Below are positions 1 through 34,930 of a stretch of 34,930 nt of DNA, piece after piece. The stretch is from Nitrospinaceae bacterium. Its GTDB lineage: Bacteria; Nitrospinota; Nitrospinia; Nitrospinales; VA-1. Under the pieces are notes generated by a model. That model had not been told where the DNA came from. It made no database searches and saw only the letters and a program-made list of their open reading frames with translations. Location: positions 1-34,930 of the forward strand of contig JAJDBI010000112.1 of assembly GCA_029261435.1 (NCBI GenBank), given 5' to 3'. Within the stretch, counting starts at the first letter, position 1. Each line of letters begins with the position of its first letter. The position numbers and the translations under genes are program-made.

Positions 1-1
1 G

Positions 2-691
2 GTCAACCCCAACCGTCCAGCAAAACAGAAATTTAAAAATAAAATAACAAGGTATCCCCAAAAAGCTTCCCGCACTAACCACGTGCCTTTGCGAGGACCC
101 ATCGCAGTCGCCATCAACGGCGTAGTCTTCTTTGGTCCGGAAGACAGGGAAGGAAAAATAGCCTTGGAGAATCATGGGCTCGACTCATGCCGGGGGCATC
201 CGGCCCCATCGGGTGTTTATCATTATCACTGTACACCGGGGTGTGTGCATCGGGATTCCTCTCGCCAACATTCTTCGGTGATTGGCTATGCCTTCGATGG
301 ATTCAAAATTCATGGTCTGTTGGGTGAGGGAGGACAACCACCAATAGACCTGGATCAATGTAACGGTCACACTGACAATGACCGTGGCTACCACTATCAC
401 ACGACAGAGAAATACCCTTTCGTGCTGGGATGTTATAGGGGAGCACCCGTAACGGCAAACTATGACAACCGTCAGCAACCTGGGGGAGGAGGGACTGGGA
501 ATGGAAGAAATTCAATGAGAAGAAAAGGTGGGGATTCCATACGCCAGCACTGTGATGCGGGTCGTCAGAGGTATTGTCCCAACATGCCGCCCGGCCGCGC
601 GATGATGCAATGCATGATGCGCAATAAGAATAATTTCAGTATCCGGTGCAGAGAGGCTTTGCAAAACCATCGCCCACCTCCTCGTCGCTGA
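2..691 (+). CDS. YHYH-domain secreted-type protein with Cys-rich tail (5' partial)
   Basis: The track starts this ORF at a GTG (83), but the frame stays open to the window edge and the residues before it fit the family, so the true start lies upstream and about 229 residues are visible. The YHYH signature occurs twice (GVYHYH and GYHYH), with the usual GPIAVAINGV...FFGP lead-in and conserved DSC.GHP.PSG segment. YHYH proteins are mostly extracytoplasmic and of unknown biochemical role; the His-rich motifs suggest metal binding (inference). After a short Gly-rich linker, the last 45 residues (CDAGRQRYCPN...C...N...C) resemble the cysteine-rich GLG1-type repeat. Any signal peptide would be outside the window. 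The domain call is firm; function is unknown. Confidence 0.8.
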   Translation, partial: VNPNRPAKQKFKNKITRYPQKASRTNHVPLRGPIAVAINGVVFFGPEDREGKIALENHGLDSCRGHPAPSGVYHYHCTPGCVHRDSSRQHSSVIGYAFDGFKIHGLLGEGGQPPIDLDQCNGHTDNDRGYHYHTTEKYPFVLGCYRGAPVTANYDNRQQPGGGGTGNGRNSMRRKGGDSIRQHCDAGRQRYCPNMPPGRAMMQCMMRNKNNFSIRCREALQNHRPPPRR

Positions 692-1016
692 GGTGAGTGG
701 AAATAGCGGGTTCGAGTTGGTAAACAGTGGTCAATGCTTGAAAAGATTTTGTCCTTTATTTTCTAAAGAAACCGTATAATCTTCATACAGCCTGTGCACT
801 TTTTTGTTACTTAAAACCTGCCTCTTTCCTTCCTTAAGTTTCTTATGTTTTTCTTCGATATTTAAATTTAGATTTGTTTTCAAGTGTTTAAAGAGTGTCT
901 CTCAACGGCTGCACCTTGTTGGCATGCAAATTGCTAATTAAGATAGTATGTGTGCCCGCAGTTGGGGATGACTGAGTTTACAAAACTAATTAAACCTAAT
1001 GGATTGTCGGTGAATC
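692..1016. other. Intergenic region, no gene seen
   Basis: This AT-rich stretch of about 325 bases lies between the YHYH and cyclic-nucleotide-binding genes. I see no convincing ORF and no strong hairpin with a T tract. A TATAAT word occurs at 775-780, but no acceptable -35 lies at the right distance, so I do not call a promoter there. Confidence 0.5.
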
Positions 1017-1475
1017 ATGAGAATAAATGCGCAGGCTTTAATTAAAGAAGATGCTGGTTGGTTCGTAGCGCAACTCAGGAAAGTTAAAGCCTTTTCAGTT
1101 CTTTCTGATAAAGACCTGGTGGATCTTGTTTCACAAATGAAAAGCTATGATTTTAAGGCCGGGACAACGCTTGTGAATCAGGGGGAGTCTGCAAACTTGT
1201 TTTTTATAGTTCATGAGGGTTTGGTAGAAGTTTCAGTGAAAAAGTTTTTCTTCTGGGAAAAGAAAGTCGCAACCCTTAAAGCGGGGGAATTTTTCGGTGA
1301 AAGCGTTCTGGTCTCGAATTCCAAACGAACTGCTACAGTTAAAGCACTGACAGATACTTCATGCTTCGTTCTGCTCAAGCCCAGCTTTAAATCCACGCTT
1401 AACCATAATGCCCTTTTCAAAGAAAATATGAAGGTCGTTTTCGCAAGACGAAAGCGCCAACTTCAGAGCACTTGA
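1017..1475 (+). CDS. Cyclic nucleotide-binding domain protein (Crp-type sensor domain only)
   Basis: This 152-residue soluble protein is essentially one cNMP-binding beta-roll. After a helical lead, residues about 25-135 show the family pattern: F..LSD.DL..L, the loop ending NQGESANLFFIV..G, and the phosphate-binding cassette FGESVLVSNSKRTATVKA with the conserved Glu and Arg. There is no HTH domain, so it is not a complete Crp/Fnr regulator; the C-terminus is a short basic tail (ARRKRQLQ). Such stand-alone modules usually act as regulatory subunits, with ligand unknown. The ATG at 1017 is used; its ribosome-binding site is weak. It is monocistronic by context. Confidence 0.85.
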   Translation: MRINAQALIKEDAGWFVAQLRKVKAFSVLSDKDLVDLVSQMKSYDFKAGTTLVNQGESANLFFIVHEGLVEVSVKKFFFWEKKVATLKAGEFFGESVLVSNSKRTATVKALTDTSCFVLLKPSFKSTLNHNALFKENMKVVFARRKRQLQST

Positions 1476-1482
1476 TAGACCA

Positions 1483-1500
1483 GTTGCCGGTAGCGGTAAC
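1483..1500 (+). terminator. Weak hairpin after the cNMP-binding gene
   Basis: GTTGCCG and CGGTAAC can pair (7 bp with one G-U) around a 4-base loop just after the stop codon. The downstream sequence is only moderately T-rich, so termination is uncertain. Confidence 0.25.
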
Positions 1501-1613
1501 ATATCTCCTGTTTGTTTCTAGTCCAGCAATGACTTAAATTGGTGTGAAAACTGTTTTCGGGATGAGGGTGTGATGCCGGGAAAGCTATGCTTTCTCAGGT
1601 GCTTTAGCTGTTT

Positions 1614-2903
1614 TTAGCTGGCGGTTTGAGAGGAGCGCTTAAAAATAAAAGATTTTGTCTTATTATTTACTTCAGAAACAAGGTTACGCTTTGCATTCAG
1701 GGTTCTCCTGGCATGCTGAAAAAAAGCGATTGTACTTCCAAAAAACAAGCCTGCGAGCAGCCCGGTGAAAATGATTACATTTCTTTTATTTTGGAAGGGT
1801 TGAGTAGGTGGAATGCTGGGTTGGTTAATAATGACAAAGTTGGAGTGCTTCAATGTTTTGAAAGACTCCCATGTCTTGAATTCCATATCCAGGTTCTTTA
1901 TTTGAGTGTTGTCAATCGGCTTAGCTTCCTCGATTACATCAATCGACTTTGCACTCTCAATAACATCACTTTTTTTGGCTTGAGACTGCAATAGATTTAA
2001 TTCGGCTTCAAGAATTTTCGCGCCGAATAAATACCATCTTGGAGCTTTGTTGAGAGGTTGGTCATATTTGAAATTATTTTCTTCAATATTCATACTTCGA
2101 GCCAAGGCCAGGTCTTTTTTCAATAGCGCAATTTCGTTTTCAATTTTTTTCTTTTTTTGTGAAATCTGTTGTTCCTGATTTTTCTTTTGTTGTAATTGTT
2201 TGATCTTTTCTTGTGAGAGAAGAATTGCTTTCTTGGACGATATTTTTTTCAATTGTTGATCAATGGTGTTTAAAAGGTGATCTTCAATACGTATTGTTTT
2301 TATTCCTGTTTTCACCAGAGCGTTAATAAATTCCGCCATGGCCTCAGGTTTAGATCCTTCCATTTCCAGGAATACAGGTTTGTTGAAAAGCTCAGTATTT
2401 TTGGCCGGGACACCTGTCAGAGATATAGACTTATTTATCTCCAGCACCACAGCATCTGAATTAACTGAACCGTCGGAGTTATCAACGAACTTCTTCAGAA
2501 AGTTTCCACTTTCAAGTACTTCTTGTTGAAAATTAAAGGATTGGATCTTCATCAAAAAATTCTGATAAAGAGATGTTTTGGTTTCTTTAATAATTTTCTG
2601 GAATTCAGCAGTGCTTTTTGTCGAGAAAGATTCAACCGGTAAAGTTTCCTGAGGCATTAAAAAACTAATAGTTGTTTTGTACTTAGGAGTGATTGATAGA
2701 GCATAACCGGCAGCAAGCAGCGTGAAAATAATTGCAACAGAAAGAATAATGCTCCTTTTTCTAATCATAAAATCCACTATTCTGACCATATAATCCACTA
2801 TCTCAAAAAGGCTAATTTCGTCATTTTGGGTTTCATTGAATCTCTTATCCGAGGGAATCTGAATAGGGTCAATTTGGATAGGTGGATTTTTAGGAGCATT
2901 CAT
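1614..2903 (-). CDS. Wzz/chain-length-determinant-like polysaccharide co-polymerase
   Basis: This 429-residue protein has the polysaccharide co-polymerase layout. A short cytoplasmic N-terminus (ISLFEIVDYM) leads to a first membrane helix at about residues 50-70. A long periplasmic region of about 300 residues follows, with a Lys/Gln-rich coiled coil (about 215-265). A second membrane helix lies near residue 380, preceded by a Pro-rich stretch (NQPSIPPTQPF) typical of Wzz proteins. The family controls O-antigen or exopolysaccharide chain length in the inner membrane. No kinase domain is fused. It is an orphan: no polymerase or flippase is adjacent, and the sugar genes in this window are 30 kb away. 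The ATG start follows the family pattern. Confidence 0.8.
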   Translation of the reverse strand: MNAPKNPPIQIDPIQIPSDKRFNETQNDEISLFEIVDYMVRIVDFMIRKRSIILSVAIIFTLLAAGYALSITPKYKTTISFLMPQETLPVESFSTKSTAEFQKIIKETKTSLYQNFLMKIQSFNFQQEVLESGNFLKKFVDNSDGSVNSDAVVLEINKSISLTGVPAKNTELFNKPVFLEMEGSKPEAMAEFINALVKTGIKTIRIEDHLLNTIDQQLKKISSKKAILLSQEKIKQLQQKKNQEQQISQKKKKIENEIALLKKDLALARSMNIEENNFKYDQPLNKAPRWYLFGAKILEAELNLLQSQAKKSDVIESAKSIDVIEEAKPIDNTQIKNLDMEFKTWESFKTLKHSNFVIINQPSIPPTQPFQNKRNVIIFTGLLAGLFFGSTIAFFQHARRTLNAKRNLVSEVNNKTKSFIFKRSSQTAS

Positions 2904-2931
2904 GGATTAACCCTCGCTTGCAGCTGATGTT

Positions 2932-2957
2932 AAAAACCCTTGGAGAACAAGGGTTTT
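2932..2957 (-). terminator. Rho-independent terminator, perfect 10-bp stem
   Basis: AAAACCCTTG and CAAGGGTTTT form a perfect stem around GAGAA. Read on the minus strand the stem is followed by T residues, so it would end transcription from the Sel1 gene upstream of the Wzz-like gene. It also looks usable from the plus strand. Confidence 0.7.
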
Positions 2958-3105
2958 AGCCTTTAAGGTCAAGTGACATCGCTCAAAACTAATAGATTAG
3001 GATGTAAACTTAAAGGCCTGTATTTATAAGTATCGGGATTTTTGCTCTAAACTTAAGTGAGGAAATAACAATAATTCAGTGTAAATCTATAGGTGGGGGT
3101 GCATT

Positions 3106-3789
3106 TTACAGTTTTTCCAGCCATTCCCGGGCATGTCCTATAGCTGTAATTATCTGACCGGGCTGCATTTTCTTTTCTATAATATCGGCATTTTTGCGTC
3201 CGGTTTCATTGCCGTTCACCCCGGCAATATTGAACCATTTGTGTGCTTCTACATAATCCTGTTCAACCCCCTGGCCTCTTTCATACATCAGGCCAAGGTT
3301 CGACTGCGCTCCAGTAATCCTCTGTTCGGCGGCCAGCCGGAACCAGCGGACCGCCTCCTGATCATTCATCGGGACTCCCTCACCCCGCATATGCATCAAC
3401 CCAAGATTGTATTGAGCCTGACCATATCCTTGCTCGGCCGCAAGTCTGAACCATTTGATCGCATCGAAAAGGTCCCGTACAACTCCCTGACCTCTGCCAT
3501 ACATCACCCCGAGATTGTGCTGAGCCTGGGCTAACCCCTGCTCGGCAGCCAGTCGGTACCATTTGACCGCTTCTGCATAATTCTGTTCAACTCCCTGACC
3601 CTTTCCATACATCAGGCCGAGATTGGTTTGAGCCTCGGGGAATCCTTGTTCTGCCGCCAGTCGATACCACCTGACAGACTTCTTGTCGTCCCTGGGAACT
3701 TCCTTGCCTCTGCTGTAAATCAGGCCGAGATTATATTGTGCTTCGGGAACTCCTTCTTCTGCCAGAGGCATCCACTCGTAAAAATTCAT
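3106..3789 (-). CDS. Sel1-like repeat protein
   Basis: The 227-residue protein has five clear, plus one degenerate, Sel1-like repeats of 36 residues, each built on the AQ.NLG.MY..G.GV..D...A..W...AAEQG pattern. They form an alpha-alpha solenoid used as a protein-interaction scaffold. No signal peptide is visible (MNFYEWMPLAEEG), so a cytosolic location is likely unless the start is wrong. The repeats are very alike at protein level, consistent with tandem duplication. The C-terminal 40 residues (KMQPGQ...REWLEKL) cap the array. It is followed by a terminator at 2932-2957. Partner unknown. Confidence 0.9.
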   Translation of the reverse strand: MNFYEWMPLAEEGVPEAQYNLGLIYSRGKEVPRDDKKSVRWYRLAAEQGFPEAQTNLGLMYGKGQGVEQNYAEAVKWYRLAAEQGLAQAQHNLGVMYGRGQGVVRDLFDAIKWFRLAAEQGYGQAQYNLGLMHMRGEGVPMNDQEAVRWFRLAAEQRITGAQSNLGLMYERGQGVEQDYVEAHKWFNIAGVNGNETGRKNADIIEKKMQPGQIITAIGHAREWLEKL

Positions 3790-3826
3790 TTTTGTTATAT
3801 CCTCGTTCTGGTGCTGAAATGTTTTT

Positions 3827-4456
3827 CTATTCCATGTTACGCCGCAATTGCAACCCCATATATCCTACAGTTATGGTGAACAGACTGATAAAGTAAACAA
3901 TTAAAACGGTTACCCAGAACTCTCCTGTATCTGCGACCGAGTCATAGATAGCATGGCAGGTGCTATTCCTGGGAGCAACACACTCCACACTGCCGCTGAG
4001 CACTGACTCCGCAAGGTGAAAAATCATAAACGAACCCAGCGCCATAAAGATGAAAATGGCCTTTTTATCGTATAGATTAAATCCATCCAACCCCCATTTT
4101 TTGTCGCTCTCTTCCTCAAACCGCTCCAACATAGTGGACGCTCTGGGGACAATTTGAACTCCAAGCCAGCACATGGCAAGCAGCATCAACACTCTGAAAT
4201 AGGGGTCTAGAAACGCAGGGAATTGCAGGAAAAGCATGGACCGGGAAAACAGCACTAAAAGAAAAAGGGCCACCATTGCAAAGAACATTAAATTACCACT
4301 ACTGCTTTTTTTTGGCGTGAAAGATGATTTGGAAGAGTGGGTGTCTTTCTGTTGTCTGCTTTCTTGTGCTTCCTTGTATTTTGAAAATATAACACCACAA
4401 TTTGTGCAAACATCCGAGACTTGCTGCTCAAATTTGCATTTAGGACATTTCATCAT
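3827..4456 (-). CDS. Zinc-ribbon multi-pass membrane protein
   Basis: This 209-residue protein has an N-terminal zinc ribbon (CPKC at 4-7, CTNCG at 17-21), a Lys/Ser-rich linker, then four predicted membrane helices (about 54-74, 80-100, 132-153, 180-202). The loop between the last two carries two cysteines (ECVAPRNSTC) that could form an extracytoplasmic disulfide. The N-terminal MM gives two possible ATG starts; a GGTG-type Shine-Dalgarno lies upstream. It is the last gene of a minus-strand run starting with two 34-codon transmembrane peptides about 40 bases upstream, which suggests a small membrane complex. Biochemical function is not recognised. Confidence 0.7.
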   Translation of the reverse strand: MMKCPKCKFEQQVSDVCTNCGVIFSKYKEAQESRQQKDTHSSKSSFTPKKSSSGNLMFFAMVALFLLVLFSRSMLFLQFPAFLDPYFRVLMLLAMCWLGVQIVPRASTMLERFEEESDKKWGLDGFNLYDKKAIFIFMALGSFMIFHLAESVLSGSVECVAPRNSTCHAIYDSVADTGEFWVTVLIVYFISLFTITVGYMGLQLRRNME

Positions 4457-4499
4457 TCACACCTGTTTCAGGACGAGACAGCAATTCCAGTGTTGAGGA

Positions 4500-4604
4500 T
4501 CAATACCCTAAAACCGTGTGAAATACCGCACCGATTCCAACACACCAATAAATACCGGCACCGATCAGGTTCCAAATTGTAGCTGTGATTTGTTCAAAGG
4601 TCAT
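4500..4604 (-). CDS. 34-residue single-pass membrane peptide (second of a coupled pair)
   Basis: This is too short for the supplied ORF track. On the minus strand it reads MTFEQITATIWNLIGAG..., 34 codons plus TGA. The central residues are hydrophobic and Gly-rich (LIGAGIYWCVGIGAVF), compatible with one membrane helix. Its ATG overlaps the stop of the upstream 34-codon ORF in an ATGA arrangement, implying translational coupling. An AAGGTGG Shine-Dalgarno lies about 7 bases upstream, inside the preceding ORF. The zinc-ribbon membrane protein follows after about 43 bases. The call rests on start/RBS/overlap logic, not on homology. Confidence 0.5.
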   Translation of the reverse strand: MTFEQITATIWNLIGAGIYWCVGIGAVFHTVLGY

Positions 4605-4705
4605 TGTGCCACCACCTTAATCACAAAGAAAAAGAATGAAAGGGTGGTGATCACGATGTTTGCCACTGCCGACCAAATCATGAGTTTGTGAGATATTTTT
4701 TCCAT
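4601..4705 (-). CDS. 34-residue single-pass membrane peptide (first of a coupled pair)
   Basis: This is too short for the supplied track. On the minus strand it reads MEKISHKLMIWSAVANI..., 34 codons plus TGA. A polar N-terminus is followed by a hydrophobic stretch of about 20 residues (WSAVANIVITTLSFFFFVI), a likely membrane helix. An AAAGGG Shine-Dalgarno sits about 5 bases before the ATG. Its stop overlaps the start of the next peptide by ATGA. Together with the next two ORFs it makes a compact membrane-protein operon. No known toxin or small-protein family is recognised. Confidence 0.5.
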   Translation of the reverse strand: MEKISHKLMIWSAVANIVITTLSFFFFVIKVVAQ

Positions 4706-4855
4706 AGCCCTTTCTTTAGTTTTAAGATCGTAAAGTGTCGGGTTAAATATACTTACAGCCAAGTCCTTTATCTATACCCTTAAAAGCATAATTGAATTTT
4801 ACAGGTTTGGTGGAGGTAGTACAAGGTTACCAGATTATCGTATAATTTGAGCGCT

Positions 4856-5200
4856 ATGGTAGAACTGATTCTTAGTGTTCATTTTTTTATTATTTTATTT
4901 GTTATTTTGGGGTTTCCGGTCGGGCTTATTATCAACTCTCGGCTGTTCCGCATTATCCATGTCAGCATTCTGGCAGGAATAGCCCTGCTAATGGTTCTGA
5001 AAATCCCATGTCCCCTGACTATATGGGAAGAGACTTTAAGGCAAGCTCCAGTATATGAAGGATCTTTCATTGAGAGCTGGCTCAACCGGATAATCTATCT
5101 GGAAGATTTTGATGCCTCCTTTGTTCCGTACATGGCGGTGGGGTTTCTCGTGCTGACGGTTTCTTCCTTTTTATGGAAACCCTTAAAACCCGCCAAATGA
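4856..5200 (+). CDS. DUF2784 family small membrane protein
   Basis: The track opens at a TTG (4847). I prefer the ATG at 4856, giving a protein of 114 residues starting MVELILSVHFF. The family signature is present: an N-terminal membrane helix with an early His, G..VG in the first helix, a second His (IIHVSI), then CPLTIWEE.LR and Y.GSFI...L. Three membrane helices are predicted. DUF2784 proteins are small inner-membrane proteins of unknown function. A TATAAT word ends only about 9 bases before this ATG, so a very short leader is possible, but no matching -35 was found. It is transcribed divergently from the small-peptide operon. Confidence 0.75.
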   Translation: MVELILSVHFFIILFVILGFPVGLIINSRLFRIIHVSILAGIALLMVLKIPCPLTIWEETLRQAPVYEGSFIESWLNRIIYLEDFDASFVPYMAVGFLVLTVSSFLWKPLKPAK

Positions 5201-5341
5201 AAGAGGGGGGAATCAAGGTATTTCGATATTTCTCATAAAGGTGTGAGTGGGAGCTGGGTTGATAGCAGAGGCAACACCGCTTTGACCCTTTAAAGGCTTG
5301 AAGGTATACTTGTTAACGATATATTTTTGAGGATCTCGCCC

Positions 5342-5869
5342 ATGGCAAGGATTACTTTAATTGTGCTTTGTTTTTTTTTGGCAACACCTGCCTGGGGAAA
5401 AATTTATAAATGGGTTGATGAAAAAGGGAAGACTCATTTCACCGATGACCTGAGAAAAGTTCCTGCTGACCAGAGGCCTGAAACTCAAAAAGAACCAAGA
5501 CCCCGCCCCCCGAAGAGAAAAGAGGCAGCCAAAAAAAATAAGGTGAATGACAAGGCACCTTCTTCTGACACAAAGCAAGTCTTCAACATATCCATTGAAG
5601 AATGTGGGAATGAAATTAGACAGGGAAAAACCAGGTCTCACCTGGATACGTTGCTCGATACATCCCAATGCAAAGAAAAGACAATCGCCAAAGCTGTAAC
5701 TTCCTGGGAATGTGAAACGGGCCCGAATCAAGAAAGGTTTTGCGATAATCAACTGGCATCTTTCTGTTCTCGAAAATACACATGTGTTAGTGAAACAAAG
5801 AATTATAGTCGATCCAAATTCAGCAAGGAAGAGGAAGCCGGAAATGCTCCGTTATCCCTTGTCGAATAA
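5342..5869 (+). CDS. DUF4124 domain secreted protein
   Basis: The start is set at the ATG at 5342 with GAGG 9 bases upstream; the track's upstream TTG is unlikely. The product has 175 residues. A Sec signal peptide (ARITLIVLCFFLATPAWG) is followed directly by the DUF4124 motif KIYKWVDEKGKTHFTDD, found at the N-terminus of many periplasmic proteins. A Lys/Pro-rich basic linker follows, then a C-terminal region with seven cysteines that could form disulfides. The DUF4124 role is unknown. Neighbours on both sides are also small envelope proteins. Confidence 0.85.
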   Translation: MARITLIVLCFFLATPAWGKIYKWVDEKGKTHFTDDLRKVPADQRPETQKEPRPRPPKRKEAAKKNKVNDKAPSSDTKQVFNISIEECGNEIRQGKTRSHLDTLLDTSQCKEKTIAKAVTSWECETGPNQERFCDNQLASFCSRKYTCVSETKNYSRSKFSKEEEAGNAPLSLVE

Positions 5870-5918
5870 TGGTATGGTGTGCACTTAATTATAACTTTTT
5901 GATGGAGAGATATTCGAT

Positions 5919-6452
5919 ATGAAAAAGACTCTATTTATTTTTGTACCGATGTTTTGCTTTCTGTTTTTAGGAACGTCTTCAGCGGTAGCTGACCAGGGGC
6001 ACCACAAACCCTATGTCGGATCGAAAGCCTTCGAACGCATGAAGCAGCTGGTTGGCAACTGGGAAGGCACTATGGATATGGGGAAGGAAACCATGAAGAT
6101 GAAGGCCAGTTATAAATTGACTGCTGCCGGAAGCGCATTGGTCGAAACATTTCATGAGGGCACCCCGCATGAAATGGTATCGGTCTGGCACGACAACAAA
6201 AATAAGAAGCTGACCATGACCCACTATTGCGCTGAACACAACCAGCCCAAACTGGTTATGCAGGGGATGGGCAAAAGTCAATTAACAATGGACCTTATCC
6301 CTGATAGTGAAATCGATGTTGCCAATGAGAGCCATATCCACTCTGCCGCTATCCAGTTTGAAGGGGATGATAAGATGACTCACAAGTGGACTAGTTTCAA
6401 GGATGGCAAAAAAGATATGGTGGTTGAAATTTCCTTCAACCGCATGAAATGA
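5919..6452 (+). CDS. Secreted DUF1579-like lipocalin-fold protein
   Basis: The 177-residue protein begins with a typical signal peptide (MKKTLFIFVPMFCFLFLGTSSAVA). The mature part starts with a .MKQLVGNWEG motif and a series of short amphipathic strands (KASYKLTAAGSALVETFHEG, then MVSVWH, LTMTHYC), as in DUF1579/lipocalin-like beta-barrels. A GGAGAG Shine-Dalgarno precedes the ATG. It is probably periplasmic; ligand unknown. It is co-directional with the DUF4124 gene at 49 bases, so the two may be co-transcribed. The family assignment is from motif memory, so moderate confidence. Confidence 0.7.
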   Translation: MKKTLFIFVPMFCFLFLGTSSAVADQGHHKPYVGSKAFERMKQLVGNWEGTMDMGKETMKMKASYKLTAAGSALVETFHEGTPHEMVSVWHDNKNKKLTMTHYCAEHNQPKLVMQGMGKSQLTMDLIPDSEIDVANESHIHSAAIQFEGDDKMTHKWTSFKDGKKDMVVEISFNRMK

Positions 6453-6544
6453 CTCGTTCTTGCCGTAGAGACGCAGGTCCAAAACATCATGCTCGGGCTG
6501 ACCTATGGCCTCGAACTATTCTGAATAACAACAGTGGCTCTGCA

Positions 6545-6871
6545 TTAGTTGTTTAGATCTTTGCTGGAGTTTTCGCCACCCTTGTCTAAGGGTTTTTGGT
6601 CATTACTATCGATGCCGCCCCAGTTGTCGTCTACGAAACGGTCGGTCATGGTGTGCAGGTCTTTTTTGTTTCTTTGGATTTTTTTCAGCAGGAGTTTGGT
6701 CTCTTCATCAGGGAACAGATCGTTGAGGTCGTTTTCTTCATCGGGGAACACTTCATTGAGGTCGACTTCCGATTCTGGAAAAGGCAGTTCGTTTTGTGGC
6801 GCAAAAATTTTCTCTCCGTCTTCTACAATTTCATTGTTTAAAGATGGGGTTTGTTCGGTTGCTTCGTTCAT
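6545..6871 (-). CDS. Acidic low-complexity small protein, unknown
   Basis: The track's start is a TTG at 6895. The ATG at 6871 has a GGAGAA Shine-Dalgarno 7-8 bases upstream and is preferred (108 residues). The protein is strongly acidic and probably disordered, with a tandem motif DLN(E/D)(V/L)FPDEE repeated back to back, followed by a Lys-rich helix (LLLKKIQRNKKDLHTMTDRF) and a polar tail. No signal peptide or membrane helix. No family recognised; short acidic repeats of this kind often serve as docking peptides (inference). Confidence 0.55.
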   Translation of the reverse strand: MNEATEQTPSLNNEIVEDGEKIFAPQNELPFPESEVDLNEVFPDEENDLNDLFPDEETKLLLKKIQRNKKDLHTMTDRFVDDNWGGIDSNDQKPLDKGGENSSKDLNN

Positions 6872-6987
6872 GCTCGGTTCTCCAGAGAAATTCAATTTTG
6901 ACTCGGCATTTTACTTACATTTTTTGAATTAATCAAACTCGCTTCAGGTCAATCACCTCAACGCAGTCCGAGGGAATTGAGTAAAAT

Positions 6988-7053
6988 CTTTTCAAGCCGA
7001 GGTAACGGAATGTCAGCAGATAAAGCCATTGCAGTTGGCTCCACGCCGAGTGG
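6988..7053 (+). repeat. Intergenic repeat, copy A (inverted partner at 28031-28096)
   Basis: This 66-base intergenic segment matches the reverse complement of 28031-28096. The best block, 7022-7053 against 28031-28062, agrees at 28 of 32 positions by my count (core CCACGCCGAGTGG). An AGCCGAG word at the other end is also shared. Both copies lie against the 3' end of a gene. Confidence 0.6.
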
Positions 7054-7056
7054 CCG

Positions 7057-7380
7057 CTAGGAGCAGGCTTCTATTTGAATGAAGTCACGTAACTTGCCTT
7101 TGCCCCAATAGCCGTAGAACGCGCTTCCTGCTGTGGTGCAGGAGGTGGTCATGTGGATGAACTGCTTTTGTCCATTGTCACCTTTCAGAACCCCCACTTG
7201 TGAGAAAGGAGGGATGCAACCCCCGCAATTGGCGCACTGGGTGGAATGGAGTTCGCATAACTTATGCAGGCAGGGTTGGCAGACTATTGGATCAAACAGA
7301 TAGATTTCTTCCCCTTGATATTCAATCACGGTGGGAATAGTACTTACCGGAGCTTTACATTCCTGGCAGACCGAGCTCAT
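7057..7380 (-). CDS. Cys-rich small zinc-binding-type protein
   Basis: The 107-residue protein carries CQEC (5-8), CQPC (34-37), C42 and CANCGGC (49-55), plus H39 and H45, enough ligands for two zinc or iron-sulfur sites. The C-terminal half (GVLKGDNGQKQFIHMTTSC) is not recognised. There is no signal peptide or membrane helix. It is the last gene of the minus-strand PilZ - GAF/GGDEF - mreB run, about 49 bases after mreB, so it may be co-transcribed. No family name can be given with confidence. Confidence 0.65.
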   Translation of the reverse strand: MSSVCQECKAPVSTIPTVIEYQGEEIYLFDPIVCQPCLHKLCELHSTQCANCGGCIPPFSQVGVLKGDNGQKQFIHMTTSCTTAGSAFYGYWGKGKLRDFIQIEACS

Positions 7381-7429
7381 AGCAATCCGAAAAGATAATT
7401 GGGTGGTGAAAAATTCTACCTCAATCTGA

Positions 7430-8464
7430 TCAACTGATGCAGACTTTTTTCATATTTTGGAAGTCATCGAGAACCGCTCCGGCTCCCTTGACAATGCTGA
7501 GGAGGGGGTCTTCGGGGATAAAGACTTTCAAGGTGGTTTTTTCTTCGATCATCTTGTCCAGTCCTCGGATGAGGGCGCCTCCTCCGGTAAGGTATATGCC
7601 ATTTGAGTGAATATCGGAAGAAAGTTCCGGCGGAATTTTTTCCAGAGCCCGCATGATGACCGTGACAATATTGGTCAGCGGCTCTTTAAGTGCTTCGCGG
7701 ATTTCATCATCGCCTATGGTGATGGACATTGGGACGCCGGTTTTAACATTCAACCCTCTAACTTCGGTCGTCATGGATCCCGGCTGTGGAAACGCGCTAC
7801 CGATTTCCTTTTTGACGCGTTCGCCTTCAAACACGCCGATATTAAGATGATGCTGGAGCCGCATGTAGCGGACGATGGATTCGTCGATTTCGTCTCCGGC
7901 TACACGCACGGATTCGCCATAGGCGATGGCGGACAAGGAAATGACGGCGACATCGGAGGTGCCACCGCCAATATCGATAACCATGTTTCCTTCTGGCCGG
8001 TGTACGGGAATGCCAACGCCAATCGCGGCAGCCATGGGTTCTTCTACAAGATGGACCTCTCGAATTCCAGCCATCATGGAAGCGTCTATCACAGCTTTTT
8101 TTTCCACCTGTGTAATGCAGGTAGGCACGCCAACAACCATACGTGGTTTAAAGAACCGATGTTGACTCAGGACTTTTTTAATGAAGTATTGAATCATCCT
8201 GTTGGTGATATCAAAGTCGGCAATGACCCCGTCTTTCATGGGTCGGACGGTATTGACTCGAGAGTGTGTACGCCCATACATTTTTTTTGCTTCGATTCCA
8301 ACGGCTTCGATGGTGTTGTCATCCACATTCACTGCGACAACGGAAGGCTCGTTCAGAACGATCCCTTTTTCGGTGATGTAAACGAGGGTGTTTGCCGTGC
8401 CCAGATCCATAGCGATATCGGTGGAGAACAAGCTGAAAATATTGTTGAACAGTTTTCTTATCAT
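7430..8464 (-). CDS. mreB: Rod shape-determining protein MreB
   Basis: The 344-residue length and sequence are typical of MreB, the bacterial actin that assembles membrane-bound filaments and guides lateral wall synthesis. Visible landmarks are an amphipathic N-terminus (MIRKLFNNIFSLF), phosphate-1 loop DLGTANTLVY, GVP....Q..A, HLVEEPMAAAIG, phosphate-2 IDIGGGTSDVAV, and the adenosine motif LTGGGALIRGLD. Its ATG overlaps the stop of the upstream GAF/GGDEF gene as ATGA, implying translational coupling. mreC and mreD do not follow, so it is either a separated mreB or a paralogue. The identity itself is secure. Confidence 0.96.
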   Translation of the reverse strand: MIRKLFNNIFSLFSTDIAMDLGTANTLVYITEKGIVLNEPSVVAVNVDDNTIEAVGIEAKKMYGRTHSRVNTVRPMKDGVIADFDITNRMIQYFIKKVLSQHRFFKPRMVVGVPTCITQVEKKAVIDASMMAGIREVHLVEEPMAAAIGVGIPVHRPEGNMVIDIGGGTSDVAVISLSAIAYGESVRVAGDEIDESIVRYMRLQHHLNIGVFEGERVKKEIGSAFPQPGSMTTEVRGLNVKTGVPMSITIGDDEIREALKEPLTNIVTVIMRALEKIPPELSSDIHSNGIYLTGGGALIRGLDKMIEEKTTLKVFIPEDPLLSIVKGAGAVLDDFQNMKKVCIS

Positions 8465-9879
8465 GCCATTGCTTTCTTTTTCTGGGCCAGTCGGTTGCGT
8501 GAAAGATTAATGAGGTTGAATAGTTCTTTTCCTTCCTCAGGATAAACAGAAAGTCCCCATTGAAATTGTGCCTGTATGGAAACGCCATTTACATAAAGAG
8601 GGTTATATTCCAACAGGTGCTTCAGTTTTGATTTCAAGAGCCCCACGTCTTTTTGGTCGCGACCCATGAGTAAGATCAGAAAACAGGTTTCCGACAGGCG
8701 GAAAACAAATTTGGGAGACGGGACTACTTTCGAGAATAAGGCCATCATTTGCTTCAGGTAGGCATCGCCATTTTCTACTCCGTGGTTTTGATAGAGCTCC
8801 GCAAGATTGGTGATATGAAAAGTAAGGAAAAACACCGATTCTTCGGGCTTAAATACTTCTTCAGATAATGAATGATGATACTCCGTCAAAAACCGGTGAT
8901 TAGGAACTCCCGTGATGGGGTCCAGGTTTTTGTCATAAATCCATCGATCTTTGGTGTCAGCGCAGAACAAGGCAGAGGCAGCAGCTGATACGATCAAGGA
9001 TAACTTATCCAGATCGGCGTGGCTCACTCCATCGGGTTCAGCGGAACCGACCAGAAGGACTCCATAAAGTGTTTCGCCATGCTGAATGGGCAAGGCGGCC
9101 GCGCATTGCAGGTCTTCAGATTTTTCATCCTCAGAAAAGATGACAGCCTTTCTGCCTTCATGAATTTGCAGAAGAAGTGGCGACTTGTTTTTTGCGCAAG
9201 AACCTACCAATCCCTTGCCTGGGAATACCTGGGTTTCTGAAAGGTCATGCGCAAATCCTCTATGGCCGATGATTCGTCCTTCAGACTGGTTTTCTTCAAA
9301 CCAGGTCACAGCGATAGCAGGGCAGGGAATTAAGGATGTGGGAATCTGTGTCAACCTGTCAGCAACAGATGATCTATCCGGTGATTCGGCAAGAAACCGG
9401 CAGTATGAATTGATCTCCTGCAAAACAGGTTGTGCTGCTGATGAAGTGTCGGGCATTCTTGATTCCAGACTCCAGGCGACCTGTTGAGCGAATTCAGACA
9501 ATATTTTCTGTAGTTTGATGGAGAATTGGTATCGCTCCTTGGTGTCAATGGCGAGGACTGCTACCTGATCCGCATAAATTACTGGAAGAGCAATAAAACT
9601 TTTAAGGTCTTCATTTTTTTTGTAGATGCCGAGTATGCGAGTGTTCTGGTTAAAGTTTTCTATCAATTGTGGTTTGCGTGTTTGTGCCGCGATACCAATA
9701 GGTCCCTTTCCAATGACAATTTTTGCTCCCCTGTCTAAATTGCGACTGAGGGTGAAATGTTCACCCAGAACGAGTTTTTTTTCGTCCGGTTCCATTGTGA
9801 ACAGAGCGCAAGTATAGGCATCGGCAACGTTTCCGATCAGTTCGATGAGATGTCCCAAAATTATGTTGGATGGCGTCAT
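8461..9879 (-). CDS. GAF-GAF-degenerate GGDEF sensor protein
   Basis: This 472-residue soluble protein appears to have two GAF-type sensor modules (about 1-150 and 165-310) followed by a GGDEF fold (about 320-470). The GGDEF entry motif is kept (DPITGVPNHRFL). However, the first metal Asp region reads FHITNL, and the active-site GGDEF reads SETCF (RLSETCFLILL), so cyclic-di-GMP synthesis is not expected. It may be a ligand-binding or interaction module instead. It overlaps mreB by 4 bases and follows the PilZ gene by 16 bases, so all three are probably co-expressed. It could couple a GAF-sensed signal to MreB (inference). Confidence 0.8.
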   Translation of the reverse strand: MTPSNIILGHLIELIGNVADAYTCALFTMEPDEKKLVLGEHFTLSRNLDRGAKIVIGKGPIGIAAQTRKPQLIENFNQNTRILGIYKKNEDLKSFIALPVIYADQVAVLAIDTKERYQFSIKLQKILSEFAQQVAWSLESRMPDTSSAAQPVLQEINSYCRFLAESPDRSSVADRLTQIPTSLIPCPAIAVTWFEENQSEGRIIGHRGFAHDLSETQVFPGKGLVGSCAKNKSPLLLQIHEGRKAVIFSEDEKSEDLQCAAALPIQHGETLYGVLLVGSAEPDGVSHADLDKLSLIVSAAASALFCADTKDRWIYDKNLDPITGVPNHRFLTEYHHSLSEEVFKPEESVFFLTFHITNLAELYQNHGVENGDAYLKQMMALFSKVVPSPKFVFRLSETCFLILLMGRDQKDVGLLKSKLKHLLEYNPLYVNGVSIQAQFQWGLSVYPEEGKELFNLINLSRNRLAQKKKAMA

Positions 9880-9895
9880 AGTTCTTGTCTGGAGT

Positions 9896-10342
9896 TTACA
9901 GGCCTCTTTTTCTGAGCATGTCTTGATAGTTTTTCACGGCTTCTTTGCTGACTGCTACGGCTGCGACTTCATATTCAGGGATGGTGCCAGGTTTTATTTC
10001 TTTGACTCGTACGGCTTGGCAGTCGATGATTTTTTTCTCTCCGGTCGAGGGCACTCTGAAAGAAACTCGTAAAATATCTCCATCAATAACGGTTCCTTTG
10101 ACAGAAAAAACCAAACCGTTGATCGACATTTCACGGATGAAAATTTTGTGAAGCTTATAAAAGAATTCTTTTTCTCGTTCTATTTCCAGGTTCCCGGAAA
10201 TTTTGACCTTGGCTCTTTGGCCTTTCCTTTTCCCCAGATCATCGTCATATTTTGATCGGATCAACTCATCCAGGTTTTTCCGAATAATAAGAAGATCTTC
10301 AGTCGGTAGGCTCTCAAGAGAAGCCATGATTTTTTCTATCAT
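9896..10342 (-). CDS. PilZ domain protein
   Basis: The 148-residue protein has an N-terminal helical segment (about 1-35), then a PilZ-type barrel. The c-di-GMP contact motif R-x3-R is present as RKGQR (about 39-43). The second motif, normally D/N-x-S-x-x-G, reads EMSING with Glu at the first position. PilZ domains bind cyclic-di-GMP and pass the signal to partners; the altered Asp/Asn leaves binding uncertain. It is the first gene of the minus-strand run to mreB. The Shine-Dalgarno is weak, and a second in-frame ATG lies five codons downstream. Confidence 0.75.
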   Translation of the reverse strand: MIEKIMASLESLPTEDLLIIRKNLDELIRSKYDDDLGKRKGQRAKVKISGNLEIEREKEFFYKLHKIFIREMSINGLVFSVKGTVIDGDILRVSFRVPSTGEKKIIDCQAVRVKEIKPGTIPEYEVAAVAVSKEAVKNYQDMLRKRGL

Positions 10343-10512
10343 GGTGAAGCAGTCGGGGGTGATTCAGGTGAACCAGAAACGTTTGAAAAGGGCCCGAAAA
10401 TTCTATTTTCGGACTTTGAAAATCATCTTATAGTGAGGGGGGATAGCTGTCAATCATTTTAAAATCAATCTGTTCAATATTTTAAGGCAAATTTGTCGGT
10501 CACGAAAATCTC
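10343..10512. other. Gap between PilZ gene and tRNA promoter, nothing clear
   Basis: This is the first half of the 341-base gene-free stretch before the tRNAs. It would carry the upstream signals of the minus-strand PilZ cluster; I see no convincing -35/-10 pair or hairpin in it. The second half holds the tRNA promoter and leader. Confidence 0.4.
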
Positions 10513-10541
10513 TTGACAGAGATGGTGCTCGTTTATATACT
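10513..10541 (+). promoter_or_regulatory. Near-consensus sigma70 promoter of the tRNA operon
   Basis: A perfect -35 TTGACA (10513-10518) is separated by exactly 17 bases from the -10 TATACT (10536-10541). Transcription would start near 10548 and run through both tRNAs. The leader of about 135 bases contains a small hairpin (GAGGG...CCCTC). Confidence 0.8.
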
Positions 10542-10621
10542 CCTCTCCTCTTGTTGAAGAATTGTCACCGTTCTTATTTTTGAAGTGAGGGAAGAAACCC
10601 TCTGCGGGAAATAAGCCATAT

Positions 10622-10656
10622 TTTTCTGGCTAGCGAAAATTATTTTGGTTCAACGA
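10622..10656 (+). repeat. Partial copy of the intergenic repeat in the tRNA leader
   Basis: This segment, including CTGGCTAGC, resembles 28061-28096 in the same orientation along about 35 bases, allowing one gap. Identity is only moderate, so relationship to the 66-base repeat is tentative. Confidence 0.35.
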
Positions 10657-10683
10657 GTCTATGGCTGCTGGACTCATGCCGAT

Positions 10684-10759
10684 GGGCGGGTAGCTCAGCT
10701 GGGAGAGCACCGGCCTTACAAGCCGGGGGTCACAGGTTCGAGCCCTGTTCCGCCTACCA
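10684..10759 (+). tRNA. tRNA-Val (anticodon TAC)
   Basis: A full cloverleaf folds by eye: acceptor GGGCGGG with TCCGCCT, D arm GCTC...GAGC, anticodon stem CCGGC/GCCGG with loop CTTACAA (TAC), and T arm ACAGG-TTCGAGC-CCTGT. The 3' CCA is encoded. It is the first gene of a two-tRNA operon. Confidence 0.96.
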
Positions 10760-10776
10760 TTTAGCAAAACGACCGC

Positions 10777-10853
<77 letters not shown>

Positions 10854-10860
10854 TTTTTTT

Positions 10861-10900
10861 CAGGACCAGATCTCATTGAGCTGGTCCTGTTGTCGTTTTT
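10861..10900 (+). terminator. Terminator of the tRNA operon
   Basis: A perfect 9-bp stem, CAGGACCAG with CTGGTCCTG, is followed by TTGTCGTTTTT. It lies 8 bases after the tRNA-Asp CCA and also separates the operon from the convergent SprA-like gene. Confidence 0.75.
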
Positions 10901-10902
10901 GA

Positions 10903-11670
10903 TCAGGAAATGACATTCAGAAGGTTGCCGGTGGTGATGCTGGAGGGATTAAACCGGTTCTCCACTCGTTTGGCAAAAGGATTGTCCTGACTGGTGTCGT
11001 TGCTGCTTTCCAAATTGGATTCGGATTCCTTGTTTCCTTCCACTGATGATGAAGATTTTTCGGTGGCTTCCTCTTTTTCTTCAGCTTTTTCTGCTTTTAC
11101 CTGCTGTCTCGCCTGAGCTTCCAATTGCGCCGCCTGTGCGGCTACTTGCCGGTCTTGAGCGGAAGGGTCGCTGGGGGCCAGAGCGGCTCGTTTAATTGTC
11201 TGTGCCTTGCGGACCGTTGCTTCAGGGTCGCCGGGAACAGGCGACGAGTCGATGGAAACTTCTCCTCCAACGGCATATTGCTGTCCATCAGGACCGGTTT
11301 GAAACTCGTACGTCGGGGCACCGTTGGCATAGGGCCCGGCGGCGGCAAGGTGGGCTTGTTCATGAGCCCTCACTTCTGCGTCCCGCGCTCGGAGTTCTTT
11401 CAATAACTGACGTTCTTCGTCCGACAACTCTAATTCAGATTTGGGACCGGTTTGTTGGGAAGTGCCTTCTTCTTCATCAGCCAATTCTTCGGCCTCGAGC
11501 AGGGCGCTGTGAGACAAGGATGCGCTGGAGAGACTGACTCGATCTCCCTCGATATCTTTTTTTAGCGCGTCTTCAAGTCGCTGCTCCTCTTCGCAATCGT
11601 CGCACTCGCCGGTATTTCCTGCAAATCGCAGTTGTGGACGCGCTTGAATTATTTGAACTTCCATGGTCAT
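10903..11670 (-). CDS. SprA-related putative metalloprotease
   Basis: The track's TTG start is replaced by an ATG (11670); an ATG two codons later is equally possible. The roughly 255-residue protein has a variable acidic N-terminus with a CDDCEEE motif. A conserved core follows (about 80-190): LKELRARDAEVRAHEQAHLAAAG, YEFQTGPDGQQYAVGGEV, then D..PVPGDPEATV.KAQ.I.RAALAP. This is the SprA-related/putative metalloprotease family; HEQAH is an HExxH zinc-protease motif. The C-terminal region is a Glu/Ala-rich helix and Ser-rich tail. No signal peptide is seen. Substrate and biological role are unknown. Confidence 0.85.
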   Translation of the reverse strand: MTMEVQIIQARPQLRFAGNTGECDDCEEEQRLEDALKKDIEGDRVSLSSASLSHSALLEAEELADEEEGTSQQTGPKSELELSDEERQLLKELRARDAEVRAHEQAHLAAAGPYANGAPTYEFQTGPDGQQYAVGGEVSIDSSPVPGDPEATVRKAQTIKRAALAPSDPSAQDRQVAAQAAQLEAQARQQVKAEKAEEKEEATEKSSSSVEGNKESESNLESSNDTSQDNPFAKRVENRFNPSSITTGNLLNVIS

Positions 11671-11778
11671 TACCAATTATAGAAACAGTTGTCCGTAGTG
11701 GTGATATCGGTAAAAAAACTTAAAACTTTAGCTCGACTATGAAAAAATTGGCTGTTTTCTGAAAGTTAGAGTCTAGAG

Positions 11779-11807
11779 TTGACATGCGTTATGCTTAATG
11801 GTATATA
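11779..11807 (+). promoter_or_regulatory. Predicted sigma70 promoter of modABC
   Basis: TTGACA (11779-11784) is spaced exactly 17 bases from TATATA (11802-11807). The start of transcription would be near 11814, giving a leader of about 28 bases to the preferred modA ATG at 11842. Confidence 0.7.
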
Positions 11808-11845
11808 GCGATGTATGCGTTATGTATTTGTAGATATAGCGATGG
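11784..11845 (+). repeat. 31-bp tandem repeat over the mod promoter, ModE-like half-sites
   Basis: Two 31-base units (11784-11814 and 11815-11845) share ATGCGTTATG at the left and ATATAGCGATG at the right around a divergent 9-base middle. Each unit is an imperfect palindrome of CGTTAT and ATAGCG type, reminiscent of the TATA.CG half-sites of the molybdate repressor ModE. The first unit covers the -10, the second the leader and start codon. Confidence 0.6.
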
Positions 11846-12600
11846 CTCTAAAGAAAGGCCTGGGTGTGTGGGTAATCGCCTGGATTCTGGCTCTGCCGCA
11901 GGTGGGTTGGTCAGGGGAGGTGCATGTCGCAGTCGCATCCAATTTTTTGAGTCCGCTCAAAGAAATTGCCGCACGCTATGAGCAGGATACGGGAAACAGG
12001 CTGATCCTGATTTCCGGGTCGACGGGCAAGCTATACGCTCAGGCTCGCCATGGTGCTCCCTTTGATGTTTTGTTGGCAGCGGACTCGAAAAGACCGGCTC
12101 TGTTAGAGCGGGAGGGGGTGGGCATAATTGGTACCCGGTTCACCTATGCTGTAGGAGCTCTTGTTTTATGGGGCTTGGAATCGGGAAGGGTGCAGGAATC
12201 TTTAGCTCGAATGAGCAAAGGCAAATTGGCAATAGCCAATCCTAAAACTGCCCCTTATGGCAGGGCGGCACAACAGACTTTAAAAAATTTGGGTTTATGG
12301 AAAAAACTGCAACTGTTTCTGGTGCAGGGGGAAAACATTGCTCAGACCTTGCAATTTGTAGCGACCGGAAATGCAACGCTCGGTTTTGTGGCCAAGTCTC
12401 AGATGAAAGACCCACGTTTCAAATTTAAAGGAAGTCGTTGGGAGGTTCCGGTTGATATGCATGAACCAATTTTACAGCAGGCCATTTTGCTAAAGCCGGG
12501 ACTGGCTAATTCTTCTGCAAAACAGTTTCTAAAATATTTGGATGGCACGGTTGCAAAAAAAATAATGCGGTCTTATGGTTTTCGCTTTTTGGAGGAATGA
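11842..12600 (+). CDS. modA: Molybdate ABC transporter, periplasmic binding protein ModA
   Basis: I choose the ATG at 11842, which gives a normal signal peptide (MALKKGLGVWVIAWILALPQVGWS); the track's start nine codons upstream would add a non-typical lead. The mature protein starts VHVAVASNFLSPL, followed by ISGSTGKLYAQ..HGAPFDVLLAAD and NPKTAPYGRAAQ, all typical of ModA, the periplasmic molybdate/tungstate receptor. It feeds oxyanion to ModBC. It is the first gene of modABC with modB 4 bases after its stop. No Shine-Dalgarno is obvious. The 31-bp repeat over its start suggests regulation by a molybdate-responsive repressor (inference). Confidence 0.92.
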   Translation: MALKKGLGVWVIAWILALPQVGWSGEVHVAVASNFLSPLKEIAARYEQDTGNRLILISGSTGKLYAQARHGAPFDVLLAADSKRPALLEREGVGIIGTRFTYAVGALVLWGLESGRVQESLARMSKGKLAIANPKTAPYGRAAQQTLKNLGLWKKLQLFLVQGENIAQTLQFVATGNATLGFVAKSQMKDPRFKFKGSRWEVPVDMHEPILQQAILLKPGLANSSAKQFLKYLDGTVAKKIMRSYGFRFLEE

Positions 12601-12604
12601 AGAA

Positions 12605-13288
12605 ATGGATTTTCCTTTGATGGATATAGAACCCATTTGGCTCTCTCTGCAATTAGCAGGAGTGACAGTGGTGATTCTTTTAGCTCTGGGCACTCCTATA
12701 GCCTGGTGGTTGGCGCAGACTCAATCCCGATCCCGGGTGGTGGTGGAAGCTTTGGTTGCCCTGCCGTTAGTTTTGCCGCCTACAGTATTAGGATTTTATC
12801 TGTTGATCCTGTTAGGCCCGCATGGCTGGGTGGGTGGTCCGGTTCAGGCTTTAACGGGTTCTGCGCTCTCATTTTCCTTTGCGGGCTTGGTGCTTGCTTC
12901 GACTTTATACTCGCTGCCGTTTGTGGTGCAACCCCTTCACAGTGCTTTTGAATCTATCGGGAAAAATCCTATGGAGACCGCACAGTCTTTGGGAGCATCT
13001 CGATTAGATGCTTTTTTCTCCGTCATCACTCCGCTGGCACGCCGAGGTTATTTAACTGCAATGGTGTTAGGATTCGCCCACACCCTTGGTGAGTTTGGCG
13101 TGGTATTGATGGTGGGTGGCAATATTCCAGGGAAGACAAAAGTGATTTCCATAGAAATTTATGACCGGGTTGAAGTTCTTGAATACGCTCAGGCGCATAT
13201 TCTTTCTGCGGGTCTTTTAATATTTTCTTTTCTGGTTTTGGTGATGGTTTACTCCGTTAACCGGAGACTGCCGATGCAGGTGACTTGA
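12605..13288 (+). CDS. modB: Molybdate ABC transporter permease ModB
   Basis: The ATG at 12605 is preferred because a GGAGG (12591-12595) lies 9 bases upstream; the track's earlier GTG falls inside modA. The product is 227 residues with about five membrane helices. The ABC-permease EAA loop is visible (ETAQSLGASRLDAFFSVITPLARRG), as are the TPIAWWLAQTQ and LPLVLPPTVLGFYLL segments typical of ModB. It forms the inner-membrane channel with ModC on the cytosolic side. Its stop overlaps the modC start (TGATG), so translation is probably coupled. Confidence 0.95.
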   Translation: MDFPLMDIEPIWLSLQLAGVTVVILLALGTPIAWWLAQTQSRSRVVVEALVALPLVLPPTVLGFYLLILLGPHGWVGGPVQALTGSALSFSFAGLVLASTLYSLPFVVQPLHSAFESIGKNPMETAQSLGASRLDAFFSVITPLARRGYLTAMVLGFAHTLGEFGVVLMVGGNIPGKTKVISIEIYDRVEVLEYAQAHILSAGLLIFSFLVLVMVYSVNRRLPMQVT

Positions 13289-14382
13289 TGGACTTATTAG
13301 AAGCAAAGTTTAAAATGAACTATCCAGAATTCAATCTGGATGTGGAGCTGAACCTTCCTGCCAAAGGCGTTACTGTGGTGTTCGGTCCTTCGGGTTCGGG
13401 AAAGACCACTTTGTTGCGGTGCCTGTCGGGTCTGGAAAAAGCTCCTTCAGGGTATCTGAAAATAGCCGGTCAGGTCTGGCAGGACGATGGAATTTTTATT
13501 CCTATACAAGAGCGAAAGATTGGTTTGGTGTTTCAGGAGTCGAGGCTGTTCCCGCATTTGAGTATTCAGGATAATCTGCTTTACGGTTATCAACGAACCC
13601 AGCCTGCGGAGAGAAATCTCCAGTTGGATGAAGTGGTGCAGGTGTTGAACCTTGAAGCTTTGTTAAAACGCCGTCCTGAAAAATTATCGGGAGGGGAACG
13701 GCAACGGGTGGCGATTGGTCGTGCTTTGCTCACCAGCCCTAAATTATTGCTCATGGATGAACCGTTGGCCTCGCTGGATATGAAACTCAAGGCTGAGATC
13801 ATTCCTTTCATTAAAAGAATAGAAAATGAGTTCAAAACGCCAATCGTATATGTCACGCATTCGATGAATGAGGTGCTTCAGCTTGTTGATACGATCGTGA
13901 TTTTAAAGTCCGGGAAAGTGGAGAACATAGGGTCCGTGGAAGAAGTGTTCTCGGATGTCGGATTACGGGAAGCCGTGGGTGATGAACAGTTGGGAGCAGT
14001 GCTTGAAACATCGGTCTCGGAACATGATGAAGAATATGGACTTACCAGATTGGATTTTATGGGGCAGGTTTTGAATGTTCCCAGACAAAATATTCCTGTG
14101 GGTCAAAGCTTGAGGGTGCATATCCATTCTAAAGACGTAAGTCTATCAACCGCGCCACCAGCAGGAGCTACCAGCGTGTTGAATATTTTAAGAGCAAAAG
14201 TCGACAAGGTGGGTGTTCTTGATCCGAAAGGATATTCCGTCGACATTGAGTTGGATGCCGGGCGTCCGATTCTGGCAACGATCACGAGAAAATCTCTGGC
14301 TAATTTAAACCTGCAACCGGGCCAACCAATTTATGCCCACATCAAAGCTATCAAGATGGTTCATGATCTGGAGGATCTGTAA
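13288..14382 (+). CDS. modC: Molybdate ABC transporter ATPase ModC
   Basis: Start at the ATG at 13288, overlapping the modB stop by one base; the track's TTG is one codon earlier. The 364-residue protein has Walker A GPSGSGKTT, Q-loop VFQESRLFPHL, signature LSGGERQRVAIGRAL, Walker B LLLMDEPLASLD and switch His (YVTHS). After a linker, residues about 295-360 form a Mop/TOBE domain (RAKVDKVG...PGQPIYAHIKAIK) that binds molybdate in this family. It powers molybdate import. Its 3' end is convergent with the DUF1499 gene, 8 bases away. Confidence 0.95.
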   Translation: MDLLEAKFKMNYPEFNLDVELNLPAKGVTVVFGPSGSGKTTLLRCLSGLEKAPSGYLKIAGQVWQDDGIFIPIQERKIGLVFQESRLFPHLSIQDNLLYGYQRTQPAERNLQLDEVVQVLNLEALLKRRPEKLSGGERQRVAIGRALLTSPKLLLMDEPLASLDMKLKAEIIPFIKRIENEFKTPIVYVTHSMNEVLQLVDTIVILKSGKVENIGSVEEVFSDVGLREAVGDEQLGAVLETSVSEHDEEYGLTRLDFMGQVLNVPRQNIPVGQSLRVHIHSKDVSLSTAPPAGATSVLNILRAKVDKVGVLDPKGYSVDIELDAGRPILATITRKSLANLNLQPGQPIYAHIKAIKMVHDLEDL

Positions 14383-14390
14383 GTCCGCTC

Positions 14391-14858
14391 TTAGTTGCCT
14401 CTGCTTTCTGCCTTAAACCGGGAGCGTATTTCTTCCAGTCGGCTGCGGTTTTTTCCAAAGTCCCAATAACCCGAACGAGAACTTGAGTGAATATGGATGG
14501 TTTTTTCTTTTTCATCCAAAAAAAACTGTATGTCATCGATAAAGCCAAAAAGGGAAGATGAAATCTCAGCATGAATAAAATTTTCCTCCTCCACTACAAT
14601 CCTGGTTTCTGGGGTTGAATGGAGGATGGCAAGAATCGTTTTTTTTGCTTCTCTTTTTGTGGCGGTATAAGTGAAGGGTTTTATGTGATGTGCAGAGTCT
14701 TGAGCTTGACTGGAGACACAATTGGGGGAGTCAGGACAAGTCTTTAGTTTAAGAGAGGAAGAACTTCCATAAACTTGGCTCGCCTGAAGAAGTAAGAACG
14801 TTAGCGGCAACGTCCATAAGCAGACAGCAGAAAATATACTTCGGATGGGTTGGTTCAT
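14391..14858 (-). CDS. DUF1499 family secreted protein
   Basis: The 155-residue protein starts with a Sec signal-type hydrophobic stretch (about 12-30). The DUF1499 core follows: CPDSPNCVSSQA, later HAEI.SSLFGFIDDIQFF and a C-terminal SRSGYWDFGKNR.R.E.IR, all family hallmarks. The two N-terminal cysteines are conserved in the family. Function is unknown; these proteins are usually periplasmic or membrane-attached. It lies co-directionally downstream of the di-haem lipoprotein gene, with a hairpin between them. Confidence 0.9.
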   Translation of the reverse strand: MNQPIRSIFSAVCLWTLPLTFLLLQASQVYGSSSSLKLKTCPDSPNCVSSQAQDSAHHIKPFTYTATKREAKKTILAILHSTPETRIVVEEENFIHAEISSSLFGFIDDIQFFLDEKEKTIHIHSSSRSGYWDFGKNRSRLEEIRSRFKAESRGN

Positions 14859-14888
14859 GGTTAATACAGTTCTTAAAGATTCATGCAG

Positions 14889-14933
14889 GCAGTTCCTTTG
14901 TTTGCTGGTGACGTGAGCTACAAAGAAACTGCC
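14889..14933 (-). other. Intergenic hairpin between di-haem lipoprotein and DUF1499 genes
   Basis: GGCAGTTCCTTTG and CAAAGAAACTGCC pair over 13 positions with a single mismatch, around a 19-base loop. No T tract follows on either strand, so it is not an ordinary terminator. It may protect or process the transcript between two co-directional genes. Confidence 0.5.
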
Positions 14934-14944
14934 ATGCGATAGGG

Positions 14945-16744
14945 TTATAACGTTTTCAAGTACTCGATGATAGCGAGACGTTCTTCTGGAGCGAGCTTAG
15001 GGCCAATAATGCCGTTGCCCCTACCTCCGTCATTGAATTCATGACCGGAGTTGGAACTCCCTTTAATGGAAGTGTCCAGCTCAAAGCCTCCAGAAAAGGA
15101 GCCGGTATTGAAGCCCACGTGTACCGGATCAAACTCTTTACTTCCAAGGAAAAAAGTTTTAGATCTCTCGTAAACAGGAGAAAGTAATTCGTAAAGGTTG
15201 GGAACCGACCCGTTGTGAAGAAACGGGGCTGTTGCCCAAACACCATTTAGAGGCCGGGCTTTGTAACCCCAGGGGGCTTGAATCAAGTTCTTGCGGTACC
15301 CGTTCATCCGATCCCGTTCCTCGGGAGGAATATTGTTAGCGTCGTACCAATAATTGTTCACATTTTCGACCACTTTTCCCAGAGCCGGGCCCATGTGCGT
15401 TCCTTCAGTTATTGGAATCCATTTATTAGTTTTTTCCAGGACCCCTGCATTTTTAACCACTCGCGTGTTGAAATTATCAAGAAGTGTGCGATCGGTTCCT
15501 ACTTGATCAATTTCAATGACATTTAGGTGCAGCAACCAAGGCCCAAACTTTTTGGTCCAGTATTTTGGATCACCACTTTCGAGATCTTTTTTCAACTCGG
15601 CCATGGGTGGAAGGTGACACCCCTGGCAATGCATGTCATACAAATTCTTGCCCTGTTCAGCTTTGGATTGATTGATTTGACCCAGTGTTTCTACGGGCCA
15701 TTTTGGAGACATGAGCCCATTGCTAAAAGGTTTTTCCCCGGCCAGCCATTGCTCGATATGAAAAAGATTGCGAACTTGGACGGTTGATTTATAGAGGTCT
15801 TGTTCTTTTCTCAAGTTGACAGGAGCCTGCACACCAAGAGCCTCTCCAGCATTACGAATCATGGGTTGGTGAATGGAAGCATTGTATTGCACCCAGTCGA
15901 ACCAGGATGAATCCCAGATATGCGGATAGTTAACCGGTGCATCCACTGGAGAAAGGTTTGCTGTGTTTATGGGGCCGGGGGGATTGGTGTTATTCATGCT
16001 CCAGCCGAAAACCTGGTTGAGAATACGACCCAACGCATCGGTACGAGCAAACCCTCCTTCCACCACCTCCAGTTCCAGTTTGTCATTAACTTCTGCTTGC
16101 TTGACTCCCGCATCGATTAGATTTTTAAAACTTGTTTTGAGTTTCTTGGCTGTCTCCTTGGAATAGGCAGTTTTTAAAACCCTTTTGGCAAAACGATCAA
16201 ACCTGCCCGGTACATAATAGGTATACGCCACTGAAAGCCCAACGGCTTTTTGAAAATCCGCGAGGTGGGTCATGGCGGGTCCACCTTCAATACGAATACC
16301 GATGGTTTTTCCATTTTTCTTAATGTGAAGCTCGGCTGTGTGGCAGGCCGCGCAAGTCAGGCCAAGCATAGGCATTTTTGCGCCACTAATAGGATCTGTG
16401 AAATCGGGGTCGAGGGCAAACCCTATGGGTAGATTATTGGGATTCAGCTTTGAGTCATAATTGGTATCGGGAATGAATCCGATTCTTGCTAAATAATCAC
16501 CATGACTGAGTAACTCGGGATCGCTGAAAAAAGTTAAGGTGGGTTGTTCAAGAGACACAAACCAGTCATAAGGAAGAACCCGCGTTCCTTGTGGGGTGTA
16601 ATAAAACTTCTGCCGTATTTCTGTCGACCAGTTCTGGTCCAGAAACTGATTCTCATCGACCTTTTGTAATTCGGGTAATGTTGACATGCAACCCGTTATG
16701 GAAAATAGAATATACAAAGCGGCCCAATGCCTGAAGCTTTTCAT
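14945..16744 (-). CDS. RoxA-like di-haem cytochrome c lipoprotein
   Basis: This 599-residue protein has a lipobox (FSITGC, Cys19), so it is predicted to be a lipid-anchored envelope protein. Two c-type haem motifs are visible: CAACH (131-135) and CQGCH (373-377). The N-terminal segment (RQKFYYTPQGTRVLPYDWFVSLEQ) and the GWSM, NTANL and APFLHNGSVPNLYELL segments match the RoxA/di-haem cytochrome c peroxidase-like family. RoxA itself is a secreted rubber dioxygenase; most homologues are uncharacterised, so rubber cleavage should not be assumed. A GAGAGGA Shine-Dalgarno precedes the ATG. It could oxidise an alkene or act as a peroxidase. DUF1499 follows downstream. Confidence 0.85.
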   Translation of the reverse strand: MKSFRHWAALYILFSITGCMSTLPELQKVDENQFLDQNWSTEIRQKFYYTPQGTRVLPYDWFVSLEQPTLTFFSDPELLSHGDYLARIGFIPDTNYDSKLNPNNLPIGFALDPDFTDPISGAKMPMLGLTCAACHTAELHIKKNGKTIGIRIEGGPAMTHLADFQKAVGLSVAYTYYVPGRFDRFAKRVLKTAYSKETAKKLKTSFKNLIDAGVKQAEVNDKLELEVVEGGFARTDALGRILNQVFGWSMNNTNPPGPINTANLSPVDAPVNYPHIWDSSWFDWVQYNASIHQPMIRNAGEALGVQAPVNLRKEQDLYKSTVQVRNLFHIEQWLAGEKPFSNGLMSPKWPVETLGQINQSKAEQGKNLYDMHCQGCHLPPMAELKKDLESGDPKYWTKKFGPWLLHLNVIEIDQVGTDRTLLDNFNTRVVKNAGVLEKTNKWIPITEGTHMGPALGKVVENVNNYWYDANNIPPEERDRMNGYRKNLIQAPWGYKARPLNGVWATAPFLHNGSVPNLYELLSPVYERSKTFFLGSKEFDPVHVGFNTGSFSGGFELDTSIKGSSNSGHEFNDGGRGNGIIGPKLAPEERLAIIEYLKTL

Positions 16745-17023
16745 GTTCTTTGTCCTCTCTTAGAATATCTAAATTGGAGTGGGTTGTTTTTTCGTAAACC
16801 GAAAAAATATTATACCCGAAAGGTTTGACTTTGGAAGGGGTTTGCGGGGGATAAACAAGTTTTTGTTTGGTTAGTGATTTGTTTTCATGTGTTTATGTGT
16901 TTTCTTGTTGTGTCTTCAAGTCCAGTTCTTGATGTGTATATTTTTGGTTATTGGAACATGCTCTTTTTATTTTTGGAGTTCCAAATTTTGGGGAGGTAGA
17001 TAGATTTTTTTTTAGCCAACCCA

Positions 17024-17566
17024 TTAATTCAAACTCCTCACGGCACGGACGCCGCCATGTTGACAGTTGCTTAGGTTGCGCCAAAAAGCACGCCCGGTTA
17101 CAAAATAAGCCGTGCGGGCACAACAATCTGCAAGATCATTTTCATCAAACTCTGCGGCCCAGTACCAATAGGCCGCTCCATCGGCAAAGAGTTCCGACAG
17201 GGCTAGAGGTTCTTCCGGATTGTGGTCCCAGGCCATGTTGTTTTCTTTTGTATCGTCATAAATCATTCCATATTCGATGGCCTTGGGAAGCCTCCAGTCT
17301 TTATACCCGCCTGTTTCAAGGTTCCCGACATATTCCCTGGCCTGATACCAGTTCAAACACTTTCCTAGATCGGCATAGCTGTCTTTTTGGGTCCACATCA
17401 AATGAGTCTTGGTTTCGGTCAATGTTCCATCGCCATTATCGACCAGATGGACCCGGGACTTTGGCGGCGGTGGAGGTACCCAGGGGGGTGCCTCGTAAGG
17501 TTCGGCCCAGGCTGACATGGTATTCAGCAAGAACAAGACGATGACTGTGGTGCTTTTGTAAATCAT
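17024..17566 (-). CDS. DUF1566 (Lcl C-terminal) secreted protein
   Basis: The track starts this ORF at 17620, overlapping the upstream permease gene. The ATG at 17566 has a perfect GGAGG 8-9 bases upstream and begins a signal peptide (MIYKSTTVIVLFLLNTMSAWA), giving 180 residues. A Pro-rich stretch (APPWVPPPPP) leads into the Lcl_C/DUF1566 pattern: DNGDGTLTETKTHLMW, the A..Y...L..GGYKDWRLP core and the terminal GGVRAVR. Such domains have a C-type-lectin-like fold in secreted proteins and presumably bind a surface ligand. Six cysteines in the mature part may form disulfides. Confidence 0.85.
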   Translation of the reverse strand: MIYKSTTVIVLFLLNTMSAWAEPYEAPPWVPPPPPKSRVHLVDNGDGTLTETKTHLMWTQKDSYADLGKCLNWYQAREYVGNLETGGYKDWRLPKAIEYGMIYDDTKENNMAWDHNPEEPLALSELFADGAAYWYWAAEFDENDLADCCARTAYFVTGRAFWRNLSNCQHGGVRAVRSLN

Positions 17567-17609
17567 TATTAGTTCCTCCGTCTTTTTTTTGCCACTGGTC
17601 GTTGACCGG

Positions 17610-20183
17610 TTAGTTTTCACTTTCCCGGAGTGTCTTCAAGGGTTTTTCGCGAATCACATCAAGGCTACTCAAGATTCCTGTAGCGACTGTGATCAAAACC
17701 GCAAACCAGAATCCCCAGGCCATTGTGACGGGTTGTAAATGCCAGTCGGATTTGATCATATACTTCATCACCGCCCAGGAAAGTCCCTGCGCCAGTCCGA
17801 TACCTACGAATGCTGAAATGACTCCCAGTGTGGCGTACTCGATTCCTAAAATGGAGGCGACAACTTTGCGCCTTGCTCCGAGTATTTTTAGAACCGCCGA
17901 TTCTCGCAGACGTCGAAACTTGGTAGACGCGATAGAACCGGAGAGGATGAACAGTCCGGCGGCAATGGCGAATCCCGACATGAAATCGACAAGAGTGGTC
18001 AGCCTGGCAACCGTGGACTTAAGAGTGTTGACAATATCGCGTGTGCTTAAAGCGGTGATGTTGGGCAGTGCCTCTACAACGGCGTGTTGCAGTTGCATCT
18101 CTATTGAGTCAGGTACATTGACTGTGGCTACATAGGTCAGTGGAGCGTCTTGCAGGGCTCCGGGTGAATAGATCATGTAGAAATTTGTGCGCATGTTGCG
18201 CCAGTTTACTTTGCGGATGCTGGTCACTGTGGCACTAACAGGAATGCCCTGAATGTCGATGGTGAGCTGCGATCCGATTTTAGCTTTCAATCTTTTTGCC
18301 GCATCTTCTTCCAGGGATACTTCGGAATTATTGGCACGGGTTTCATCCCACCATTTCCCTTCGATGACTTCGTTGTCCTTCGGGGGTGGACCGGCCATAT
18401 AGGTTAAAACAAATTCGCGATTGATGAACCACTCTTCCCGTTTCTTGTCCTTATACACCCAGTCTGCGATCAGCCTTTCATCAACACTGTGCAGACGTGA
18501 GCGCACCAGAGGTGTGAGGGTGCGCTCTGCTTCTGGCGCGACCCTGTTAAGAACTTCGGTGAAAACTTCTTTCTGATCATGCTGGATATCAATGAAGAAA
18601 TAATTTGGCGGACTCACCTCGGTATTCTTGTTCAACATTGCCAGCATATCCATTTGCACGAGTCGGACAGTGAGAATCAACATGATGCCCATGCCAAGGC
18701 AGGTGATGATGGCGTTGGCCTGATTGTTGGGTCGACTGAGATTGGACATTCCATAACGACGGGTCATGGAGCCGGATTGAGGCAACGTTTTTAAAAGTTT
18801 TAAAAGAATAAAAGATGCCAGTGCAAGCACTCCTGCTGAAATCACCAACGCAGACAGAAAAATCAAGCCGCGCTTTATGGATTCTGCCTGCCAGCAAATC
18901 ATAGCGGCCAGGCCCAGCCCCAGTGTCAGGGAAGCGAGCCACCCTTCCCATCGAGTTCCCTGCTTTTCTTCCTCTTCAAAGTTGCGGCGGAACAGGCGCA
19001 GGGGTCGGGTTCTTACTGCGCGGATTAAAGGCCACATGCAAAACAAAAGAGTGGTGGTGCAACCAAGAAGAAGTGATTGCAAAGCCGGGACCCAATAGAA
19101 GACCGGTTCAAGAGTTAGATTAATCAGTCCTTCCATTTTTGGCGGAAGCAGGAACGTGAGTGAGAATCCAAGGCCCACACCTAAAAGACTGCCTGCCAGA
19201 CCCATCAACATGGATTGAAGCAAATACACTTTGAACAAAGTTTTGGATGATGCTCCAAGACAATTCAAAATCGCCAGTGTGTCGAGTTTCTGTGCCATGA
19301 AGGTTCGCACGATCATGGCGACACCGATGCCTCCCATGAGCAGGGCGATGACACCGAGGGCACCGAGATATTGGCCCATGCGTTCAATTGAGCTGGATAA
19401 AGAGGACTGCATGTCCTTATAGGTGCGAACAGAAGTTGATTTGTCGGTCAAGCCTGTCTCCAGAAGCACCTGGGCTTTTTCCAGGTCAAAGCTGCGGGGC
19501 AGTCTTATGAGTGTTCTGTGTTTGACTCGGCTCCCCGGTTGAACCAGCCCGGATTCATCCAAAGAGGAGCGGGAAATAAATACCCGTGGGCCTATACTGA
19601 AGGCTCTTGAGATGCGATCCGGCTCTGAGAGCACGACCCCATTGATGCGCACTTTGATTTTCCCCAGAGAAAACAGCTCTCCTTGCTTTAAACCTGTTTT
19701 TAACAGGAAGGAAGGTTCTACCACAGCACCACCATCAGTTAACAACTCTTGTAATGGTTTTTGTGGCTGGGTTTTAAATTCTCCGTAGAAGGGATATTGT
19801 GGTCCATCGATGGGAATGGTTTTGAGTTCGGTGATCAGGGAGGCTGGTTTTTCTCCTCCCTTGGGGTTTTTGAATTGCGCCATGCCGTGAAGTTCCTTGA
19901 TAAAAAGGAACTCGGTTTCAGCAGGTAAAACATTTTTTTGATACTCCAGGTCTTTTTGGCTTTGTTCCCAGCTTCCCTTGATAGCAAGGTCGGCGGATAA
20001 CAGTCCTTTTGCCTGACCTTGTATGGTTTCTCCGACGAGGTTGGAAAAACTTTTAACCGTCATCACAGCGCCGACACCGATGGCGATGCAAAGAACAAAA
20101 AACAGCATCCTGCGTTTGGCGCCACGCGACTCAGCGATTACTAATGCAAAAAGTTGTCGAAGATTTAATTGCGAAGTTTTCAT
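17610..20183 (-). CDS. YbbP-like FtsX/MacB-type ABC permease
   Basis: This 857-residue protein has two FtsX-type permease modules. An N-terminal helix (about 25-45) and a periplasmic domain lead to membrane helices near 270-390. More helices lie at about 415-510, a second periplasmic domain follows, then a C-terminal FtsX domain at about 735-850 with the LKILGARRKVVASILGIEY motif. The layout matches YbbP and related lipoprotein-sorting or extrusion permeases. Its ATG overlaps the stop of the ATPase gene (ATGA), so the two form a coupled operon. tesA lies divergently next to them, as in E. coli ybbAP-tesA. Substrate unknown. Confidence 0.9.
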   Translation of the reverse strand: MKTSQLNLRQLFALVIAESRGAKRRMLFFVLCIAIGVGAVMTVKSFSNLVGETIQGQAKGLLSADLAIKGSWEQSQKDLEYQKNVLPAETEFLFIKELHGMAQFKNPKGGEKPASLITELKTIPIDGPQYPFYGEFKTQPQKPLQELLTDGGAVVEPSFLLKTGLKQGELFSLGKIKVRINGVVLSEPDRISRAFSIGPRVFISRSSLDESGLVQPGSRVKHRTLIRLPRSFDLEKAQVLLETGLTDKSTSVRTYKDMQSSLSSSIERMGQYLGALGVIALLMGGIGVAMIVRTFMAQKLDTLAILNCLGASSKTLFKVYLLQSMLMGLAGSLLGVGLGFSLTFLLPPKMEGLINLTLEPVFYWVPALQSLLLGCTTTLLFCMWPLIRAVRTRPLRLFRRNFEEEEKQGTRWEGWLASLTLGLGLAAMICWQAESIKRGLIFLSALVISAGVLALASFILLKLLKTLPQSGSMTRRYGMSNLSRPNNQANAIITCLGMGIMLILTVRLVQMDMLAMLNKNTEVSPPNYFFIDIQHDQKEVFTEVLNRVAPEAERTLTPLVRSRLHSVDERLIADWVYKDKKREEWFINREFVLTYMAGPPPKDNEVIEGKWWDETRANNSEVSLEEDAAKRLKAKIGSQLTIDIQGIPVSATVTSIRKVNWRNMRTNFYMIYSPGALQDAPLTYVATVNVPDSIEMQLQHAVVEALPNITALSTRDIVNTLKSTVARLTTLVDFMSGFAIAAGLFILSGSIASTKFRRLRESAVLKILGARRKVVASILGIEYATLGVISAFVGIGLAQGLSWAVMKYMIKSDWHLQPVTMAWGFWFAVLITVATGILSSLDVIREKPLKTLRESEN

Positions 20184-20854
20184 GGATTCGTTTGATCTGA
20201 AATGATCTGTCCATCCGCAAGGGTCAGAATGCGTTCAGAGCGTTCGGCAACATGGAGTTCGTGTGTTACAAGTATAATGGTGGCCTGCTTCACTCTATGA
20301 AGTTCGAGTATGAGTTTGATGATGCGGTCGCTGTTTTTGGAATCGAGATTTCCTGTGGGTTCATCGGCGAGAATGATATCGGGTTCATTGATAAAAGCCC
20401 GGGCCAGAGACAGGCGTTGTTGTTCTCCGCCGGAAAGTTGTGCGGGGTAATGATGCAGACGGTCGCCCAGACCTACAGTGCCCAAAAGATCTGTGGCTTT
20501 TTTGGTCGCGCCGGGAGTGTTGTTCAATTCGGCTGAAAGGACTACGTTTTCCAGTGCTGTCAAAGTAGGGATGAGGTGAAAATTCTGGAATATGAAACCA
20601 AACCGTTTTCCGCGCAGGAGCGCAAGTTCATCCTCATCGAGTTTCGTGATATCCTGCTCGTCAATCACGATTTGACCGCTGGTCGGGGTGTCCAGCCCTG
20701 CGATCAGGCTGAGAAGGGTGGTTTTACCGCTTCCCGATTGTCCGGTGATTGCTATAAACTGGCCTGTAGGAACTGTGAGGTCGATAGATTTCAGAATTTC
20801 GACTTTATGTCCACCGCCGTGCAGGGTTTTTACTAAACCGATTGTTTCAATCAA
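20180..20854 (-). CDS. YbbA/LolD-type ABC transporter ATPase
   Basis: The 224-residue protein is a MacB/LolD-class ATPase. Walker A is [11 protein letters not shown] (about 37-47), the Q-loop is [16 protein letters not shown], the signature is [15 protein letters not shown], and Walker B is [12 protein letters not shown]. The [10 protein letters not shown] segment is typical of the lipoprotein/extrusion subgroup. It works with the FtsX-like permease whose start overlaps its stop. Its 5' end is 52 bases from divergent tesA; the AT-rich gap must hold both promoters. A physical link to the E. coli YbbA-YbbP pair is inferred from gene order and family, not proven. Confidence 0.92.
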
Positions 20855-20906
20855 AGGCTGTTACCATTTAGTGTCAGATTTTTATATATTGTAGTATAAA
20901 AATATA

Positions 20907-21551
20907 ATGGTCGTTTTGCTAAACTTTATACATACTTTTCGCGCAGTTTTATTGCTGGGTGCGTTTTTGGTGTTGTCCTCGACACCGGTATTATCGAAGG
21001 AGAAGGCTGTGGTTTTAGCGTTTGGAGACAGTTTGACGGCGGGCTATGGCGTGAAGGATGAAGAGAGCTATCCTTCCAGGTTGCAGGTGAAGATCACCTC
21101 TGCCGGGTTTCCGCATAAAGTGGTCAATGCCGGGGTGAGTGGAGACACCACTGCCGGTGGTGTGCGCCGCATCCGCTGGTTGATGAAGCATGAACCGGAA
21201 ATCGTCATTCTGGCATTGGGTGCCAATGATGGGTTGCGCGGACTTTCTGTCGCTGAAATGCGGAAAAACCTGGAAACCATGATTGCAATCTGCCGCGAAC
21301 ACAACGCGCAAATTTTACTTGCCGGAATGAAGGCCCTGCCTAATTATGGTGAAGATTATATGCGGGAGTTTGAAACAGTCTTTCCTGAGCTTGCTAAAAA
21401 ACACGACTTGATTTTTCTCCCGTTTTTACTGGAGGGGGTCGCAGGGGAACGTGCGCATACTCAGCCCGATGGTTTGCATCCTCTTTCTTCAGGATACAGC
21501 ATTGTCACTGATCTGGTCTGGCAACAGCTTGAACCGATGTTGTCCAAGTAA
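20907..21551 (+). CDS. tesA: Arylesterase/thioesterase of the TesA (SGNH hydrolase) family
   Basis: This 214-residue protein has a signal peptide (about 1-30, ending STPVLS) followed by SGNH blocks: GDSLTAGYGV (nucleophile Ser), GVSGDTTAGG, LGANDGLRG and DGLHPLSSGY (catalytic Asp/His). TesA-type enzymes are periplasmic lysophospholipase/thioesterase/arylesterases. It is divergent from the YbbA/YbbP pair with a 52-base gap, the same neighbourhood as in many proteobacteria. Its stop codon is followed within 2 bases by the left direct repeat of the accessory segment. Confidence 0.94.
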   Translation: MVVLLNFIHTFRAVLLLGAFLVLSSTPVLSKEKAVVLAFGDSLTAGYGVKDEESYPSRLQVKITSAGFPHKVVNAGVSGDTTAGGVRRIRWLMKHEPEIVILALGANDGLRGLSVAEMRKNLETMIAICREHNAQILLAGMKALPNYGEDYMREFETVFPELAKKHDLIFLPFLLEGVAGERAHTQPDGLHPLSSGYSIVTDLVWQQLEPMLSK

Positions 21552-21552
21552 A

Positions 21553-21567
21553 TGATTAGTTATCAGT
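21553..21567 (+). repeat. Left 15-bp direct repeat of the accessory segment
   Basis: TGATTAGTTATCAGT here is identical to 24996-25010. An 11-base part of it (AATGATTAGTT at 21551) recurs at 25162-25172, at the end of the TrpD-like gene. The word itself is a small palindrome (TGAT...ATCA). Confidence 0.6.
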
Positions 21568-21592
21568 AGATTTGAAATGTTGGGTGACGTCA

Positions 21593-21649
21593 GCGAACTT
21601 CAATTTTACAATTGTCGGCTATCGGCCAAAAGCGGACATTTACCACTTC
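21593..21649 (+). repeat. Miniature palindromic repeat element, copy 1
   Basis: It starts with GCGAACTTCAA, identical to 25072-25082, and contains AAAGCGGACATT, the reverse complement of 25089-25100. The middle (GTCGGCTATCGGCCAAAAGC) can fold back on itself. The remaining sequence up to the Rieske gene shows no supportable gene; the 82-codon ORF across it (TTG start) is probably spurious. Confidence 0.5.
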
Positions 21650-21832
21650 GAAAAGCACAGATTACGTAGAGTGGAAACCTCAAGGGTAATCGAACCTTTG
21701 TTTCCCGAGTGGGAGGCCGACGAACCACACTTCTATAACCGTTCAAGATCAGGAGGCTCGTCTGATAATCCAAAAATTTTAATACGTTACGAAAGCACTA
21801 ATAAAATGAGAATGGAATGATGTGTGCTCAAA

Positions 21833-21848
21833 AGTCCCGCAAGGGACT
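21833..21848 (-). terminator. Weak terminator hairpin downstream of the Rieske gene
   Basis: AGTCCC and GGGACT form a perfect 6-bp stem around a 4-base loop. On the minus strand only three T residues follow, so termination is plausible but weak. Confidence 0.35.
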
Positions 21849-21946
21849 CGCAGTATTTGTGCAACTTCGAAGTTTTGATTAAGGTTTAGTAAGTCAGCAT
21901 CCATGACTACGTCATGTCGCGATTTGCCACGGTCAATAAAAAATAG

Positions 21947-22267
21947 CTAAGAAGGCAGACTTAAAATTATCTCATCGTTTTCTATCTTTACCGGATAAGT
22001 GTCAACGTAACACCCGTCATCACACCTGTCGAGAGTAATACATTCCCCACTGGTGATATCAAATTGCCAATCGTGGGCGGGGCAGGTCACCAGTTTGCCA
22101 TTTAGTTTGCCGGTTCCCAAAGAAGCTCCCACGTGTGGGCATTCATCGTCAAAAGCAAAAACCTCACCATCAATGCTAAACATGGCTATCTGCTGCTCAC
22201 CGACGGTAAATGTTTTGCCATGGCCATCGTGTACATGTTGCCATTTTCCTAAATTATGTTCGGTCAT
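21947..22267 (-). CDS. Rieske [2Fe-2S] ferredoxin (NirD/oxygenase-ferredoxin type)
   Basis: The 106-residue protein is a stand-alone Rieske domain. Both cluster motifs are present: CPHVGASL (C-x-H) and CPAHDWQFD (C-x-x-H), with 17 residues between. The size and the D.G.CYVDTYPVKIE..EI end fit soluble Rieske ferredoxins of the NirD or dioxygenase-ferredoxin class, which pass single electrons to an oxygenase or reductase. No such partner is next to it. An excellent AAGGAG Shine-Dalgarno precedes the ATG. It is transcribed away from the structured leader and the globin-sensor gene cluster, which it may serve (speculative). Confidence 0.92.
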   Translation of the reverse strand: MTEHNLGKWQHVHDGHGKTFTVGEQQIAMFSIDGEVFAFDDECPHVGASLGTGKLNGKLVTCPAHDWQFDITSGECITLDRCDDGCYVDTYPVKIENDEIILSLPS

Positions 22268-22343
22268 AATTCTCCTTCTTATATAGTGAAAGGTAACTAT
22301 TCATTATGACCCCTTTTAGAATAGGGAAGTAAAAGAAAGCGTT

Positions 22344-22603
22344 TGGGGTGTCAGATTGCCTACCCTGTATTTTATTCACAACGGTAATCTGCTCCAGAAA
22401 ACGAGCAATACCCCACTTATTCTTGCTAAACATCTAACTATTTGTGAAGGAAGATTAACCAAAATTAATCTTAATTACCTAGCTATATGAACTAGTCAGA
22501 GTATTCTGATAGTAACCTTTCCTCTATTACTAATCGAGCTTGGGGAATAAAACACAACTCGGGATTTCTAAATATTGCCACTCCCCCTTTGGAGTGGCTT
22601 TTT
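22344..22603 (+). ncRNA. Candidate structured RNA or leader ending in a terminator
   Basis: This gene-free stretch holds a nested structure: outer TGGGGT (22344-22349) with ACCCCA (22410-22415), inner CAGATTGCC (22352-22360) with GGTAATCTG (22383-22391). Two further hairpins follow: AAGATTAA/TTAATCTT (22451-22472) and a bulged stem around TCAGA/TCTGA (22491-22513). It ends in a strong terminator. It could be a small RNA or an attenuating leader for the small gene that starts 40 bases later. No known RNA family is recognised. Confidence 0.4.
22577..22603 (+). terminator. Strong Rho-independent terminator
   Basis: GCCACTCC and GGAGTGGC form a perfect 8-bp GC-rich stem around CCCTTT, directly followed by TTTTTATTT. 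It lies upstream of any good start codon, so the long track ORF from 22540 through it is not translated as drawn. Confidence 0.85.
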
Positions 22604-22644
22604 ATTTACCTTCAATGCTTGAAGTTAAAAAGGCAGGTGGCTCT

Positions 22645-22821
22645 ATGCATGAAGTCAAAGTTTTCGATAGCCTCGGAAAATTAAAAAAGATCATATCAGA
22701 GCGAACTTTAATTACACGCTCTAACAAGCAACTGGAAACTCCGTCAATGTTCAGGAAAAATAAAAGAGGGCGACCATGGTCAAAGTCTACTAAAGCTCAA
22801 CAAAAAGTTGAAACACCATAG
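22645..22821 (+). CDS. Small basic protein, unknown
   Basis: The track ORF starts inside the upstream terminator region (22540). The ATG at 22645 has a GGTGG about 5 bases upstream and gives 58 residues beginning MHEVKVFDSLGKLKKIIS. The first 20 residues resemble a beta-strand plus K-rich turn seen in many short orphan proteins (V.VFD..G.LKK.IS). The rest is very basic (FRKNKRGRPWSKSTKAQQK), so nucleic-acid binding is possible but unproven. The K-R-G-R-P string is reminiscent of an AT-hook. It is the first ORF of the plus-strand run leading to the globin-sensor gene. Confidence 0.5.
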   Translation: MHEVKVFDSLGKLKKIISERTLITRSNKQLETPSMFRKNKRGRPWSKSTKAQQKVETP

Positions 22822-22879
22822 CAATTATCCAGAAACCCTGGTTTCACCTTAAAACTCTCTAAACAAGAATCGAGGCCAA

Positions 22880-23212
22880 ATGATCACAGATCGTTATACA
22901 AAAATCATATTAACTGTTCTCACTATTGCATTAATCCTCAATGTTTTTGACCGATGGATCGCTCCCTCTCATGCGGTGGCAGCAGAAAATACGTCCCTTG
23001 ATATAAACAAAAACCATAACAACTGCTCATCAGTAAACAAAAATTCGATAAAAATTATGGATGGAGTAAATAACGTAGAAAGATTGCTGGGATACATCGA
23101 ATCTTCGGTGAATGACATTCAATTAACCATTTTAGGCATTGATCGAAAGTTGAATAAGTCGTCTTCCAGTAGCTCATGGAACAAGGGCGAATTGATTGTC
23201 ACAAGAGAATAA
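22880..23212 (+). CDS. Small membrane-anchored or exported protein
   Basis: The 110-residue protein starts MITDRYTKIILTVLTIALILNVF, an uncleaved anchor or signal peptide (a possible cleavage after SHAVAAE). The rest is polar, with a predicted amphipathic helix (GVNNVERLLGYIESSVNDIQLTILGIDRKL) and a Ser-rich stretch. A GAGG Shine-Dalgarno sits 3-4 bases before the ATG. The DRYTK..LTV N-terminus occurs in several short uncharacterised exported proteins. Its stop is directly followed by the next ORF's ATG, indicating one operon. No function is recognised. Confidence 0.6.
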   Translation: MITDRYTKIILTVLTIALILNVFDRWIAPSHAVAAENTSLDINKNHNNCSSVNKNSIKIMDGVNNVERLLGYIESSVNDIQLTILGIDRKLNKSSSSSSWNKGELIVTRE

Positions 23213-23213
23213 G

Positions 23214-23384
23214 ATGGAAGACCTTGCGTTTTTTACCCTGGTCGCTTCAATGATTGCTAATTTTATCGTTTTAGGTATTTCACTCAATCGACCTGATTCT
23301 TTTTCCCCTGTCATTCTTTCTTCCATTTCCATTTCTCTGCAAGCATACGCATTGCGGTTGATCGCTATGAACGCTGTTAGCTGA
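23214..23384 (+). CDS. Small two-helix membrane protein, unknown
   Basis: The track begins at a TTG at 23196, but the ATG at 23214 immediately follows the upstream stop codon (TAAG-ATG), with AAGAGA as a weak ribosome site, and is preferred. The product has 56 residues. Two hydrophobic segments (LAFFTLVASMIANFIVLGISL and SPVILSSISISLQAYALRLIAM) suggest a helical hairpin in the membrane. No family recognised. Position between an anchored small protein and the globin/PsiE-like membrane protein hints that it is part of the same membrane assembly (inference). Confidence 0.55.
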   Translation: MEDLAFFTLVASMIANFIVLGISLNRPDSFSPVILSSISISLQAYALRLIAMNAVS

Positions 23385-23467
23385 ATTACTCAAATTAAAC
23401 AAATAGGTAGTTTTAATCATTTCTGTTCACAAAAAATTGATTTGAAGAAAACCACACTGACCATCAA

Positions 23468-24397
23468 ATGAAAAACATAATGTCGGAATCATTGGACCTT
23501 TTGAAGGTCCAATACTCCTTTACTAAGGCAGATGAAGGTTTACTTCTACAAATGAAACCTCACTTGGAATCTCATGTCGTTGAATTTTTGGATGGCTTTT
23601 ATGAGTCGATTTGGAAACTCGGAAATGTCTCTGAATTCTTTGAAAATGATCTGGCATTCAATCAGCATCGCGACATTATTCGTCAATGGTACCTTGACCT
23701 ATTCGCTGGGGCTTATGGAGCTGATTATTTTTTAAGTCTTGCAAAAATCAGAGAGGCACACGCAAAGTTGGCAATCCCTACCCACCATATGATGGCATTA
23801 TTTTACTTTACTCCAACATTTACCATAGACACTATCCAGAAGCATAATTATGACGATAATTACTTGTCCAAAAGGATTAAGGCAATTGAAAAAATCCTGG
23901 CAATTAACTTAGACATTTTAACGGGTTCCGTTCGAGAAATTGAAACAAGCCAATCTTCATCCATTTCCAGGCTTGAAGTTAAGTTACTTAGATATCTACA
24001 TACTGTTGGGGCCTATTTCAATTATCTGCTTATGGGAGCCCTTGTGATGGTGGCAACTTTCGCGATTGGGTTGTTCGGGTATGATATTTATCTCTTGTTT
24101 TCAGGGAACGCTTCTATTGAAATTGGCATTTTAACCACTTTAGGAAGTCTACTGATACTTTGGGCAGCGATTGAGTTAATCAATGAGGAAATTAAACATT
24201 TGAGCGGTGGAAGCTCTGCCTTGGTTGCATTTATAACACTTGCTATTGCGGCATTGATTCGGAAAATATTAATTGTTTCTCTCTCTCCAGATAAGACAAA
24301 CGAAATCCTTATGTATGGGCTATTAGTACTGCTTCTAAGTATTTCTTATTGGACAATTTCACTTACATTGAAACCTCAAAAGCTTCAGGTGAATTGA
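23468..24397 (+). CDS. Globin-sensor domain fused to PsiE-like membrane domain
   Basis: The 309-residue protein has an N-terminal protoglobin-type domain (about 10-160). It shows QHRDIIRQWYLDLFAGAYGADYF and then IREAHAKLAIP, where H98 matches the proximal haem His of globin-coupled sensors. A helical linker (about 160-180) leads to a C-terminal membrane domain of four helices (about 188-300), containing LLILWAAIELINEEI and ALIRKILIVSL. The latter is typical of the phosphate-starvation-inducible PsiE family. A haem-bound O2, NO or CO signal could therefore be passed to the membrane (inference). No methyl-accepting or GGDEF output is present. The start lacks a good Shine-Dalgarno; M5 is an alternative. 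Confidence 0.78.
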   Translation: MKNIMSESLDLLKVQYSFTKADEGLLLQMKPHLESHVVEFLDGFYESIWKLGNVSEFFENDLAFNQHRDIIRQWYLDLFAGAYGADYFLSLAKIREAHAKLAIPTHHMMALFYFTPTFTIDTIQKHNYDDNYLSKRIKAIEKILAINLDILTGSVREIETSQSSSISRLEVKLLRYLHTVGAYFNYLLMGALVMVATFAIGLFGYDIYLLFSGNASIEIGILTTLGSLLILWAAIELINEEIKHLSGGSSALVAFITLAIAALIRKILIVSLSPDKTNEILMYGLLVLLLSISYWTISLTLKPQKLQVN

Positions 24398-24444
24398 TCC
24401 ATAATCATTATTAAACCAAACTTTCATCAGGAAAGAAGGCTGAA

Positions 24445-24915
24445 ATGAACCCAAAAGACGAAATCCAGAAACTCATCCAAGCCGAAATGAAAAAGTGGGA
24501 GGACTACGAAGATAAGAATGATAAATTACGGATTCATCAAGCAGATAACTTCAAATTCATTTGTGCTCTCCTGAATGACCTTGTCGCATCGATCGAACCA
24601 GAATATACCAAGACAAATATTCTGGATGGCCATGCAACATTAAAGGTTGGCAATGATATAGACCGTTCGAGCTTTATCAGTTGGACCATCCAACCGAACT
24701 TTATAACACTGGAGAGTAAGGAAGAGTACTGGAACACCAATCTTTGGCAAGACAAAGTAAATATAGAGGCGGAACCCGGTTTTAAAGTACAGGAGAAGCG
24801 AGGTGATGACGTAGAAACGAACTCTGAGTTTGGGACAGAAAATGATTTAATTAATTATCTCGCTCAAGAAATCGCCAAGAGAGTCGCTTTTTACCGTTAC
24901 AGAAAAAACGTTTAG
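24445..24915 (+). CDS. Soluble protein of unknown function
   Basis: The 156-residue protein is hydrophilic and acidic, with no signal peptide or membrane helix. N-terminal helices (IQKLIQAEMKKWEDYEDKNDKLR, FICALLNDLVASI) precede a predicted beta-rich middle (HATLKVGN, FISWTIQPNFITLES) and an amphipathic C-terminal helix (LINYLAQEIAKRVAFYRYRK). An AAGAAGG Shine-Dalgarno is 6-7 bases before the ATG. It lies 47 bases after the globin/PsiE gene on the same strand and is probably co-transcribed. I do not recognise a family. Confidence 0.6.
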   Translation: MNPKDEIQKLIQAEMKKWEDYEDKNDKLRIHQADNFKFICALLNDLVASIEPEYTKTNILDGHATLKVGNDIDRSSFISWTIQPNFITLESKEEYWNTNLWQDKVNIEAEPGFKVQEKRGDDVETNSEFGTENDLINYLAQEIAKRVAFYRYRKNV

Positions 24916-24995
24916 GATAGGCTCGTTTTCCCCAGGAGAATTAATAATGCCTAATAAATTAATGGAACAGACCACTACCAAACTGTAGATTTTTC

Positions 24996-25010
24996 TGATT
25001 AGTTATCAGT
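24996..25010 (+). repeat. Right 15-bp direct repeat of the accessory segment
   Basis: It is identical to 21553-21567 just after tesA. The two copies bracket about 3.4 kb holding the Rieske, small-protein and globin/PsiE genes. It could be a recombination or target-duplication scar, or simply a shared palindrome. Confidence 0.55.
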
Positions 25011-25070
25011 CGGCTTTTTGAAGGGGTTACTAAATACTTTATCAATTGACTTAGAATGCTGTGAGAGGCT

Positions 25071-25151
25071 GGCGAACTTCAAATATTCAATGTCCGCTTT
25101 GGGTCGTTTGGAGACATTAAGATTTTTGTAATTTGTGCCACAACGTTCGCC
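25071..25151 (+). repeat. 81-bp palindromic MITE-like element, copy 2
   Basis: Terminal inverted repeats GGCGAAC (25071-25077) and GTTCGCC (25145-25151) flank an inner inverted pair AATGTC (25089-25094) and GACATT (25113-25118). It shares an 11-base direct and a 12-base inverted word with the element at 21593-21649. No coding capacity. It ends 15 bases before the stop codon of the TrpD-like gene. Confidence 0.6.
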
Positions 25152-25166
25152 GAGAGGATCTAATGA

Positions 25167-26234
25167 TTAGTTTCCAGCAGTCCATTGCATGAGCGATTCA
25201 TAAGCTTTTCCGGATTCAAGGAGGGCAAGGGCTCGGTCAAACCCTTCCTGAGAGGTGTTGAACACCCCGCAAAGGTGAGTCAATGTCCCTGCCTGACTGG
25301 CTATTTGCAGGCTTGCCGGCCCCTTTCCCGTTTTTAATGCGTTTTCTCCAAGTTTCACTATTGTTTCGAGATTGGATGTTATCGGCTTTAATTCTTCGTG
25401 GGCTTCGGCAATACGTTGTGCTGTTTCTTCGTTGTACAGGTTTTTGAGGGAAAGGTTTTTTTGTTCAGTTTCTTCAGAGCTATTCTGGATAAATACTTTT
25501 GCTTCTTTGTGTACACCGAACAAAGTGGTGCCCTCCATACCATTTCCGACGATAACTTTATCGAACTGGCTGAGTTTTCCGATTTCGGTGAGTGCTGTTT
25601 CGTAGCCGCGATGGAAGTAGGTGGTGGCGAGAATATTTTTCCGAGCTTTGACGGGCATTAGAATTTTTTCCAAAGTGGCGAGCATTGGGCGTTTAACGAT
25701 TTCAGTCCGTAAAGGTCTTAGCGCTTCTAATTGTGGCAGGGTGTCGGCGGTGCTGAGATAACCGAACTGATGTTTTTCCAGCAACGCCAGACGTTGTTTT
25801 CCTTCTGCCACTTTATAATGGTTCTGCAAAATGTCTTCGAAGGTGATGCCGAATTTTGGTGGTAACGGTAATGCCGAATGACCGTAAACAGGGAGGCCAA
25901 GTTGGGCAATCACCGGGATGGCGTAAAACCCGAAATAGGGGATGCGTTGGAATCCGTCAAAAGGATCGGCAATTTGCAGGAGTTGATCAAAGTCAACCGA
26001 TGCTGGAACAACGTGGTTTTGCAAGGCTCGCCAATAGCCGATATTTTCGGGCAGGGTTTCCAGTTTCATACGTGCGGCAATGAGAAAGACTCCAGCGCGG
26101 ACTTTTGAAACCTCATCATCGAGAATCAGGTTCAGGGCATCTTCGGCTTCTGCTGCGGTTAAGTCTTTACTCAAACGGGGACCCGCCGCAATTTTTTGCA
26201 GATAGTCTTTCATTCTGGCTTCCGGGTCCAGCAT
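25167..26234 (-). CDS. TrpD-like (glycosyltransferase family 3) protein, TrpD2/YbiB type
   Basis: The 355-residue protein has the anthranilate phosphoribosyltransferase architecture: an N-terminal helical domain (LTAAEAEDALNLILDDEVSKVRAGVFLIAARMKLET) and a large alpha/beta domain. The PRPP motifs of true TrpD are not kept: instead of GTGGD it has ADPFDGFQR, and instead of HGNR it has YGHSALPLPPKFGIT. This matches the TrpD-like subgroup rather than tryptophan synthesis, and there is no trp operon here. Members of the subgroup are reported as nucleic-acid binders or remain uncharacterised. An AAAGGAA Shine-Dalgarno supports the start. It is divergent from the radical SAM gene. Confidence 0.8.
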   Translation of the reverse strand: MLDPEARMKDYLQKIAAGPRLSKDLTAAEAEDALNLILDDEVSKVRAGVFLIAARMKLETLPENIGYWRALQNHVVPASVDFDQLLQIADPFDGFQRIPYFGFYAIPVIAQLGLPVYGHSALPLPPKFGITFEDILQNHYKVAEGKQRLALLEKHQFGYLSTADTLPQLEALRPLRTEIVKRPMLATLEKILMPVKARKNILATTYFHRGYETALTEIGKLSQFDKVIVGNGMEGTTLFGVHKEAKVFIQNSSEETEQKNLSLKNLYNEETAQRIAEAHEELKPITSNLETIVKLGENALKTGKGPASLQIASQAGTLTHLCGVFNTSQEGFDRALALLESGKAYESLMQWTAGN

Positions 26235-26323
26235 TTATTGAGGTTTCCTTTCTCAGTGCCATTATTTAGAGTATGATGATAACTCTTAATTAATAACTAA
26301 AAGTAATTTTTTTTTCGGTATTT

Positions 26324-28027
26324 ATGCAGGTTTCTCATTCAGCCGAATCGGCCCTCGACTCGACTATTTCACGCAATGATTTGCAGGTGCTTCTGGTTTA
26401 CCCCAACACTCGGGATGTGGCTATGGCCAACCTGGGTTTCCAGCAGGTTTATTCTCTATTGAACAAAATTGAAGGAGTGGTTTGTGACCGTTTTGCCATG
26501 CCCGTTGGGTGGAAGCCGGAAACGCAATCGTTGGAACGCGAAGAATTGCGTTCGATGGATCTACAGATGCACCCGCTTGAGTTCGATGTTATCGCGTTTT
26601 CAATTTCGTTTGAACCGGATTACCTGAACACGGTGCTGGCCCTGAAATACTTTGGTATTCCGCTGGATCGCAAGGGGAGAGACGCTTCTTTTCCGATGAT
26701 AACAGCAGGGGGATCGGCGATATTCATCAATCCTGAACCGTTGGCAGAGTGTATGGATGTTCTGTACATTGGTGAAGGCGAAGGCATGGCCGAAGACTTT
26801 TTTAGCTTGTTGCGCGAAAACGAAGATCGGGATCAATTTTTTGAACGCGCAGTTTCCATTCCCGGAATTTATTTGCCGCAGCATTATCGTCCTCGGATGG
26901 AGCAGGGCCTGCAAGTAGGCGTTTTACCTTTAGAGAGTGCCCCTGCCCGTGTGGTACGGCATTGGGTAGTGAAGGAGGAATCACTTTGCACACACTCGGT
27001 TCTGCATGATGAAGACTCTACTTTCAAAGATATGGCATTGATGGAGGTTACAAGAGGGTGCATTTGGGCCTGCCGGTTTTGCACGGCAGGTTTTATATAC
27101 CGTCCTCCTCGTTTGCCCGATCTCGAAAAAACATATAATTCTATGGATACCCTGCTCACCGGCCTTGGTAAATCAGCGCAGACCATCGGTCTGGTCGGGC
27201 CATCAGTGACCGATCACCCGGACTTGCCAGCGTTAGCCCGGAAAATTACCGAACAGGGTAAGAAACTTTCGTTCTCTTCTTTGCGGATGGAAACGCTCAC
27301 CGATGAGTTGGTGGATCTGATTCTGCAAAGTGGTCAGAAAACTCTGACGGTGGCTGTGGATGCTCCTTCTGAAAAAATGCGCGATGTCATTAATAAGGCC
27401 GCAACCGATGACTACATCGTTGAGAAGTGTCGGTTCCTCACCCGCAAAGGCATTCTTCATTTAAAAATCTATTCCATTATTGGACTGCCTTTAGAAACGG
27501 AAGATGATATTGACCAATTCATTCGGCTTGTTGAGAGGGTGCAGGAAGGTTATGTCGAGGAGTGCCGGAAGCTTGGGCGTATTGGCCAGTTGACGATTGG
27601 CCTGAGTCCGTTAGTGCCCAAACCCGGAACACCGTTTCAATGGCACCCGATGGAATCGGTGAAGAGCTTAAAGAAAAAGTTTGCCCGGGTGAGAAAGGCT
27701 CTGGGGAAAATACCGTATCTTAAAATGAGTTTTGGTTCTCCCAACGAAGCCTACCTGCAAACATATTTGTCGCGGGGAGATCGGAATACGCAGGAATTTT
27801 TCAAAACTTATTTGAATAACGGTCATGATGCCAAGAGCGCGTTGAAAGAGCATCCCGTTGATGAGTATGTTTACCGGCAATATGAAAAGAATGATTACCT
27901 TCCCTGGGATATTGTGGATCACGGTTACCGTGAGAACTTCCTTTGGGAAGATTATCAACGCGGATTAAAAGCCGCACACACTCCCGTATGTGATACGGCT
28001 ATCTGTCACATCTGCGGCCTCTGCTAA
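26324..28027 (+). CDS. B12-binding-type radical SAM protein
   Basis: The 567-residue protein starts with a cobalamin-binding-like Rossmann region (LQVLLVYPNTRDVAMANLGFQ, then FDVIAFSISFEPD, ITAGG, YIGEGEG). The radical SAM core follows with the [4Fe-4S] motif RGCIWACRFC (C246, C250, C253). A DxHxxG cobalamin motif is not evident, so B12 binding is uncertain. Downstream segments (IGLPLETEDDI, GLSPLVPKPGTPFQWHPM) are typical of TIGR03960-like radical SAM proteins. The last 12 residues contain CDTAICHICGLC, an extra Cys cluster that could hold an auxiliary iron-sulfur cluster. The reaction is unknown. Confidence 0.88.
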   Translation: MQVSHSAESALDSTISRNDLQVLLVYPNTRDVAMANLGFQQVYSLLNKIEGVVCDRFAMPVGWKPETQSLEREELRSMDLQMHPLEFDVIAFSISFEPDYLNTVLALKYFGIPLDRKGRDASFPMITAGGSAIFINPEPLAECMDVLYIGEGEGMAEDFFSLLRENEDRDQFFERAVSIPGIYLPQHYRPRMEQGLQVGVLPLESAPARVVRHWVVKEESLCTHSVLHDEDSTFKDMALMEVTRGCIWACRFCTAGFIYRPPRLPDLEKTYNSMDTLLTGLGKSAQTIGLVGPSVTDHPDLPALARKITEQGKKLSFSSLRMETLTDELVDLILQSGQKTLTVAVDAPSEKMRDVINKAATDDYIVEKCRFLTRKGILHLKIYSIIGLPLETEDDIDQFIRLVERVQEGYVEECRKLGRIGQLTIGLSPLVPKPGTPFQWHPMESVKSLKKKFARVRKALGKIPYLKMSFGSPNEAYLQTYLSRGDRNTQEFFKTYLNNGHDAKSALKEHPVDEYVYRQYEKNDYLPWDIVDHGYRENFLWEDYQRGLKAAHTPVCDTAICHICGLC

Positions 28028-28030
28028 CCT

Positions 28031-28096
28031 CCACTCGGCGTGGGGCCTGCTGTAATGGCTTTTCCTGGCTAGCAAAAGTTTTTCTCGGCTCAAAGA
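28031..28096 (-). repeat. Intergenic repeat, copy B (inverted partner of 6988-7053)
   Basis: The element begins 3 bases after the radical SAM stop codon and ends just before the convergent CDP-alcohol transferase stop. Its reverse complement agrees with 7022-7053 at 28 of 32 positions in the best block. Its right part (28061-28096) also resembles 10622-10656. Confidence 0.6.
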
Positions 28097-28097
28097 A

Positions 28098-29003
28098 TTA
28101 ATGCTGTATTCCTCTCTGTTTAAAAACTTTCCAAGTTAGTAGACCTAAGCTGTATACGTTCATGAAAGTGACCAGTAGGATCATGAATAATTCCAGTTGA
28201 TTCAGTAGAGAAAAAAATACCAGCATCACGTTGTTGGTGCATAAGCATAAGGGGCTGACCCAGGCCAGAAATTTTTTGTCAGAGTACCAGTTCTGCAAAG
28301 CCTCTTCGGTGTCGGGGACCCGTGCAAGTCTTCTGCACATAGCATCCAGCTGTTCCACGGCTTTATCCTGCCAAACGTATGCCCAGACAAACAGCGTTTG
28401 CAGTCTCAGGTCCCAGGGGTCTGTCTGGCCTTCTTCTACTTTGCGCTTATCTTCTTCGGTTACGCTTTCGTCCACTCGGTTTTTTTCGTAGGAACCTACA
28501 CGGGATGTGTAATTGACAAGATAAAAAACAAAAAACGTGCTTTGCATGAAGCAGACCAGTAGTCCAAGCAGTCCCAGAACCCAGTACTCCTGCATTCCTG
28601 TTGTCCGAACCAGATACACCGTTACAGCAATATAAACCAGAACGGTGACGAGGAAATCAGCCAGCGAGTCGAGAAACCTGCCGAAACGTGATGTCGTGCC
28701 CCGCACGCGGGCAAGGTTGCCATCGACATTGTCGAGAAATACTTTTCCATAAAGAAAGATTGCTCCCCACACCAGAGCGTCAGGAATTCCGGAAACATAA
28801 AGTCCGGCTGAAGCCAAACCAAAAACCAGTGAAAGAAAAGTGATCTGGTTTGGCGTGACCGATGTGGGATACAACAGGCGAACGACCCAACGGTTCATGA
28901 AATACCAGATCTCGTTCACATCAAAAAACCGCTCCCCGGCTGGAAGCTTATTCATCTTTTCAATATCAAAATCCATTGCGAAAGAATAGCACAAGAGATA
29001 CAT
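28098..29003 (-). CDS. CDP-alcohol phosphatidyltransferase family protein
   Basis: The catalytic signature D-G-x2-A-R-x8-G-x3-D-x3-D is complete (DGNLARVRG...GRFLDSLAD, about residues 91-113). The 301-residue membrane protein has about six hydrophobic helices. It transfers a phosphatidyl (or similar) group from CDP-diacylglycerol to an alcohol acceptor in the inner membrane; which alcohol cannot be read from sequence. A polar insert (about 175-235, EEDKRKVEEGQTDPWDL) separates the last two helix pairs. The start with AGAGGA upstream is kept; an ATG nine codons later is an alternative. It is convergent with the radical SAM gene. Confidence 0.9.
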   Translation of the reverse strand: MYLLCYSFAMDFDIEKMNKLPAGERFFDVNEIWYFMNRWVVRLLYPTSVTPNQITFLSLVFGLASAGLYVSGIPDALVWGAIFLYGKVFLDNVDGNLARVRGTTSRFGRFLDSLADFLVTVLVYIAVTVYLVRTTGMQEYWVLGLLGLLVCFMQSTFFVFYLVNYTSRVGSYEKNRVDESVTEEDKRKVEEGQTDPWDLRLQTLFVWAYVWQDKAVEQLDAMCRRLARVPDTEEALQNWYSDKKFLAWVSPLCLCTNNVMLVFFSLLNQLELFMILLVTFMNVYSLGLLTWKVFKQRGIQH

Positions 29004-29182
29004 GGTGTTCCTCTATGTAAATCAACATCAAAAATACTCCTCTCAAAATCCACTGAGAAATCGCATGGTATTTTCTCCTGATCCAGCCTTAGAGATATGT
29101 TGCTTGCATTAAGTTTATGGTCATGTCAATAAATCCCCAGTCGAATAATATTCAATTCTAATATTTAGAGGAGGGTTTAAGC

Positions 29183-30673
29183 ATGAAAAAGCAATTGGCA
29201 TTTTTCACGGTATTCAGTTTTTTGTTGGTTTCTACAGGAGTGGGGGCGCAGACCATTGTGTTGGATGGCGTGCCTATAGGGCTTACCAATCCCAAAGAAG
29301 GACATTTCACCAACCTCGAAGCGACCACTCAAATCACACTGGGAGCAGAGACCATCACAAACTTCAGTGGACTAGACGATGACAAGGTTAAAGTTTCTTC
29401 TGGAGACACTGCCGATTTTCTGGAAACCCAGATTGTGGGTGGAACAGGAGTCACAGTAAACTCTGACGGAAGTCAGATCACCATCTCCGCGCCACCTGCG
29501 AATGTGGAAGACAGTACTGATGGAGTGGAAGTCACTTTTGCGGGATTGGGTGAATACGATCCGGGTACAGGAGTTGTACCGGCATTGGATTTGAACGGTA
29601 CGAATCTGGTGGTCAATCAAGCTAATCCCACTGTGACAGTGGGAGGAATTTCTTCGACGGTGCTTGCCAGCTCCGATAACCCGCAGCAGGTCATCGTGCG
29701 TGTTCCTCAAGGTTTGAGCACTGGCAACTATAAGTTGAAAGTGAAAAATGCCAATGGTTTTTCGGAAGGTCTCATTCCACTCAACCAGACTTTCTTTGAT
29801 GGAAGCGCTTGGAATGAAGCGACTGCATCTGCCGACTGGTCAGCTCGCATTTATCACCGTTCGGTGATTTATGACAATAAAATGTGGGTCATGGGAGGAA
29901 CTGATGGAGTTGATAAAAATGATGTCTGGTATTCCAGTGATGGCATCACCTGGACCTTGGCCACTGCCAATGCGGCCTGGTCTGCACGTACAAACCCCAC
30001 TTTACTGGTCTACAATAATAAAATGTGGGTCATCGGTGGATATGATGGAGTTAATAAAAACGATGTCTGGTCCAGTACGGATGGAATTACCTGGACTCAA
30101 GCTACCGGCTCTGCCGGTTGGTCGGCCCGTAGTATCCATACTTCGGTGGTTTTTGATGATGGAAGTGGAGAAAAAATGTGGGTCCTTGGTGGGTTAGGTA
30201 GCTCCAACAAGAATGATGTTTGGTCTTCTACGGATGGTGTTGCCTGGACCCAGACCACAGCCTCCGCTTCATGGTCGGTTCGCATTTTCCACAGCTCAGT
30301 GGTCTATGACAACAAAATGTGGGTCATCGGTGGAACCAACAATGGCTCCCATAAAGGCGATGTCTGGTATTCCAGCGATGGCATCTCCTGGGCTGAAGCC
30401 ACAGCCAATGCGCCCTGGGTTACTCGCTATGGTCACTCCTTGCTGGTCTACAATAATAAAATGTGGATCTTCGGTGGACATGATGGTGTCAGAAAGAATG
30501 ATGTCTGGTCTAGCACCGATGGAATCACTTGGGTTCAAGCCACTGCAGGTGCGGCTTGGGTTGCTCGCCTAAACCACACTTCGCTGGTCTTCAACAAAAA
30601 AATCTGGGTCATCGGCGGTAGTATTTCCAGCGGCGGTGGTTATGATAATGATGTCTGGCACACTTCCAACTAG
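29183..30673 (+). CDS. Secreted Kelch beta-propeller protein with IPT/TIG-like region
   Basis: The 496-residue protein has a signal peptide (MKKQLAFFTVFSFLLVSTGVGAQ). Residues about 30-110 contain a tail-fibre-like segment (ITLGAETITNFSGLDDDKVKVSSGDT). An IPT/TIG-like Ig fold (about 115-195) follows. Then come six Kelch-type blades (about 205-495), each with NKMWV.GG..G...NDVW.S.DGI.W..AT. The repeats are so alike that recent tandem duplication is likely. Six blades would close a propeller that binds a ligand at the cell surface or outside. RBS GAGGAGGG precedes the ATG. It ends before a shared bidirectional terminator. Confidence 0.9.
   Translation: MKKQLAFFTVFSFLLVSTGVGAQTIVLDGVPIGLTNPKEGHFTNLEATTQITLGAETITNFSGLDDDKVKVSSGDTADFLETQIVGGTGVTVNSDGSQITISAPPANVEDSTDGVEVTFAGLGEYDPGTGVVPALDLNGTNLVVNQANPTVTVGGISSTVLASSDNPQQVIVRVPQGLSTGNYKLKVKNANGFSEGLIPLNQTFFDGSAWNEATASADWSARIYHRSVIYDNKMWVMGGTDGVDKNDVWYSSDGITWTLATANAAWSARTNPTLLVYNNKMWVIGGYDGVNKNDVWSSTDGITWTQATGSAGWSARSIHTSVVFDDGSGEKMWVLGGLGSSNKNDVWSSTDGVAWTQTTASASWSVRIFHSSVVYDNKMWVIGGTNNGSHKGDVWYSSDGISWAEATANAPWVTRYGHSLLVYNNKMWIFGGHDGVRKNDVWSSTDGITWVQATAGAAWVARLNHTSLVFNKKIWVIGGSISSGGGYDNDVWHTSN
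29820..30665 (+). repeat. Tandem DNA repeats encoding Kelch blades
   Basis: Near-identical phrases recur, such as AATAAAATGTGGGTCAT and GATGTCTGG, spaced roughly 135-150 bases apart. They lie in the same reading frame and encode the six propeller blades of the Kelch protein. Confidence 0.75.
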
Positions 30674-30703
30674 CGGTCAGGCGAATGCCCATAGCAGTAT
30701 AGA

Positions 30704-30736
30704 GGGGGATGCCTGCAGGCATCCCTTTCTTATTTG
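30704..30736. terminator. Bidirectional terminator between convergent genes
   Basis: GGGATGCC and GGCATCCC form a perfect stem with a TGCA loop (30706-30725), followed by TTTCTTATTT on the plus strand. It lies between the Kelch gene and the convergent AttH-like gene, whose stop is at 30742. Confidence 0.75.
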
Positions 30737-30741
30737 GCAAT

Positions 30742-31854
<1,113 letters not shown>

Positions 31855-32115
31855 AAGCCTTAAGCTCCTGAAGAAAAATACCGTTAAAAACATAATAGAA
31901 AAGGTACCTCCGAGTTTGGCTCGAGGCTGAAAGAGGTTATCAGAGAGACAGACTGAATACAATCCGGGTCGTCTGGTTTTGCATAGAAAGAGAAGGTATA
32001 CTGAACTTGGTCGACTCAAAGGATTGATTAAACCATTTTACCTTCTTGTCGGATTCCACAAGGCAACTTCCTTTATTGTGAGAACCTAAACCTTATATTT
32101 TGAAATTCACAATCC

Positions 32116-32964
32116 ATGCGTATTGGCGTGACCGGAGCAAAGGGTTTTATAGGAACGCATCTGCACTCTGCGTTAAAGGAGCAGGGAGCGGTGGTCACTC
32201 TTCCACGTCGGAAGGGACTTTCTGGAAAGCAGGAGCTCAAACGGTTTGTTGCGGATACCGATCTTTTTTTCCACTTGGGAGGGGTCAATCGAGACACTGA
32301 TGAGGAGATCATCAATGGGAATATCATTGGCACTGCACAATTGTTGGAATCCATTTTAAATGATGGTAAACCTTCTGCTCGGCTTGTTTTTGCATCCTCG
32401 TCACAGGTCTATACCCTGGCGAATAGCAAATCGCCCATTCGCGAAACAGGGAAGGCTAACCCCGAGACAGTTTATGGAGTGAGTAAGCAGTCTGCGGAAA
32501 ACCTTATAAGAAATTCCGGGATTCCATTTGTGATATTGAGAATGTCAAATGTTTACGGACCAGGGTGCAGGCCGAATTATAATTCTGTTGTGGCAACATT
32601 GTGTCACCGGGCGATAAAGGGTTTGCCCTTGGTGATCAACGGAGACGGTCAACAATGCAGGGATTTTATTTATGTCGAAGATGTGGTGCGGGCATTCATG
32701 CTTGCCGGGTTTGAATCTGTGAAAGGTTCGGCGAAGATATTTAACGTGAGCTCCGGGAGGATGATTTCTCTGAAGCAAATCGTGAAGCAGATTTGCAGAT
32801 TCCACAAAAACACAAAGGTCGAGTTTTTAATGGATAAAAAGAATTCAGAAACTTCCTATAGTTGCGATTCTTCAAAGTTTTCCAGAAAATATGGATGGCA
32901 GCCCTGGGTTTCTTTGGCAAAAGGGATAGAGCAGACGCTGTCCTATTTCCGAGGGAGAAAGTGA
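32116..32964 (+). CDS. NAD-dependent epimerase/dehydratase (SDR), CapF-like N-domain
   Basis: The 282-residue extended SDR has the Rossmann motif GAKGFIG (7-13), FHLGGVNRD, the active-site Ser region FASSSQVY and the catalytic YGVSK. Several phrases are more like the reductase domain of CapF/FnlB enzymes than GalE: GAKGFIG, HLGGVNR and PGCRPNYNSVVATLC. It is therefore likely to act on a UDP- or dTDP-activated sugar in surface polysaccharide synthesis. The C-terminus (GWQPWVSLAKGI) is of the normal GalE type. It is followed 2 bases later by the cupin gene, then by a glycosyltransferase, which together suggest one pathway. Confidence 0.85.
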   Translation: MRIGVTGAKGFIGTHLHSALKEQGAVVTLPRRKGLSGKQELKRFVADTDLFFHLGGVNRDTDEEIINGNIIGTAQLLESILNDGKPSARLVFASSSQVYTLANSKSPIRETGKANPETVYGVSKQSAENLIRNSGIPFVILRMSNVYGPGCRPNYNSVVATLCHRAIKGLPLVINGDGQQCRDFIYVEDVVRAFMLAGFESVKGSAKIFNVSSGRMISLKQIVKQICRFHKNTKVEFLMDKKNSETSYSCDSSKFSRKYGWQPWVSLAKGIEQTLSYFRGRK

Positions 32965-32966
32965 AT

Positions 32967-33371
32967 ATGAGACATTATGAAATTCAGGATTTGGACAAGA
33001 AGTCAGATGAGAGAGGATGGCTGATAGAGGTTCTGGGAGGTGAACTGCCGGAAGGATGCAAAGAGTTCGGTCAGCTACATGTGTCGGTGGCCTATCCGGG
33101 GAAAGTGAGGGGAAACCATTACCATACAAGGAAGGTGGAATGGTTTTGTGTTCCGACTGGAACGGGTCAACTATTGCTTAAAGACCGGGAAACCGGAGAA
33201 GTACAAGAAGTAATGATGGGTGTGAACGATCTGAAGACCATCAGAATAGACCCCGGAACCATTCATGCCATCAAGAATGTTGGCGAAGGAGATATGGTTT
33301 TACTGGTGTATGCCAATGAGAAATTTGATCCGGAAGACCCTGATACATATTATGAAAAGATTTTGGAGTGA
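32967..33371 (+). CDS. Sugar-epimerase-type cupin (CapF C-terminal-like)
   Basis: The track's start is inside the preceding gene; the ATG at 32967, with GGGAGAAAG upstream, gives 134 residues. Its landmarks, RGNHYHTRKVEWF, the GTGQLLL strand and the ending VYANEKFDPEDPDTYYEKIL, closely follow the cupin domain fused to CapF, which epimerises the keto-sugar at C3. The His pair in NHYH would bind metal. Here it is encoded separately from the SDR, 2 bases downstream. It could alternatively be an FdtA-type keto-isomerase. Assignment to family is firm; the precise sugar is unknown. Confidence 0.85.
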   Translation: MRHYEIQDLDKKSDERGWLIEVLGGELPEGCKEFGQLHVSVAYPGKVRGNHYHTRKVEWFCVPTGTGQLLLKDRETGEVQEVMMGVNDLKTIRIDPGTIHAIKNVGEGDMVLLVYANEKFDPEDPDTYYEKILE

Positions 33372-33455
33372 TTCATAACGACTGCCATTATTTTTCTGAA
33401 AAAATGAGATTGTGATTTTTCTCCCTTTGTTTCTCGACGCAGATAGAATTTTTTG

Positions 33456-34493
33456 ATGAAAAAAGTTTCCGCAATTGTTGTGAACTGGAACGGCAAGGAC
33501 ATCCTGTCCGAATGCCTTCAATCCTTATTGAAACAGGAATATGAGAACCTGGAAATCTGGGTCAGTGATAATGGCTCTGAGGATGGTTCGCAGGCGATGA
33601 TGAAGGAACTTTATCCTTCAGTGCACTTATTGGAAAACGGCCAGAACCTGGGGTTTGGTTCAGCTGTAAACCGAGCTTTAAAAAAAGCGCAAGGAGATTA
33701 CTTTCTGTTTTTAAATAATGATCTTGAGCTGAAGTCCGATTGTGTTGGGCAGCTTGTGGATTTGTTGGAGTCTGACAATGAAATTGGAGCCGCAATTCCA
33801 AAAATTCTTTATCACCGGGATGCTCAGGAATATTCGCCGAATGATTCAACGGTGATCAACTCATTCGGGGTTGTGGTGAATTATACGGGAGTGTCATACC
33901 CGAATTTGATAGGTCAGCAGGATATGAAAGATTTGCCTTTGACCGAAACTGCGTGTGGTGGAATCTTCATGTTCAGCCGGGAAGTGTATGAGCAGGTAGG
34001 TGGATTCGATGAGGACTTGTTTCTATATCATGAGGATCATGATTTGTCCTGGAGAATCAGGCTGGGAGGGTGGAAGTTGATGGTGACACCCAAGTCCGTT
34101 TGTACACATCACTACGATTTTAACAAAGGCGTGCAAAAGTTTTATCGGTCTGAAAAGAACCGGCTCCATATACTTCTCAAGAATATGGAATGTAAAACTC
34201 TTCTTATGATTTTCCCTGCTCTGATTTTTGTAGAGCTAGCCCAGATTGTTCATGCATTGATGCATGGTTGGTTGGGACTCAAAGTAAAAAGCTATTTTGA
34301 AATTCTTGGGCAATTTGCTCAGATTGCCAGAAAACGCCGGCAAATCAGGTCTTTCAGAACAGTAAGTGATAAAGAGATTACCCGGTTATACCGAGGCACG
34401 ATTGCTGTGAGCGGGATGAAAAACCCGTTAATGGACTATGTACTGAGCCCTCTGCTCAGTGCTTACTGGAAGCTCATTCGAGGTTGGATTTAG
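33456..34493 (+). CDS. GT2 family glycosyltransferase (rhamnosyltransferase-like)
   Basis: The ATG at 33456 is chosen over the TTG one codon earlier. The 345-residue protein begins KKVSAIVVNWNGKDILSECLQSLL, then VSDNGSEDGS and ENGQNLGFGSAVNRAL, and the metal-binding FLNNDLEL, matching GT2/WbbL-type transferases. A GGIFMFSREVYEQVGGFDEDLFLYHEDHDLSWR acceptor region follows. The C-terminus (about 255-345) has one or two hydrophobic helices, suggesting membrane association. It probably adds a sugar to a surface glycan made with the two upstream genes. Its last 20 bases overlap the convergent SRPBCC gene. Confidence 0.92.
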   Translation: MKKVSAIVVNWNGKDILSECLQSLLKQEYENLEIWVSDNGSEDGSQAMMKELYPSVHLLENGQNLGFGSAVNRALKKAQGDYFLFLNNDLELKSDCVGQLVDLLESDNEIGAAIPKILYHRDAQEYSPNDSTVINSFGVVVNYTGVSYPNLIGQQDMKDLPLTETACGGIFMFSREVYEQVGGFDEDLFLYHEDHDLSWRIRLGGWKLMVTPKSVCTHHYDFNKGVQKFYRSEKNRLHILLKNMECKTLLMIFPALIFVELAQIVHALMHGWLGLKVKSYFEILGQFAQIARKRRQIRSFRTVSDKEITRLYRGTIAVSGMKNPLMDYVLSPLLSAYWKLIRGWI

Positions 34494-34930
34494 GGTCTTG
34501 AATAAAGAGTTTTTCGATTTGTTGTCTTCTAAAGATAAAGATTTTCTCAAGATCTTTTTTGACATAGGCGTGAGCTAGAAAATCTCCCGGCACCCATCCT
34601 GGAAGTTTGTAAGCCACATTGTCTCGAATAACTGTGCCTCCCTTAGATTCGTAAAACTCATGGATATGATGCCAGAAAGTATAAGGCCCTCGAGTTTGCA
34701 GATCTGAAAATCGTTTGTCGGGAACCCAGCCTTTAATTTGGGATTGCCATCGCAGAGGAACACTGTGCAGTTTTAACCGGTAGTCCACGACGGTTCCTTC
34801 CTGGGCCTTAGGGTGAGAGACTTTCACAATTTTAAAATGCAGAAAACCGGGAGTCAGGAGTTCTAAATTTTTTGGATCGGAAAAAAACTCAAAAACCTTA
34901 TCAATAGGTTGTGGCACCCATTGCTCGGTG
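34474..34930 (-). CDS. SRPBCC (polyketide cyclase-like) protein, 5' partial
   Basis: The track's first codon is a GTG (34917), but the frame continues to the right edge as TEQWVPQPIDKVF, and the family normally has a strand before this point, so the start lies outside. At least 151 residues are visible. The pattern (PIDKVFEFFSDPKNLELLTPGFLHFKI, LRWQSQIKGW, DRRFSDLQTRGPYTFWHHIHEF-like segment) is typical of START/SRPBCC small-ligand-binding folds. The ligand is unknown. It overlaps the convergent glycosyltransferase by 20 bases at the 3' ends. Confidence 0.85.
   Translation of the reverse strand, partial: TEQWVPQPIDKVFEFFSDPKNLELLTPGFLHFKIVKVSHPKAQEGTVVDYRLKLHSVPLRWQSQIKGWVPDKRFSDLQTRGPYTFWHHIHEFYESKGGTVIRDNVAYKLPGWVPGDFLAHAYVKKDLEKIFIFRRQQIEKLFIQDPKSNLE

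Follow-up and report, generated by a model that had tools for sequence, protein, structure and literature searches.

Gene content of the locus

The analysed stretch of DNA (hereafter the window; 34,930 nt from the draft genome of a Nitrospinaceae bacterium) carries on its forward strand a leader RNA with a terminator, three small genes that we call p58, p110 and p56, a gene for a globin–PsiE fusion protein and a further gene, p156. The ORF list and the sequence confirm this arrangement, which had been described in an earlier note on the same DNA. p58 (22645-22821, + strand) encodes a small protein of 58 aa that is indeed basic (pI 10.8) and belongs to a family found in multiple copies in the phylum. 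p110 (22880-23212, +) was said to be membrane-anchored, and hydropathy places a single transmembrane-like window at residues 9-27; with the alignment added, the protein shows a hydrophobic helix at its N-terminus, a single invariant Cys and a conserved helical C-terminal stretch. A single base, position 23213 right after the p110 stop, separates it from p56 (23214-23384, +), which encodes a small, very well conserved membrane protein (NFIVLGISLNRPDSF..SLSAISISLQGYALR). Of the two helices proposed for p56, the first corresponds to a strong transmembrane-like window (residues 4-22), while the second is less hydrophobic. The fusion gene (23468-24397, +; 309 aa) joins a protoglobin/sensor globin domain at residues 8-151 to a four-transmembrane PsiE domain at residues 185-298. 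p156 (24445-24915, +) encodes an acidic, soluble protein. Finally, a Rieske protein gene (21947-22267, − strand; Pfam Rieske E = 3.8e-18) is divergent from the others, as had also been claimed.

None of p58, p110, p56 and p156 has a family match above any cut-off in the Pfam and NCBIfam scans, and for p58 PHROGs and the PDB gave no match either. Profile searches of the PDB returned nothing significant, with best E values of 1.3 (p58) and 0.23 (p156). All four are conserved in other genomes and are therefore real genes, and they give access to as many families of small proteins that the searched libraries lack. A single-sequence structure model of p156 was unusable (mean pLDDT 55.7) and was left out of the fold search.

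A membrane globin-coupled sensor

Both parts of the proposed fusion of a protoglobin-like to a four-helix PsiE-like domain score above the curated Pfam cut-offs (Protoglobin, PF11563, E = 5.9e-19, 69 bits against a cut-off of 25; PsiE, PF06146, E = 4e-18, 66.2 bits against 23.9), and four hydrophobic, transmembrane-like windows fall within residues 186-298. The closest solved relative of the globin domain in the PDB search is GsGCS of Geobacter sulfurreducens (2w31; sequence E = 2.5e-21), and AfGcHK and HemAT match as well. The AlphaFold model (mean pLDDT 65.9) is of fair to good quality over the globin but of poor quality over PsiE. Its globin fold matches 2w31, 5ohf and 1or6, with a TM-score of 0.89 by target length for 2w31; the PsiE part is left uncovered among the best matches of this PDB fold search. 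By sequence and fold, the protein is a membrane globin-coupled sensor, in which PsiE (residues 185-298) is the C-terminal domain joined to the globin and the putative output domain.

The haem pocket of this widespread sensor of the phylum is unusual, with a His at E7 and none at E11. The proximal His noticed previously is His98 (HisF8; codon 23759-23761, +), which is His in all 31 rows of our alignment. His67 at E7 (codon 23666-23668, +) is His in 30 of the 31, GsGCS being the exception. GsGCS shares HisF8 with the window protein, as well as a conserved His at window position 106. Its sixth haem ligand, however, is His66 at E11 (PMC4476040), whereas E11 in the window protein is Ile71, and every row but GsGCS has Ile, Val, Leu or Met there; the window protein hence lacks the bis-His E11/F8 pair of the GsGCS type. 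Because HisF8 and HisE7 are kept and the E11 His of GsGCS is missing, the globin domain is probably a gas sensor. The window protein and its counterpart in genome G017 also share an altered G-helix motif (HHMMALF versus HYVNAAF), a difference that may reshape the pocket or affect the dimer interface.

Fusion to a sensor globin sets the window PsiE apart from the PsiE family, to which it conforms in score and in its four transmembrane-like windows. A literature search for PsiE together with protoglobin or globin-coupled sensor found no paper, and PsiE together with globin found a single, unrelated one (on sickle-cell).

A modular small-protein operon of the phylum

The earlier note took the locus for a haem-sensing operon and suggested examining co-occurrence of its proteins across genomes. 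Across the 77 genomes searched from the window's phylum, these small proteins are again found together, but nearly everywhere without globin or PsiE: p58 is present in 63 genomes, often in several copies, p110 in 21, p56 in 30 (with a mean column identity of 86% in the alignment) and p156 in 7, each time within this gene cluster, and a globin lies in the cluster in two genomes only. Accordingly, the description of the locus was right and the reading of the single sensor gene reasonable, but the reading at the level of the operon was largely wrong. p58, p110, p56 and p156 are the components of a modular operon of the phylum, undescribed so far. Its further features are a conserved leader RNA and, often, an additional gene for ribosomal protein bS21.

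Besides the leader RNA and the second bS21, the usual partners of these small proteins are a DUF1611 protein and an ornithine-racemase-like enzyme. The modules come in different orders: c6–DUF1611–racemase–p156–p58–p110–p56 (L074), the same without p156 (L106 and L079), p58–p110–p56–DUF1611–racemase (L077) and p58–p110–DUF1611–racemase–p56 (L110 and L111). In 19 of its 21 places p110 has p58 or the leader upstream; of the two others, one is at a contig end and one has p58 downstream of the racemase gene. Among 23 near-complete copies of the racemase-like gene, 21 or 22 (the copy in G049 is unmapped) share a stretch with p58, p110, p56 or p156, and G028 is the clear exception in which it stands apart from them.

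The enzyme pair matches Pfam DUF1611 and Ala_racemase_N, and resembles the ornithine racemase Orr (NF040742, 402 bits) and the N-acetyltransferase DgcN (NF041892, 154 bits). Both scores are below the curated cut-off of 480 bits each, so an Orr-like or DgcN-like substrate is not established. No paper was found in a literature search for DUF1611 together with racemase. In many related operons (L035:10922-11446, L074:1-639 and others) DUF1611 is preceded by c6, a family of about 171 aa for which Pfam and NCBIfam gave no match.

A conserved leader RNA with an intrinsic terminator

Some 150 nt upstream of p58 are conserved in about 19 loci, and consist of an AT-rich stretch, promoter-like hexamers and a leader of roughly 100 nt that ends in GCCACTCC-loop-GGAGTGGC-T8. 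In the window, aligned leaders of other genomes point to a putative promoter with a −35 element TAGCTA (22480-22485, +) and a −10 element TATTCT (22502-22507, +), where relatives have TTGCTA or TTGTAA and TATCCT. The leader itself, about 105 nt with a CU-rich 5′ hairpin and an intrinsic terminator at its end, is matched by our covariance model R1 at 22502-22606 (+; E = 3.8e-14), with the start of p58 38 nt further on. The hairpin of the terminator, GCCACTCC-CCCTTT-GGAGTGGC followed by a T-run, lies at 22577-22598 (+). Such a pattern is found once in the window against 1.9 expected, which is not above chance; we take the terminator as real because it is conserved across genomes.

The covariance model finds 37 leaders in 26 of the 77 genomes. 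p58 follows in 30 cases, at a spacing of 34-46 nt in 28 of them. The remaining seven fall into several groups: in three, bS21 is 134-136 nt downstream with no listed p58 between, one directly precedes bS21, two weak ones precede cspA and one precedes p110 with p58 undetectable. In three further genomes the leader is intact and p58 is interrupted early. Four genomes (G006, G026, G033 and G036) keep the leader ahead of p110 with p58 broken or missing.

Consensus folding of the leader recovers the terminator only, with one compensatory pair. The 5′ hairpin appears in individual folds, and its stability slightly exceeds that of shuffled sequences (mean z −1.0 over 28 leaders; +0.1 for the window). 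A search of Rfam 15 at permissive thresholds gave nothing near a gathering score; a leader conserved in 26 genomes yet outside Rfam is a further handle. The best chance matches in Rfam were rejected since they align mainly on the terminator. A preQ1-like pseudoknot considered by eye was also discarded, as the groups do not agree in its pairing, which is poorest in the window itself.

An accessory bS21 behind the leader and p58

In 24 places a bS21 gene lies 29-74 nt downstream of p58, and one further place has it at 222 nt; many of these p58–bS21 loci also have a divergent cspA. At least two bS21 genes are present in 24 genomes. The extra copy follows p58 in 19 of these and the leader in four more (G033, G036, G050 and G067), that is, in 23 of 24. 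An accessory bS21 almost always tied to the leader and p58 offers another handle, and this association is the more novel part of our results, one that the earlier note could not have seen.

Systems with more than one bS21 include Francisella, where the alternative bS21-2 alters which proteins are made (PMC9578407). In Flavobacterium, control also acts at the rpsU gene, which is autoregulated via ribosomes that lack bS21 (PMC9976891). The extra bS21 of the phylum is found behind a conserved leader and p58, and neither element is mentioned in the abstracts of the two papers. A leader controlling an accessory bS21 would be of interest because an alternative bS21 changes protein output. By analogy, p58 and the accessory bS21 may adjust ribosomes. 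The window copy has no bS21 gene, in contrast to both comparison systems.

The window operon as a probable derived copy

The window operon is a second copy in its genome, and probably a derived one. It retains the leader, p58, p110 and p56 and has globin–PsiE and p156 in addition; bS21, DUF1611 and the racemase gave no match in the window, so that the Orr/DgcN-like pair of related operons is absent. The enzymes are found elsewhere in the genome, at G000:C61, in the order leader–p58–p110–DUF1611–racemase. The only bS21 found lies on contig C243, away from p58. The assembly is a draft of 324 contigs and 81% completeness, and some genes that seem to be missing from the rest of the genome may simply fall in gaps.

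A PsiE gene is part of the operon in four of the 77 genomes: with the globin in the window and in G017, where p58 is its only neighbour among the small proteins, and without it in G046 and G048. In the tree, the PsiE domains of these four form one clade (support 100/98). This suggests that PsiE entered the operon once and that the globin was gained or lost once. Nearly 30 other globin–PsiE copies stand elsewhere, most of them without small-protein neighbours. The haem-globin membrane sensor is a rare, later passenger in the small-protein operon.

Some of the globin–PsiE genes elsewhere adjoin genes for truncated haemoglobin or NnrS, neighbours that hint at NO or O2. One such NnrS gene, in G008 (L037), scores E = 4e-98. 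The window genome has a second globin–PsiE gene at G000:C85 (L050:5692-7115, − strand), next to a gene that resembles truncated haemoglobins (E = 3e-5 for Pfam Bac_globin, marginally over the cut-off). Relatives of the fusion also occur in MAGs labelled Gammaproteobacteria and Chromatiales (L003 and L004; 58% and 54% identity) and Aquificaceae (L005; 32%). L003 is nested in the diversity of the window's phylum in the PsiE tree, a placement that suggests transfer or mis-binning. No match to globin–PsiE was found among plasmids.

Proposed mechanism and alternatives

We propose that the window holds a second, derived copy of the modular operon, most likely controlled by attenuation at the leader and giving rise to a globin–PsiE sensor, and as one explanation of the data we consider this reasonably probable. 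The common unit consists of a leader with a built-in terminator, p58, bS21 in many genomes, p110 and p56, and commonly the DUF1611/racemase-like pair; the window version has neither bS21 nor the enzymes, and has globin–PsiE and p156. Transcription would begin just ahead of the leader and in most cases end at its terminator, unless some condition that affects the leader's 5′ portion, perhaps the translation state or cold, permits read-through into p58 and the membrane genes. O2 or NO would bind to the globin domain, with HisF8 as the binding site and HisE7 as the distal residue, and binding would alter the four helices of PsiE in the inner membrane, with p56 as a possible membrane partner. Since PsiE is not a constant companion of p56 and p156, nor they of it, a PsiE–p56–p156 complex can be suggested only weakly. 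What the sequences show is the gene content and its conservation, the linkage of leader and p58, the residues of the haem pocket, the globin fold and the common clade of the operon PsiEs; attenuation, the ligand, the direction in which the signal passes and any contact between partners are inferred.

Attenuation has its own difficulty, as the 5′ domain of the leader is barely beyond shuffles and the consensus fold amounts to the terminator and one compensatory pair. Alternatively, the leader could be an independent small regulatory RNA that has a promoter and a terminator to itself, so that transcription of p58 and the genes after it would depend on read-through or on other promoters. The strong conserved terminator and the promoter-like hexamers agree with this reading, base pairing between the CU-rich motif and sequences of the Shine-Dalgarno type is conceivable, and the persistence of the leader in the four genomes where p58 is broken or lost fits it as well. 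A free RNA, however, has no need of the fixed distance to p58 seen in 28 of 30 pairs, nor does this reading sit well with the leader directly before bS21 and the two weak ones before cspA; we regard it as unlikely.

A dedicated haem-based gas-sensing operon, in which globin–PsiE signals via p58, p110, p56 and p156 as its own partners, would agree with the single strand and short gaps of the window genes, with p58 preceding globin–PsiE in G017 and with p156 and p56 following PsiE in G046 and G048. Nonetheless the small proteins are found in 63, 21, 30 and 7 genomes, respectively, against two with the globin in the cluster, and most globin–PsiE genes have none of them nearby, which makes such an operon very unlikely. 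We give an equally low chance to the window copy being a decaying leftover of a bS21 operon, its genes drifting and its globin–PsiE insertion functionally unlinked to the neighbours. The loss of bS21 and the enzymes, the decay of p58 in several relatives and the differing gene orders would be expected of a leftover, but none of the five window ORFs is disrupted and their conservation is good (identity to relatives of 68% for p56, 57-58% for p156 and 72% for globin–PsiE), and the window and G017, assigned to different genera by the search tool, have the same altered G-helix motif.

Going beyond the modular copy with attenuation and globin–PsiE sensing that we prefer, the leader and p58 might form an undescribed RNA-controlled system for ribosome composition, acting through the accessory bS21, and in the window lineage the leader would now switch on a membrane globin sensor. 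This is a decidedly long shot; if true, translation state and haem or gas sensing would be under one control.

p58 and p56 outside the operon

Viral contigs gave no match to p56 or globin–PsiE and one weak match to p58: contig IMGVR_UViG_3300023223_001813 (L161:2974-3147) encodes a p58-like protein of 57 aa (49% over 37 aa), slightly upstream of an apparent primase/helicase gene. The link to bS21 may be younger than the EVKVYD..G.LKK.IS motif. p56 is also found alone (L119-L125), in some genomes between alcohol-dehydrogenase-like and flavin-reductase-like genes.
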